Part shown: in pieces, positions 1 to 57,999 of the stretch | Numbering within the stretch: the first letter of the stretch is position 1 | How the letters are laid out: each line of letters starts with the position of its first letter | NCBI GenBank assembly: GCA_028700185.1 | Contig: JAQVTF010000004.1 | Location: 1-57,999 of the forward strand | Length of the DNA: 57,999 bases | Direction: 5' to 3' | From: Desulfobacteraceae bacterium | GTDB taxonomy: Bacteria > Desulfobacterota > Desulfobacteria > Desulfobacterales > UBA2174 | The notes under the pieces: model-generated | What the model was told of the DNA's origin: nothing | Databases searched by the model: none | Seen by the model: the letters and a program-made list of their open reading frames with translations, nothing else | Position numbers and translations under genes: made by a program

Positions 1-1161
1 AACCGCGGCGGCCGACTGACCGGCGCTGGCCATGGCCACGGGAATGGTCATGGGACCGCCGGCGGTACCGGCGACAAACAGGCCGCTGCGGGCCGTGGCG
101 CTGGTGTTCAAAAGGTCTGGACGGGCAAAAAAGCCCTCCGGGCCCAGTTCGATGCCCAAAATTCCCGACAAGCTCGGGTTGTCGGCCCCGGGCATGATCC
201 CCACCGACAGGACCACCAGGTCGAAGACCTCCTCCACCGCCAGGCCGTCCTCTTCCGCCATGAAGCGGGTCCGGATGCCGCCGTCTCCGGTTTCATACAT
301 GTCCACCGGAATGGTGCGCACGAAACGCATCGACTGGCGACATTTTTCGTAGAATTGGTCGAACCCGTTGCCCGTGTTCTGAATGTCCATGTAGAACACG
401 GTGATCTCCAGATCCGGGTGCTTGTGATGGGTCGCCAGCGCCGAGCGCAGGGCGTAGGGGCAACAGGCCTGGGAGCACCAGAGGTGGCCGAGCCGCTCGT
501 CCCGGCTGCCCACGCACTGGATAAAGGCCATTTTCTTGGGCAACGCGCCGTCGGAAGGCCGGCGCACATCGCCCCAGACCCGTTTGGTCCGTTCAAGGTC
601 CAGACCGGTCACCACGTTGGCCAATTCCCGGTAGCGGTAGGTGGGTTTTTCATCCGGGTTGAAGGGAACAAACCCGGTGGCCACCACCACGGCGTCGGCC
701 TTCACGGTTTCCGGCGCCGCGACCCGGTCGGGGTTGAAGCCGCCTTCGGCCTTGTAGAACACGGCGTTGTGAACCGAATAGCCACGAGCGGCCGCGCAGG
801 CCGCCGGATCCTTCTCGTAGCCCTGACCGCAGGCGGCAGCCACCGCGCCGGGCGCACTGCCGCTGGCGCGCAGCGTCACCTCGAACGGGCCGTCGCCGGA
901 TATGGCCGCCGCTTCGGCGGCCAGGTAAACCCGGATCCGCGGCTCCTCGATGACGTTGCCCAGCATTTTTTCCACGCCACAGGCGCCGCACTGTTGGCAT
1001 ACATCCGTGGCCTTGCAGGCGTACTGGATACCGTGGCCGCCGAGAAACGCCGCCTTCTCCACCAAGGCCACCTCAACGCCGGCCCGGGCCAGTTCCCATG
1101 CGGCCGTCAGCCCGGCGATGCCACCGCCAATGACCATGACCTTCTTCGTTTGGCTATTCAA
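1..1161 (-). CDS. HdrA-like FAD/iron-sulfur oxidoreductase, 3' end outside window
   Basis: The first 387 residues are visible and the frame is still open at the left edge. An N-terminal FAD-binding GGGIAG lies near residues 12-17. A Cys cluster follows at C49, C55, C58 and C61 (CQQCGAC). Further in come FIQCVGSRD, CSQACCPYAL and YMDIQNTGNGF, which are hallmarks of heterodisulfide reductase subunit A and its QmoA relatives. The start is a TTG with AAGGAG upstream; there is no ATG nearby. It lies 54 bp behind metF in the same direction. In acetogens and sulfate reducers, HdrA-type subunits couple to MetF-MetV to pass electrons to or from ferredoxin or NADH, so a role in the methylene-THF reductase complex is inferred. 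Whether hdrB, hdrC or mvhD follow cannot be seen. Confidence 0.85.
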   Translation of the reverse strand, partial: MNSQTKKVMVIGGGIAGLTAAWELARAGVEVALVEKAAFLGGHGIQYACKATDVCQQCGACGVEKMLGNVIEEPRIRVYLAAEAAAISGDGPFEVTLRASGSAPGAVAAACGQGYEKDPAACAAARGYSVHNAVFYKAEGGFNPDRVAAPETVKADAVVVATGFVPFNPDEKPTYRYRELANVVTGLDLERTKRVWGDVRRPSDGALPKKMAFIQCVGSRDERLGHLWCSQACCPYALRSALATHHKHPDLEITVFYMDIQNTGNGFDQFYEKCRQSMRFVRTIPVDMYETGDGGIRTRFMAEEDGLAVEEVFDLVVLSVGIMPGADNPSLSGILGIELGPEGFFARPDLLNTSATARSGLFVAGTAGGPMTIPVAMASAGQSAAAV

Positions 1162-1215
1162 TGGAGGACTCCTTATCTTGCACGGGTTGTCGCAATCGTT
1201 GGCGCCGCATCGGAT

Positions 1216-2145
1216 TTATACCTGCGGCCTGGGCAGCATCCCCGCCTGCTCGGCGATTTCCGGCACCTTGTGCTCCCACTCGATGGCCATGAGGTGAACG
1301 CCGGCCACGCCCTTCATCTCCTTGAACTCGGCGATCTGTTCGCAAGCGATGCGGATCCCCTCGGCGGCCACCTGCTTCTTGTCGACACCTTGCAGCCGCT
1401 TGATGATCTCGTCGGGCACGTCCATGCCGGGGACCTTGCTCTTCATGTAGCGGGCCATTCCGATGCTCTTCATCGGGGTGACGCCGGCCAGGATATAGAT
1501 CTTTTCCGTCAACCCCATGTCGTTGGCCTGCTGGATCCAGCGACGGAACTTGTCCATGTTGTAAATGCACTGGGTCTGGATGAAGTCGGCGCCGGCCTTG
1601 ACCTTCTTGGCCAGCCGATAGACCCGCCACTCGAAGGGATCGGCAAAGGGGTTGGCCGCCGCGCCGATGAACATCTTCGGCGGGGTGTCGATGTCGGCAT
1701 CCCCCTGGAACTTGCCGTCGTCGCGCATCTTCTTGATCATCTGGATCAACTGGACCGAGTCGATGTCATAGGCGCTCTTGGCCCGGGGATGATCGCCGAA
1801 CTGCTGGTGATCGCCCGAGAGGCAGAGCATGTTGCGGATCCCCAGGGCGTAGGCGCCAAGCACGTCGCTTTGCATGGCCAGACGGTTGCGATCCCGGCAA
1901 ACCATCTGGTAGTTGGGCTCAAGGCCTTCCTGCAAGGCGATGAGCGAAGCGGCCCAACTGGACATGCGCACCATGGCGGTCTGGTTGTCGGTGATGTTCA
2001 CCGAGTCGACGTTGCCCTTGAGAAACTGGGCCTTTTCCCGCACCGCGGCGTCGTTGGCGCCCCGGGGGGGGCCCAGCTCCCCGGTGAAGGCGAAGTGTCC
2101 AGCACGAAGGATCTTCTCCAGATTGCTTCCTGATTTCAGTTCCAT
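1216..2145 (-). CDS. metF: Methylenetetrahydrofolate reductase, MetF
   Basis: This 309-residue protein has the usual length of short bacterial MetF. It shows the family pattern FTGELGPPRG near residue 19, NITDNQTA near residue 50, and LCLSGDHQ near residue 107, the region that normally binds FAD and folate. It interconverts methylene-THF and methyl-THF in the methyl branch of the Wood-Ljungdahl pathway. That branch runs oxidatively in complete-oxidising sulfate reducers; the direction here is inference. A GAGGAC ribosome site lies about 8 nt before the ATG. It sits between metV and the HdrA-like gene, an arrangement matching the multi-subunit reductases of acetogens. Confidence 0.93.
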   Translation of the reverse strand: MELKSGSNLEKILRAGHFAFTGELGPPRGANDAAVREKAQFLKGNVDSVNITDNQTAMVRMSSWAASLIALQEGLEPNYQMVCRDRNRLAMQSDVLGAYALGIRNMLCLSGDHQQFGDHPRAKSAYDIDSVQLIQMIKKMRDDGKFQGDADIDTPPKMFIGAAANPFADPFEWRVYRLAKKVKAGADFIQTQCIYNMDKFRRWIQQANDMGLTEKIYILAGVTPMKSIGMARYMKSKVPGMDVPDEIIKRLQGVDKKQVAAEGIRIACEQIAEFKEMKGVAGVHLMAIEWEHKVPEIAEQAGMLPRPQV

Positions 2146-2202
2146 ACGTATTGTCCTCGGTCTGGTTGAGGGCGGATCCGATCAGCGCCACCCTCAAAAT
2201 TA

Positions 2203-2883
2203 TCAGGATTCCGCCAGCTCCTTGCGCTTGCGGTAGGCGGCCTGCACCAGGGTTCGCGGCGTTTGGTTGCGCCATTCGGTGGCCGGATGGATCTCCATGA
2301 TCTGCTCGAGCCGTCCCTGGCGGGCGAGCCGCTCGTAGATTCGATACCAGGCGCAGGGTTGGTCGTTGCCGATCTCACAGTAGCCGTTGTTCGTCCCGCC
2401 GCAGGGACCGTTGAACAGCCCCTTGGCGCACATGGTCACCGGGCAGATGCCGGCGGTCATGCCGAGCACACAGGTGCCGCAGGCCCGGCATTTTTCCTCG
2501 TACCAGCCCACATCCCGATTGGCCCCGATGAAGGTGGTATTCACGGCCGGAAACACCGGTACATCCTCGAAGCGCTCGGCCATGAACTGGACCCCGGCGC
2601 CACAGGCCATGGATAGAATCGCGTCGTACTGATCCACCAGCCCCTGGAGTTCATCGAGGAACTCCATGTCGCACTGGCGCTCGACGCAGGCGGCACCCAA
2701 CTCGATGGGGTCTCCATCGAGTTTGCGGGCGATGTTCAGCTCGGCGTTGAGCACGCCGACTTCCTTCTCACCGCCGGCCAGACAGACGGCGACGCAAGTG
2801 CCGCACCCCACCGTGAGCACCCGCCGGTAGCCCTTGAGCATGGATTTGATTTCTTCCAACGGTTTTCTTTCGGCGACAATCAT
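2203..2883 (-). CDS. metV: MetV, zinc/iron-sulfur partner of methylenetetrahydrofolate reductase
   Basis: This 226-residue cytoplasmic protein belongs to the 'MTHFR C-terminal' family. It is Cys-rich: GCGTCVAVCLAGGEKE near the N-terminus, AACVERQCDMEF and SMACGAGVQF in the middle, and CRACGTCVLGMTAGICPVTMC then GPCGGTNNGYCEIG toward the end. MetV is the obligate small partner of MetF in acetogens and binds an iron-sulfur cluster and zinc. The start was set at the ATG preceded by GAGGAGG; a longer open frame extends upstream but has no such site. It is the first gene of metV-metF-hdrA, behind a long leader. Confidence 0.92.
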   Translation of the reverse strand: MIVAERKPLEEIKSMLKGYRRVLTVGCGTCVAVCLAGGEKEVGVLNAELNIARKLDGDPIELGAACVERQCDMEFLDELQGLVDQYDAILSMACGAGVQFMAERFEDVPVFPAVNTTFIGANRDVGWYEEKCRACGTCVLGMTAGICPVTMCAKGLFNGPCGGTNNGYCEIGNDQPCAWYRIYERLARQGRLEQIMEIHPATEWRNQTPRTLVQAAYRKRKELAES

Positions 2884-3329
2884 GAAGCCTCCTCGATTCG
2901 GTTGCCGGTCTCCTTGCCGGCCGGTGGGCGACGCCGCGCGCAAAAAACCCACCGGCACACCTCTCACGCAGCCGCTGCGACCGGAGCGCTACGGCCCTGA
3001 GGTCCCGCGGCGGAGCTCGTCGGCGGGTCTCACCCGGGTCCGGGTGAATTGTTCTTGAAACAGTGCGGCAAAGGGAAGAATGGTTGCAGCTTGTCAATTG
3101 AAAGATACTGAATGCCAAATAAGCGGTTACGTGTCAAGAAAGGCAGAGATAAAAAAATAAGATTAAGTTAATGATTATATTATTTTTAATATTTTTCCGC
3201 ACAAAGAATGAATTCTGTTTGCAGTCGTCCGGATTTCGCTTTCCCCGGGCCTTGGAAAAAAGACCTGGTTGTGGTAGCGTGCCCAGGGTTTTTCTTTGCT
3301 GCCAACCTCTCTAAGCGAGGCATAACAAA
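2884..3329. promoter_or_regulatory. Divergent intergenic region with leader hairpins upstream of metV
   Basis: This 446-bp stretch between metV (minus) and the HTH gene (plus) has no convincing gene. On the metV side a 9-bp stem pairs 2920-2928 (GCCGGTGGG) with 2948-2956. An 8-bp-arm palindrome, TCACCCGG-gt-CCGGGTGA, lies at 3030-3047. The part from about 3150 to 3205 is strikingly AT-rich for this genome and probably holds the promoter(s). The hairpins could be leader or operator elements. I could not match them to a known riboswitch. Confidence 0.45.
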
Positions 3330-3698
3330 TTGGATTCCAAAGACAAATTCATCACTCCGAAACAATACGCCGAAGCGGCCGGCCTCTCGGTGGGAAAAGT
3401 GACCCAGATGTTGCGCGACGGCGAACTGGCCGGCGAAAAGGTCGGCAACCGCTGGCAGATTCCCGCCACCGCCGTCTCCACCACGGCCCCACCCCCCGCG
3501 CCGACAACGGATTCGGCGCCATCCCAGCGCTACACGGTGCCAGCGTTCGCCGACATGACCTACCTGACGGAGCCGGGGGTGAAAAGATGGCTCAGTGAAG
3601 GCCGGCTGGTCGGCGGCCAGGACGCGGCGGGCCAGTGGTATGTGGATGCCGCCAGCCTGGAGCGACCCGACGTCCGGCGCCTGCTGCGCACCCCTTAG
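3330..3698 (+). CDS. Small excisionase/MerR-type HTH DNA-binding protein with two HTH-like units
   Basis: This 122-residue protein has an N-terminal excisionase-type winged helix (FITPKQYAEAAGLSVGKVTQ, then KVGNRWQIPATAV). A Pro/Thr-rich linker follows, then a second shorter unit (YLTEPGVKRWLSEGRLVG, then GQWYVDAASL) that looks like a diverged copy of the same fold. The start is TTG, with GCGAGG about 10 nt upstream; no ATG is better placed. It is transcribed away from metV, so it may regulate the metV-metF-hdrA operon, but nothing proves that. It is more likely a transcription factor than an excisionase, as no integrase is nearby. Confidence 0.7.
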   Translation: MDSKDKFITPKQYAEAAGLSVGKVTQMLRDGELAGEKVGNRWQIPATAVSTTAPPPAPTTDSAPSQRYTVPAFADMTYLTEPGVKRWLSEGRLVGGQDAAGQWYVDAASLERPDVRRLLRTP

Positions 3699-3712
3699 GG
3701 CTCAACTAGGGC

Positions 3713-5050
3713 TCAAAGCTTTTTCACGAGCTGGTTGGCCGCCGTCAGCAGCGGATCCCACACCGGTCCGAAGGGCGGGGCGTAGCTGAGGTCGGTCTGG
3801 GCGAAACCGGCCACCGTCATCTTGGCGTGCAGGGCCACGGCGGCGGCATTGATCCGGTGAGCCGCACCCTCGGTGCCCACCATCTGGGCCCCGAGCAGCC
3901 GGCCGCTGCCCCGATCCCCCACCAGGTGGACGTGAATCTTTCCCGCCCCCGGATGGGCATGGGCCCGGCTGGAGGTGGTGACCACCACCGAGACCGGATC
4001 GAAGCCGGCTGCTGCGGCCTCGTCCACCGTGAGGCCGGTGCGGGCCACCTCGAGGCGGAACACCTTGAAGACCGCCGTGCCGGCAATCCCTTCCAGTTCG
4101 GTGGAGCCTCCGCAGGCGTTGTCCGCCGCGGCCCAGCCGGCCCGGTTGGCCCTCAAGGCCAGGGGAATGTAGACCCGCTGGCCCGTGACCACGTGAAAGG
4201 CATCGGCGCAGTCTCCGGCGGCGTAGATCCCCGGCACGGAACTCTGCATGCCCCGGTCCACCGCGATGGCCCGGCCGGGTCCCAGGTCCAGACCCGCCGC
4301 GGCGGCCATTTCGCTGTTGGGCGCCACGCCGATGGCCGCCAGCACCATATCGGCGCTGAGGTCGAGCCCGTCACCGACCATGCGCAAACGGTCCCCCCGG
4401 GCCTCGATGCGCTCGGGTCGCCGGCCGTCGTGGCGCACCACACCGTTGGCCGCCAGCTCCTGGCCCACCACGGCGGACAGCTCCGGCGCCATCCAGGGCA
4501 GCAGGCCCGGCCGAGGCTTGACCAGGGAAACGGCAATCCCCCGGGAGCGAAGGGCCTCGGCCATCTCCAGGGCGATGTAGCCCATCCCCAGGATCACCAC
4601 CCGCTCGACGTTGCGTCCTCGCAGCAAGCCCTTGATGTGCCGGCCATCCTCGAGCTTCTTGAGGGCCACCACCCCGTCGCTGTCGATACCGGGCAGATCC
4701 GGCATCGCCGGACGGGCACCGGTGGCGATGAGCAACCGGTCGTAGGCGATGACGAAGGAGCCGCCGGGCCCGGTACCCGAAACGGTGCGCCGGGACGGAT
4801 CGATGGCCTCGGCCCGATGGCCGGTGCGCAGGTCGATGCCCTGTTTCTGGCGAAACACCTCGGCCTTGCGCACCACGAGATCATCGATGGGCCTGCCCGC
4901 ATCGGCGATGTTGTACGGCATGCCGCAGGCGCTGTAGGACACGTCCTGCGTCTGCTCCAAAACGATGACATCCAGATTGGGGTCGGTGCGCTTGGCACGG
5001 CTGGCCGCGCTCATGCCGGCCGCGTCCCCGCCGATGACGACAAAGTTCAT
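3713..5050 (-). CDS. FAD-dependent pyridine nucleotide-disulfide oxidoreductase, CoA-disulfide reductase/NADH oxidase type
   Basis: This 445-residue flavoprotein begins with a GGDAAG dinucleotide-binding motif at residues 7-12. A single redox Cys lies at C42 in SYSACGMPY, the position used by CoA-disulfide reductases and H2O-forming NADH oxidases. A second Rossmann motif (ILGMGYIALEMAEAL) begins near residue 155 and binds NAD(P)H. IYAAGDCAD is the FAD-closing motif, and a C-terminal dimerisation domain follows. The ATG with GGGAGG 6 nt upstream is preferred over the longer open frame. Likely roles are thiol/CoA redox balance, polysulfide reduction or oxygen defence; the exact substrate cannot be told from sequence. 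Confidence 0.85.
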   Translation of the reverse strand: MNFVVIGGDAAGMSAASRAKRTDPNLDVIVLEQTQDVSYSACGMPYNIADAGRPIDDLVVRKAEVFRQKQGIDLRTGHRAEAIDPSRRTVSGTGPGGSFVIAYDRLLIATGARPAMPDLPGIDSDGVVALKKLEDGRHIKGLLRGRNVERVVILGMGYIALEMAEALRSRGIAVSLVKPRPGLLPWMAPELSAVVGQELAANGVVRHDGRRPERIEARGDRLRMVGDGLDLSADMVLAAIGVAPNSEMAAAAGLDLGPGRAIAVDRGMQSSVPGIYAAGDCADAFHVVTGQRVYIPLALRANRAGWAAADNACGGSTELEGIAGTAVFKVFRLEVARTGLTVDEAAAAGFDPVSVVVTTSSRAHAHPGAGKIHVHLVGDRGSGRLLGAQMVGTEGAAHRINAAAVALHAKMTVAGFAQTDLSYAPPFGPVWDPLLTAANQLVKKL

Positions 5051-5098
5051 AGGTGCCTCCCATGGTGATCCATTGGTAGAATGCCAAAGATTGGGACA

Positions 5099-5128
5099 GC
5101 AATACGTATACCCCGGTGGGTCTGTCAA
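5099..5128 (-). promoter_or_regulatory. Possible sigma-70 promoter of the flavoprotein gene
   Basis: On the minus strand, TTGACA (5123-5128) is followed 18 nt later by TATTGC (5099-5104), about 50 nt before the flavoprotein ATG. The -10 match is poor. A TATAC stretch within the spacer may be the real one at shorter spacing. Confidence 0.3.
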
Positions 5129-5189
5129 GAAAATCCAGCCCCCCGCAGTGCCTGGTTTTTTGGCCGGTGATGCGGTAAAAGACGGCGCC

Positions 5190-8100
5190 ATGACGATTCG
5201 CACCATCGACATCCTGCGCCGGCGACTGCCGGGGGCCATGGCGGCCGAGCGCGCCCGCGCCGGCCGCGAGCTGGCCCGTTTGCGCCGCCGGGCCGAGGCC
5301 GGAGAACCTCTGCCGGAAGCGCGGCTGCGGGCCATCGGCGAGGACTTGCGCCTTTCGGCGATGCGCAAACAGGAACGCCGCGCCCGGGTGCCGGCCCCGG
5401 CCTACGACCCGGCCCTGCCCATCAGCGCCCATCGCCAGGTCATCGTGGACGCCATCCGGCGCCACCCGGTGGTGATCGTGGCCGGCGAAACCGGATCGGG
5501 CAAGACCACCCAACTGCCCAAGTTCTGCCTGGAGGCCGGACGGGGCCTGGACGGAATGATCGGCTGTACCCAGCCACGACGCATCGCCGCCCTTACCGTG
5601 GCCCGTCGCATTGCCGAGGAACTGGGGGAGGAACCGGGCCAGACCGTGGGCCACAAGATCCGATTTCACGAGAAAACCAGCTCCCGGACCCTGGTCAAGA
5701 TCATGACCGACGGGATTTTGCTGGCCGAAACCCAGCGGGACCGGGACCTGCTCGCCTACGACACCCTCATCGTGGACGAGGCCCACGAGCGCAGCCTCAA
5801 CATCGATTTCATCCTCGGTTTGCTGCGCCGGCTCTTGCGCCGTCGACGCGATTTGAAGCTCATCGTCACCTCGGCCACCATCGACACGGAAAAATTCGCC
5901 GCCGCCTTCGACAACGCGCCGGTGATCGAGGTCTCCGGCCGCATGTTCCCGGTGACGATCCACTATCGCCCCCTGGATGACACCGGCGACGAGGACATCG
6001 CCTCCCACGTGGAGGCGGCGGTGGCCGCGATGGACGAAATCCAGCACCGGGGCCCCTTCGGCGACGTGCTCGTTTTCATGCCCACCGAGCAGGACATCCG
6101 GGACACCGTGGAGCTGCTCGAAGCCCGCCGGTACCGGGGGGCGGTGATTCTGCCCCTGTTTGCCCGCCTCTCGGCCGCCGACCAGATGCGGGTCTTCGCG
6201 CCGGCCACCGGGCGCAAGATCGTGGTGGCCACCAACGTGGCCGAAACCTCGCTGACCATCCCCGGCATCCGCTACGTGGTGGATACCGGCCTGGCCCGGG
6301 TCGCCCGCCACAGCCCCCGCACCCGCACCACGGCGTTGCCGGTGGTGCCCATCAGCCGGGCCAGTTGCGACCAGCGCGCCGGCCGCTGCGGTCGGGTTGC
6401 CGACGGCATCTGTTTCCGGCTCTACCGCCAGACCGACTACGAAAGCCGTCCCCGCTTCACCGCCCCGGAAATTCTGCGCACCAACCTTGCCGAGGCCGTG
6501 ATGCGCATGATCTCCCTCAACCTGGGCGACATCGCCGACTTTCCCTTCATCGACCGACCGGCGGACAAGAGCATCCGCGACGGCATCGCCTTACTGGAGG
6601 AACTGGGCGCCGTGGCCGCCGTCGCGGAGAGCCACACGGCCGACGCCCGTCTCGGTCCCCGGCGCCTGCGCCTGACGCCCATGGGCCGTCGCATGGCGCG
6701 CCTGCCCCTGGACCCGCGCCTGTCGCGGATGCTCATCGAGGCCCGGCAGCGAGGCTGCGGGCCGGAGATGGCGGTGATCGCCGCCGCCCTGAGCATCAAC
6801 GACGTGCGCGAGCGGCCGGCGGACCAGAGCGCCGCCGCCGACCAGGCCCACGCGGCCTTCGTGGATCGGTCCTCGGATTTTCTCACCCTGCTGAAGATCT
6901 GGCAGGCCTACCAGGAGGCGCTGGTGACGGAGAAAACCACCGCCCGGGTGCGGCGTTGGGCCAAACGACGGTTCTTGTCCGCCAAACGGCTGCGGGAGTG
7001 GCGCGACATCCACGACCAACTGGCCGCGGTGATGGCCGAGCTGGAGGCCGATGGCAAGGTGGGCCCGGCGGCCCCGGTCCCCCCGGATGCCGACCGCGTC
7101 CACCGCGGCAACCTGCACCAGTCGATTCTGGCCGGTTTTCTCGGCAACATCGCCCAACGCCGGGACAAGAACATCTACCAGGCCACCCGCGGCCGCCAGG
7201 TGATGATCTTTCCCGGCTCGGGCCTCTTCAACCGGGCCGGGGACTGGATCGTGGCGGCCGAAATCGTGGAAACCTCACGCCTGTTCGCCCGCACCGTGGC
7301 CACCATCGACCCCGCCTGGCTGGAGGCGGCCGGCGGAGACCTCTGCCGCTACACCTACACCCACCCGCGTTGGGAGCGGCGCCGGGGGGAAGTGGTGGCC
7401 GACGCCGAGGTGAGCCTTTTCGGCCTGGTCATCGCCTCCGGCCGGACCGTCTCCTACGGCCCCATCGATGGGGCGGAAGCCTCCGAGATCTTCATCCGCA
7501 GCGCCCTGGTGGAAGGCGACCTGCGCCAGCCTCTGCCCTTCATGGTGCACAACCGGGCCCTGGTGGACGACGCCCTCGGCCTGGAAGATAAGATCCGGCG
7601 CCGGGACGTGCTGGTCTCCCCCGAGGATCTCTGCCAGTTCTATCAACAGCGGCTGCCGGAGATTTACAGCCTCGCCGCGCTCAAACGCCACCTGAAGCAG
7701 ACCGGCGACGCGGCCCTGCGCATGACGGCCGAAGATGTGCGTCGTTATTGCCCCGACGATGCCCAACTGGCCGAATTCCCGGATGAGCTGAAGATCAGCG
7801 GCAAGTCCTTCGCCTGCACCTACCGCTTCGCCCCCGACAGCCACGAGGACGGGGTGACGGTGAACATTCCCGCCGCGCTGGCCGGCACGGTGGCTCCCGA
7901 GTCCTTCGACTGGCTGGTGCCGGGACTTCTGGCCGAAAAGATCACGGCCCTGATCCGGGGACTGCCCAAGGAATACCGCCGCCGCCTGGTGCCGGTGGCC
8001 AAAACGGTGGAAGCGATCCTGGCCGAAATGCCGGCGGCCAACGACGAACCGCTGGTGACGGTGCTGGGCCGGATCGTTCAGCGCCGCTTCGGCCTCCGGA

Positions 8101-9158
8101 TTCCCGTGGCGGCCTGGCCCGTCCACCGCCTGCCGGCCCACCTCCACGCCCGCATCGCCGTCACCGGCCCCCGGGGGCAACTTCTGGCCGCCGACCGGGA
8201 TCCGCGGGTGCTGCAAACGGTGGCCGCCCCCGCCGACCACCGGCTGCTGGCCGACCTGCGCCGCCGCTGGGAGCGGGAGGATGTCGGGGTGGACGACTTC
8301 CCCGATCTTCCCGAAAGCCTCTCCGTGGACGCCGCCGCCGGAAACTGGTGCGTTTATCCGGCTCTGGTGACAGCGGCCGGCGGCCGCATCGATCTGCGCC
8401 TGCTGTCCAGCCCGGCGGAAGCCAGGACCGCCCACTGCAAGGCGGTGGGGGCGCTCTACGCCCGCTGGCTGCGTCAGGACCTGCGCCGGCTGAGCCGGCA
8501 GCTGGCCCTGCCGCCGGCCAAACGCTCCTTGGCCGACTGCTGCGGCGGCGCCACGGCGCAATCGGAGTTTCTTTTCGAGACCCTCGCCAGGCGTTATCTG
8601 GAGCGCGACATCCGCTCGGCGGCGGCGTTCCGGGCCCACGCCGAAACGATCCGGCGGGAGATTTACCAAACCGGGCAAGCCTTGTTGGAATCGGCCGCAG
8701 TGGTTATAGAAACGGTTTACGAGACGCGCCAGGCAATCTTTCAACACGAGCCGCCGCCGGGACGATCCTCGGTTGCGGCGGCCTTTTACACCGCCCGACG
8801 CCAGGAACTCGCCGAGTTGGTTCCCCCGGACTTCATGGTCCGTTACGACCCGGCGCACCTGGAACACCTGCCGCGCTACATCCGCGCCTTGGGGCTACGG
8901 GTGACACGTGCCGCGGTGGACCTGGAAAAAGACCGGCGCAAAGCCGAGGCCGCCACCCCGTTCGAGCAGCGGCTGGCACGATGGCGCCAGGAACTTGCCG
9001 CCGGCGGCAGTTCGGCCAAAAGCCGACGGGTGGATGAATTCTTCTGGCTCCTGGAGGAATTCAAGGTTTCCCTGTTCGCCCAGGAGCTGGGCACGGCGGT
9101 GCCGGTATCCGCCAAGCGATTGGAAAAACTTGCAAACGAAATCGAGGCGATGGGCTGA
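5190..9158 (+). CDS. hrpA: ATP-dependent RNA helicase HrpA, DEAH box
   Basis: This protein of 1322 residues matches the roughly 1300-residue HrpA family. Motif I GETGSGKT is at residues 99-106, DEAH at 196-199, SAT at 228-230 and QRAGRCGR (motif VI) at 395-402. A helicase-associated region and a long C-terminal domain (the DUF3418 region of HrpA) follow. HrpA unwinds RNA and in E. coli rescues stalled or collided ribosomes. The frame is open upstream to about 4965, but the ATG at 5190 gives the conserved N-terminus. The ribosome site is weak. It is transcribed away from the flavoprotein gene and may read on into the MBL-fold gene. Confidence 0.95.
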   Translation: MTIRTIDILRRRLPGAMAAERARAGRELARLRRRAEAGEPLPEARLRAIGEDLRLSAMRKQERRARVPAPAYDPALPISAHRQVIVDAIRRHPVVIVAGETGSGKTTQLPKFCLEAGRGLDGMIGCTQPRRIAALTVARRIAEELGEEPGQTVGHKIRFHEKTSSRTLVKIMTDGILLAETQRDRDLLAYDTLIVDEAHERSLNIDFILGLLRRLLRRRRDLKLIVTSATIDTEKFAAAFDNAPVIEVSGRMFPVTIHYRPLDDTGDEDIASHVEAAVAAMDEIQHRGPFGDVLVFMPTEQDIRDTVELLEARRYRGAVILPLFARLSAADQMRVFAPATGRKIVVATNVAETSLTIPGIRYVVDTGLARVARHSPRTRTTALPVVPISRASCDQRAGRCGRVADGICFRLYRQTDYESRPRFTAPEILRTNLAEAVMRMISLNLGDIADFPFIDRPADKSIRDGIALLEELGAVAAVAESHTADARLGPRRLRLTPMGRRMARLPLDPRLSRMLIEARQRGCGPEMAVIAAALSINDVRERPADQSAAADQAHAAFVDRSSDFLTLLKIWQAYQEALVTEKTTARVRRWAKRRFLSAKRLREWRDIHDQLAAVMAELEADGKVGPAAPVPPDADRVHRGNLHQSILAGFLGNIAQRRDKNIYQATRGRQVMIFPGSGLFNRAGDWIVAAEIVETSRLFARTVATIDPAWLEAAGGDLCRYTYTHPRWERRRGEVVADAEVSLFGLVIASGRTVSYGPIDGAEASEIFIRSALVEGDLRQPLPFMVHNRALVDDALGLEDKIRRRDVLVSPEDLCQFYQQRLPEIYSLAALKRHLKQTGDAALRMTAEDVRRYCPDDAQLAEFPDELKISGKSFACTYRFAPDSHEDGVTVNIPAALAGTVAPESFDWLVPGLLAEKITALIRGLPKEYRRRLVPVAKTVEAILAEMPAANDEPLVTVLGRIVQRRFGLRIPVAAWPVHRLPAHLHARIAVTGPRGQLLAADRDPRVLQTVAAPADHRLLADLRRRWEREDVGVDDFPDLPESLSVDAAAGNWCVYPALVTAAGGRIDLRLLSSPAEARTAHCKAVGALYARWLRQDLRRLSRQLALPPAKRSLADCCGGATAQSEFLFETLARRYLERDIRSAAAFRAHAETIRREIYQTGQALLESAAVVIETVYETRQAIFQHEPPPGRSSVAAAFYTARRQELAELVPPDFMVRYDPAHLEHLPRYIRALGLRVTRAAVDLEKDRRKAEAATPFEQRLARWRQELAAGGSSAKSRRVDEFFWLLEEFKVSLFAQELGTAVPVSAKRLEKLANEIEAMG

Positions 9159-9217
9159 CGCGGGCCAGCGGCCCGTTGCAGCCACCCCATTGTCTCGGCA
9201 GAAAGGCGATCAACCCC

Positions 9218-10105
9218 ATGCAGGAAATCGATTTCGGCCCCATCCGCTTCATTCCCGGCCCCAACCGGGGCAAGTACCCTTACTGCCACAGCATCTTCAT
9301 CCCCGGCGACGGTATCCTCATCGACCCCGGCGCCGACCGCCAGCGGCTGAAACAGCTGCGCGAAAAGGAACAAGTCCGGGAAATCTGGCTCAGTCATTGG
9401 CACGAAGACCACTGGATGCACCTGGACCTCTTCGACGATTTGCCCCTGCGGATCCACCCGGCCGACGCCCCGCCCCTGGCCGGCATGGACGCTTTCCTCG
9501 ACGCCTACGGCATCACGGCCCCCGCCTTCCGCCGCGACTTCGCCTGCATCCTGGAAACCCAGTTCCACTTTCGCAGCCGGATGCCACGGGCCGACCTCAC
9601 CGACGGATTGACCATTTCCCTGGACAGCGTCACGGTGGATGTGATCCACACCCCGGGCCACACCCCGGGCCATCTGTGCTTTTTCTTCCGTCAGCCCGGG
9701 GTGCTGTTTCTCGGCGACTACGACCTCACGGCCTTCGGTCCCTGGTATGGCGACCGGGATTCGAGCATCGCCGAAACCATCACCTCCATCGAACGGCTGC
9801 GCCGAATCGAGGCCCGGGCCTGGATCACCGGCCACGAAACCGGGGTTTTCACCGAGCCTCCGGGTGAGATCTGGGACGACTACCTGGCCGTCATCGGCCA
9901 GCGCGAAGGGGCGCTGGGTCGTTTTCTGAGGGTGCCGCGACGACTGGAGGAAATCGTCGATCAGTGGATCGTCTATCGCAAACCCCGTGAGCCCCTGGAT
10001 TTTTTTCGTTTCGCCGAAGCCGCCATCATCAACAAGCACCTGGAGCGCATGATGCGCGTGGGCATCGTCCGGGCCGAGACCGACGGCTACCGCATGCTGG
10101 CCTGA
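9218..10105 (+). CDS. MBL-fold metallo-hydrolase
   Basis: This 295-residue protein carries the metallo-beta-lactamase signature HWHEDH near residue 68. HTPGHTPGHL gives the next metal His, GDYDLT supplies the bridging Asp and TGHETG the last His, so a two-metal site looks complete. The C-terminal ~80 residues form a helical, winged-helix-like tail of the kind seen in glyoxalase II/LACTB2-type MBL proteins. The ATG follows GAAAGGCG. It lies 59 bp after hrpA and 43 bp before the DUF401 gene, so co-transcription is likely. The substrate is unknown; hydroxyacyl-thioester hydrolysis is the commonest activity in the superfamily. Confidence 0.82.
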   Translation: MQEIDFGPIRFIPGPNRGKYPYCHSIFIPGDGILIDPGADRQRLKQLREKEQVREIWLSHWHEDHWMHLDLFDDLPLRIHPADAPPLAGMDAFLDAYGITAPAFRRDFACILETQFHFRSRMPRADLTDGLTISLDSVTVDVIHTPGHTPGHLCFFFRQPGVLFLGDYDLTAFGPWYGDRDSSIAETITSIERLRRIEARAWITGHETGVFTEPPGEIWDDYLAVIGQREGALGRFLRVPRRLEEIVDQWIVYRKPREPLDFFRFAEAAIINKHLERMMRVGIVRAETDGYRMLA

Positions 10106-10148
10106 TTCTATTTTTCCACCCCGTCCGGGGCCACGGAGCGCTGGGTCC

Positions 10149-11435
10149 ATGTTCGACGTTTTCCCCGCCGTCGTCCGCATCTTCATCGTTTTCAGCCTCG
10201 TGCTGGCGGCCATCCGTTTCCGCTGGTCCCTGGGCAGTGCCTTTCTCGGGGGCGCCGTGGTGCTCGGCCTGATCTTCCACCTGCCGCCGGTCGCCATTCT
10301 CGCGGCGGCCTTCAAGGCCCTCATCGACCCGAAAACCCTGTCCCTCACCGTGGTGGTGTCCCTGATCCTCGTGCTGAGCCAGAGCCTGGAGGTCAGTGGG
10401 CAGATGGCCCGGCTCCTGGAGCGCTTCCAGGGGCTCCTGGCCCGCCAACGGCTCAACATCGTGATCTTCCCGGCCCTCATCGGCCTGTTGCCCATGCCCG
10501 GGGGGGCTATTTTTTCCGCGCCCATGGTGCGAACCATCGGCGCCCACGCCAACCTCACCGGCACCCAGATGAGTTTCATCAACTATTGGTTCCGCCACCT
10601 GTGGGAGTACTGGTGGCCCCTGTACCCCGGGGTGCTGCTCACCACCAACCTGGCCGCCATCGACCTGTGGACCTTTGTGGGGGCCCTGTTTCCCATGAGC
10701 CTCGTGGCGGCGGCGGCCGGCTACCGGCCCCTGCGACGGATGATGCCGGCCCGCCCTAGCGGCCCGGAGGCCACAGCCCCCGAAAGGCCCCGGCTGCGGC
10801 CCTTCATCCGGGAACTGACCCCGGTCCTCATCGCCATCGTTCCGGGAATCGCCCTCGGCAGCCTGCTGGAGGCGGTCCTCACCGGGCCGGCGGCCACCGT
10901 TTCCAAGGAACTGGGGCTCATCGTGGCCCTCTGCATCGCCATCGGGTGGGTGTGGCACACCAACCGGCTTTCGGCGGCCCGACGTCGGGACATCGTACGG
11001 CGCCGGGAAATGCTCGCCATGATCTACATGGTCACCGCCATTCTGGTCTTCAAGGGGGTGCTGCTGGACAGCCGGGCGGTAAATGCCGTCAGCGCCGAAC
11101 TGATGGGCTGGCGGGTACCGCTGGCGGCCATCGCCGTGGTACTGCCGCTGATCGTGGGACTGGTGGTGGGCATCACCATCGCCTTCGTCGGATCGGCCTT
11201 TCCCATTCTCATCTCCTTGATCGCCGCCTACGGTGCGACGGACCAGACCCTGGCCTATCTGATGCTCGCCATGACCGGCGGGTTCGTCGGGGTTCTCCTC
11301 TCGCCGCTGCACCTGTGCCTGGTGCTCTCCAACCAGTACTTCAAGGCCGATCCGGTGGCGGTGTACCGACATCTCTGGCAGCCCTGCCTCGTCTTGATCC
11401 TGGCCGCCGCGGGGTATTTCTTCCTTCTGGTCTGA
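10149..11435 (+). CDS. DUF401 family integral membrane protein
   Basis: This 428-residue, strongly hydrophobic protein has about ten membrane-spanning stretches. A signature segment LLPMPGGAIFSAPMV lies near residue 115 and YWFRHLWEYWWPLYPG near residue 150. A polar stretch near residues 200-220 separates two halves, which resembles ion-transporter/permease architecture. DUF401 proteins occur in thermophiles and sulfate reducers, and I know of no proven function. A GGAGCG site precedes the ATG. It follows the MBL-fold gene closely and is followed by a separate promoter for degP. Confidence 0.8.
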   Translation: MFDVFPAVVRIFIVFSLVLAAIRFRWSLGSAFLGGAVVLGLIFHLPPVAILAAAFKALIDPKTLSLTVVVSLILVLSQSLEVSGQMARLLERFQGLLARQRLNIVIFPALIGLLPMPGGAIFSAPMVRTIGAHANLTGTQMSFINYWFRHLWEYWWPLYPGVLLTTNLAAIDLWTFVGALFPMSLVAAAAGYRPLRRMMPARPSGPEATAPERPRLRPFIRELTPVLIAIVPGIALGSLLEAVLTGPAATVSKELGLIVALCIAIGWVWHTNRLSAARRRDIVRRREMLAMIYMVTAILVFKGVLLDSRAVNAVSAELMGWRVPLAAIAVVLPLIVGLVVGITIAFVGSAFPILISLIAAYGATDQTLAYLMLAMTGGFVGVLLSPLHLCLVLSNQYFKADPVAVYRHLWQPCLVLILAAAGYFFLLV

Positions 11436-11449
11436 TCGCCGACGGCGGC

Positions 11450-11477
11450 TTGTCATGGCCAGGATGGTGTTTATAGT
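11450..11477 (+). promoter_or_regulatory. Promoter of degP
   Basis: TTGTCA at 11450-11455, a 16-nt spacer and TATAGT at 11472-11477 give a good sigma-70 match about 40 nt before the degP ATG. This suggests degP is transcribed independently of the DUF401 gene. Confidence 0.5.
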
Positions 11478-11519
11478 GGGTTGCTTGAAATAGGGACCCA
11501 ACCAAAAGGGAGGTTTTCC

Positions 11520-12947
11520 ATGATGCGCCCAGCAATTCGTTTCACCCTTGCACTGGTTTGTGTCGTTGCCTTGCTCCTGGGAGCGCCGCCGGCCCCCGCT
11601 CATGCCCGTGAAGGCGACGCGGTACAGATGATCCCGAGCGATTTTTCCGGTCTGGCCAGCCAGGTACGTCCAGGGGTCGTCAATATCCGCACCGTCAAGA
11701 CCATCAAGGGGGGCGGACCGGTGTTCCGTCACTTCTTCGGGGACCGGGATCCGTTCCGGGACTTCTTCGGCCCTTTCATGGAACAGGATCCGCACCGGGA
11801 GTTCAAGCAGCCCAGCCTCGGTTCCGGCTTCATCATCGACCGGGAAGGCTACATCGTCACCAACAACCACGTGGTGGAGGACGCCGACAACATCAAGGTG
11901 CGTCTGGCCAATGAAAAGGAATACGAGGCCAAGATCGTCGGCCGGGATTCGAACACGGACCTGGCCCTGATCAAGATCGACGACGCCGATGATCTGGTGC
12001 CGCTGACCCTGGGCGATTCCGATGCCCTCCGGGTCGGCACCTGGGTGATGGCCGTCGGCAGCCCCTTCGGCCTGGAGCAGACGGTGACGGCGGGGATCGT
12101 CAGCGCCAAGGGGCGCATCATCGGCTCCGGTCCCTACGACGATTTCATCCAGACCGACGCCTCCATCAACCCCGGCAACAGCGGCGGCCCCCTGATCAAT
12201 CTCAACGGCGAGGTGGTGGGCATCAACACGGCCATCGTGGCCAGCGGCCAGGGGATCGGCTTCGCCATTCCCATCAACATGGCCAAGGGAATCATCGATC
12301 AACTGAAAGAATCGGGGACCGTCACCCGGGGTTGGCTGGGGGTGGGCATCCAGAACCTCACCCCGGAGCTGGCCGAGTACTACGGGGTCCAGGACGCCAA
12401 GGGGGTGCTGGTGGTGAAGGCCTATCCGGAAGATCCGGCAGCCAAGGCCGGGATCCGGGAAAACGACATTATCGTGGCCGTGGAAGACCAGCCGGTGGAA
12501 GACAGCCGCGAGCTTTCCCGTCTCATTGCCGGGTTACCGGTGGGGGACAAGGTGAAGGTCCGATTGATCCGCGACGGCAAGACCAAGACGGTGACGGTGA
12601 CGTTGGCCAAGCGGGAAGATGAAAAGCTCGCCCAACGGGAGATTTCCGGAGGCGGCGACGGGGACCGCCTGGGAATGCGCCTGGGATCCGTGGATGAAGC
12701 CACGGCACGCCGTTTCGGATTCGACCGCAACGAGTCCGGTGCCCTAGTGATGGGGGTGGATCCGGACGGCAAGGCCGCCAAGGCCGGGATCCGGCCCGGG
12801 GATCTCGTCAAGGAACTCAACCACAAGCCGGTGGCATCACCGCAAGAATTTGCCGATGGCGTGGGCGAGCTGGATGAAAACACGCCCCTGGAGCTGCTCA
12901 TCAAGCGGCCCGGCGCCGGGTATCTGGCGTTGAAGATTGAACCGTAA
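11520..12947 (+). CDS. degP: Do-family periplasmic serine endoprotease (DegP/HtrA)
   Basis: This 475-residue protein has a cleavable signal peptide (hydrophobic residues 8-22, PAHA before about residue 30). The trypsin-like domain has its triad at H117 (NNHVVEDA), D147 (SNTDLALI) and S221 (NPGNSGGPL). Two PDZ domains follow, at roughly residues 275-365 and 385-470. An insert rich in Phe and acidic residues near 65-95 corresponds to the LA loop. It acts in the periplasm on misfolded proteins. A GGGAGG site lies 6-7 nt before the ATGATG start. It has its own promoter and a strong terminator, so it is monocistronic. Confidence 0.95.
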   Translation: MMRPAIRFTLALVCVVALLLGAPPAPAHAREGDAVQMIPSDFSGLASQVRPGVVNIRTVKTIKGGGPVFRHFFGDRDPFRDFFGPFMEQDPHREFKQPSLGSGFIIDREGYIVTNNHVVEDADNIKVRLANEKEYEAKIVGRDSNTDLALIKIDDADDLVPLTLGDSDALRVGTWVMAVGSPFGLEQTVTAGIVSAKGRIIGSGPYDDFIQTDASINPGNSGGPLINLNGEVVGINTAIVASGQGIGFAIPINMAKGIIDQLKESGTVTRGWLGVGIQNLTPELAEYYGVQDAKGVLVVKAYPEDPAAKAGIRENDIIVAVEDQPVEDSRELSRLIAGLPVGDKVKVRLIRDGKTKTVTVTLAKREDEKLAQREISGGGDGDRLGMRLGSVDEATARRFGFDRNESGALVMGVDPDGKAAKAGIRPGDLVKELNHKPVASPQEFADGVGELDENTPLELLIKRPGAGYLALKIEP

Positions 12948-12960
12948 AACGGATCTGTCC

Positions 12961-13000
12961 GGGGCAAGGTCGCCGAAAGGCGACCTTGCCCCGTTTTTTC
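12961..13000 (+). terminator. Intrinsic terminator after degP
   Basis: A perfect 14-bp stem pairs 12961-12974 with 12979-12992 across a GAAA loop. A run of six T (gttttttc) follows. The minus-strand side lacks a good T-run, so it mainly serves degP, although it also abuts the end of the CBS-ACT gene. Confidence 0.92.
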
Positions 13001-13001
13001 C

Positions 13002-13676
13002 TCAGTGCCTGCCCATAAACGGCGCCATATCCTTGGTGTAGGCCGTCAACACCTTGTAGCCATTTTGCTCCAGCACCGTCATGGCCTTGTCGCCGTCGGC
13101 CGCCGGCACCCGCATCACCAGATGGTAATAGCCGGGAAAGTTCTTGTCCGGCCAGGCGAAAAGCGAACGGATATTGATCCCCGCGTCGCGCAACAGCCGG
13201 CTCATATCGGCAAGGAAACCGATGCGGTCCTCGATGATCACCGTCAGCCGTCGGCTCTCCTCGTCGATGCCGATGGCTTCCAGCAGCACCTGCATCACGT
13301 CCCGGGAAGTAATGATCCCCGCCAGATGCCCCTCGTCAAGCACCGGCAACGCGCTGATGCGGTTCTCCTGCATGATCAGGGCCGCCCGCTCGATGGTGGT
13401 CAGGGGAGAAACGGTGTGAATCTTTTTGATCATGATCTGATCGACGGTAACCTTGGCCAGCAGATAGTTGAGTTCATGCTTGCTCAGGGCCACGGCCGGC
13501 GAGGCCCAGTTCTGCTTCAAATCCCGGTCGGATACGATCCCCACCAGTTCGCCCCGGGCGTTGACCACCAACAGGTGGGCGATCTTGCGCGCCTCAAGGA
13601 TCTCCCGCGCCTGCATCAGCGGCGTATCCGGCGGCACCGTCACCAGTTCTGTATGCATCACCCGACCGACGTACAT
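13002..13676 (-). CDS. CBS-pair plus ACT domain protein (AcuB-like)
   Basis: This 224-residue protein has two CBS motifs (about residues 1-60 and 75-130; LVGIVSDRD and LAGIITSRDVM mark their ends). An ACT-like domain follows (residues 138-215; RLTVIIEDRIGFLADMSRLL). CBS pairs bind adenine nucleotides and ACT domains bind amino acids or similar ligands, so it is probably a cytoplasmic sensor or regulator. The resemblance is to AcuB of Bacillus acetoin utilisation. A strong AAAGGAG precedes the ATG. It is the last gene of the minus-strand run containing lgt. Confidence 0.85.
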   Translation of the reverse strand: MYVGRVMHTELVTVPPDTPLMQAREILEARKIAHLLVVNARGELVGIVSDRDLKQNWASPAVALSKHELNYLLAKVTVDQIMIKKIHTVSPLTTIERAALIMQENRISALPVLDEGHLAGIITSRDVMQVLLEAIGIDEESRRLTVIIEDRIGFLADMSRLLRDAGINIRSLFAWPDKNFPGYYHLVMRVPAADGDKAMTVLEQNGYKVLTAYTKDMAPFMGRH

Positions 13677-13790
13677 GGCCTTCTCCTTTGTGGTTCAATT
13701 TCCGGTTGTGATCCCTTGCCATCCAGGCCCGCTGCGACCTCGAGCACCATCTGCCATCATCTCTTTTTTCTGCCATAGCCGGTTTATCCG

Positions 13791-14639
13791 CTATTGGCAA
13801 TCCCGCCGTCGGTAAAAGGCGTACAGGCCCAGACCGGCCCCCGCCATGGCCAGGCACAGGAGCTGCCCCATGGAAAAATGCTTCCAGACGAAGCCCAGGT
13901 GGGCGTCGGGCTGGCGAAAGTACTCCAGGACGAACCGCACCCCTCCGTAGCCGACGAGAAACAACGCCAGCATGGCGCCCCGGGGCAGCGACCGGCGCCG
14001 CAGCGCCCAGAGCACGGCGAAAAGGACCAATCCCTCGAAAAAGGCCTCGTAAAGCTGAGAGGGGTGACGCAGCGCCGGGCCGGGGGCCAGGGGGAAGTAC
14101 ATGCCGATGGGAGCGGTGGTGACGCGGCCGTACAGCTCGCCGTTGATGAAGTTCCCCAACCGTCCGAAGGCGTAGCCCAGGGGCACCGCCGGGGCGAACA
14201 GGTCGGCGACCTCCCGGTAGTCGAGTCCGTGCCGAACCACGTAGATCCAGGTGGCGGCAAGCACGCCGATGAGCCCGCCATGAAACGACATGCCGGCAAT
14301 CCCGGTAAACTGGAGGCCACCGTCGAAGCGAAACGGCAGGACGATCTCCAGGGGATTGGCCAGGTAGTAGCGGGGATTGTAAAAAAGCACGTAGCCGAGC
14401 CGGCCCCCCACGATGACCCCCAGGATCATCACGGTGAGCAGATCCTGAACCCGGGTCAGGGAAACGGATTGAAACCGCGCCTCGTGGCGCACCCGGTGGC
14501 CCACCAGGAGATAGGTGAGACCGAAGGCCACGATGTACATCATCCCGTAGTACTGGATGCGAAAATTTCCGATCTCCAGGAGCACCGGATCGATGGTTTC
14601 GGGCAGATGCTGCCACCAGCGCCAGAATTCAGCGGTCAT
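13791..14639 (-). CDS. lgt: Phosphatidylglycerol--prolipoprotein diacylglyceryl transferase
   Basis: This 282-residue membrane protein has about seven hydrophobic segments. It carries the Lgt signature GRLGNFINGELYGR, the conserved SFHGGL (catalytic-region His) and RHPSQLYEA. It attaches diacylglycerol to the lipobox Cys of prolipoproteins at the inner membrane; apbE and the efflux lipoprotein in this window are likely clients. Its ATG overlaps the stop of the upstream phosphatase gene by 4 bp (ATGA), indicating translational coupling. Confidence 0.95.
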   Translation of the reverse strand: MTAEFWRWWQHLPETIDPVLLEIGNFRIQYYGMMYIVAFGLTYLLVGHRVRHEARFQSVSLTRVQDLLTVMILGVIVGGRLGYVLFYNPRYYLANPLEIVLPFRFDGGLQFTGIAGMSFHGGLIGVLAATWIYVVRHGLDYREVADLFAPAVPLGYAFGRLGNFINGELYGRVTTAPIGMYFPLAPGPALRHPSQLYEAFFEGLVLFAVLWALRRRSLPRGAMLALFLVGYGGVRFVLEYFRQPDAHLGFVWKHFSMGQLLCLAMAGAGLGLYAFYRRRDCQ

Positions 14640-15124
14640 TGTGGGATCTTTCCCCCGGGGGAATAAAGCGCCGACAGCGTCGGCAGGATCCGTTCCAGGT
14701 GGCTGTCGATCCGTCCGAACACTTTGCGAAAAACCGAGATGTCCGCCCCCATGGGATCGGCGATGGCGCCGCCGCCACGCCCCTTCTCGGGCCAGAGGGC
14801 CAGCAGGCCGATCCGATCCTTGATCCAGGGAAAGAAGGTCTCGACAAAACGACGCTGGGCCGGCTCCATGCACAACACCAAATCGGCGCTGCGCAACTCG
14901 TCGCCCACCAGGGAGCGGCTGCGATGAGCCTCGATGTCCACCCCGTTTTCCCGGCACACCTGACACGCCAGGGGTTCGGCGGGAAAATGGGGCAAGCCCT
15001 GGGTTCCCATGGAGGAGACCACCAGGTCGGTGAGGCCCGCCTCCCGCCACCGGGCCCGGAGAATTCCTTCGGCCATGGGACTGCGGCAGATGTTACCGGT
15101 GCAAACGAAAATGATTTGCGGCAT
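14636..15124 (-). CDS. Low-molecular-weight protein tyrosine phosphatase / arsenate-reductase fold
   Basis: This 162-residue protein has the P-loop CTGNICRS at residues 8-15 (nucleophile C8, R14). The general-acid Asp lies in IADPMGADI near the C-terminus, as in LMW-PTPs. The family dephosphorylates tyrosine-phosphorylated proteins; related members reduce arsenate, but the two extra Cys needed for that are not obvious. The ATG with AAGGAA is preferred over a TTG six codons upstream. It is 36 bp after the nucleoside transporter gene and overlaps lgt. Confidence 0.88.
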   Translation of the reverse strand: MPQIIFVCTGNICRSPMAEGILRARWREAGLTDLVVSSMGTQGLPHFPAEPLACQVCRENGVDIEAHRSRSLVGDELRSADLVLCMEPAQRRFVETFFPWIKDRIGLLALWPEKGRGGGAIADPMGADISVFRKVFGRIDSHLERILPTLSALYSPGGKIPQ

Positions 15125-15160
15125 AAAATCGGTTCCTTGCAAAACGACAGAACGGCCTTT

Positions 15161-16405
15161 TTAAAAAACGAGCCCCCCCACGATGCAGCCGGTGAGGCAG
15201 GTGGCCAGGGTGCCGCCGATGATGGCGCGCCATCCCAGGGCCACAATCTCCCGACGGCGGTCGGGGGCCATGGTCCCCAGTCCGCCGATCATGATTCCCA
15301 GGCTGCCCGGGTTGGCAAACCCGCACATGGCATAGGTCATGATCAGGGTGGCCCGTGGACTCAAGCTGCCCGGCGCCAGCCGGCTCAGATCCATGTAGGC
15401 GATAAACTCGTTCAGGATGGTTTTGGTGCCCATGAGGGCACCGGCGGTGGGGGCCTCGGCCCAGGGGACGCCCATCAACCAGACCACCGGCGCCAGAACC
15501 CAGCCCAAGATCCGCTGCAGACTCAGGGGTTGGCCGGCCACGGCGGGCAACCCCTGCAAAAACAGATTGAACAGATGGACCAGGGCCACCAGCACCACCA
15601 GCATGGCCACGATATTGATCAACAGCTCCACCCCCTGGAGAGTCCCTCGGGTCACGGCATCCATCGCCGAGGTGGCCGGTTCGGGATCCGAGACGGCACC
15701 GGGGGTCACCGTCCGCACCTCCGGCACCATGATCTTGGCGACCATCACCGCCGCCGGCACACTGATGATCGATGCGGTGAGAATGTGCCCCATGGCATCG
15801 GGCAGCATCTCTGAGAGCAGGGCGGCATAGATCACCATCACCGTGCCGGCGATGGTGGCCATGCCGCTGGTCATCAGGCTGAACAACTCACTGCGGGTCA
15901 TGCGGGCCAGGTAGGGGCGCACCAGCAGGGGGGCTTCCACCATGCCGACAAACACGTTGGCCGATACCCCGACGCCCTCGGCCCCGCCGATCCCCATGGT
16001 CTTTTGCAGCACCTTGGCGAACAGGCGCACCAGCAGCGGCAGGACGCGCCAGTGGAACAGGAGGGCCGACAGGGCGCTGATCACCAGCACCAACGGCAAG
16101 GACTGGAAGGCAAGCACGAAACCGCCGCCGGGATACGTCTCCTCGAAGGGCAGGTTCCCGCCCCCCAGGTAGCCGAACACGAAGGAGGTCCCGGCGCCGG
16201 TGGCCTCTTGCAACGCCGCCACCACGTGGTTCAAGACCAAAAAAACATCCCTGAAAAACGGTATCTTGAGCAGAATCAGGGCCAGCAGCACCTGAATCCC
16301 CAGCCCCACGAGCACCACCCGCAGTTTCACCTTGGACCGGTTCTCGCTCATGACCCAGGCCAGAGCGCAGAAGGCGATCACTCCCAGGACGCTCTGCAGG
16401 ATCAT
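15161..16405 (-). CDS. Concentrative nucleoside transporter (NupC/CNT family)
   Basis: This 414-residue membrane protein has the CNT plan: N-terminal helices, a gate region around GVSANVFVGMVEAPLLVRPY, and near the C-terminus GTKTILNEFIAY then CGFANPGSLGIMIGGLGT. These last two match the conserved nucleoside- and Na+-binding motifs. It should import nucleosides with Na+ or H+ across the inner membrane. Its start overlaps the stop of the acetyl-CoA hydrolase-GNAT gene by 4 bp, so the two are coupled although their functions look unrelated. Confidence 0.92.
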   Translation of the reverse strand: MILQSVLGVIAFCALAWVMSENRSKVKLRVVLVGLGIQVLLALILLKIPFFRDVFLVLNHVVAALQEATGAGTSFVFGYLGGGNLPFEETYPGGGFVLAFQSLPLVLVISALSALLFHWRVLPLLVRLFAKVLQKTMGIGGAEGVGVSANVFVGMVEAPLLVRPYLARMTRSELFSLMTSGMATIAGTVMVIYAALLSEMLPDAMGHILTASIISVPAAVMVAKIMVPEVRTVTPGAVSDPEPATSAMDAVTRGTLQGVELLINIVAMLVVLVALVHLFNLFLQGLPAVAGQPLSLQRILGWVLAPVVWLMGVPWAEAPTAGALMGTKTILNEFIAYMDLSRLAPGSLSPRATLIMTYAMCGFANPGSLGIMIGGLGTMAPDRRREIVALGWRAIIGGTLATCLTGCIVGGLVF

Positions 16406-18270
16406 TCCCCGGACTCCGCGAAGGGAATCGCCAGGGCATAGACGCCCCCTTCGAGGCGCGCCTGCACCGGCACCCCGCCTTTTTCAAACACCTTCATCAT
16501 CGCCTTGTTGGAGGCGAGCACATCGGCGGTGAACCCGTACACCCCGCGCTGACGGGCCAGACGAATCAGCATGCGGTACATGTAGGTGGCGATGCCCAAC
16601 CCCTCGTAGTCGCCATCCACCACGAAAGCCACTTCGGCCCAGGCCCGCTCGGGGTCGAGCACGTAGCGCGCCTCGGCAACGATCCGCCCCTGGCCCGGGG
16701 GACCCACCAGGGCCACCACCGACAGGGCGCTACGGTAGTCGACGTTGACATACTGCTGCAGGCGGCTGTGGGGCATGGTTTTCAGGGGGGCAAAGTAACG
16801 ATAGTACACCTGCTGATCGGAGAACCGATAGAAGAGCCGCCGCATCTCCTCCTCGTCGGAGGGGCGGATGGCCCGAAAGCGCACGTGCAAATTTCCCTTG
16901 AAAATGTGTTCGGTGGCGATCTCGGCCGGGTAGAGATGAGCGCTTTCGGCCAGATAGATCTGGTCCGGGTAGAGGATCCGTTGGGCCTTGGCCGCCTCCA
17001 CCAGGGCCGCGCGGTCCTCGGGATGGGCGATGTCGATGAGGGCCTGGGCCCGCTGGCGCACGGTGCGCCCGCACAGGGGGGCCACCCCGCATTCGGTGAC
17101 CACCATGTCCACGGCCTCGCACAACGGAACTTGGTTGGGCAGGCTCTCCACCGAGACCCGGATATTGCCCTCGCCTTTGAGATTGCGGCTCGGCAGGGCA
17201 AAGATGACCCGTCCGCCCGCGGACATCTCGGCCCCGTTCAAGAAATCCATCACTTCCCCCGGCCGTCCGGACATGTTGCCCTTGCCCACGTGGAGGGCGA
17301 TGCGTCCGTAGAGATCCACCTTGCGTGCCGGAAGCACCGCGATGAAATTGGGGTTGCGCCCCACCTGACGCGGATCGAACACCTGGTCGATTCCCTGGAA
17401 CTCCACCAGCGGATTGCGGTCCAGCCAATCCATCAGCGCCCGGGAGCCGAAGGCGTAGGAGGCGATGCTCTTGCCGAGGAAGATTCCCTTGCGCCGGTTG
17501 GACACGGCGCCGCTGCGGATCAGCTCCATCAGCGCATCGGTGAAAAACGGCGAGTGGATGCCGAGGTGGCGCCGCCGGGACAGGTGCCGGGCCAGGGCTT
17601 CATAGAGGGGGCCGATGGAAAAGCCCAGGCAACTGCCGTCCTCGATCACCGTGGCCACGTTGGCCGCCACCCGGTCGAAGACCGGATCCACCGGCCAACG
17701 ATCAAAGAGAAACGGCGGGTGTTCCGCCGCCACCAGCAGGTGGAATTCGTCGATGTGCACCAGGGTGTCACCGTAGGTCATGGGCATGGCCGGGTTGATC
17801 TCCCCCACCACCAACTGCGCCCGGGCCATGGCCTGGCGGCCGGCGTCCACCGCCACCCCCAGGCTGCAGTAGCCGGCTTCATCCGGCGGTGAGACCTGGA
17901 GAAAAACCACGTCCACCCCGATACGACCGGTGCCGATGAGTTGGGGAATGCGCGAAAATCGGCTGGGGATCAGATCCACCCGCCCGGCCGTGATGGCATC
18001 GCTGGCCACCCAGCCGGAAAAAAAGGTCTTGAGGCGAAATTTCTGACTCTGGAGGGACTTCACCCCGATGGCATCCCCCAGGCTCACCAGTTGAATCAGC
18101 TCGAGATCCTGAAGGTTGCCATCCTCCGCCGCCATGAGGTGCTGCACCAGGGTACGCGGTTCGGCCACGCCGGTGCCGATGAAGATGGTCATTCCCGGTT
18201 CCAGGCGCTGGAGCACCTTTTCAGGCGGCAGCACCCGGTCGCGCCATGCTTGATTTGTCTTTTTTTTCAC
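16402..18270 (-). CDS. Acetyl-CoA hydrolase/CoA-transferase fused to a GNAT acetyltransferase domain
   Basis: This 622-residue protein has two parts. Residues ~1-445 are an acetyl-CoA hydrolase/transferase (4-hydroxybutyrate CoA-transferase type). GTGVAEPRTLV lies near the start, and NPLVEFQGIDQV should hold the catalytic Glu that forms a glutamyl-CoA intermediate. Residues ~455-620 are a GNAT domain (VRFRAIRPSDEEEMRRLF, then VDGDYEGLGIATYMYRML, the acetyl-CoA-binding loop). The start is GTG with AAGGAAG upstream. The frame is intact, so the fusion is real. It may move CoA among short acyl groups, or acetylate a target in response to acetyl-CoA; which is unclear. Confidence 0.88.
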   Translation of the reverse strand: MKKKTNQAWRDRVLPPEKVLQRLEPGMTIFIGTGVAEPRTLVQHLMAAEDGNLQDLELIQLVSLGDAIGVKSLQSQKFRLKTFFSGWVASDAITAGRVDLIPSRFSRIPQLIGTGRIGVDVVFLQVSPPDEAGYCSLGVAVDAGRQAMARAQLVVGEINPAMPMTYGDTLVHIDEFHLLVAAEHPPFLFDRWPVDPVFDRVAANVATVIEDGSCLGFSIGPLYEALARHLSRRRHLGIHSPFFTDALMELIRSGAVSNRRKGIFLGKSIASYAFGSRALMDWLDRNPLVEFQGIDQVFDPRQVGRNPNFIAVLPARKVDLYGRIALHVGKGNMSGRPGEVMDFLNGAEMSAGGRVIFALPSRNLKGEGNIRVSVESLPNQVPLCEAVDMVVTECGVAPLCGRTVRQRAQALIDIAHPEDRAALVEAAKAQRILYPDQIYLAESAHLYPAEIATEHIFKGNLHVRFRAIRPSDEEEMRRLFYRFSDQQVYYRYFAPLKTMPHSRLQQYVNVDYRSALSVVALVGPPGQGRIVAEARYVLDPERAWAEVAFVVDGDYEGLGIATYMYRMLIRLARQRGVYGFTADVLASNKAMMKVFEKGGVPVQARLEGGVYALAIPFAESGE

Positions 18271-18387
18271 GGCTGGCTTCCTTCACCCGGATCGGTCCGT
18301 CTCCCCTGGGGTGCCCGGCTTGCGGCACACCGCTGGAAGCGGAACCGGATACCGTTACCGACGGACGACGGAACGGCAACGGTTCTT

Positions 18388-19350
18388 TCAACTTGACAAC
18401 AGCCTGACGAGAACGATGAAAAACAGCGTGATGGGATAGTAGCTGGCCCGATTGAACAAGGTCATCACCTCGCGGCGGGCGCGGGTGCGGTACAGCGCCA
18501 CCGCCGGGTGGAGCAACAACCAAGCACCGATGGCCAGGATGCCGAAACGATAGGCGACGCCCGGTTCCAGAGGCGAGAGGGCAAAAACCACCAGGCTGAG
18601 GACCACCGTCGTCCCCAGGGCAAGCAAGATCAACCGCATGGCCCGCTCGGTGCCGAGACTCACGGGAATCGTCCGGGCGTTGAAATGACGATCCTCTTCC
18701 AGGTCGGTCCAGTCGGCCGGAATATTCTGTCCGCCCACTTCCCAGCAGAAAAGCCAGAAAAAAATCAACAGCAGATAGCCGGGGGAAGGCGCGGGATCCA
18801 CGGCGAAGACGGCCGCCACCGTACCGGCGGTCTTGACGACGCCGCTGATGACGGTGCGAAACGGACTCACGCGCCACAGGCGGCAGTAAGCCACCTCCAG
18901 AACACAGGCCGCCAAAAAGATCACCAGGCAAACGGGGTTGAGCCACCAGGCACCGATCATGGCCAACACGGTCCAGCCGACGGCCCATGCCGCGCCGGCG
19001 CGAAAGCCGAGCATCCCCTGGGCCAGGGGGTGGCGCACCAGGGCACCGTCGAGGTAGTCGTCATCCCCCTGGTAGCCGCCGGCCCGGACCTTGTCCCGGT
19101 CGGCGAGGCAATCGACGAGATCGTTGAGGGCATAAACCGCCGTGTAGCCCGAAAACACCGTCACCAGCCCCACCAGGATAACCTCCAGCGGCGGTAACGC
19201 GCCGAGCCAAAGCAAGGCCCCCAGGGCCGGGGTGGCCATGTCGATCATGCCGTGGGGGGTCCGCGACAGGGCCATAAAGAGCTTCAGACTCTCGAAAAAG
19301 GGGGCCGCGGCAACGGTGGTGGGGGCAGTGGAGATGCGGGATGGTTTCAT
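18388..19350 (-). CDS. UbiA-family prenyltransferase
   Basis: This 320-residue membrane protein has about eight or nine hydrophobic segments. It carries both Asp-rich motifs: NDLVDCLADRDK near residue 96, and a second one (NIPADWTDLEEDRHFNART) near residue 210. UbiA enzymes attach a polyprenyl chain to an aromatic acceptor, for example in menaquinone synthesis, or in related members to heme or glycerol phosphate. The ATG at 19350 is chosen over a longer frame to 19413; its ribosome site is weak. A polyprenyl diphosphate synthase lies just beyond tRNA-Val on the same strand, consistent with quinone synthesis. Confidence 0.83.
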   Translation of the reverse strand: MKPSRISTAPTTVAAAPFFESLKLFMALSRTPHGMIDMATPALGALLWLGALPPLEVILVGLVTVFSGYTAVYALNDLVDCLADRDKVRAGGYQGDDDYLDGALVRHPLAQGMLGFRAGAAWAVGWTVLAMIGAWWLNPVCLVIFLAACVLEVAYCRLWRVSPFRTVISGVVKTAGTVAAVFAVDPAPSPGYLLLIFFWLFCWEVGGQNIPADWTDLEEDRHFNARTIPVSLGTERAMRLILLALGTTVVLSLVVFALSPLEPGVAYRFGILAIGAWLLLHPAVALYRTRARREVMTLFNRASYYPITLFFIVLVRLLSS

Positions 19351-19437
19351 CGTCGAATCCGGGCAAACGGGCACGCGGCAAGTGTGGGTTCGGTGCAAGG
19401 CAAACGGTGCCAACCTACCATGGGCCCTCGCGCAAGG

Positions 19438-19701
19438 TCAAGGCGAGGCCACCGTGCCGGCCATCCCCGCCATCCCCGTCACTTTTTTCCCCACATGCCG
19501 CAGCGTGACATCGGCGGGACGCATGGCGTAAGCTGCCTGAAGCGCCTGACGGGCGGCCTCGCGGGTATCGGGCGCCGGATCCAGTTTTTTGACGAAACCG
19601 GTCAAATCGCAATCGTACGGGTGACCGCCCGGTCGCCCGTACCCGCGGATAAACCGATGCGCGCAAAACGCAAAAAAAGGGACCTGCGACCGTTGTCGCA
19701 A
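19438..19701 (-). CDS. Possible small hypothetical ORF between the UbiA gene and tRNA-Val
   Basis: The 367 bp between the UbiA gene and tRNA-Val contain one open frame of up to 87 residues. Its C-terminal half (TREAARQALQAAYAMRPADV) looks protein-like and G/C-rich at third positions. The annotated 5' end falls inside the tRNA terminator and no ribosome site is evident, so a shorter start or no gene at all is possible. I do not recognise a family. It could be the remnant of a longer gene. Confidence 0.25.
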   Translation of the reverse strand: MRQRSQVPFFAFCAHRFIRGYGRPGGHPYDCDLTGFVKKLDPAPDTREAARQALQAAYAMRPADVTLRHVGKKVTGMAGMAGTVASP

Positions 19702-19706
19702 GCCCC
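19671..19706 (-). terminator. Intrinsic terminator of tRNA-Val
   Basis: Read on the minus strand, a 12-bp stem with two G-U pairs (19695-19706 with 19679-19690) closes a 4-nt loop. Seven T follow (19672-19678). It begins about 12 nt past the tRNA CCA end. Confidence 0.85.
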
Positions 19707-19717
19707 TTGATCTCCTC

Positions 19718-19792
19718 TGGTAGGCACGGACAGGATTGAACTGTCGACCCCTACCGTGTCAGGGTAGTGCTCTCCCACTGAGCTACGTGCCT
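19718..19792 (-). tRNA. tRNA-Val(GAC)
   Basis: The 75-nt cloverleaf includes an encoded CCA. The acceptor stem AGGCACG pairs with CGTGCCT, and the D-arm is GCTC-AGTGGGA-GAGC. The anticodon stem CTACC/GGTAG encloses loop CTGACAC, giving anticodon GAC. The T-arm is GACAG-TTCAATC-CTGTC. All stems are fully paired. It has its own promoter upstream and terminator downstream. Confidence 0.97.
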
Positions 19793-19805
19793 TTATGAAC
19801 CCGGC

Positions 19806-19834
19806 TCTTTAGCATCCACCCACCGTCGTGTCAA
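19806..19834 (-). promoter_or_regulatory. Promoter of tRNA-Val
   Basis: On the minus strand, TTGACA (19829-19834), exactly 17 nt, then TAAAGA (19806-19811) sit 14 nt before the tRNA 5' end. The spacing fits a short tRNA leader. Confidence 0.65.
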
Positions 19835-19962
19835 GGCAAATAGCCATACCCCCCAGGGCCCCGTCAAGGTTTGGCGATGATCCCTTGGAGGGTTTTTCCG
19901 GTTTAGGCCATGCTCGCGTCTGTGTTCTCAACTGCAAATCCCTCGTCGCTGACGCTTTTTCT

Positions 19963-20006
19963 GAGTGACTAAAATTACGAGTGACTAACGGAGTGACTAA
20001 AATTAC
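19963..20006. repeat. Degenerate tandem GAGTGACTAA units
   Basis: Three diverged units lie in tandem: GAGTGACTAAAATTAC at 19963-19978, GAGTGACTAACG at 19979-19990 and GAGTGACTAAAATTAC at 19991-20006. They lead directly into the first 110-bp repeat, which starts with the same GAGTGACTAA. Confidence 0.8.
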
Positions 20007-20116
20007 GAGTGACTAAAGTGACTAAAGTGGTGGCGTCGCTGCGCTCCGGTTTTTATATAAATACCAGGATTCCTACACTTTAGCTCACTTTAGTCACTTT
20101 AGCTCACTTGACACTT
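20007..20116. repeat. 110-bp hairpin-forming repeat, copy 1
   Basis: The left arm is built from GTGACTAAA units. The right arm has their complement (CACTTTAGTCACTTTAG), giving a stem of about 17 bp or more. The loop of roughly 60 nt contains GTCGCTGCGCTCCGG, an AT-rich TTTTTATATAA block and CAGGATTCC. It has no coding capacity. The unit recurs almost unchanged 5 bp further on. Confidence 0.88.
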
Positions 20117-20121
20117 TTTTT

Positions 20122-20232
20122 GAGTGACTAAAGTGACTAAAGTGGTGGCGTCGCTGCGCTCCGGTTTTTTATATAACTGCCAGGATTCCTACACTTTAGC
20201 TCACTTTAGTCACTTTAGTTCACTTGACACTT
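20122..20232. repeat. 111-bp hairpin-forming repeat, copy 2
   Basis: This copy is nearly identical to the repeat at 20007-20116. The differences I can see are one extra T in the T-run, ATA to CTG after ATATAA, and C to T in the last TTAG(C/T)TCACTT. It lies in the same orientation and head to tail. The outer arms pair with each other and also with those of copy 1. It has the look of a MITE- or REP-like element rather than a gene. Confidence 0.88.
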
Positions 20233-20245
20233 GAATTTTCCCGTC

Positions 20246-20308
20246 TCATGCCCAACGTCGGTGAGGCATCCGCGGTTGTCATGCCGAGGACCGGCGAGGC
20301 ATCCGCGG
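20246..20308. repeat. Two direct copies of a 30-bp repeat
   Basis: 20246-20275 and 20279-20308 are direct copies with a few mismatches. They share TCATGCC at the left and GAGGCATCCGCGG at the right, with a period of 33 bp. They fill the space between the hairpin repeats and the end of the polyprenyl synthase gene. There are too few copies, and no spacers, for a CRISPR. Confidence 0.7.
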
Positions 20309-20317
20309 AAATGCCGG

Positions 20318-21304
20318 TCACGATGTCCGGCTCAAGGTGAAATCGGCGATGTCCATCAGGATGCCACGGACCCTGGAGTCCGGGAAAAACCCCAGGGCCG
20401 CCTTGGCTTGGGAAACTTCCATGGCCGCCTGGCGCCGGGTGTCCTCGATGCCGTCGTAACGGTGGAGCAGGGAGACCAGGCCCTTGAAGGTTTCGGTGGA
20501 AAAATCGGCTCGAGTGATGATCTCCACCATTTTCTGTCGATCGGCTTCCGAGGCCCGGGCCAACGCCTGAATCACCGGCAGGGTGAGCTTGCCCTCGCGC
20601 AGATCCGCCCCCGGCACCTTTCCCAGGGCCGTGCTGTCCTCGGTGTAGTCGAGGAGATCGTCGGCCATCTGGAACGCCAGGCCCAGGTGATGGCCGTAGC
20701 GGCTCAGGGCCTCTTCCGCCCCGGCCGGGGCATCGGCCAGCAGAGCGCTCACGCGGCAGGCCCCTTCGAAGAGCACGGCCGTCTTGCAGCGAATGATCCG
20801 CAGGTACTCGTCCCGGGTCAGGTCGAGGTGCCCCTTGCGCTGAAGCTGCAAAATTTCTCCCTGGGCCATCTCTTCGGTGACGCCGGCCACCACTTCCAGG
20901 ATGCGCAGCCGGCCGGCCCGGGCGGCGATGGACAAGGCCCGGGCCAGGAGAAAATCTCCGGTGAGGACCACCGCCGGTGGCTCCCAGATGCGGTGGGCGG
21001 TGGGACGCCCCCGCCTCAGCGTGCCACCGTCGATGACGTCGTCGTGCAGCAGGGTGGCGGCATGAATGTATTCGAAAATCGTGGAAAAAGTGACGTCATA
21101 GCCCCCCTGGTAGCCGCAGAGCCGACTGCCCAGCACCATCAACAGGGGACGGAGTCGCTTGCCGCCGGCAAAGAGCAGATGCCCGGCGATCTCCCGCGCC
21201 AGGTCCGCATGCGGGGTCAGGTTGGCTTCTATGGCCGCCTCGATGGCGGTCAGTTCCTCCTGAACCTCGGTGAGAATCCGGCGTTTGAGGTCCACTTCGC
21301 TCAT
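20318..21304 (-). CDS. All-trans polyprenyl diphosphate synthase (IspB/HepT type)
   Basis: This 328-residue protein has the two Asp-rich motifs that bind the Mg-diphosphates: DDVID at residues 88-92 and DDLLD at 215-219. GGKRLRP at residues 48-54 is also conserved. It condenses isopentenyl diphosphate into a long chain, most likely the menaquinone side chain; the length cannot be read reliably. Its ATG overlaps the rimO stop by 4 bp. It ends just before the repeat region and is the last gene of the hyp-apbE-rimO run. Confidence 0.92.
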   Translation of the reverse strand: MSEVDLKRRILTEVQEELTAIEAAIEANLTPHADLAREIAGHLLFAGGKRLRPLLMVLGSRLCGYQGGYDVTFSTIFEYIHAATLLHDDVIDGGTLRRGRPTAHRIWEPPAVVLTGDFLLARALSIAARAGRLRILEVVAGVTEEMAQGEILQLQRKGHLDLTRDEYLRIIRCKTAVLFEGACRVSALLADAPAGAEEALSRYGHHLGLAFQMADDLLDYTEDSTALGKVPGADLREGKLTLPVIQALARASEADRQKMVEIITRADFSTETFKGLVSLLHRYDGIEDTRRQAAMEVSQAKAALGFFPDSRVRGILMDIADFTLSRTS

Positions 21305-22626
21305 GCCAGCGCTCCCATCAGATCGTATTCAAGGCTGTCTTCAATGATCACCCGGCGAATCTGGCCCACCGCGGCCCCTTCCCCCCGCACGTAGGTCATT
21401 CCGTCCACCTCGGGGGCCTGGAAACGGGTGCGGCCTTCGTAAAGACCCGGCTCGGGGGCCGCCGTTTCGATGAGCACCTCGCAGGTGCGGCCCTGGTGGC
21501 GTTGCAGGGCGCTCCGGGAGATGTCCCGCTGCAACCGCATCAGCCGATCGCGCCGGCGTCGAGCGGTGGCCGCCGGCACATGATGGTCCAGACCATGGGA
21601 GGGGAGATCCGAGTGATCCGAGTACACGAAAGCGCCGAGATGATCGAATTTTACCTCTCGGACGAAGTCCATCAGGGTTTGAAAATCGGCGTCGCTCTCG
21701 CCGGGAAACCCCACGATGACCGTGGTGCGCAACACGGCATCGGGGATATCCCGACGGATTTTGGCCATCAGGCCGCGCAGCGCATCACCGGTCTGCCGCC
21801 GCCCCATGCGTTGCAGAATCCGGTCGCTGGCGTGCTGGACCGGCAAATCAAAATAGGCACAGACCCCCGGCAACTCCCCCACCGCCGCGATGATGCGCTG
21901 GTCCATGCTCTCCGGGTGGCCGTAGAGGACCCGCAGCCACACATCGGGCACCGCGGCGTGCAGACGGCGCAGCAGGAGGCTCAGATGCCCGGGGGGATCG
22001 AGGTCGGTGCCGTAGGCGGTGGTCTCCTGGGCCACCAGGACCAGTTCGCGCACCCCCTCGGCGGCCAGGCGCCGGGCTTCCGCCACCAGGATTTCCATCG
22101 GCACGCTTTTCTGGCGGCCTCTCAGCTTGGGAATGATGCAGTAGGTGCAGTGCCGGTCGCAACCTTCGGCGATTTTCAGGTAGGCCGAAGGCGACGCGGC
22201 GCGCCAACGGAGAACGCCCACCGTGGGCGCGATCCGGTCCGGGTCCGGCAACTGGCAGGATGCTTTGGAACGCGCCCCATCGGCCAGGGCCTCCACGATA
22301 CGGTCAAAGGCCCCGGTGCCCAGAAAGCGGTCCACCTCGGGTAGGGCCGCGACGATGTCCTCCCGGAAACGTTCCGGCAGACACCCCGCCACCACCAGGC
22401 GCCGGCAGCGTCCCTTCTGCTTGAATTCGGCCAGTTCGAGAATGGTATCGATGGATTCGTCCATGGCCGGCCGGATGAAGCTGCACGTGTTGACCACGAT
22501 GGCATCGGCGGCCGCCGGGTCGTCGACGATCCGCCAGCCGGCCGCCGCCAGCCGGCCCAGCATCATCTCACTGTCCACCTGGTTGCGGGCGCAACCGAGG
22601 CTCACGAGGTGCACGGCACCTATCAA
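21301..22626 (-). CDS. rimO: Ribosomal protein S12 methylthiotransferase RimO
   Basis: This 441-residue protein has the three-part MTTase layout. The N-terminal domain has C12, C48 and C82 for the auxiliary cluster. The radical SAM domain has C156, C160 and C163 (CDRHCTYC), and a C-terminal TRAM domain begins near residue 375. It adds a methylthio group to an Asp of ribosomal protein S12. The opening HLVSLGCARNQVDSE favours RimO over MiaB. The start is TTG with AGGAG about 9 nt upstream; a GTG four codons later is the alternative. Confidence 0.94.
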   Translation of the reverse strand: MIGAVHLVSLGCARNQVDSEMMLGRLAAAGWRIVDDPAAADAIVVNTCSFIRPAMDESIDTILELAEFKQKGRCRRLVVAGCLPERFREDIVAALPEVDRFLGTGAFDRIVEALADGARSKASCQLPDPDRIAPTVGVLRWRAASPSAYLKIAEGCDRHCTYCIIPKLRGRQKSVPMEILVAEARRLAAEGVRELVLVAQETTAYGTDLDPPGHLSLLLRRLHAAVPDVWLRVLYGHPESMDQRIIAAVGELPGVCAYFDLPVQHASDRILQRMGRRQTGDALRGLMAKIRRDIPDAVLRTTVIVGFPGESDADFQTLMDFVREVKFDHLGAFVYSDHSDLPSHGLDHHVPAATARRRRDRLMRLQRDISRSALQRHQGRTCEVLIETAAPEPGLYEGRTRFQAPEVDGMTYVRGEGAAVGQIRRVIIEDSLEYDLMGALA

Positions 22627-22695
22627 TATCCGAATCTCCTGTAAGCATCGACTGATATGGGTAAGCGGCCAAGTTAGGCAACCCGGCGGAAGTTG

Positions 22696-23757
22696 TCAAG
22701 ACGCCGGGGTGAATTCGAACCCGCTGGAACGGTGCGCCTGAATCCCCCCCTCCTTCCGAATGGTCAGGATCAAAGCCTCCACCCCAGGCAGGGACGCCAC
22801 CATCTTCAGACCGGACACCGGCCCCATGACGCACAGGGCCGTGGCCAATCCGTCGGCCAGGGTGCAGTCCGGGGCCAGCACCGTGGCGCTGATCACGCCG
22901 TTGGCCACCGGATAGCCGGTCCGCGGATCGATGATGTGGGCGTAGCGGCGGCCGTCGATTTCAAAAAAATTGCGGTAGTCGCCGCTGGTGGCCATGGCCC
23001 GGTCCGAGAGGGATACGATGCCGTATACCGCCGTGGCCGAAGCGTCGGGCAAAGGGGTGTTGATCCCCACCTTCCACGGCCCTCCGCCGGGTCGCCGGCC
23101 CGAGGCCACCACTTCCCCGCCGATCTCCACCAGAAAATCCCGGCAACCGTGGGAGCGGATCAGTTCGGCCAGGGCATCCACCCCGTATCCCTTGGCAATG
23201 GAGGCCAGGTCCAGGGCGATGTCGCTACGGGCCTTGGCGATGGTCAACGCCGGTCCCGGGGTGATGTGCTGGAAGCCGACGGCGTTTTTCAGGGCGGCGA
23301 TCTCCTCGGCCGACGGAACCGTTCCCCGCACCGGCGCCGCCCCGAACCCCCACAGGTCCACCAGGGGGCCCACCGTGCCGTCCCAGGCCCCGTTGCTGAG
23401 TTGATGGATCCGGACGGCGGTCTCCAGCAAACCGTAAAATTCCGCCGAGGCCTTGAACGGCTCAGCGCCGGTCGGCCAACGGTTGAACCGGTTGATTTCG
23501 CTGTCGGGCAGATACGTGGAAAACCGCCGGTTGAGATCCTCCAGGCGCCGGGCCACCTGAACCTCCAGGTTCCGGGGGCGATCCAGCCAACCGTGGGCCA
23601 CGACGATGTGGTAGGTGGTCCCCATGGTCCGACCGGCCAGCCGGGTCTGGCGCAGGTGGTCACAGCCGCCGACGGCAAGGAGAATGGCCAGGCTGACAGC
23701 CGTGGCGGCGATGAAACTGGAAACTGGAAACTGGAAACTGGGGCGATGTCGTCGCAT
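22696..23757 (-). CDS. apbE: FAD:protein FMN transferase ApbE, lipoprotein
   Basis: This 353-residue protein starts with a lipoprotein signal (AILLAVGGC, lipidated Cys at 32). The ApbE motifs are GTTYHI near residue 46, ALDLASIAKGYGVDAL near residue 178, GGEVVASGR near 208, and HIIDPRTGYP near 277. It attaches FMN covalently to Thr of exported flavoproteins such as RnfG/NqrC. It lies 20 bp behind hypE in the same operon. Its signal peptide is encoded partly by four perfect 7-bp repeats. No FMN-binding target is in the window. Confidence 0.92.
   Translation of the reverse strand: MRRHRPSFQFPVSSFIAATAVSLAILLAVGGCDHLRQTRLAGRTMGTTYHIVVAHGWLDRPRNLEVQVARRLEDLNRRFSTYLPDSEINRFNRWPTGAEPFKASAEFYGLLETAVRIHQLSNGAWDGTVGPLVDLWGFGAAPVRGTVPSAEEIAALKNAVGFQHITPGPALTIAKARSDIALDLASIAKGYGVDALAELIRSHGCRDFLVEIGGEVVASGRRPGGGPWKVGINTPLPDASATAVYGIVSLSDRAMATSGDYRNFFEIDGRRYAHIIDPRTGYPVANGVISATVLAPDCTLADGLATALCVMGPVSGLKMVASLPGVEALILTIRKEGGIQAHRSSGFEFTPAS
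23714..23741. repeat. Four-copy 7-bp tandem repeat inside apbE
   Basis: AAACTGG is repeated four times without error at 23714-23720, 23721-23727, 23728-23734 and 23735-23741. It lies in codons for roughly residues 6-15 of ApbE. Because 7 is not a multiple of 3, gain or loss of one copy would shift the frame before the lipobox. Confidence 0.95.
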
Positions 23758-23777
23758 GGGGGGATCCGTTGGGGTTG

Positions 23778-24788
23778 TCAGCAGATGCGGGGCAACTGCT
23801 CGCCGGCCAGCATGTCCACGATGCGCTCGCCGCCGATGCCGGTGGTCAAAGTGACCTGTCCCGGCGAGCCGACGGTTACTTCGCCGATGGTGCAGGCCGC
23901 CTCACCGTAGGCGTCGGCCCGCATGGCGGCCAGCACCGCCGCCTCGTCCTCGGGGGCCACCAGGGCGATGAGCTTTCCCTCGTTGGCCACGTAGAGGGGA
24001 TCGAAACCGAGGAGCTCGCAGGCCCCGGCCACCGCCGGGCGCACCGGCACGGCGGCCTCGTCGATGCGGATGGCCACCCGGCTTTGCAGGGCGATCTCGC
24101 ACAGGGCCGTGCCCAGCCCGCCCCGGGTGGGATCACGCAACACGTGGATTCCCGGGGCGGCCGCCAGCATCCGCTGCACCATGCCGTTGAGGGGGGCCGA
24201 ATCGCTCTGCATCTCCATGGCCAGCCCCAGCTCGGCCCGCTGGGTCATGATGGTCATGCCGTGATCGGCGATGCTGCCGCTGAGCAGCACCTTGTCTCCC
24301 GGCCGGGCCCGGTGGCCGCCGATGTTCACCCCTTCGGCCACCACGCCGATCCCGGCGGTATTGATGAAAATCTTGTCCGCCGCCCCCCGGGGCACCACCT
24401 TGGTATCCCCGGTGACCACGGCCACCCCGGCCCGCCGGGCCGCAACGGCCACATCTTTCAGGATCCTTTCCAGCTCCGCCATTGTCAGCCCCTCTTCGAT
24501 CACCAGGGCCAGACTCAAAAAAATCGGCCGCGCCCCGCACATGGCCACATCGTTGACCGTGCCGTTGACCGCCAGGTCGCCGATGCTGCCGCCGGGGAAG
24601 AACAGGGGCGTAACGGTGTAGGTATCGGTGGAAAAGGCAACCCGGCCGGCGGGCAGGTCGAAGATGGCCCCGTCGTGGAGACCGTCGAGGATCGGGTTGC
24701 CGAGAATCGGGAGCATCACTTCGGTGGTGAGGCGGTGGGCGAGTTTGCCCCCCGCCCCGTGGTCCAGGAGGATCGTCTCAGGGGTCAT
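23778..24788 (-). CDS. hypE: [NiFe]-hydrogenase maturation protein HypE
   Basis: This 336-residue protein has the PurM-like ATP-binding fold (DHGAGGKLAHRL at residues 9-20, FSTDTYTV near 52, NGTVNDVAMCGA near 75, TGDTKVVPRG near 125). It ends in PRIC; the C-terminal Cys336 is carbamoylated by HypF and dehydrated to the thiocyanate that supplies CN- to the Fe site. AAAGGACC precedes the ATG. It lies 31 bp after hypD and 20 bp before apbE. Confidence 0.96.
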   Translation of the reverse strand: MTPETILLDHGAGGKLAHRLTTEVMLPILGNPILDGLHDGAIFDLPAGRVAFSTDTYTVTPLFFPGGSIGDLAVNGTVNDVAMCGARPIFLSLALVIEEGLTMAELERILKDVAVAARRAGVAVVTGDTKVVPRGAADKIFINTAGIGVVAEGVNIGGHRARPGDKVLLSGSIADHGMTIMTQRAELGLAMEMQSDSAPLNGMVQRMLAAAPGIHVLRDPTRGGLGTALCEIALQSRVAIRIDEAAVPVRPAVAGACELLGFDPLYVANEGKLIALVAPEDEAAVLAAMRADAYGEAACTIGEVTVGSPGQVTLTTGIGGERIVDMLAGEQLPRIC

Positions 24789-24819
24789 GATGGTCCTTTG
24801 ATAAATCTATAAATTTCAA

Positions 24820-25920
24820 TCAGGGGTTGCCCCTACCGGCATACCGGTAGTAGGCGGCACAGGTTCCCTCGCTGGAAACCATGCAGGGCCCCACCGGATC
24901 CATGGGCGTGCAGCGGGTGCCGAACAGGGGGCACTCGGGCGGGCGCTTGGCGCCGGTGAGAATCTGGCCGCAAGCACACCCCTTGGGCTCCACCGGCACG
25001 GGCAGATGCAGGACAAAGCGGTGCCTCGCGTTGAAACGGTCAAAGGCCGGAGTGAACTCCAGCCCGCTGCCGGCAATGGTGCCCAGCCCCCGCCAAGCGG
25101 CGTCCACGGGGGCGAATACCCGGTTCATCACCGCCAGGGCCTTGGGGTTTCCCTCGGCGACCACGGCCCGCGGATAGGCATTGGCCAGGGCGGGCGTTCC
25201 GGACGCCACCTGGTCGATGATCGCGGCAACGGCCGCCAGTAGATCGGCGGGCTCGAATCCAGCCACCACGCAAGGCATCCGGTGGCGCTGAAAGAAGGGC
25301 CGGTACCCCTCGGTACCGATGATCACCGAGACGTGGCCGGGAAGCAAAAAGGCATCGATGGCCACCTCCGGCATTCCCATCAAGGCATCCAGGGCGGCCG
25401 GCACCGTCTTGTGCGCCGACCAGACGGAAAAATTCTCCAGCCCCGCCTCGGCGGCCGTCATGACGGTGGCCGCCACGGTAGGGGCGGTGGTCTCGAAGCC
25501 CACCCCGAAAAAGACCACCTGCCGGTCCGGATGCGCTCGGGCAAGCTTCAGCGCGTCAAAGGCGGAGTAGACGATGCGTACGTCCCGGCCGGCGGCCCGT
25601 TCCCGCTGGAGACTGCTTTCGGTGCCCGGCACCCGCATCAGGTCGCCGAAGGTGGCCGCGATCACCCCCGGCTCACGGGCCAGGGCCACGAAGGCGTCGA
25701 TCTCGGCCTGATCGGTGACGCAGACCGGGCAGCCCGGTCCGGAGATCAAGGTGATGGTCTCGGGCAGCAGCGATCGCAACCCGCTGCGGAAGATGCTCAC
25801 CGTGTGGGTGCCGCAGACCTCCATCATCCGCACCGGTTGCCGGCTGCGGTCCCGGATCTGCGCGGCCAGATGCCGGGCGATATCGGCATCGCGGTATTCC
25901 TGGACATGTTTTAAGGCCAT
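24820..25920 (-). CDS. hypD: [NiFe]-hydrogenase maturation protein HypD
   Basis: This 366-residue protein has the usual HypD length. It has C36 in EVCGTHT, C64 and C67 in GPGCPVCVT, and the C-terminal cluster Cys (CACGQILTG, CPLFGTRC, GPCMVSSEGTC) that bind a [4Fe-4S] centre. With HypC it carries the Fe(CN)2CO unit. The ATG preceded by GAGGGAA is used; seven extra codons upstream are open but lack support. Confidence 0.96.
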   Translation of the reverse strand: MALKHVQEYRDADIARHLAAQIRDRSRQPVRMMEVCGTHTVSIFRSGLRSLLPETITLISGPGCPVCVTDQAEIDAFVALAREPGVIAATFGDLMRVPGTESSLQRERAAGRDVRIVYSAFDALKLARAHPDRQVVFFGVGFETTAPTVAATVMTAAEAGLENFSVWSAHKTVPAALDALMGMPEVAIDAFLLPGHVSVIIGTEGYRPFFQRHRMPCVVAGFEPADLLAAVAAIIDQVASGTPALANAYPRAVVAEGNPKALAVMNRVFAPVDAAWRGLGTIAGSGLEFTPAFDRFNARHRFVLHLPVPVEPKGCACGQILTGAKRPPECPLFGTRCTPMDPVGPCMVSSEGTCAAYYRYAGRGNP

Positions 25921-25940
25921 GGGGCGCGTTCCCTCATCCA

Positions 25941-25990
25941 ATCCGTCCGATCCGTCCGGTCAGACCGATGGGATCTATAGGTCTTATAGG
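25941..25990. repeat. Short 9-bp-period repeats between hypF and hypD
   Basis: ATCCGTCCG occurs twice in tandem (25941-25958). TATAGG occurs twice with the same 9-bp period (25976-25981, 25985-25990). The palindrome CGGTC-a-GACCG lies between. This fills most of the 107-bp hypF-hypD gap, which is unusually wide for this operon. Confidence 0.6.
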
Positions 25991-26027
25991 ACATATCATC
26001 AAAAGTTCTCCGGGCGGTTCTCAAAAT

Positions 26028-28337
26028 TCAGATCTCCGCCATGGCGGCCGCCGCCACGGCCTGCCCCAGGCTGATGCCCCCGTCGTTGGCCGGCACCTGT
26101 TCGGGGGTGTACACGCTGAAACCGGCCGCCGCCAAGCCCTGCACCATCCCCTCCAGGAGGATGACATTCTGAAACACCCCGCCGGACAGGGCCACCTGGT
26201 CCAGTCCGGTCCGCCCACGCACCCGGCGGCAAAGCGCCACGAACAGGTCGATCACCGTACGGTGAAACCGTCCGGCCACCACCGACACCGGTGCCCCGGC
26301 GCCCAGATCGGCGGCCACGGCGCGGATCAAGGGAGCGGTGGCCACGGTAAAAATTTCCCCCGGTGTCACCTCGTAGGGATAGCGTCCCGCCGTGTCGAAA
26401 TCGGCGACCATTTCCAGTTCCATGGCGGCCTGGCCTTCGTAGTGGACCCGGGCCCTCACCCCGCAAAGAGCCGCCACGGCATCAAAAAGCCGGCCCAGGC
26501 TGGAGGTGGGGGGGGCGTTGATGCCGCTGCGGGCCATCCTGACGGCCAAATCCAGCTTCTCGGCGGGCACGGCCGCCCCCAGGGGCAGGTCGAGATCCTT
26601 CCAGTTGTCGCCGAAGGCATCGGCGAGATGAGCGGCCGCCATGCGCCAGGGTTCCCGAATGGCAATGGCCCCGCCCGGCATGGGCACATAGGCGAGATGG
26701 GCGACCCGCGAGAAGCCGCCGGCTTCGACCACCAGCACCTCCCCGCCCCAGACGGCCCCGTCCGTACCATAGCCGGTGCCATCCAGGGCCAAGCCGATCA
26801 CCGGACCCACGAGGCCGTGTTCCGCCATGACGGAAACGATGTGGGCATGGTGGTGCTGCACGGCAATGCGCCGCACCCCGGCGCGGCCCAGGGCGTAGCG
26901 GGTGCTGAGGTAATCGGGATGCAGGTCGTGGGCCACGATTTGCGGCTGGATGTCGAGAATCCGCTCCAGATGGGCCACGGTCTTTTCCAAAAACCGGTAG
27001 GCGGCCAGATTCTCCAGGTCCCCGATGTGTTGGCTGACAAAGGCTTCGGCACCCCGGGTGAGGCAGACGGTGTTCTTGAGGCCGGCCCCGCAGGCCAACA
27101 CCGGCGGCAGCGGCTGTCCCAGCGCAACGGGCTCGGGAACGTAGCCCCGGGATCGGCGGATGAAACGGGTGGCCCCGGCGGCCCGGCGCACGATGGAATC
27201 GTCGCTGCGCAGGTAGATGTCCCGGTCGTGGATCAAAAAATCGTCCGCGATCTCTCCCAGCCGCGCCAGGGCCTCCTGGTTGTCGATGCAGATCGGCTCG
27301 TCGCTTTGGTTGCCGCTGGTCATCACCAGGGCCTGGAAACCTTGACGCAGCAACAGGTGGTGCAGGGGGGTGTAGGGCAGCAGGATCCCGAAATAACGGC
27401 TGCCCGGCGCCACCCCGGGCGCCACGGGGTGGCCGGCGCGCTGGGGGGCGATGACGATGGGGCGCCGGGCTCCGGTGAGTAGCGCCTCTGCCGCCGGATC
27501 CAGTACGACCAGGCGCCGGGCCGCCGCCAGGTCCGGCACCATGAGGGCAAAGGGTTTCTCTTCGCGTCGCTTGCGCCGGCGCAGCCGATCCACCGCCTCG
27601 GGATCGAGGGCGTCCACGGCGAGGTGAAACCCGCCCAGCCCCTTGATGGCCGCAATCCGCCCGGACTTGAGACGCCGCGCCGTTTCGGCGATGGGGTCTG
27701 CCACCGCCACGGGCTGCCCATCGGCGGTGCACAGGGTCACCCGCGGTCCGCAGACCGGGCAGGCGTTGGGTTGGGCATGAAAGCGACGGTCGGCCGGATC
27801 ATCGTACTCCGCCTGGCAGGCCGGGCACATGGTGAAGCGGCGCATGCTGGTGTGGGGGCGATCGTAGGGGACATCCTCGATGATGGTGTAGCGCGGCCCG
27901 CAGTGGGTGCAGTTGATGAACGGGTAGCCGAAACGGCGGTCGGCCGGATCGAACAGCTCGGCCAGGCAGGCGTCGCAGACGGCCATGTCCGGACTGATCA
28001 AGGTCGCCCGGGCGGCGCCGCGCCGGCTGGTTTCGATGCGAAAATCCCCCCGGTGGCACACCTGGGCCGGGCCGGTCTCGATGCCGGTGATCCGGGCCAG
28101 AGGCGGCGTCTCACCGGCCAGGGCGACGGCAAAGGCGTCCAGGGCCGCGGTGGGCCCCTCGATGTGAACCACGACTCCCTCGGAGGTGTTGGCCACCTCT
28201 CCGGTCAACCCCAAACGCCGGGCCAACTGGTAGACGAAAGGCCTGAACCCCACCCCCTGAACGATGCCCCGAATCAGGAGCCGGCGGGCTTCCAGCGGTG
28301 GGTCGGCACCGCTGGTCATGACGGCTTCGGCAACCAT
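26028..28337 (-). CDS. hypF: Carbamoyltransferase HypF
   Basis: The 769 residues fall in the order expected of HypF. An acylphosphatase domain comes first (GIVQGVGFRPFVYQLA, near 24-39). Two zinc-finger pairs follow (CDACLAE, CTHCGPRY, CPACQAEY, CPVCGP; about 120-195). A YrdC-like domain spans ~205-390, and a Kae1-like domain at the C-terminus has the metal-binding HHHAHIVSVMAEHG. It transfers a carbamoyl group from carbamoyl phosphate to the HypE Cys. It starts 6 bp after hypC. The first ATG lacks a clear ribosome site and a second ATG six codons on is possible; translational coupling to hypC is likely. Confidence 0.95.
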   Translation of the reverse strand: MVAEAVMTSGADPPLEARRLLIRGIVQGVGFRPFVYQLARRLGLTGEVANTSEGVVVHIEGPTAALDAFAVALAGETPPLARITGIETGPAQVCHRGDFRIETSRRGAARATLISPDMAVCDACLAELFDPADRRFGYPFINCTHCGPRYTIIEDVPYDRPHTSMRRFTMCPACQAEYDDPADRRFHAQPNACPVCGPRVTLCTADGQPVAVADPIAETARRLKSGRIAAIKGLGGFHLAVDALDPEAVDRLRRRKRREEKPFALMVPDLAAARRLVVLDPAAEALLTGARRPIVIAPQRAGHPVAPGVAPGSRYFGILLPYTPLHHLLLRQGFQALVMTSGNQSDEPICIDNQEALARLGEIADDFLIHDRDIYLRSDDSIVRRAAGATRFIRRSRGYVPEPVALGQPLPPVLACGAGLKNTVCLTRGAEAFVSQHIGDLENLAAYRFLEKTVAHLERILDIQPQIVAHDLHPDYLSTRYALGRAGVRRIAVQHHHAHIVSVMAEHGLVGPVIGLALDGTGYGTDGAVWGGEVLVVEAGGFSRVAHLAYVPMPGGAIAIREPWRMAAAHLADAFGDNWKDLDLPLGAAVPAEKLDLAVRMARSGINAPPTSSLGRLFDAVAALCGVRARVHYEGQAAMELEMVADFDTAGRYPYEVTPGEIFTVATAPLIRAVAADLGAGAPVSVVAGRFHRTVIDLFVALCRRVRGRTGLDQVALSGGVFQNVILLEGMVQGLAAAGFSVYTPEQVPANDGGISLGQAVAAAAMAEI

Positions 28338-28343
28338 GGAGGG

Positions 28344-28586
28344 TCAGGGCTCTTGGGACCGGGCCGCATCGTAGGCATCGGCCGCCTCGCGCAGCAGGCG
28401 CAGGGATTCCAGGGCGGTCTGTTCGTCGATGGTCTGGATGGCGAAGCCGGCGTGCACGATGACGTAGTCACCCACCCGGGCGTCTTCGAGCAGCAGCAGA
28501 CTCGCCTCGCGCCGCACACCGTCCACGTCGATGACGGCCATCTGGTTTTCAATTTTCGTAATGCGGGAAGGTATCGCCAGACACAT
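28344..28586 (-). CDS. hypC: Hydrogenase assembly chaperone HypC
   Basis: This 80-residue protein starts with MCLAIPSRI; the Cys after the initiator Met is the conserved ligand of the Fe precursor in HypC/HybG. A small beta-barrel core follows (GDYVIVHAGFAIQTID). It binds HypD and the immature large subunit. It overlaps the protease gene by 38 bp, so the two are translationally linked. Confidence 0.95.
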   Translation of the reverse strand: MCLAIPSRITKIENQMAVIDVDGVRREASLLLLEDARVGDYVIVHAGFAIQTIDEQTALESLRLLREAADAYDAARSQEP

Positions 28587-29085
28587 GGGGTTTTTTCCTT
28601 TTTACGGCGGGGCAGCCGAGGCGCTCAAGCTCCGCCAGCACCATTGCGATCACCGGATCCACGCAGGCCTCCAGGGTCGGGCTCAACCCGATGACCATGG
28701 TTTCCATGTCCTGGGGTTCGGCGCCCACGATCACCGTTTCGGGCACCTTGTCCAGGGCCTGGCACAGGGTCAGGGCTTCGAGGAAATCGATCTGATGCAG
28801 GGAGTTTTTGGCCCGGATACGGCCGGGAATCTCGTCACCGGCCAAGCGGTACAGATCCCCGGGCCGGCCGTGGTTGCGGATGATGTCCACCACGATGAGG
28901 TGATCGGCACCGGCGATCACCCCCATCAGATGAACCCCCAGGACGCCGCCGTCAACGAGGGTGACGGCATCGGGGACATCGTACCATTTCTGCAATTTTT
29001 CAATGACCCGGATACCGAAGCCCTCGTCTCGCAACAGCACGTTGCCGACACCGAGCACCAGGATCTGGGGATTTGCTTGGGTCAT
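28549..29085 (-). CDS. [NiFe]-hydrogenase maturation protease (HyaD/HybD family)
   Basis: This 178-residue protein has the endoprotease features: ILVLGVGNVLLRDEGFG at residues 8-24 (the Glu is a nickel ligand), VDGG near 44, VVDIIRN near 64 (the Asp ligand), and GAEPQDMET near 120. It clips the C-terminal peptide of the hydrogenase large subunit after Ni insertion. The start ATG has GAGGCG upstream; a longer open frame into the upstream region is not supported. The likely client is the large subunit encoded at 35306-36958. Confidence 0.92.
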   Translation of the reverse strand: MTQANPQILVLGVGNVLLRDEGFGIRVIEKLQKWYDVPDAVTLVDGGVLGVHLMGVIAGADHLIVVDIIRNHGRPGDLYRLAGDEIPGRIRAKNSLHQIDFLEALTLCQALDKVPETVIVGAEPQDMETMVIGLSPTLEACVDPVIAMVLAELERLGCPAVKRKKPHVSGDTFPHYEN

Positions 29086-29270
29086 GATCGCCTCGGTTCT
29101 GGGCGGCTTGCGCAGGGGCCGCGGCCGCCGTCGATGGACACAAACAATCACTTTAATACCAAAATCGCCCGGACGCAACGGCGGAGGCCGCGGCGGCGGG
29201 CGATTCACGGAAATGGCGCCAGATTCCGGGCGCCGGCAAGATCGGATCTTCGGCGGGTTTTTCAAACAAC

Positions 29271-29300
29271 GGGCGGCGCCGCATGAACGAGACGCCGCCC
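29271..29300 (-). terminator. Possible terminator after acetoacetyl-CoA synthetase
   Basis: An 8-bp GC-rich stem pairs 29271-29278 (GGGCGGCG) with 29293-29300 around a 14-nt loop. On the minus strand TTGTTTG follows, a weak T-tract. The region 29086-29329 shows no gene. Confidence 0.4.
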
Positions 29301-29329
29301 GCAGGAAATGCCGATTGGCGGAGCGGCCA

Positions 29330-31291
<1,962 letters not shown>

Positions 31292-31370
31292 GCGACCTCC
31301 TTGCGGTTATCCCCTTTGGCCATGGGGAATTAGAATTCCACCAGCTTCAATTCTTTCAGTCCCGAGCCCG

Positions 31371-31387
31371 TTGACAGGTCCGGTCAA
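31371..31387. promoter_or_regulatory. Inverted repeat at the regulator/ligase junction
   Basis: TTGAC-N7-GTCAA lies at 31371-31387, overlapping the stop of the XRE-cupin gene and 80 bp before the AACS start. It may be an operator or processing site. The arms are short, so chance is possible. Confidence 0.25.
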
Positions 31388-31941
31388 GGCACGTAGATGA
31401 CCATCACGCACCTGGCATCCCGGGGGCCCGGGCATCGGACGGAATGCGGAATGCCGGAATCAAAGTACACGCAATCCCCCACCTCCAGCACGTATTCGGT
31501 CTCGCCGTGGCAAAAGTGCAGGGTGCCGTCCACCACGAGCAGCATCTCCTCGCCTTCGTGCTGAAACACCGCCTTTTCGGTGGCATGGGCCGGGATCGTC
31601 AGAATCGCCGGTTCCATCTTCTTGTCGGGGTATTTGTGGGCCAGGGTCTCGTAGGCGTAGCCGAAGGCGGCGCCGGGCCTGGCCATTGACTGCCGTTCGC
31701 TCCTGCGCACCAGAGAGCAGCGCCCTTCGGTAACCTCTTCCTCGAAAATCCGGGACACGGAAACCCCGAGGGCCTTGGCAATGACGATGAGGGTGGACAC
31801 CGGAGGGGATCGATCCGAATTTTCGACCTTGGAGAGGTAGCCCTTGGTGTAGCCGGTCCTGGCGGCCAGGGCCTCCAGGGTGAGGTTACGGGCGACGCGA
31901 AGCGATTTGATCTGCTTTCCGATCATTGATTCCGGAATCAT
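31384..31941 (-). CDS. XRE-family HTH plus cupin transcriptional regulator
   Basis: This 185-residue protein has an N-terminal XRE helix-turn-helix (LRVARNLTLEALAARTGYTK, then GYLSKVENSDRSPPVSTLI; about residues 13-60). Its C-terminal cupin barrel (HEGEEMLLVVDGTLHF, then LEVGDCVYFDSGIPHSVR) is likely the small-molecule sensor. This architecture is common in local metabolic regulators. The start has AGAGG 6 nt upstream. It precedes acetoacetyl-CoA synthetase, so it probably responds to a keto-acid or acyl ligand and controls its own operon. Confidence 0.9.
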   Translation of the reverse strand: MIPESMIGKQIKSLRVARNLTLEALAARTGYTKGYLSKVENSDRSPPVSTLIVIAKALGVSVSRIFEEEVTEGRCSLVRRSERQSMARPGAAFGYAYETLAHKYPDKKMEPAILTIPAHATEKAVFQHEGEEMLLVVDGTLHFCHGETEYVLEVGDCVYFDSGIPHSVRCPGPRDARCVMVIYVP

Positions 31942-32020
31942 CCAGACCTCTTTCGCCCAGCGGTCGCCGGAGTTTCATTCTGGGAAACGCTGATGGATGG
32001 GCAAACTCGGACAAAAATCG

Positions 32021-32049
32021 TTATCTATCCATAATGGTTGGATAAATAA
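32021..32049. promoter_or_regulatory. Operator-like palindrome upstream of the XRE-cupin gene
   Basis: TTATCTATCCA (32021-32031), a 7-nt spacer and TGGATAAATAA (32039-32049) form an inverted repeat with 10 of 11 arm positions complementary. It sits in the AT-rich 234-bp region 80 nt upstream of the XRE-cupin ATG. It is a natural candidate for that regulator's own site. Confidence 0.5.
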
Positions 32050-32175
32050 AAAATCAAAGTTTCACGCTGGAATACCTAATGCGTGCCTGGATACATGTCA
32101 AGTCTTTTTATGCCACGACAGGAACTGGGCCGCCCAACATCGACTGAACGACGTTCCATCCAAATGATTTCCGCC

Positions 32176-32688
32176 CTAAAATCGGGGAGAAACCGGTCGC
32201 GGCGGGGGGAGGGGAAACAGCAGGTTGTCGTTGTGGAGCCTCACGGCCTCGGCCTTGTCCGCCGCCACCATCACCGGCACCTGCCAGGCGACCTTGCACC
32301 CCTCGATCAGGGCTGGAAAGGCGACCAGCACCCAGTAGCGCCCCGGCGCCACGGGGGGGAAGGCGAAGGTTCCGTCCTCGGCGCTGACGCTGGTGGCCGC
32401 CACGTATCGGGCATCGGTCTGGATGCGTCTGGAGACGGCCTTGAAAAAATCCATATGAATCCGGTTAAGTCGAACCCCCGGTTCATAGGTCAACGCCTCG
32501 GCCGCCGCCACAATCGCCTTGGCGTCCACGGCCTCGGTGACCAGCAGCAGGCGGATCCATTCCCCGGGCACCCTGCGCCCGTCGGGAAGCGCCAGTTCCA
32601 CGTTTCCCCGAACCACGCCAACGCCGGCGGCGCTCACCGGCAGTCCCGTCAGCAGAAGCAGGCAAATGACCACTCCGATACGGTGCAT
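32176..32688 (-). CDS. Small secreted protein with carboxypeptidase-regulatory-like beta fold
   Basis: This 170-residue protein has a clear signal peptide (VVICLLLLTGLPVSAAG, cleavage near residue 21). The C-terminal half (AEDGTFAFPPVAPGRYWVLV) resembles the carboxypeptidase regulatory-like or transthyretin-like fold of exported proteins. The C-terminus is Pro-rich. GGGGAGG lies about 5 nt before the ATG. It is divergent from the aldehyde oxidoreductase gene over 153 bp. The function is unknown; the fold suggests a structural or binding role outside the cytoplasm. Confidence 0.75.
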   Translation of the reverse strand: MHRIGVVICLLLLTGLPVSAAGVGVVRGNVELALPDGRRVPGEWIRLLLVTEAVDAKAIVAAAEALTYEPGVRLNRIHMDFFKAVSRRIQTDARYVAATSVSAEDGTFAFPPVAPGRYWVLVAFPALIEGCKVAWQVPVMVAADKAEAVRLHNDNLLFPLPPPRPVSPRF

Positions 32689-32735
32689 CGCGTCCTCCCC
32701 GAATTTTCCTGGAACCGTTTCCGCCCCGGCACCCG

Positions 32736-32796
32736 CAACAGCCGCCGGCATCGCTGGCAACGGCTGTTGACAAAACCATCTTCTCCCCCCTAATCT
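32736..32796 (+). promoter_or_regulatory. Promoter with overlapping inverted repeat upstream of the aldehyde oxidoreductase gene
   Basis: TTGACA (32767-32772), 18 nt, TAATCT (32791-32796) form a likely sigma-70 promoter. A perfect 9-bp inverted repeat, CAACAGCCG (32736-32744) and CGGCTGTTG (32761-32769) with a 16-nt spacer, runs into the -35 box, as an operator would. Confidence 0.5.
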
Positions 32797-32841
32797 GCCG
32801 TTCAGGCTCAACGCCCGCCCTTCGCCGCCAAGGAGACCGCC

Positions 32842-34794
32842 ATGGAACTGGGCTGCACGGGTAAAATCCTGGTGGTGGATCTGACCACCGGAGGAATCCA
32901 GACCCAAACCGTCGCAGATGCCGTCTACGAGAACTTCCTCTCCGGCCTCGGGTTGGGCGCCTGGTATCTGTACCACAATATTGAGCCCCATGCCGACCCC
33001 CTGGGGCCGCAAAACGTCCTCGGTTTCGTCGCCGGGTTTCTCACCGGCAGCGGCAGCCTATTTTCCGGGCGCTGGCTGGTGGTGGGCAAGAGCCCCCTCA
33101 CCGGCTGCTGGGGGGAAGCCAACGCCGGAGGCTCCTTCGCGCCGGCCATCAAGCAGTGCGGTTTCGACGCGATCTTTTTTTCCGGCATCAGTCCCCGCCC
33201 GGTCTACCTCTTTGCCGACGGTAACCGCGCCGAGCTCCGCGACGCCACCGATATTTGGGGCCTGGACGCCGGGGCCACCGAAGCCCGTCTTGACGCCATG
33301 CACCCAGGCAGAAAGCGCCCCCGCATCGCCTGCATCGGGCCGGCCGGAGAACGCCAATCCCTCATCGCCGGCGTCGTTCACGATGGCGGCCGCCTGGCCG
33401 CCCGGGCCGGCTTGGGGGCGGTGATGGGCGCCAAGCGGCTCAAGGCGCTGGCCCTGGCCGGCAGCCAGCGGATCAAGGTGGCCCACCGCCCGGAAGTGTT
33501 GCGCCTCAGCCGCGACGTCAGCGCCATGGTTCAGCACCAGCCGCCCTTCGTCTCGGGCAAGGTGGCGGCCTACCTCGGACGCCTGGTGCGGGCCCTGCCC
33601 ACCCAGATGGAAACCGACGGTCTGATCTACAAGACGATCCTGCGCAAGTGGGGCACGGTGGGCATGAACCAGATGTCCATCGAGATGGGCGATGCACCGG
33701 TGCAGAACTGGCGCGGCACCCACCACGATTTCGACCTGGACACCTCCTCCCGCCTGGCGCCGGACGTCTTTACCCGCCCCGTGGTGGCCAAGTACTTCTG
33801 CTATTCGTGCCCCCTGGGATGCGGCGCTTTGGTGGAGGGGGCGCCCGGAAAGCCGCGGACCCACCGGCCGGAGTACGAAACGGTCATGGCCCTGGGTCCC
33901 CTGTGCATGAACGCCGATGCCGAGAGCATCTTCCAGATGAACGAGATGCTCAACCAAGCCGGCATGGACAGCATCTCGGCCGGCGCCACCATCGCCTTTG
34001 CCATGGAATGCTACGAGCACGGACTGATCACCCGGGCCGACACCGACGGGCTGGCGCTGACCTGGGGCAACAGCGCCGCCATGGTAGCCCTGATCGACAG
34101 GATGATCCGGCGCGAGGGGATCGGCGATCTGCTGGCCGACGGCAGTCGCATGGCGGCCCGGCGCATCGGTGCCGGCAGCGAGCGTTTCGCCATCCATGCC
34201 GGCGGCCAGGAACTGCCGATGCACGACAGCCGCTTCGACCCCGGGTTCGCCCTGCACTACACCGTGGAACCGGCCCCGGGCCGCCACACCGTGGGATCCC
34301 TGCTGTACTATGAGATGTTCCAACTCTGGCGCCAGATTGAAACCCTCCCCGATCCGAGCCGCTTCTACCTGAAACGCAGCAAGTACGATACCGACGTGGA
34401 AAAGGCCCGCATGGCCGCGGCGTGCAGCCAGTTCGTCAATCTGATCAACGCGGCCGGGATCTGTCTCTTCGGCGCCTTCCTCGGGGTGCATCGACTGCCG
34501 GTCTTCCAATGGCTGGATGCCGTCGGCGGCCGCCCCCGGTCGCCGGTGGACTACCTGCGCATCGGGGTCAACATCCAGACGGTGCGCCAGGCCTTCAACT
34601 TTCGCCAGGGGATCGATCCCCTGGCCGTCCGGGTCAGCGATCGGGCCCTGGGACGACCGCCCCAGTCCCGCGGCGCCAATGAGGGGCGCTCGGTGGCGGT
34701 GGAAAAACTGGTGGAGGAATACTTCGGGCAGTTCGATTGGGATCGGCACACCGGCCGGCCCCGGGATTCGGACCTGAAAAAAATCGGACTCTGA
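32842..34794 (+). CDS. Aldehyde:ferredoxin oxidoreductase family tungsten/molybdenum enzyme (AorB/Wor type)
   Basis: This 650-residue protein has the AOR fold. The N-terminal domain opens with TGKILVVDLTTG and carries GRWLVVGKSPLTGCWGEANAG. The [4Fe-4S] ligands lie in CYSCPLGCG near residues 319-326 with a distant Cys in NAAGICLFG near 540. TGVCLF-type sequence there also contacts the pterin. The family oxidises aldehydes to acids with ferredoxin, or in reverse reduces activated acids, using a W-bis-pyranopterin. It is followed 1 bp later by a four-cluster ferredoxin gene. The substrate cannot be predicted. Confidence 0.9.
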   Translation: MELGCTGKILVVDLTTGGIQTQTVADAVYENFLSGLGLGAWYLYHNIEPHADPLGPQNVLGFVAGFLTGSGSLFSGRWLVVGKSPLTGCWGEANAGGSFAPAIKQCGFDAIFFSGISPRPVYLFADGNRAELRDATDIWGLDAGATEARLDAMHPGRKRPRIACIGPAGERQSLIAGVVHDGGRLAARAGLGAVMGAKRLKALALAGSQRIKVAHRPEVLRLSRDVSAMVQHQPPFVSGKVAAYLGRLVRALPTQMETDGLIYKTILRKWGTVGMNQMSIEMGDAPVQNWRGTHHDFDLDTSSRLAPDVFTRPVVAKYFCYSCPLGCGALVEGAPGKPRTHRPEYETVMALGPLCMNADAESIFQMNEMLNQAGMDSISAGATIAFAMECYEHGLITRADTDGLALTWGNSAAMVALIDRMIRREGIGDLLADGSRMAARRIGAGSERFAIHAGGQELPMHDSRFDPGFALHYTVEPAPGRHTVGSLLYYEMFQLWRQIETLPDPSRFYLKRSKYDTDVEKARMAAACSQFVNLINAAGICLFGAFLGVHRLPVFQWLDAVGGRPRSPVDYLRIGVNIQTVRQAFNFRQGIDPLAVRVSDRALGRPPQSRGANEGRSVAVEKLVEEYFGQFDWDRHTGRPRDSDLKKIGL

Positions 34795-34795
34795 A

Positions 34796-35224
34796 ATGGC
34801 CTATACCATCACCGATTCGTGCATCGGCTGCGGCATGTGCAAACTGGTCTGCCCGGTGGAGGCCATCGAGGGCCAACCGCGCAAGGATCACCGCATCCTG
34901 GCCCCCCGCTGCATCGACTGCGGGGCCTGCGGCCGGATCTGCCCCCAGGAGGCCGTCAAGGACCCTTCGGGCCACGTCTGCCAGCGGATCCGCCTTCGCC
35001 GCCGTTGGCCCAAGCCCCGGATTTCTGAGCTTGCCTGCATCGGCTGCACCGTGTGCATTCAATCGTGCCCCACGAGCTGCCTGGGTCTCACGGCCCCCGG
35101 CGGCAGCGTCGAATCGGTGCGTCAGGCGATGCTCGTTTCACCGGAGGCCTGCATCGGGTGCGGCATCTGCGCCACCGACTGTCCGGTGGCGGCCATCGAA
35201 ATGGTGGCCCCGGAACCGTTTTGA
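34796..35224 (+). CDS. Ferredoxin with four [4Fe-4S] motifs, partner of the aldehyde oxidoreductase
   Basis: This 142-residue protein contains four CxxCxxCxxxC motifs: CIGCGMCKLVC, CIDCGACGRIC, CIGCTVCIQSC and CIGCGICATDC. It is separated by 1 bp from the oxidoreductase gene, so it is very likely its electron-transfer subunit. The pair resembles AorB with AorA of the Aromatoleum-type AOR; the third, FAD-binding AorC is absent here. No Tat or Sec signal is seen, so the complex should be cytoplasmic. Confidence 0.9.
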   Translation: MAYTITDSCIGCGMCKLVCPVEAIEGQPRKDHRILAPRCIDCGACGRICPQEAVKDPSGHVCQRIRLRRRWPKPRISELACIGCTVCIQSCPTSCLGLTAPGGSVESVRQAMLVSPEACIGCGICATDCPVAAIEMVAPEPF

Positions 35225-35240
35225 CGGAAGCGACACAAAC

Positions 35241-35270
35241 GAAAGGCCCTCCGTTTCCAGAGGGCCTTTC
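35241..35270. terminator. Bidirectional terminator hairpin between the ferredoxin and hynA genes
   Basis: A perfect 11-bp stem pairs 35241-35251 (GAAAGGCCCTC) with 35260-35270 around an 8-nt loop. The CTTTC end plus following bases gives modest T-tracts on both strands. It lies between two convergent operons. Confidence 0.75.
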
Positions 35271-35305
35271 GTATTACGGCGATGAAGAGGACAGTGGAGA
35301 ATCCG

Positions 35306-36958
35306 TCAGCAGACCCGGACCTTGTACACCTCGTTGCTGTCCGGATCGATGACGTGAATCGCGCAGGCGATGCACGGGTCGAAACTGTGGACGGTGCGCA
35401 GGATTTCCATGGGTTTTTGGGGATCGTGGATGGGGGTGCCGATGAGCGCCTCTTCCACCGGGCTCATGTTGCCGGCGGCATCCCGGGGACCCAGGTTCCA
35501 GGTGGACGGCACCACGTACTGGTAGTTTTCGATCTTGCCGTCCTTGATCTTGACCCAGTGGCCCAGGGCGCCGCGGGGCACGTCGTTGAGCCCCACCCCC
35601 TGGCCGTCCTTCATTTCGTAGGGTGTGTAGGTGGCATTGTCGCCGTTTTTCAGGTTCTCCACCAGCTCCATGACCCAGCCTTCGATCTGATCACCGATGG
35701 CGATGGTTTCCAGTCCCCGGGCCGCGGTGCGCCCGAGGGTGGAAAAGAGGGCGTCCACCGGGATGCCGAGCTTTTCCAGAGTACCGTCCACCAACGGCTT
35801 CAGCTCCTTGTGTCCCTTGCCGTAAGCCACCAGGACCCGGGCCAGCGGACCGACCTCGCAGCTCTTGCCTTCGTAACGGGGGGCCTTGGTCCAGGAGTAC
35901 TTGCCCGCCGAGGACTCGGTATCGTAGTTGGGATTTTCCTTCAACGGCTTGGTCTCGCCCGTCCACGGATGCAGGGGCTTACCGCCTTCGTACCAGGCCC
36001 GGGTGACGTCCTCGGTGACCTTCATCTGATCCACCGCCTGCACCTTGGCCACATCGCGGCCGAAAATCGCTCCCCGGGGCATGTAGAGGCTCTCGGGCTC
36101 CTGCTCGTTCTGGGGAAACTCGCCATAGGCCAGGAAGTTGGTGCAGCCACCGATAGCGCCCCAGTCCTTGTAGAAGGAGGCCACGGCCAGCAGGTCGGGG
36201 ATGTAGACGTTCTTGACGAAATCCTGGGTTTCCTTGGCGATGTAAAGGAACTCCGCGATGCGGTCGGGGGTGAGGTCGGCCACGCAGGTCACCCCGCCCA
36301 CCACCAGCGACTGGGGATGGGGATTCTTGCCGCCGAAGATGGCGTGCATCCGCGCCGCCTTGGCCTGCAGGCGAAGGGCCTCGATGTAGTGGGCACAGGC
36401 CATGAGGTTGGCCTCCGGGGTCAGCTTGTAGGCCGGATGGCCCCAGTAGGCGTTGGCAAACGGGCCGAGCTGGCCGCTGTCCACGAAGGTTTGCAGCCGC
36501 TGCTGAATGCTCTTGTAGTAAGTGGCGCCGCCGACCTTGGAACCGCTCACGTTGTCGGCCAGCGCGGCGGTGGCCTTGGGGTCGGCCTTGAGGGCGCTGA
36601 CCACATCCACCCAGTCCAGGGCGTGCAGGTGATAGAAGTGCACGAGGTGATCGTGCTGGAACTGCGCCGCGTGGAGCAGGTTGCGAATCAGGCGGGCATT
36701 ATTCGGGATCTTGACGCCCACGGCATCGTCCACGGCCCGCACCGAAGCGACGGAGTGCACGTAGGTGCACACGCCGCAACTGCGCTGGACGAAGTGATGG
36801 GCGTCGCGGGGATCGCGGCCCTGGAGGATCATCTCGATGCCGCGAAACATCTGGCCGCTGCTCCAGGCGTTTTTCACTTTCCCGCCTTCCACCTCGATCT
36901 CGATGCGCAGGTGACCCTCGATCCGGGTGATCGGATCGACGATAATTCTCTGTCCCAT
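35306..36958 (-). CDS. hynA: Periplasmic [NiFe] hydrogenase large subunit
   Basis: This 550-residue protein carries the L1 motif with C61 and C64 (RSCGVCTYVH) and the L2 motif with C529, C532 and H535 (DPCIACAIH). The metal ligands are therefore all Cys, not selenocysteine. Fifteen residues after H535 should be removed by the maturation protease. The second ATG (MGQRIIVDPI) is chosen because GAGGAG sits 6 nt before it, while it touches the first ATG two codons upstream. It follows hynB by 48 bp. It splits or takes up H2 and hands electrons on through HynB. Confidence 0.96.
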   Translation of the reverse strand: MGQRIIVDPITRIEGHLRIEIEVEGGKVKNAWSSGQMFRGIEMILQGRDPRDAHHFVQRSCGVCTYVHSVASVRAVDDAVGVKIPNNARLIRNLLHAAQFQHDHLVHFYHLHALDWVDVVSALKADPKATAALADNVSGSKVGGATYYKSIQQRLQTFVDSGQLGPFANAYWGHPAYKLTPEANLMACAHYIEALRLQAKAARMHAIFGGKNPHPQSLVVGGVTCVADLTPDRIAEFLYIAKETQDFVKNVYIPDLLAVASFYKDWGAIGGCTNFLAYGEFPQNEQEPESLYMPRGAIFGRDVAKVQAVDQMKVTEDVTRAWYEGGKPLHPWTGETKPLKENPNYDTESSAGKYSWTKAPRYEGKSCEVGPLARVLVAYGKGHKELKPLVDGTLEKLGIPVDALFSTLGRTAARGLETIAIGDQIEGWVMELVENLKNGDNATYTPYEMKDGQGVGLNDVPRGALGHWVKIKDGKIENYQYVVPSTWNLGPRDAAGNMSPVEEALIGTPIHDPQKPMEILRTVHSFDPCIACAIHVIDPDSNEVYKVRVC

Positions 36959-37006
36959 ATTCATCTCCTCTCTTTTCGCTAAGGAAAAGCCTTTCTCAAC
37001 GGGGGG

Positions 37007-37948
37007 CTAGAATTCCTCGTAGAACGGCGTCATCGTGTCCCAGAAATCCGGCTGACTGCAACCGATGCACGGGGCCCCGGCTTCCACCGGCCAACTGGTA
37101 CCGTCGTTGAACTTGGCCACCGGGCAGTTGTTGTAGGTTTCCGGGCCACGGCAACCCAGTTTGTAGAGACAGTAGCCCATGGCCGCCTCGGGAGAACCGA
37201 AGGACTCTGCGAATTCACCGTTTTCAAAGTGGGCGCGCCGGGGGCACTGATCGTGAACCGTCTTGCCGTAAGCGAACAGCGGCCTTCCCCTTTCGTCCAG
37301 TTCCGGCAGCTTGCCCAGGAGCAGGTAGTTGACGATGGTCCCCACCAGGTTGATGGGATTGGGGGGGCAGCCGGGGATGTTGAGGGTCTTGACGCCGATG
37401 GCATCCCCCACGCCCTTGTAACCGCCGGGATTGGGCTTGGCCGCCTGAATCCCGCCGAAGCAGGCACAGGTCCCGTAGGCGATGGTCGCCGCCGCATGGG
37501 GAACCACTTCCTTGGCGATCTCCAGGAAGGTCCGGCCGCCGACCTTGCCGTAGCCACCGTCGTAGGCGGTGGCCACCGCCCCTTCCACCACGCAGATGAA
37601 CTTGCCGTCGTATTTCTTCACCGCCGCCTGCAGGGCTTCCTCGGCCTGGTGGCCGGCCGCCGCCATAAGGGTTTCATGATACTCGAGGGAGAGCACCTCC
37701 AGCACTAGGTCGTCCACGTAAGGGTACTGGGAACGCAGCAGGGATTCGGAACACCCCGTGCATTCGGCAAAGTGCAGCCAAACCACCGGTGGACGCTGGG
37801 TCGGCTGGGCGAAAACTTCGGCTACCTTTGGAACGTAGGCCGCCGACAACCCCATGGTGGCGGTCAAGGCGGTGCAGTACTTCATGAAGCTGCGGCGGGA
37901 AACCCCCCGTGCCGCCAACCGTCCAAAATACTCCTCTTCCTTGCCCAT
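37007..37948 (-). CDS. hynB: Periplasmic [NiFe] hydrogenase small subunit with Tat signal
   Basis: This 313-residue protein starts with a Tat signal (SRRSFMK at residues 17-23, followed by a hydrophobic stretch). The iron-sulfur ligands appear in [28 protein letters not shown] and CPVAKFND, with [11 protein letters not shown] at the end. There is no C-terminal membrane helix and no cytochrome b gene alongside. The enzyme is therefore probably soluble in the periplasm and passes electrons to cytochrome c3, as in Desulfovibrio HynAB. The ATG after GAGGAGG is preferred over a GTG two codons earlier that overlaps the ribosome site. Confidence 0.95.
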
Positions 37949-38085
37949 GGACACCTCCTCAATGCGATTGCGGATAACTTACCAACAGCCGGCGCCGACG
38001 ACGGCGCTGTTAAATTTCCCGGTCCGCACTGCGGATCCGGACACCATGGACCCCGAAGGACCCAACAACAATAACTCTTCCTGCA

Positions 38086-38135
38086 ATATTAGAAAAAATG
38101 ACCCGATGCGTCAAATTCACGATTTTTGCATCGGG
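38086..38135 (-). promoter_or_regulatory. Promoter and inverted repeat upstream of hynBA
   Basis: On the minus strand TTGACG (38109-38114), 17 nt, TAATAT (38086-38091) make a good promoter, giving a 5' leader of about 130 nt. A perfect 8-bp inverted repeat, CCCGATGC (38102-38109) and GCATCGGG (38128-38135), overlaps the -35 box. The leader also contains GC-rich hairpins around 38000-38035. Confidence 0.55.
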
Positions 38136-38155
38136 AAAAGTGCAGAGGATGCACC

Positions 38156-38626
38156 TCAGACGTCTTCGTCCAGATCCCCGGGGTCATCGTCGGCGATTTT
38201 CAGACCCGAGTTGATTTTGTCGATGTCGATATCCTCGAACTCCTCCTCCACCGCGTCATCAAGCAGGTCGTCGATGTCTTCGGCCTCTTCTTCGGTGTCG
38301 GGCCGCGGGGCCGGCTCGTTGCGGCGGCGGTTGAGAAACTCGGCGTCGTCAATGACCACCTCGATGGGCTCGCCGCCGTCCTGTTTCAGCAGGGCGGCGA
38401 TGGCCTCGGCAATTCGGGTTGCAAAGGCATAGGTGGGATAGAAGTTGCGGGTGCGGAAGGCGGCGATCAGGGCGTCGGCGCCTTCCGCCATCGCCGTCCG
38501 GATGGATTCCTCCGGATACTGCTCCTCGCAGAGCAGAAAGAACATCTCCTTGTCCAGCTCCGCGTATTCCTTGATCACGAGGCGCTGCGGATCGGCCTCG
38601 CGAGAGATGACATATTTTTGTTTCAT
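38156..38626 (-). CDS. Conserved-looking hypothetical protein with acidic tail
   Basis: This 156-residue protein is not recognised. The N-terminal ~85 residues are mixed helical (LDKEMFFLLCEEQYPEESIR, then FYPTYAFATRIAEAIAALL). The last ~60 residues are extremely acidic (TEEEAEDIDDLLDDAVEEEF). It has no signal peptide or membrane segment, so it should be cytoplasmic. GGAG precedes the ATG. Acidic tails of this kind often bind basic partners, but no function can be assigned. It ends just upstream of the hynBA promoter. Confidence 0.7.
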   Translation of the reverse strand: MKQKYVISREADPQRLVIKEYAELDKEMFFLLCEEQYPEESIRTAMAEGADALIAAFRTRNFYPTYAFATRIAEAIAALLKQDGGEPIEVVIDDAEFLNRRRNEPAPRPDTEEEAEDIDDLLDDAVEEEFEDIDIDKINSGLKIADDDPGDLDEDV

Positions 38627-38813
38627 TCCGTCTCCACGTCATTTTTCCCGGCCGATCCCGGGTGCCCGTTCGATCCCCTTTGGCCCTTTTCTCGAAGCAC
38701 CAGGCAAGGGGATTACCTGGTTTCGGCAACGCACCAAAAACACAAAACCAACGGCATGTCAACAGGCTTAAGGCCCGGAAGACCGGTCTCCACCACGCAA
38801 GCGGCGTCTTTGC

Positions 38814-39227
38814 CTACTGCGCCATCGCGGCCCGGTAAGCTTCGTCGATGCGGGCCGTCACATAGGCGATGCGCTGGGGGTCGTAGCGCTCGATGTCAAA
38901 GCAGATCGCGTCCTCGCCCAGGAGCCCTTCGGGAACGAAATCGCCGGCCTCTTCCGGGTCGCTGATCATCTCGCCGAAAAAACAGACGGACAGCCAGCGT
39001 GGGTCGTCCTCGATCACGTCCACCATCACGAACAGGGGCCGCTGAGTCTGGTTGGGAGAAGCCCCCCGCAATGAATAAGTGAGCCCTTCCCGGGGGACAA
39101 ATTCCAGTTGCGCCCCTTCCTTGGCGGCCAAGTGGTCCCGGAGTTGCAGAAAAACCTGCTTGGTTTTTTCGGGGGTTTCCTTCCAGGCGGCGATGAAGGT
39201 GTCGAGTTCCGGCAGATGGGCAGGCAT
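38814..39227 (-). CDS. Hypothetical small cytoplasmic protein
   Basis: This 137-residue protein is not recognised with confidence. It opens with a helical stretch (FIAAWKETPEKTKQVFLQLR). A beta-rich core follows (LEFVPREGLTYSLRG, then PLFVMVDVIEDDPRWLSVCFF), and it ends with a helix. There is no signal peptide. AAGGAGACGCC before the ATG and normal codon use support a real gene. It is flanked by intergenic gaps of about 180 bp on both sides, so it is probably monocistronic. Confidence 0.75.
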   Translation of the reverse strand: MPAHLPELDTFIAAWKETPEKTKQVFLQLRDHLAAKEGAQLEFVPREGLTYSLRGASPNQTQRPLFVMVDVIEDDPRWLSVCFFGEMISDPEEAGDFVPEGLLGEDAICFDIERYDPQRIAYVTARIDEAYRAAMAQ

Positions 39228-39403
39228 GGCGTCTCCTTCGAATTCGGATCAAACGAAATTTTGGATTTGAATAATTGCTGATAAAACCAGCCCCTTGCGG
39301 TGCTGTCAACCGATATCTGCCCCCTTGCCTCTCTTGACGGCGGCGGCGCTTCCTCAAACGGCCCAAACTTTTTGTGAAAACACCATGCTGCGGTGGCCCG
39401 GGA

Positions 39404-40567
39404 TCAGTGGGGCAGCGGGGCGAAACGGTTTTTAAAACTGAGCCAGAACCCCAGACTGATGGTCCCGGCCGCCACGGCCATCCACCCGAGGACCTTGACC
39501 TTGTCGTGCCAATTCATGGAAATCAGCCCCATGCCGCCGGCCCCGATGAGCATGAAGATAAAAATGAGCAGCGCGGAGGCGGCACCGGCATCCTGGTCCA
39601 CCTGTTCCAGGGCCAGGTTGTTGGCCGGCGGTCGGCAAAGGCCAAGGCCGAAAGCGATGACCCAGTTGGGCAAGGCCAGGTGCCAAGGGCCGGTGGCCGG
39701 TGCGGCCGCCATCCACACCCCTCCGCCCAGCACGCAACCGAAGCCGGCCGCCATCAGGGCCTCGGGCGAGAAATTGTCCGAGAGCCGATTGAACACCAGC
39801 GGCCCGATCATCAAGCCCGCGGCGTTGAAGGCAAAAAACCCGCTGAACTGCTGAGGGGTCAGGCCGAAGCGGTTGATGTAGATGTCCGACGATCCAGCGA
39901 TGAAGGCGAAGGCCGGCAGGGCGAAGGAGGAGGTGGCCAGGGCCAGGCCGATGAAGCGGAAATTTTGCAACAGACGCCGATACCCGTCCAGAAGTACCGC
40001 CTTGCCGCCGGCGGCGGTCCCGGCAAAGGTTTCCGGCATGCGACAGACCCAGATGAAACACACCAAGCCCCAGCCGGCCAACAGCACGAAGATCCAGCGC
40101 CAGTTGAACCAGACCATCACCGCCCCACCGATCAGGGGCGCCAGCATCGGCGCCAAGGCGATCACCACGGCGAGGTGAGCCATGATCCGCACCCGCTGCA
40201 GCCCGTCATAGAGATCCTTGGTCATGGCCAGGGAAAGGGCGGACGCCGCTGCCCCGCCCGCCCCTTGGAGCAGGCGCAACCCGATCATCCAGTAGACACT
40301 GCCCGCGGCGGCGCAGCCGAGACTGGCAACGATATACACCGCCAGCCCCACCAACAGCGGCCGCCGCCGGCCGAAACGGTCCGACAGCGGACCGTAAACG
40401 AGGAGGAAAAGACAATAGGCGGAAAAGAAACCGATCAGGGTCAGGTTCACCACCAGCAGGGGGCACCCCCAAATCCGCTGCAGAGCAGGGATCGCCGGCA
40501 GATACATGTCCGTGGACAGCGGCGGGAAGGCGGCCAACAACACGAGCAGGACAAAAAAATGCGGCAT
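39404..40567 (-). CDS. Bcr/CflA-family MFS drug efflux transporter
   Basis: This 387-residue protein has about 12 hydrophobic segments. The MFS signature between helices 2 and 3 reads GPLSDRFGRRRPLL. The N-terminus has FPPLSTDMYLPAIP, the mark of the Bcr/CflA drug:H+ antiporter group. It should export small molecules across the inner membrane. GGAG precedes the ATG. It lies 16 bp behind the outer-membrane efflux gene, suggesting joint expression, but no membrane-fusion protein gene is present. Confidence 0.9.
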   Translation of the reverse strand: MPHFFVLLVLLAAFPPLSTDMYLPAIPALQRIWGCPLLVVNLTLIGFFSAYCLFLLVYGPLSDRFGRRRPLLVGLAVYIVASLGCAAAGSVYWMIGLRLLQGAGGAAASALSLAMTKDLYDGLQRVRIMAHLAVVIALAPMLAPLIGGAVMVWFNWRWIFVLLAGWGLVCFIWVCRMPETFAGTAAGGKAVLLDGYRRLLQNFRFIGLALATSSFALPAFAFIAGSSDIYINRFGLTPQQFSGFFAFNAAGLMIGPLVFNRLSDNFSPEALMAAGFGCVLGGGVWMAAAPATGPWHLALPNWVIAFGLGLCRPPANNLALEQVDQDAGAASALLIFIFMLIGAGGMGLISMNWHDKVKVLGWMAVAAGTISLGFWLSFKNRFAPLPH

Positions 40568-40583
40568 GAAAAGACTCCGGCTT

Positions 40584-42017
40584 TCAGGACCCTACGGCGG
40601 CGGGCACCAGCGACCAGCCACCGCCCAGGGCCTTGTACAGGGCGATGAGGTTCTTGGCCACCGCGCCCCGACCGGCGGCGAGTTGATCCTGATAATTCAG
40701 CAGGGTGCGCTGGGCATCGAGGACGTTGGAAAAATCCATCAGGCCGGCTTCGTACTGGCGCCGCACCAAAATCTCGGCCTCGGTGGCGGCCGCGGCGGCC
40801 TCGGCCAGGTGAGCGCAGCGCACCTGCTCCTGCACGTAGGCCGACAGGGCGTTTTCCACCTCTTCCAGCGCACCGAGCACCGTGGCTTCGTAGTCGGCCA
40901 GAGACTGGGCCTGGACGGCGGTCTGGATCTCGATGTTGCGACGAACGGCCCCGGCATCGAAGATCCGCCAGGACAAACTCGGCCCCAGGCTCCAGGACCG
41001 ACTGGCCCAGTCGGCCAGATCATTGGTATTGGCGGCGCTCAGGCCCAAGGAGCCGGCCAGGCGCAACCGGGGGTACAAATCGGCTTCGGCCACCCCGATG
41101 CGGGCCGTCTGGGCGGCCAACCGCCGCTCGGCCTGACGCACGTCCGGTCGCCGGCGAAGGGTCTCGGCCGGGATGTCCACCGTCACCGCCGGCGGCACCA
41201 CCGGCAACGGTCGCGCCTCGGCCAGCAGCTCATCCAGGGCACCGGGGGGCTCGCCGGTGAGGACGGCCAGTCGGTTGAAGCTGGCCGCCAGACCGTCCTC
41301 CAGCAGCGGGATCTGACTGCGGGTGGCCTCGAGGTTGGCCAGGGCCTGCTGGACGGCCAGGGCATCGCCCATCCCGACCTCGTGGCGCGAGCGCGTCAAC
41401 GCGTAGGTCTCCTCCTGGATCCGCCGGTTGGTTCGGGCCACCTGTAAGCGGCGCTGAAGCGTGCGGGCTTCGGTGTAGTTGCGCCCGATCTCGGCCGCCA
41501 GGGTCACCATGACGTCCGCCAATCCGGCCTCGGCTGCGGCCAGATCCCCTTCAGCGGCTTCGATGCCCCGCCGGAGGCCACCGAAAATGTCGATTTCCCA
41601 GCCGGCGTCGAAACCCACGCTGTATAGGCGGGTCTCACGCTCCCCGCTGCCGCTGCGACTGGCCCCGGCACTGCCCTCTCCCGTCGGGTAGAGATCCGTC
41701 TCCCGGAGACCGCGTCGCCCCCGGGCCTCCCGCACCCGGGCCCGGGCCCGGGACACATCGAGGTTGCCGTCGGCCGCCCGTTGAACCAGGTCGGTCAAGA
41801 CCGGGTCCTGGAAAACCTCCCACCAGACGGCCAGCCCCGGATCGCCGGCGCCTTCCCGAAGGCCGTTTTGCAGGGACGCGTTCCACACCGCGGGTGACGA
41901 AACAGCCGGCGGCGTATAGTCCGGACCCACCGCGGCACAGGCGCTCAGGCCCAACAGCAACCCGAGGCTCAGCCCAATGCCGGCGCGCCTTGCGGATTGG
42001 AAGTGGCGTTTCATCAT
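40584..42017 (-). CDS. TolC/NodT-type outer-membrane efflux lipoprotein
   Basis: This 477-residue protein has a lipoprotein signal (LLLGLSACAAVGPDY, lipidated Cys near residue 26). Two OEP repeats of long helices with short beta strands follow, typical of NodT/CusC/OprM outer-membrane channels (RRRPDVRQAERRLAAQTARI lies at the repeat boundary). It forms an exit duct across the outer membrane. AAGG lies 7 nt before the first of two adjacent ATGs. Its partner is the MFS gene directly downstream. Confidence 0.92.
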   Translation of the reverse strand: MMKRHFQSARRAGIGLSLGLLLGLSACAAVGPDYTPPAVSSPAVWNASLQNGLREGAGDPGLAVWWEVFQDPVLTDLVQRAADGNLDVSRARARVREARGRRGLRETDLYPTGEGSAGASRSGSGERETRLYSVGFDAGWEIDIFGGLRRGIEAAEGDLAAAEAGLADVMVTLAAEIGRNYTEARTLQRRLQVARTNRRIQEETYALTRSRHEVGMGDALAVQQALANLEATRSQIPLLEDGLAASFNRLAVLTGEPPGALDELLAEARPLPVVPPAVTVDIPAETLRRRPDVRQAERRLAAQTARIGVAEADLYPRLRLAGSLGLSAANTNDLADWASRSWSLGPSLSWRIFDAGAVRRNIEIQTAVQAQSLADYEATVLGALEEVENALSAYVQEQVRCAHLAEAAAAATEAEILVRRQYEAGLMDFSNVLDAQRTLLNYQDQLAAGRGAVAKNLIALYKALGGGWSLVPAAVGS

Positions 42018-42243
42018 GGATGACCTTATAGTAGATGATGTGTTGACATTTCAGTTTTCGGACTTTTCTTCAATCTCGAAGGCGGCCCCTTCGAGGGACC
42101 ATCATCGCCGGCGCCATGGCGATGCCGACTCATCGTCCTGTGACGCATCCGAACCGGTTTGACAAGCCCTTTGCGTGTAAGGTCGTCCATCCTTGCGCAA
42201 AAGTTACGCTGTCGGATCGTATCGACCGCACCCGAGGAGAACC

Positions 42244-43404
42244 ATGCCCCGTTCCGCGCCACCGCCCTACCAGGGTTTCGAACAAGGTCCGATCCGTCCC
42301 CCCAGCGAGGCCGACAGCCTCCTGATTCGCGTTACCCGCAACTGCCCCTGGAACCGCTGTGCCTTTTGTCCGGTCTACAAGGGAACCCGATTCTCCCTGC
42401 GCCCGGTGGAAGACGTCAAACGCGACATCGACCAGGTGGCCGACGCCGCGGCCAGGCTGCGCGAGGCCATCGATGCCCGGGCCCACCTGTCACGGGAGGA
42501 CATCAGCCGGCTTTACGCCGATTTTCCCCACGATCGCACCGAGGCCATCAACGCCGCCCTGCACTGGGCTTCGGGCGGATTCCGCGCCATCTTTCTCCAG
42601 GATGCCAACAGCCTGATCGTGCCGCCGGCGCAGTTGATCGAGATATTGGAACACCTGCGCCGACGCTTCCCCTGGCCCCTCCGGATCACCTCCTATGCCC
42701 GTTCCCACACCGTGGCGCGCATCGCCCAGGCGGACCTGGACGCCATTCGCCGCGCCGGCTTGGACCGGATCCACATCGGCATGGAAAGCGGCTGCGACGA
42801 GGTCCTGTCCCGGGTCCACAAGGGCACCACCCGGGACCAACAGATTTTGGCCGGCCAAAAGGCCAAGGCCGCCGGCATGGAGCTTTCCGAATACGTGATG
42901 CCGGGCCTGGGCGGCCGGGACCTGTCCCAACGCCACGCCCTGGACACCGCCGACGCCCTGAACCGGATCAACCCGGACTTCATCCGCCTGCGCACCCTGG
43001 CCATGCGCCGGGGCATCCCCCTGGTGGAAGACTGGGAGGCGGGCCGTTTCGTCAAGCTCACCGACGTCGAGGCGGCCCGGGAGATCCGCACCTTCATCGC
43101 CTCCCTGGAGGGAATCACCAGTTATCTGGCCAGTGACCACATCCTGAACCTGTTTCAGGAAATCGAGGGGCGGCTCCCCGAGGCCCGACCGGCCATGCTT
43201 GCGGTGATCGACCGCTTTTTCGCCCTGCCCCCCGCCGAGCAGACCCTCTATCAGGTCGGCCGCCGCATGGGGATCTTCTCGTGCCTGGACCACCTGGAAA
43301 GCACCGGCCGGCGGCGTCAGGTCGAGGATCTTTGCCGTCGCTACGGCATCACGGCGGACAACGTCGATACGGTGATCACCGAAATGATGCGCCAGTTCGT
43401 CTAG
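42244..43404 (+). CDS. Radical SAM protein
   Basis: This 386-residue protein has the cluster motif CPWNRCAFC near residues 34-42. A barrel core follows with LRITSYARSHTVARI and DRIHIGMESGCDEVLSRVHK, as in the B12-independent, HemN/Elp3-like branch. No extra Cys cluster is obvious. The GAGGAG site sets the ATG start. Its closest look is to uncharacterised radical SAM proteins common in sulfate reducers; the reaction is unknown. It precedes the kor promoter and is probably separately transcribed. Confidence 0.85.
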   Translation: MPRSAPPPYQGFEQGPIRPPSEADSLLIRVTRNCPWNRCAFCPVYKGTRFSLRPVEDVKRDIDQVADAAARLREAIDARAHLSREDISRLYADFPHDRTEAINAALHWASGGFRAIFLQDANSLIVPPAQLIEILEHLRRRFPWPLRITSYARSHTVARIAQADLDAIRRAGLDRIHIGMESGCDEVLSRVHKGTTRDQQILAGQKAKAAGMELSEYVMPGLGGRDLSQRHALDTADALNRINPDFIRLRTLAMRRGIPLVEDWEAGRFVKLTDVEAAREIRTFIASLEGITSYLASDHILNLFQEIEGRLPEARPAMLAVIDRFFALPPAEQTLYQVGRRMGIFSCLDHLESTGRRRQVEDLCRRYGITADNVDTVITEMMRQFV

Positions 43405-43421
43405 CGGGCACCGCGTTTTAC

Positions 43422-43461
43422 TTGACATTCCCGGCCAAAATTCCTAAAGCTCGGCCGGGAA
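43422..43461 (+). promoter_or_regulatory. Promoter and inverted repeat upstream of korDABC
   Basis: TTGACA (43422-43427), 17 nt, TAAAGC (43445-43450) form a likely promoter. A perfect 9-bp inverted repeat, TTCCCGGCC (43428-43436) and GGCCGGGAA (43453-43461), brackets the -10 box with a 16-nt spacer, so a bound repressor would block it. Confidence 0.5.
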
Positions 43462-43545
43462 AACAACAAAATCCTTGTAAAACGAAGGGTTGAATTTTCT
43501 TTTAAAACGCGGTGGCCCAAACCGGCGCCGGCAAGGAAGGAAGGC

Positions 43546-43761
43546 ATGGTCGAAACCCAAACCAAACCGAAACTGAAGGAACATCGCATCAACCGGGCCT
43601 GGTGCAAGGGATGCGGCATCTGTGTGGCGTTCTGCCCCAAGCAGGTGCTGGAACTCGACGACCAGGACAAGGCGGTGGCGGCGCGGCCCGAAGACTGCAT
43701 CGCCTGCAAGCTCTGCGAACTCAGGTGTCCCGACCTGGCCATCGAAATCATCACGGAGTAA
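43546..43761 (+). CDS. korD: 2-oxoacid:ferredoxin oxidoreductase, ferredoxin (delta) subunit
   Basis: This 71-residue protein has two [4Fe-4S] motifs, CKGCGICVAFCPK and CIACKLCELRCPD, joined by a short linker. It is the ferredoxin-like delta subunit that takes electrons from the TPP-bearing subunit. AAGGAAGGAAGG precedes the ATG. It is the first gene of korDABC and lies 9 bp before korA. Confidence 0.92.
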   Translation: MVETQTKPKLKEHRINRAWCKGCGICVAFCPKQVLELDDQDKAVAARPEDCIACKLCELRCPDLAIEIITE

Positions 43762-43770
43762 CCTTTTGCA

Positions 43771-44919
43771 ATGAAACCAAACACCAAATTCCTCCAAGGC
43801 AACGAGGCCTGCGTGGAGGGGGCACTGTACGCCGGGTTGCGGTTTTTCGCCGGCTATCCGATCACGCCTTCCACCGAAATCGCCGAGACCCTTTCGGCGC
43901 GCCTGCCTCAAATCGGCGGCAAGTTCATCCAGATGGAAGACGAGATCGCCTCCATGTGCGCCATCATCGGCGCTTCGCTCACCGGGCACAAGGTGATGAC
44001 CGCCACCAGCGGTCCGGGGTTCTCCCTCAAGCAGGAGGCCCTGGGCTACGCGGTGATGGCGGAAATCCCCTGCGTGGTGGTCAACGTCCAGCGGGGCGGG
44101 CCGTCCACCGGCAATCCCACCCACGTGGCCCAGGGCGACGTGATGCAGGCCCGCTGGGGCACCCACGGCGACCATGCCATCGTGACCCTGACGGCCTCCA
44201 ACCACCAGGACGTGTTCGCCATGACGGTGGAGGCCTTCAACATCGCCGAAACCTATCGCACGCCGGTGATCCTGCTCTTTGACGAAGTGGTGGGCCACAT
44301 GCGCGAAAAGCTCGTCATCCCGGCGCCGGGGGAAATCCCCCTGGTGGAGCGCCTGCGCACCTCGGTGCCCGGCGGGGTGGACTACCACCCGTACCTGCCG
44401 CGGGAAGACGGACGACTGCCCATGAGCGATTTCGGCGGGGTGCACCGTTACAACGTCACCGGTCTGTTTCACGACATGTGGGGTTTCCCCTCCGACAATC
44501 CCGGGGTGGTCCACGGCCTGATGCGCCACCTGGTGGACAAGATCGAGAACAACGCCGGCCAACTGGCCCGCTACAAGGAATTCGAGCTCCAGGACGCCGA
44601 CACCGTCCTGATTTCCTATGGCAGCGCGGCCCGCTCGGCCCTGCACGTGGTGCGCAACCGGCGGGCCCGGGGCGAGAAGCTCGGGTTGCTGGAGCTGCAG
44701 ACCCTCTGGCCTTTTCCGGCGGCCTTGGTGCGCGACCACTGCGCCCGGGCCCGTTCGGTGGTGGTGGTGGAAATGAACACCGGCCAGATCATGCGTGAGG
44801 TCAAAGCCGCCGTCAAGAATCCGGAAAACGTCTTTTTGGCCAACCGCATCGACGGCACGCTGATAACCCCCACCGACATCCGCAACATCCTGCGGCTCAT
44901 TCAGGGAAGAGGAGTCTGA
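43771..44919 (+). CDS. korA: 2-oxoglutarate:ferredoxin oxidoreductase, alpha subunit
   Basis: This 382-residue protein has the alpha-subunit start (FLQGNEACVEGALYAGLRFF, then AGYPITPSTEIAE). TSGPGFSLKQEALGYAV and RGGPSTGNPTHVAQGDVMQA lie in the pyrimidine-binding region. The 'PSTG..T...QGD' sequence is typical of Kor/Vor rather than of pyruvate:ferredoxin oxidoreductase. It decarboxylates a 2-oxoacid to the acyl-CoA with reduced ferredoxin, or runs in reverse. The exact substrate (2-oxoglutarate or a branched-chain oxoacid) is inferred only. Confidence 0.92.
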   Translation: MKPNTKFLQGNEACVEGALYAGLRFFAGYPITPSTEIAETLSARLPQIGGKFIQMEDEIASMCAIIGASLTGHKVMTATSGPGFSLKQEALGYAVMAEIPCVVVNVQRGGPSTGNPTHVAQGDVMQARWGTHGDHAIVTLTASNHQDVFAMTVEAFNIAETYRTPVILLFDEVVGHMREKLVIPAPGEIPLVERLRTSVPGGVDYHPYLPREDGRLPMSDFGGVHRYNVTGLFHDMWGFPSDNPGVVHGLMRHLVDKIENNAGQLARYKEFELQDADTVLISYGSAARSALHVVRNRRARGEKLGLLELQTLWPFPAALVRDHCARARSVVVVEMNTGQIMREVKAAVKNPENVFLANRIDGTLITPTDIRNILRLIQGRGV

Positions 44920-44922
44920 TCC

Positions 44923-45729
44923 ATGGCTGTCAAAGATTTCATCCGCGAACGGTTCTTTCCGCACATCTGGTGCCCCGGCTGCGGCCACGGCATCGTGCTC
45001 AACAGCCTGCTGCGGGCCGTCGAGTCCCTGGGGATGAGCAAGAACGAAATCGTCATGGTCTCGGGGATCGGCTGCTCCAGCCGCATCTCGGGATACCTGG
45101 ATTTTCATACCCTGCACACCATCCACGGCCGGGCCCTGGCCTTTGCCACCGGCGTCAAACTCAGCCGACCGGAGCTCAACCTCATCGTGCCCATGGGCGA
45201 CGGTGATGCCCTGGCCATCGGCGGCAACCATTTCATCCACGCGGCCCGGCGCAACATCGATCTGACGGCCATCGTGATGAACAACCGCATCTACGGCATG
45301 ACCGGCGGACAGTTCTCACCGCTCTCCGGCTGCGGCGTCATGGCCACCACGGCGCCCTTTGCCACCGTGGACCAGAGCTTCGACGTCGCCGAACTGGCCC
45401 GGGCCGCCGGCGCCACCTTCGTGGCGCGATCCACCACCTACCACGTCCAGCAGCTCACCAAGCTGCTGCGCGAGGCCATCCTGCACGAAGGTTTCTCGGT
45501 GGTGGAAGTCCTCACCCAGTGCCCCACCTACTTCGGCCGGCGCAACAAGATGGGCGGCGCGGTGGAAATGATGAAGTGGTTCAAGGACAACACCACCCCG
45601 GTGGGTTCCAAGGCCAAGACGGAAAACCCGGCCCTCATCGAGCGCGGTATTTTCGTGCAGACGGAGCGGCCTGAATACTGCAAGGCCTACGACCAGGTCA
45701 TCGAGCGGGCCCAGAAAGGAAAAAAATAG
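44923..45729 (+). CDS. korB: 2-oxoglutarate:ferredoxin oxidoreductase, beta (TPP-binding) subunit
   Basis: This 268-residue protein has WCPGCGHGIVLNSLLRAV near residue 16. The thiamine diphosphate motif spans GDGDALAIGGNHFIHAARRN to NNRIYGMTGGQ. There is no internal ferredoxin domain, consistent with the separate korD. GAGGAG lies before the ATG, 3 bp after korA. The substrate is the same as for korA. Confidence 0.93.
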   Translation: MAVKDFIRERFFPHIWCPGCGHGIVLNSLLRAVESLGMSKNEIVMVSGIGCSSRISGYLDFHTLHTIHGRALAFATGVKLSRPELNLIVPMGDGDALAIGGNHFIHAARRNIDLTAIVMNNRIYGMTGGQFSPLSGCGVMATTAPFATVDQSFDVAELARAAGATFVARSTTYHVQQLTKLLREAILHEGFSVVEVLTQCPTYFGRRNKMGGAVEMMKWFKDNTTPVGSKAKTENPALIERGIFVQTERPEYCKAYDQVIERAQKGKK

Positions 45730-45731
45730 CC

Positions 45732-46271
45732 ATGGAACGATGCAGACTCGTGTTCTCCGGCTCCGGCGGCCAGGGCGTGATCACCGCCGCCATCCTGCTG
45801 GCCGAGGCGGCGGTGCTGGAAGAAGGGCTCAACGCGGTGCAGGCCCAGGCTTACGGGGCCGCGGCCCGGGGCGGGGCCACGCGCTCGGACGTCATCGTCA
45901 GCGACGAAGAGATCTACTTTCCCAAGGTCAACCAGCCCAACGTGCTGGTCTGCCTGACCCAGGAAGCCTACAACAAGTTCTACCCCATCATCCGGCCCGG
46001 CGGCATGCTCCTCACCGACCCGCGCTACGTGAAGATCGAGCGCAAGGTGGATGCCCGCCAGTGGGAGTTGGAGATGTTTCGCACCGTGATGGACCGCATC
46101 GGCAAGCCCATCGTTTTCAACATCTGCATGCTCGGTGCCGTACTGGGCTTGACGAACCTGCTCAAACCGGAATCGATTCTCAAGGTGCTCGAACGGCGCA
46201 TGCCGGCGGCCTTTCTCGACATGAACCGCCAGGCCCTGGACATCGGCCTGGAACTGGCCCGAGCCGCCTGA
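45732..46271 (+). CDS. korC: 2-oxoglutarate:ferredoxin oxidoreductase, gamma subunit
   Basis: This 179-residue protein has FSGSGGQGVITAAILLAEAA at residues 8-27 and QAQAYGAAARGGATRSDVIV near 40, the gamma-subunit signature that binds CoA. It starts 2 bp after korB with AAAGGA upstream, and it completes korDABC. A strong terminator follows 36 bp on. Confidence 0.93.
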   Translation: MERCRLVFSGSGGQGVITAAILLAEAAVLEEGLNAVQAQAYGAAARGGATRSDVIVSDEEIYFPKVNQPNVLVCLTQEAYNKFYPIIRPGGMLLTDPRYVKIERKVDARQWELEMFRTVMDRIGKPIVFNICMLGAVLGLTNLLKPESILKVLERRMPAAFLDMNRQALDIGLELARAA

Positions 46272-46307
46272 AGCGCCTTTCCGGTCATGGACCAACCCAA
46301 GATCCGG

Positions 46308-46342
46308 ATGCCGGGCGCAACTGTCGCGCCCGGCATTTTTTC
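46308..46342 (+). terminator. Intrinsic terminator after korDABC
   Basis: A perfect 11-bp stem pairs 46308-46318 (ATGCCGGGCGC) with 46326-46336 around a 7-nt loop and is followed by TTTTTT. It separates kor from hemW. Confidence 0.92.
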
Positions 46343-46355
46343 ACTCTGACCGATC

Positions 46356-47510
46356 ATGCCCTCCCCAAAACCGGCCGGCATCTACATTCACCTGCCCTTC
46401 TGTCTGCGCAAGTGCCCGTACTGCGATTTCTACTCCGAAATCGGCACTCCGGATCGTCGGCAATCCTTTCTCGCCGCCTTGCATGGGGAACTGGTTCTGC
46501 GCGCCCGCCGGGATCTTGCCGTCGACAGCATCTACTTCGGCGGCGGCACCCCCTCCCTGTTTACCCCGGCGCAAATCGGCGGCCTCATCGACGGGATCCG
46601 GGCCTCCTTTCGCCTGAGCCCGGACAGTGAAATCACCCTGGAAGCCAACCCCGGCACCGTCAGCCGGGACAAATTGCAAGGCTTTCGCGCCGCCGGCATC
46701 AATCGTCTCAACCTCGGCATCCAGTCCTTCAACGACCGGAATCTGGTTTTTCTCGGCCGGATTCACGACGCGGCCACCGCCCGCCGGGCGCTGACCGCGG
46801 CCCGGGCGGCGGGATTCGAAAATATCGGCCTCGACCTGATCTACGGCCTGCCCGGCCAGGAGCCGGCGAACTGGCGGGCCGATCTCCATGCGGCCCTGGA
46901 AACCGCGCCGTCCCACCTGTCCGGCTATATGCTCACCTACGCGCCCGGCACCCCCCTGGAGGCCGACCGGATCGCGGGTCGAATCCGTCCCCTGTCGGAG
47001 GCGGCGGTGGCCGACCTGTTCGACATCACGGTGGACGTGCTCACCGAAAACGGCTTCGTGCACTACGAGATCGCCAACTTCGCCCGGGCCGGCAACCCGC
47101 CGGCCTGGTCCCGCCACAACCGCAAGTACTGGAACCAGGCGCCGTACCTGGGCTTCGGCCCCGGCGCCCATTCCTATGACGGCCGGGTCCGGTGCTGGAA
47201 CGACGCCGACCTGGACGCCTATCGCCAGGCCCTGGAAAGCGGCCATCCACCGCCGGGAGGCGAGGAGATCCTCACCCGGGAACAGCGCATGATCGAGGCG
47301 CTGTTCCTGGGCCTGCGGCAAACCGCCGGCATCGATATTCAAGAATTCGAAACGCGCTTCGCCGTCCAGTTTGTAGAGCTGTTCGGTCCGGCTCTGACCG
47401 ACCTGGCCGGAATGGGGCTGGCGACGCTGGAGAAGGGATTCTGCCGGCTTACCCGCAGCGGGTTGCTGGTGGCTGATGCCGCGGCGGCCCGCCTGGCCGC
47501 CTGTGACTGA
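46356..47510 (+). CDS. hemW: HemW, heme chaperone / coproporphyrinogen III oxidase-like radical SAM protein
   Basis: This 384-residue protein has C16, C20 and C23 in LPFCLRKCPYCDFYS, the motif shared by HemN and HemW. The length and the start without the HemN-specific N-terminal extension favour HemW, which binds heme and delivers it rather than oxidising coproporphyrinogen. FGGGTPSL and RLNLGIQSFND are further signature segments. The ATG follows the kor terminator by 14 bp, with no clear ribosome site or promoter of its own, so read-through expression is possible. Confidence 0.88.
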   Translation: MPSPKPAGIYIHLPFCLRKCPYCDFYSEIGTPDRRQSFLAALHGELVLRARRDLAVDSIYFGGGTPSLFTPAQIGGLIDGIRASFRLSPDSEITLEANPGTVSRDKLQGFRAAGINRLNLGIQSFNDRNLVFLGRIHDAATARRALTAARAAGFENIGLDLIYGLPGQEPANWRADLHAALETAPSHLSGYMLTYAPGTPLEADRIAGRIRPLSEAAVADLFDITVDVLTENGFVHYEIANFARAGNPPAWSRHNRKYWNQAPYLGFGPGAHSYDGRVRCWNDADLDAYRQALESGHPPPGGEEILTREQRMIEALFLGLRQTAGIDIQEFETRFAVQFVELFGPALTDLAGMGLATLEKGFCRLTRSGLLVADAAAARLAACD

Positions 47511-47533
47511 GAATCTCGGCGACGGTCCGCACT

Positions 47534-48970
47534 TCAGAGATGCCGCAGGCGCATCAGCCAAGTGAAGACCCGTTGGAAGGTCCGGCCGTAAGGGGGATAC
47601 ATGAACGCCACGGCGGTGCGCGGTGCCTGGGTGAAAACCGGGCGCAGCTTGGAAAATTCCAAGAACCCTTCGTAGGCGTGGTACTGGCCCATGCCGCTGC
47701 GGCCCACCCCACCGAAGGGCAGGTCATGCTGAGCCACATGCACGGCGCAGTCGTTGATTCCCACCCCGCCGGACAGGGTCTGCTCGATGACCCGCCGCCG
47801 TACCGTTCGGTCGTTGGTGAACAGGTACAGGGCCAGGGGGTGCGGTCGGGCGTTGATGTCGGCAATCACGTCGTTCAGGCTTCGATACGTCCGGATCGGC
47901 AGCAGCGGTCCGAAGATCTCCTCCTGCATGATGCGCATCTCGTCGGTGACGTTCAGCACCAGGGTCGGCGGAATCTTGCGCAGGTCCGCCACCGGTTCGG
48001 CTTGGGCACCGAGGCAAACGATGCGCGCCCCCTTGGCGCCGGCGTCTTCCAGGGTCTCCATGAGCCGCCGGTAGGCCCTTTGGTCGATGATGGCGGTGTA
48101 ATCGTCGGATTCGATGCGCGGGTAACGGGCGGTCACCAGGCGCCGGGCCTCGGCGACAAAAGCGTCCTCCCGGCCTTCGGGCAAAAAGAGGTAATCCGGC
48201 GCCACGCAGGTCTGGCCGGCGTTGATGAGCTTGGCGTACAGGATCCGGTCCGCCGCCAGGGCCAGGTCGACGTCTCCGGCCACCACGGCGGGCGACTTGC
48301 CGCCCAACTCGAGGGTCACCGGGGTGAGGTGATCCGCCGCGGCGCGCATCACGGCCTGGCCGGAGGCGGGCGAGCCGGTGAAAATCAGGTGATCGAACGG
48401 CAAGGCGGTGAACTCGGTCGCCGGCACCCCGGGCAGAATCGCCACCAATTCCCGCGGCAGCACGGCCTCCACCAGTTCAGCCATCAGCCGGCAGAGGCGC
48501 TGGGCCTTGGTCGCCATCTTGACCATGCACCGGTTGCCGGCCGCCAAGGCGCTGGTCAACGGGCTGAAGGCAAGCTGGAGGGGATAGTTCCACGGCGAGA
48601 TGATCCCCACCACCCCTTTGGGCTGGGGAATCACCCGGTTGCGCGCGCCGGCAAACAGCAGCGAGGTGGGCCGGTGCCGGGGCCGCATCCATTTTTTCAG
48701 GTGCCGGCGGGCATGGGACAGACCGGAAACCGTCGGGAAGACGTCCAACAGCAGGGTCTCCTGGCGGCTGCGCTGGCCGAAGTCGCGGCATACCGCATCG
48801 GCGATGTCGTTCTGGTGGGCGATGAGCAGGCTCTCGATGGCCCCCAGGGCGTCGAGGCGCTCCCGGTATGAAAGAAACGGCCGGGCCAACCGAGCGGCCC
48901 GCTGGCGGTCGAACACCGCTTGGGCCAAGCCCCTCTCATATTCAACCTCGGGCAACGCATCTCGATTCAT
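47534..48970 (-). CDS. Aldehyde dehydrogenase, coniferyl-aldehyde/fatty-aldehyde type
   Basis: This 478-residue protein of the NAD(P)-dependent ALDH superfamily has the catalytic Glu at E221 (LELGGKSP) and nucleophile Cys at C255 (NAGQTCVAPDY). The PWNYP segment and a hydrophobic, Arg-rich C-terminus (PPYGRTFQRVFTWLMRLRHL) place it with the class-3 and coniferyl-aldehyde group, some of which bind membranes. It oxidises long-chain or aromatic aldehydes to acids. AAAGGACC precedes the ATG. It converges with hemW over 23 bp. Confidence 0.88.
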   Translation of the reverse strand: MNRDALPEVEYERGLAQAVFDRQRAARLARPFLSYRERLDALGAIESLLIAHQNDIADAVCRDFGQRSRQETLLLDVFPTVSGLSHARRHLKKWMRPRHRPTSLLFAGARNRVIPQPKGVVGIISPWNYPLQLAFSPLTSALAAGNRCMVKMATKAQRLCRLMAELVEAVLPRELVAILPGVPATEFTALPFDHLIFTGSPASGQAVMRAAADHLTPVTLELGGKSPAVVAGDVDLALAADRILYAKLINAGQTCVAPDYLFLPEGREDAFVAEARRLVTARYPRIESDDYTAIIDQRAYRRLMETLEDAGAKGARIVCLGAQAEPVADLRKIPPTLVLNVTDEMRIMQEEIFGPLLPIRTYRSLNDVIADINARPHPLALYLFTNDRTVRRRVIEQTLSGGVGINDCAVHVAQHDLPFGGVGRSGMGQYHAYEGFLEFSKLRPVFTQAPRTAVAFMYPPYGRTFQRVFTWLMRLRHL

Positions 48971-49238
48971 CGGTGGTCCTTTCTGGCACCGGGCCGGTAT
49001 TGACAATGCTCGGGATTTCTTGCCCTCGCGGTATCTTGATGGGAGCTTTTCAAATTTCTCTTGCACCGGGGGATTTCCCAAGGCGCTTGCCGCAGAAAGC
49101 ATGATAACATCGGCTCGATTCTGGTTGCAAACGGAAGCCGCCTGGCGCATTTTGAAACAATGTGGGGATTCAACCATTTTCCCTCTCTCCCGATGCGGCA
49201 CGCGCAAAAAAGACAACCCCTTCAGGAGCGGTGAAAAA

Positions 49239-50009
49239 ATGCACATCCTCAAAATCATCTCCGGCGGCGGAACCAGCGCCGAGCGAGCGGCGCTGGATGT
49301 TGCCATGGCCCTGGGGATCGATCACGCCGGGGGGCATCTGGATGGCGGACCCGTGGACGGCGACCCGGTTTTGGCCGAAAAGAATGCGCGGACCGCGGAC
49401 GGAACCGTGGTCTTTTCCCAAGGCCCCCCCACCGGGGATGATGCGGTGGCGGCCCCACCGGATCACTGGCACGGCAAGCCCCGCCTGTTTGTCGACTTGA
49501 GTCGGGTTCCCCCCTTGAAGGCTTCCGGCCGGGTCCACCGATGGGTCGCGGCCAAGGGGCTGGGGATTCTGAACGTGACCGGTACCGGGTTCCCCGATGA
49601 TCCCGCCAATTACCCTCTGGTTTATCGGGCGCTATGGGGTTTGCTGGCCCTGGACGCCATTGACGGTGAACCCGCTGCGGCAATCAAACCGTTCCCGCTG
49701 AAAATCCCCGCCCCCAAGATGCTGATCTGGCCGGATACCCTCGAGGAGCTGGTGGATTTCCTGAGCGATGGCCTACCCTTCAGGCAACGGTTCATCATTT
49801 CCCAGATGAATGAAAAACAACTGGCCGGGGTTCATGCCAGTCTCGGCGGATGGATTCAGGAAACCTTCGGATTCGGGCAGGGCAACGACAAGCTGTTGAA
49901 AAGCGTGGAGACTTGGACCTTTCGTGAGACGACCTCCCCCGAAGATGCCACCTGGGTCGTGATCCGGGCCCTGTCTTCGCGGCTCCGCCGGACCCAGCGG
50001 CTCTGTTGA
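49239..50009 (+). CDS. Circularly permuted SLOG (putative molybdenum-carrier-like) protein fused to a DUF6794 domain
   Basis: This 256-residue protein has two parts. Residues ~1-145 look like the circularly permuted YpsA/SLOG family, once called the putative molybdenum carrier family (ISGGGTSAERAALDVAMALG, then ILNVTGTGFPDD). Residues ~165-250 resemble DUF6794 (WPDTLEELVDFLSDGLP, then LGGWIQETFGFGQGNDKLL). SLOG domains bind nucleotides or nucleotide-derived ligands. The start was set at ATG 49239 with AGGAG about 10 nt upstream; the frame is open further upstream without support. No partner genes are clear, and the function is unknown. Confidence 0.72.
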   Translation: MHILKIISGGGTSAERAALDVAMALGIDHAGGHLDGGPVDGDPVLAEKNARTADGTVVFSQGPPTGDDAVAAPPDHWHGKPRLFVDLSRVPPLKASGRVHRWVAAKGLGILNVTGTGFPDDPANYPLVYRALWGLLALDAIDGEPAAAIKPFPLKIPAPKMLIWPDTLEELVDFLSDGLPFRQRFIISQMNEKQLAGVHASLGGWIQETFGFGQGNDKLLKSVETWTFRETTSPEDATWVVIRALSSRLRRTQRLC

Positions 50010-50125
50010 GGGACCTCGCTTCGACGACGGACAATCTCCGGCAGCGCAAATCGCCTTGAACCGTTTCGCGGCTTTCTGTTAGGGTGGCGCCTCGTTTATT
50101 CAAACACCGCACCGGAGGAGTCGCC

Positions 50126-51931
<1,806 letters not shown>

Positions 51932-52277
51932 CGGCAAACGGTAACGGGACCCATGGCGAAGGGGGCCGGCCATCGCTGTCAACGCCTCCCGAAATAGGCG
52001 GTTTGCCGATGCCCCCAGGGAGGATCCCGCGCAGCAGCACAAGCATGGCCACCAGGGGAAAAATGTCGCGCAGAGAGAACTTCGGTTTTCCGTTCTATCT
52101 TTCCCGCGCCATCAATCCATTTTTCAACTCATCGCCATGAAAAGTTCCAGGAAAGATCAAAAAAACGACACGAAGGTGGAGAGGGCCGTTTCCATCTTGA
52201 ATTACGGGTAAGCGCCGGATCGGTTTCATCGGCGCTGACGGCGAGGCGTCGGAGGCAGAGCACCGGCCCCAAAGGGG
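51932..52277. other. Intergenic stretch without recognisable gene
   Basis: This 346 bp lies between the acyl-CoA dehydrogenase and the universal stress protein. An open frame of 70 residues on the plus strand has biased, low-complexity content and no ribosome site. I see no RNA gene; a short GGCCCC/GGGGC stem near 52265-52280 is weak. Confidence 0.4.
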
Positions 52278-52697
52278 CTAGCGAATGATCAGCACCGGGC
52301 AACTGCAGCAGCGTGCCACCCGGGCACTGACGCTGCCCAGCAGAATCCGCTCGCTGGCGCTCAAGCCCCGGCTGCCGATGACAACCAAGTCGAAACTCTC
52401 TCTTCCAACCCTTCGGCAGATCTCCTCGGCGGGCATGCCGATGGCGATATCCGTCCGCACCTTCGCCCTTTCGGTCGGATAGCGCTTCTCCCAGGCCGCG
52501 AGCATTTCCCGCCGCTCCTGGATCAGCTTTTGCCTCAACTCGTCGGTGTGGTCGAAGTTGACGACCACCGGAACCGGCGTAACGACGGTCAGAATCACCA
52601 CTTCCGCGCCGAAGAGGTCCGCCAGCGCCAACCCTTGGCCGAGCGCATGGTCGGAGGGCTCCGAGCCGTCCACGGGAATGAGGATCTTCTGGTACAT
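52278..52697 (-). CDS. Universal stress protein (UspA family)
   Basis: This 139-residue protein opens with MYQKILIPVDGSEPSDHALG. Near the end it has the ATP-binding GSRGLSASERILLGS (G-x2-G-x9-G-S pattern) followed by CCSCPVLIIR, so it should be an ATP-binding type UspA. It is a cytoplasmic stress or energy-status protein. GGAGG precedes the ATG, and the longer open frame upstream is not used. Confidence 0.93.
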   Translation of the reverse strand: MYQKILIPVDGSEPSDHALGQGLALADLFGAEVVILTVVTPVPVVVNFDHTDELRQKLIQERREMLAAWEKRYPTERAKVRTDIAIGMPAEEICRRVGRESFDLVVIGSRGLSASERILLGSVSARVARCCSCPVLIIR

Positions 52698-52910
52698 GGC
52701 GCCACCTCCCGCATCTGAAAAGGCAGGTTGACCGCGGCCCGTGTGGGTCACCGGGCATCTTTTAGGGTCCGTATCAAATTTTACGCTACCTCCGTGTCTT
52801 TCCGGCTGTCAAGCACCGCCGTGGGCCAGCCCCCTTGACATCCGGCCAGCCGGACGGGTAGCGTTGAGGATGCCATCAACTTACCTTCGCTCACCTGAAA
52901 GGCATCCATC

Positions 52911-53954
52911 ATGAAATTCACCATCATTCCCAAGGAAACCGTGCTGCTCAACCCCCTCCAGGAAATGCAGCGGCGCACCGTGACCAGCGAAATCCGTTTC
53001 GACCCCCTGACCGGTCGCAGTTCCCGCATCTGTCATTTCATGAAGCTTCAGTGGCAGAAACCCGACCTGGCCGACCTGGCGGAAAAAACGGCCCCTTTCT
53101 GCCCCTTTTGCCCGGACCGGGTAATGGAGATCACCCCCTGCTTTCCGCCGGAGATCCTCCCCGAGGGGCGCCTGGTGGACGCCGACCGGGTGCTGTTTCC
53201 CAACCTGGCGCCCTACGAGGCCCTGAGCGCCGTGGCCGTGATGGGCGCCGCCCACCACATCCCCATGACGGCCCTGACCCCCGGGACCATTGCCGCCACC
53301 CTGGAGCTCTGCCTGACCTTCTTTCGCCTCCTGGAGCGGATCCACCACCCGGAATCGGTGTATCACCTGGTCAACTGGAACTACATGCCGCCGTCGGGCA
53401 GCTCCATCGTGCATCCCCACCTGCAAGTCTTCGCCGGCAACACCGCCCCGCAACTGCTCAGGGAGGAAATCGCCGCCGCCCGGGCCTACCGCCAGACCCG
53501 CGGCACCGTGTACTGGGATGACCTGGTGGCCGCCGAGCGGGCCGAGGGCAGCCGTTACCTGGGAAAAATCGGACGCACCGAGTGGTTCTGCGCCTTTGCG
53601 CCCATGGGGGTGGCCGGTGACGTGGTGGCGGTGGTGGAGGGCGTGGGCCGCACCCTGGAGCTGACGGGCCGGGACCTGGCGGACCTGGCCCTGGGGCTGA
53701 CCCACGCCATGGCGGTTTACGACGAGATGGGGATTTTCAGCTTCAACATGAATTTTTTCAGCGGCGCGGCGGAAGACGAGGACTTTCGCTTCCACCTGGT
53801 CTTCTCCCCGCGCACCTACTTCAACCAGGCCATCGGCACCCCGGACGTGGGCGCGCTGCAGCACCTGTACCGCGAAGGCATCTGCATGACCTTTCCCGAG
53901 GCGCTGGCCCGGCAGTTGCGGCCGCGGTTCACCGGGATTTCCGCCACCGCTTGA
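52911..53954 (+). CDS. GalT-like HIT-superfamily nucleotidyltransferase
   Basis: This 347-residue protein has CPFC near residue 64, probably a metal site, and SSIVHPHLQVF near residue 164 with the HxHxQ-type motif (H-P-H-L-Q) of galactose-1-phosphate uridylyltransferases. The covalent nucleotidyl-His intermediate would form on the second His. The N-terminal part is not close to true GalT and no galactose genes are nearby, so a different sugar-1-phosphate or nucleotide substrate is likely. Its 3' end overlaps the convergent ATPase gene by 26 bp. GAAAGGC lies before the ATG. Confidence 0.75.
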   Translation: MKFTIIPKETVLLNPLQEMQRRTVTSEIRFDPLTGRSSRICHFMKLQWQKPDLADLAEKTAPFCPFCPDRVMEITPCFPPEILPEGRLVDADRVLFPNLAPYEALSAVAVMGAAHHIPMTALTPGTIAATLELCLTFFRLLERIHHPESVYHLVNWNYMPPSGSSIVHPHLQVFAGNTAPQLLREEIAAARAYRQTRGTVYWDDLVAAERAEGSRYLGKIGRTEWFCAFAPMGVAGDVVAVVEGVGRTLELTGRDLADLALGLTHAMAVYDEMGIFSFNMNFFSGAAEDEDFRFHLVFSPRTYFNQAIGTPDVGALQHLYREGICMTFPEALARQLRPRFTGISATA

Positions 53955-56583
53955 CGGTCTTTTCGATCTCCACGGCCACGAAGACCACGCTGGACAAAAG
54001 TATCGTCACCAGCAACTCGCCGGCGGTGAGCGGGGCCGTCTTGAAGATCGGGTTGAGCAGCGGCACGTAGATGGTGGCCATCTGGAGGATGAAGGTCAGC
54101 AGCACCGCGCCCAGCAGCGGCTTGTTGGACAAGGCCCCCTGCTTGAAAAAGGAGGTCCGCTCCGATCGCACCGCCAGCACGTGCCCCATCTGACTCAGGC
54201 ACAGGACGGTGAAGACCATGGTCTGCCAGTGCGTCGGGCAGCCGTCGATGAAGATGGCCTGGGTCAGGATGGACACGCTCCCCATGAGCAGGCCCACCCA
54301 GATGATGTGGCCGCCGAGGCCGTTGGCGAAGATGCTCTCCTTGGGATGCCGGGGCGGCCGCTTCATGATGTCGGCCTCCCCCGGCTCGGCGGCCAGGGCC
54401 AGACCGGGTACCCCGTCGGTGACCAGATTGATCCACAGGATGTGAATCGGCAGCAGCGGGATGGGCAGGCCGAGAAACGGCGCCATGAAGATGGTGAAGA
54501 TCTCGCCGGAGTTGCTGGTCATGGTGTACTTGATGAACTTGCGGATATTGTCGAAGATCCGCCGTCCCTCGCGCACCGCCTTGACGATGGTGGCGAAATT
54601 GTCGTCCAGCAGGATCATGTGGGACGCTTCCTTGGAGACGTCGGTGCCGGTGATCCCCATGGCCACCCCGATGTCGGCCCGTTTCAGGGCCGGGGCGTCG
54701 TTGACCCCGTCTCCGGTCATGGCCACGAAATGCCCCTTGTCCTGGAGCGCCTCCACGATCCGGAGTTTCTGCTCCGGGGCCACCCGGGCGTAGACCCGGA
54801 CCTTTTCCACCCGGGACTCGAATTCCTCCTGATCCATGCGGGCCAGCTCCCGGCCGGTGAGCACGGCGCTGTCCCTGTCCGCGATGACCCCCACCCGCCG
54901 GGCGATCACCTCGGCCGTGAGGGGATGGTCGCCGGTGATCATCACCGGCCGGATACCGGCGGAACGGCACATGGCCACCGCTTCGGCCGCCTCCGGCCGG
55001 GGCGGATCCATCATGCCCACCATGCCCACGAAGACAAGGTCGGTTTCCGCCCCGGCGGTTTGCCCTTCATCGGGCAGCGTCTGCCAGAGCCGCATGGCCA
55101 GCCCCAGGGTGCGCAACCCCTCACCGGCGATCCGTTCGGCCGTCTCCCGGATGCGCGCTCCATCGATGGGCACCGGCCCATCGGCGGTTTGCATTTGCCG
55201 GCAGCGGTCGAGGAGTTCTTCCACCGCCCCCTTGGTGAAGGAGATCACCTGGTCGTTTTCCCAGCGATGAAAGGTGGTCATGCGCTTGCGGTCCGAATCG
55301 AAGGGAATTTCGGCCAGTCGGGGCGCGGTCTTTTCCAGCTCGGATTTCAGGTGCCCCTTTTTCCGGGCCAGCTCCAAGAGGGCCGCTTCGGTGGGTTCAC
55401 CGACCACGGCGCCCTCGGCGTCCAGGCGGGCATCGTTGCAGAGCGCCAGGCCGGTGAGCAGCAGGTCCAGGCCACCGGCGGCCCGCTGTCCATCGACGGC
55501 GGGCAGTTCGTCGGTCTTTTGCAGCCGCCCGTCGGCGTAGGCTTCCTCCACCGTCATGCGGTTCAGGGTGAGGGTCCCGGTCTTGTCGGTGCAGATGTAG
55601 GTCACCGATCCCAGGGTCTCCACCGCCGGCAGTTTCCGGATCAGGGCCTGCTGCCGGACCAGCTTCCGGGCGCCCAGGGCCAGGGAGATGGTGACCACGG
55701 CGGGCAGGGCTTCGGGAATGGCGGCCACCGCCAGGGAAATGGCGGTGAGCAGCATCAACAGGGGCGGCTCTCCCCGCAACAGGCCGGCGACGAAAACCAC
55801 GGCGCAGATGGCCAGAATGGCCCAGGCGAGTTTCTGGCCGAAAACGGTCAGTCGTTTCTGAAGCGGGGTGCGCCCCTCGTCCTGGCCCTGGAGCAAGCTT
55901 GCGATCTTTCCCAGCTCGGTGCGCATGCCGGTGGCGGTGACCAGCCCCCGGCCCCGGCCGTAGGCCACCAGGGTTCCCTTGTAGGCCATGTTGCGGCGAT
56001 CGCCGAGGGACAGGTCCGCCTCTTCCAGGGCGGCGACATCCTTTTCCACCGCCACGGATTCTCCGGTCAGCGCCGCTTCTTCCACGCGCAGTTGCACCGT
56101 TTCGGTGAGCCGGAGGTCGGCCGGCACCACGTTGCCCGCCTCCAGCATCACCACGTCTCCGGGGACCAGGTCCGCGGCCGCGATGGACGTGGTGCGGCCG
56201 TTGCGGATCACGGCGGCGGTGGGGGAGGCCATTTTCTTCAGCGCGGCCATGGCCTTTTCCGCGCGGTACTCCTGGACGAATCCGAGCACGGCGTTGAGCA
56301 GCACGATGACGACGATGGCGATGGTGTCCGCCGGCTCGCCGAGCAACCCGGACACCACCGCGGCGGCGATGAGCACCAGGATCATGAAATCCTTGAATTG
56401 GTCCAAGAACATCCGCCACGCCGGCTTGCGGCGTTTTTCCACCAGCTCGTTGGAGCCGTATTGGGTCAGGCGCTCGCGGGCCGCCGCATCGGTGAGCCCC
56501 CGCGGGGAGGATTCCAGCGTCCGGGCGGCCCCGTCGGCATCGAGCCGGTGCCAAACAACCGTTTCCATTTGACTTGCATCCAT
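53929..56583 (-). CDS. P-type (type II) cation-transporting ATPase, calcium-ATPase-like
   Basis: This 884-residue protein has TGES at residues 173-176, phosphorylation Asp D333 in DKTGTLT, PEALP at 290-294, and TGDGVNDAPALK in the hinge. The membrane motif NLVTDG (in ILWINLVTDGVPGL) is typical of the SERCA/PMCA-like IIA and IIB groups. It pumps cations, probably Ca2+, across the inner membrane with ATP. The N-terminal cation-ATPase domain is complete. ATG 56583 is used; an in-frame TTG upstream has poorer support. The 3' end overlaps the GalT-like gene tail to tail. Confidence 0.92.
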   Translation of the reverse strand: MDASQMETVVWHRLDADGAARTLESSPRGLTDAAARERLTQYGSNELVEKRRKPAWRMFLDQFKDFMILVLIAAAVVSGLLGEPADTIAIVVIVLLNAVLGFVQEYRAEKAMAALKKMASPTAAVIRNGRTTSIAAADLVPGDVVMLEAGNVVPADLRLTETVQLRVEEAALTGESVAVEKDVAALEEADLSLGDRRNMAYKGTLVAYGRGRGLVTATGMRTELGKIASLLQGQDEGRTPLQKRLTVFGQKLAWAILAICAVVFVAGLLRGEPPLLMLLTAISLAVAAIPEALPAVVTISLALGARKLVRQQALIRKLPAVETLGSVTYICTDKTGTLTLNRMTVEEAYADGRLQKTDELPAVDGQRAAGGLDLLLTGLALCNDARLDAEGAVVGEPTEAALLELARKKGHLKSELEKTAPRLAEIPFDSDRKRMTTFHRWENDQVISFTKGAVEELLDRCRQMQTADGPVPIDGARIRETAERIAGEGLRTLGLAMRLWQTLPDEGQTAGAETDLVFVGMVGMMDPPRPEAAEAVAMCRSAGIRPVMITGDHPLTAEVIARRVGVIADRDSAVLTGRELARMDQEEFESRVEKVRVYARVAPEQKLRIVEALQDKGHFVAMTGDGVNDAPALKRADIGVAMGITGTDVSKEASHMILLDDNFATIVKAVREGRRIFDNIRKFIKYTMTSNSGEIFTIFMAPFLGLPIPLLPIHILWINLVTDGVPGLALAAEPGEADIMKRPPRHPKESIFANGLGGHIIWVGLLMGSVSILTQAIFIDGCPTHWQTMVFTVLCLSQMGHVLAVRSERTSFFKQGALSNKPLLGAVLLTFILQMATIYVPLLNPIFKTAPLTAGELLVTILLSSVVFVAVEIEKTVKRWRKSR

Positions 56584-56710
56584 TATCGTGATTGTCCTTT
56601 CGTGAAATGGCCCGTTTTTCAATCAGGGCAATATTTGCAGGTTCCCGCCGAAACGGCAACCCCCGCGACCGGGGGCATCCGGGTTCCGTCATCCTTGCGA
56701 GAAATTTTTT

Positions 56711-57217
56711 ATGGCCCCTGCCCGCATCATCCTCACCGGATTCATGGCCACCGGCAAGAGCGCCGTGGGGCGCCGGCTGGCCGCGATGCTCGGCCGCCGC
56801 TTCGTGGACACCGACGAGATGATCGTGGCACGCCAGGGCTGCTCGGTGGCCGAGATCTTCCACAACCGCGGCGAAACCTTCTTCAGGCAACTGGAGGCCG
56901 AAGTGGCCCGCGAGCTGGCGATGGCGGAGGGGGTGGTGGTGGCCACCGGCGGCCGGATGCTGCTGGATCCGGGCAACGCCGAGGTCCTGGGACGGGACGG
57001 GCGCATTTTCTGTCTCACCGCCCGGCCGGAAGCGATCCTGGCCCGTGTGGAGGCCGACACCGAGGCTCGTCGTCCCCTGCTGGAAACCCAAGACCGCCTG
57101 GCCCGAATCACTGCTTTACTGAAGGAACGCGCCGCGGGCTACGCCCGTTTCGAGTCGGTCGACACCACCGGCAAAAGCCCGGCGGAGATCGCCCGGGAAA
57201 TCGCCGCCGGGATCTGA
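56711..57217 (+). CDS. aroK: Shikimate kinase
   Basis: This 168-residue protein has the P-loop GFMATGKS at residues 10-17, DTDEMI near 33 (shikimate and Mg contacts), and ATGGRML near 78. It phosphorylates shikimate in aromatic amino-acid synthesis. The length matches AroK. The ribosome site is weak. It is divergent from the P-type ATPase and converges with aroD, another step of the same pathway, 26 bp away. Confidence 0.93.
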   Translation: MAPARIILTGFMATGKSAVGRRLAAMLGRRFVDTDEMIVARQGCSVAEIFHNRGETFFRQLEAEVARELAMAEGVVVATGGRMLLDPGNAEVLGRDGRIFCLTARPEAILARVEADTEARRPLLETQDRLARITALLKERAAGYARFESVDTTGKSPAEIAREIAAGI

Positions 57218-57243
57218 TTTCCGTCCGTCGCTTGCCCCCCTGG

Positions 57244-57990
57244 CTATCCGATCCCCAGCACCCGCCACGCCTCCCGCAGCTTTTCCACGGGAACCTGGCC
57301 CGGGGCCGTGACACGTTGGCCCACGGCAAAGGTCACGTCTGAACCGTAAACAGCCCCCACGATCCGGGAAACGATACCCTTGGCCCCCATGGCCATGGTG
57401 ATCAGGGGGATTGTCACCGCTCCCCGGCGGGCCTGGCGGGTGGCTTCCAGCAAGGTGAACACGTCCTCGCGCGCCACGGGCATCACCGCCGCCTTGGCGA
57501 TGTCCGCCCCCAGGGCCTCGGCCCGGGCCAGCCGCTGGACGATAACCGCCGCCGCCGGCGTTGCGGCGAAATCGTGCCAGGAGAGGATCAGCCGAACGTC
57601 CGCCCCACGGCAGGCATCTCCCACGGCGGCGATGAAATCCTTGCCCCCGGCCTGCTCGGTGTCCAGAAGATCGATGCGCCCCGAGGCCGCGGCGGCCAGG
57701 TTGAGCTGCAAGCGAAGATCGTCGGCCATGGCCCTGAAGCCGCCCTCTGCCACCCGGCGGCAGGTGAAGATCAGCGGCGCATCGCCGATGGCCTCCCGCA
57801 GCTCGGCCAGGATCCGGGCCAACTTCGGGGGTTGAAGGTCATCGAACGCGTCGGCCCGCCATTCGATGAGGTCCGGCGCCAGGGCAACGGCGCTACGGGC
57901 CTGATCCATCAGCTTCGGACCATCGGATGCGGCCAGGGGAATGCAGATCAGGGGAAGCGGCCCGCCGATGACCCGTCCGCGGACGGTCAC
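57244..57990 (-). CDS. aroD: 3-dehydroquinate dehydratase, type I (5' end near window edge)
   Basis: This 248-residue protein has EWRAD at residues 43-47 (substrate binding), general base H139 in SWHDF and the Schiff-base K166 in DIAKAAVMP, the type I catalytic set. It dehydrates 3-dehydroquinate to 3-dehydroshikimate. The first usable start is GTG at 57990. No ribosome site or stop is visible in the last nine bases of the window, so the true start may lie beyond the edge. Confidence 0.9.
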   Translation of the reverse strand: MTVRGRVIGGPLPLICIPLAASDGPKLMDQARSAVALAPDLIEWRADAFDDLQPPKLARILAELREAIGDAPLIFTCRRVAEGGFRAMADDLRLQLNLAAAASGRIDLLDTEQAGGKDFIAAVGDACRGADVRLILSWHDFAATPAAAVIVQRLARAEALGADIAKAAVMPVAREDVFTLLEATRQARRGAVTIPLITMAMGAKGIVSRIVGAVYGSDVTFAVGQRVTAPGQVPVEKLREAWRVLGIG

Positions 57991-57999
57991 CGTTCTGGA

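Follow-up and report, generated by a model that had tools for sequence, protein, structure and literature searches.

Two near-identical hairpins lie head to tail beside a tRNA-Val gene in a 57,999-nt stretch of a Desulfobacteraceae genome (contig JAQVTF010000004.1; the whole stretch is called the window here). The locus raises the question of what kind of sequence these hairpins represent and by what means they were copied. An earlier note, made from the sequence, had proposed a non-autonomous mobile element of the MITE/REP kind, or a structured RNA or DNA element.

Structure of the hairpin pair

The two units are found at 20007-20116 and 20122-20232, where the earlier note had placed them, with a start-to-start spacing of 115 nt (all hairpin and repeat coordinates are on the forward strand). 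They differ in four alignment columns, consisting of one inserted T and three substitutions. In unit 1, the left arm (20007-20029), made of AGTGACTAA words, pairs perfectly with 20086-20102. The core (20030-20075) consists of GTGGCGTCGCTGCGCTCCGG, which is the 5′ end of the element described below, and TTTTTATATAA...CAGGATTCCT, which is its 3′ end. The right arm (20076-20108) has the words in reverse, with CACTTTAG octamers at 20076, 20086 and 20095. In unit 2, the left arm (20122-20144) pairs perfectly with 20202-20219, the core spans 20145-20191, and the right arm (20192-20224) carries CACTTTAG octamers at 20192, 20202 and 20211. Stems of 17 bp or more within the units, and cross-pairing between them, had been predicted, and perfect inverted arms of 17-18 nt do pair in both ways. 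An additional stretch of left-arm words (GAGTGACTAAAATTAC..., twice) at 19963-20006, which had been described as degenerate single units, is real as judged by word positions and direct repeats. Such left words are part of the variable arm of the element. No arm words are present elsewhere in the 58-kb window, beyond the hairpin region 19963-20232.

An TGACACTT repeat at 20109-20116 forms the junction between the units and falls within the tandem period; in other arrays, units are also parted by an identical junction. The same sequence at the right edge (20225-20232) is a candidate target duplication or part of a larger outer repeat, neither of which is proven.

Both units are predicted to fold stably as RNA, unit 1 at -40.7 kcal/mol (z -6.45) and unit 2 at -44.8 kcal/mol (z -7.38), with none of 200 shuffles as good in either case. 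In a search of the window against Rfam, the tRNA alone reaches the gathering score, and cmscan finds no rRNA in the window. Weak miRNA matches at a permissive Rfam threshold were rejected as chance hairpin matches. The tRNA-Val gene (19718-19792, minus strand) is the sole tRNA gene of the window and lies ∼170 nt from the first word. Of 38 other loci of the repeat (34 in the same genome and four in a congener), only one has a tRNA gene in the few kb retrieved around it, and the tRNA neighbour thus looks incidental.

Copies and arm grammar

The source genome (G000) has 96 matches to the unit, copy numbers here being counts of search matches, and these are at dozens of places, single or arrayed. 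Matches are found in 65 of 194 genomes of the order and in dozens of families, the longer ones at roughly 75-85% identity. The earlier note had held that a unit confined to this locus would speak against its proposal; the unit is not unique. An alignment of 42 units drawn from many genera shows the core to be conserved, and some gene-bearing copies carry its halves at their ends. Other units display different or inverted cores inside the same arms. Three loci (L041, L077 and L394) have an inverted or unrelated core between the same arms, which suggests that cores flip or are replaced.

A 21-nt arm pattern matched at least 111 stretches in several phyla, where the chance expectation in that collection is below one by the author's estimate. 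Among the matches listed, the arm words AGTG(N1-2)CTAA are in genomes titled Desulfobacterota, Bacteroidota, Planctomycetota, Chlorobiota, Calditrichia, Chloroflexi, Poribacteria and others. Since most of these are metagenome-assembled genomes, an individual assignment could be in error; the titles of Hyunsoonleella jejuensis and a Colwellia do not mark them as such. A spacing grammar is common across phyla: CTAAAGT repeats are parted by 2 nt (GA, GC, rarely GT) or 3 nt (mostly GAG, GAA, GAT), or by 9 nt or more where a degenerate word is skipped, and spacings of 4-8 nt are never seen.

Two further observations concern arm length. Contigs of Bacteroidota, Calditrichia and Anammoxibacter (L168, L193, L216 and L219) carry long pure 9-nt arrays with AGTGCCTAA or AGTGACTAA many times over, as if arms expand by slippage. 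At one site with a gene-bearing copy that is common to two Planctomycetota genomes (L307 and L308), whole words are inserted in the left arm and the right arm is unchanged, so arm length changes word by word.

A partner gene

There is no open reading frame of the partner gene within the window hairpins. Clustering of open reading frames near arm words elsewhere, however, revealed a four-helix-bundle protein, termed hIVP here, which is encoded 0-38 nt from the words at four unrelated loci, including one in the source genome (C47) and one in Hyunsoonleella. It belongs to PF05635 (23S_rRNA_IVP/S23), with scores of 68.7-76 bits against a cut-off of 33.8, and matches TIGR02436 at 85-91 bits against a cut-off of 24; a relative of solved structure is 2rld. 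No nuclease or polymerase domain is recognised in hIVP, and Avd models give no match to it.

A profile for hIVP separates this subfamily from its paralogues, copies of useful length scoring at least 137 bits and paralogues at most 132. Two-sided arms were scored by a strict pattern that requires forward words in the 300 nt before the gene and reverse words in the 300 nt after it. They are found at 27 of 35 hIVP loci and at none of 39 paralogue loci. The eight exceptions comprise two loci cut by contig ends (L361, L309), three with variant words (L316, L354, L359) and three without words on one or both sides (L352, L315, L317). Conversely, 27 of 29 unique loops of 280-1800 nt from forward to reverse word hold hIVP, although this set is enriched because many loci were fetched via hIVP searches. 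The other two loops span unrelated genes, and no other cargo gene is found among the 29. A transposase with termini of this type, which the earlier note had suggested looking for, did not emerge, and the PF05635 gene is the sole cargo gene found. Distant paralogues alone (<60% identity) were found on plasmids and phages, which were therefore rejected as carriers.

A full copy consists of the hIVP gene with a forward word array before it and a reverse word array after it. Such copies sit between host protein genes, usually directly behind the stop codon of the upstream gene and in its orientation. The longest flanking open reading frame shares its strand with hIVP at 16 of 19 upstream flanks and 17 of 21 downstream flanks, as if hIVP is expressed by read-through. 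The hIVP reading frame is under purifying selection, with dN/dS of 0.04-0.14 in five pairs whose dS is partly saturated. Within the order the gene is patchy, being found in 18 of 194 genomes. Hairpins are present in 17 of these 18 genomes and in 48 of the 176 others (Fisher p 2e-8, uncorrected for shared ancestry). In the hIVP tree, sequences from Planctomycetota and Calditrichia fall among those from Desulfobacterota with moderate support, a pattern that points to transfer from one phylum to another.

Hairpins as probable derivatives of gene-bearing copies

Pieces of the hairpin core are found in gene-bearing copies. The piece GTCGCT(G/T)CGCTC continues the left arm in L073, L286 and L356, and the piece AGAATNC..AACTTTAG precedes the right arm in L346, L349, L356 and L361; L356 thus has both halves. 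By pattern, the two core halves are detected in seven and four, respectively, of 18 gene-bearing copies from Desulfobacterota. In other gene-bearing copies the arms adjoin the open reading frame, and the hairpin core therefore belongs to a sub-lineage.

From sequence comparison, the hairpins look like both ends of the element minus its open reading frame. As the same arms enclose hIVP, and in some copies the core halves, the window hairpins are best read as non-autonomous, ORF-less and tandemly duplicated copies of a hairpin-bounded element whose sole gene is hIVP. We give this reading a probability of about 0.72.

Empty and filled sites

Orthologous sites show that the element comes and goes. 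One two-gene junction was compared in four congeners: it is empty in G029, where the stop and start codons overlap, it carries a full hIVP element in G187, an ORF-less hairpin with an inverted core in G088, and arms only in G124. At the L344 site, G119 carries a full element and G083 no words. An hdr site has full elements in G000 and G001 and one lone word, a target or a scar, in G002, and the C15 site is empty in both congeners. At the C262 site, six units are present in G000, one in a congener and none in another. The recent duplication proposed in the earlier note fits these tandem arrays. Each of these differences could be a gain or a loss. No target duplication is seen at the g28 junction, and TGACACTT is present on both sides within the outer repeat.

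The outer repeat

The window units lie inside a larger palindromic repeat that belongs to this genus, at ∼19853-20275. Its left block (19853-19962) lies outside the element proper and recurs, with or without a hairpin, at many places in G000, G001 and G002; its right block (20233-20275) is a right flank common to other copies. The two blocks recur together, and several congeneric copies have no hairpin at all. This intergenic repeat has the form GGCCCCGTCAAAGTTTTGCGATCA...CTTTGACGGAGCCC with tandem CTCGGGATGACACGGGAG sub-units (also at G001 loci L375-L388), and some copies house hairpins. To the right of the hairpins, at 20246-20308, are two 30-nt direct repeats (TCATGCCCAACGTCGGTGAGGCATCCGCGG, 80% identical) that are related to the outer repeat.

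The TGACACTT sequence flanks the second window unit on both sides, marks the left edge of the hairpins in a congener, and is present once at that position in hairpin-free copies; the tandem pair in the window is most simply accounted for by unequal duplication. At the window site, both congeners (L334, L335) lack hairpins and have a gene of ∼0.6-1.2 kb between the tRNA-Val and polyprenyl synthetase genes. This gene is absent from the window (19793-20317), and the repeat region sits there instead.

These features bear on whether the hairpins now move by themselves. It may be that in this genus the element was inserted once into the outer repeat and was then copied passively with it, aided by unequal tandem recombination. 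The window copy and many others have both outer flanks in common, arrays share one junction, and the graded unit numbers at C262 are as such copying would leave them. However, hairpins also occur beyond the outer repeat, both in the source genome and in members of other families within the order. We regard passive copying as a real possibility, at somewhat less than even odds. It concerns present activity in this genus, not the identity of the hairpins, and can hold together with their derivation from an hIVP element; a large share of the copying here may belong to the outer repeat itself.

RNA layout and a proposed mode of spread

In RNA from a full element, the arms are predicted to pair over ∼40 bp and to enclose the open reading frame (z -7.54). 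G-U pairs are not favoured over A-C mismatches in stems (50 vs 62), and word identities between the arms match only loosely in alignments judged by eye, which argues against selection on one RNA strand. Relative to neighbouring genes, gene-less hairpins are antisense at 20 sites, sense at 15, convergent at eight and divergent at five, with no orientation bias over the 48 sites. The hIVP copies are mostly co-directional with their neighbours and gene-less hairpins show no such preference, as would fit if gene-bearing copies were kept chiefly at sites that allow their expression.

A host function for the word hairpins was considered, in which they would be a maintained RNA or DNA signal (mRNA 3′ end stability, attenuation or protein binding), with hIVP as the binding protein, and not selfish. 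The strict spacing grammar across phyla, the intergenic sites where neighbouring genes are co-directional in 35 of 48 cases, and the purifying selection on hIVP are compatible with such a role. It appears improbable, as sites are not conserved among congeners, gene-less hairpins have no preferred orientation, the G-U asymmetry is absent and hIVP has a patchy distribution. Similarly improbable is mobilisation in trans by an ordinary transposase (RAYT/Y1, IS200 or DDE) with hIVP as passenger or regulator. The repeats are indeed short, palindromic, dispersed and gene-less, and 36 of 40 relatives have Y1 genes. Against it, neither the unit nor two-sided words are found at any of 30 Y1-transposase loci examined in the order, Y1 presence does not separate hairpin carriers from non-carriers, and the arms enclose no other gene (DDE elements were searched non-exhaustively).

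The many copies, the presence and absence among congeners and the gene-bearing relative with the same arms uphold the non-autonomous mobile element of the earlier note; an affinity to REP/RAYT repeats is not borne out by the Y1 loci.

If the hairpins derive from an hIVP element, the following course may be proposed. The transcript of a host operon would fold into a long stem around the open reading frame, and RNase III would cut this stem much as it cuts the intervening sequences of 23S rRNA; the insertion would then do little harm. The hIVP protein may bind the word stem and help to form new copies. Gene-less hairpins would multiply using hIVP supplied by full copies, with further tandem duplication. 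Several points weigh against this explanation: the element has no catalytic enzyme, the core halves are detected in a minority of the Desulfobacterota gene-bearing copies, eight of 35 hIVP loci fall outside the strict arm pattern, the stems lack G-U asymmetry and their word identities match loosely, there is no clear target duplication, and in this genus the outer repeat may account for much of the copying.

Relation to known repeat elements

Intervening sequences (IVSs) of 23S rRNA genes that carry an S23p open reading frame are known in Coxiella burnetii and Leptospira, and in Coxiella they are excised by RNase III (PMC4990558). They have long been called selfish or mobile, with no mobility enzyme or mechanism known (PMC4990558). 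The present element resembles IVSs in its PF05635/S23 four-helix-bundle open reading frame and in ends whose complementarity gives a long RNA stem. It differs in that the copies examined lie between protein genes and not in the 23S rRNA gene, the arms are built of 9-10 nt words that follow one cross-phylum grammar, gene-less derivatives are present in high copy number, and the protein belongs to a distinct PF05635 subfamily.

As with MITEs, the hairpins are short, ORF-less and dispersed, with inverted ends, many copies and a gene-bearing parent. Unlike in MITEs, however, the hIVP parent has no transposase, the arms are variable word arrays and a target duplication is not established. The intergenic, tandem or clustered palindromes recall REP/BIME sequences with RAYT (PMC2817692), but there is no link to a Y1/RAYT gene, and unit structure and arm grammar differ. 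The folds of Avd, a protein of diversity-generating retroelements, and of PF05635 are reported to be homologous (PMC10053308); in contrast to Avd systems, the element has no reverse transcriptase, template or variable repeat.

One might speculate that these elements form a mobile class that has no transposase, recombinase or polymerase gene and is made up of a four-helix-bundle protein and palindromic word-array arms. Such a class would extend across bacterial phyla. Its spread might involve an RNA hairpin together with either host replication enzymes or a borrowed reverse transcriptase, and the intervening sequences of 23S rRNA would be one specialised branch of it. This broader proposal is tentative, and we rate it below even odds.

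No published arm word or intergenic PF05635 hairpin element was found in the open-access literature, and one may exist elsewhere; the interest of the present element lies in that no such intergenic element was found described. Four-helix-bundle proteins of PF05635 are widespread, and one subfamily is now linked to an intergenic element that is both defined and dispersed. Its strict arm grammar, its empty and filled orthologous sites and its gene-less derivatives make it possible to test what hIVP does and how a small element with no recognised transposase spreads within genomes and from phylum to phylum.
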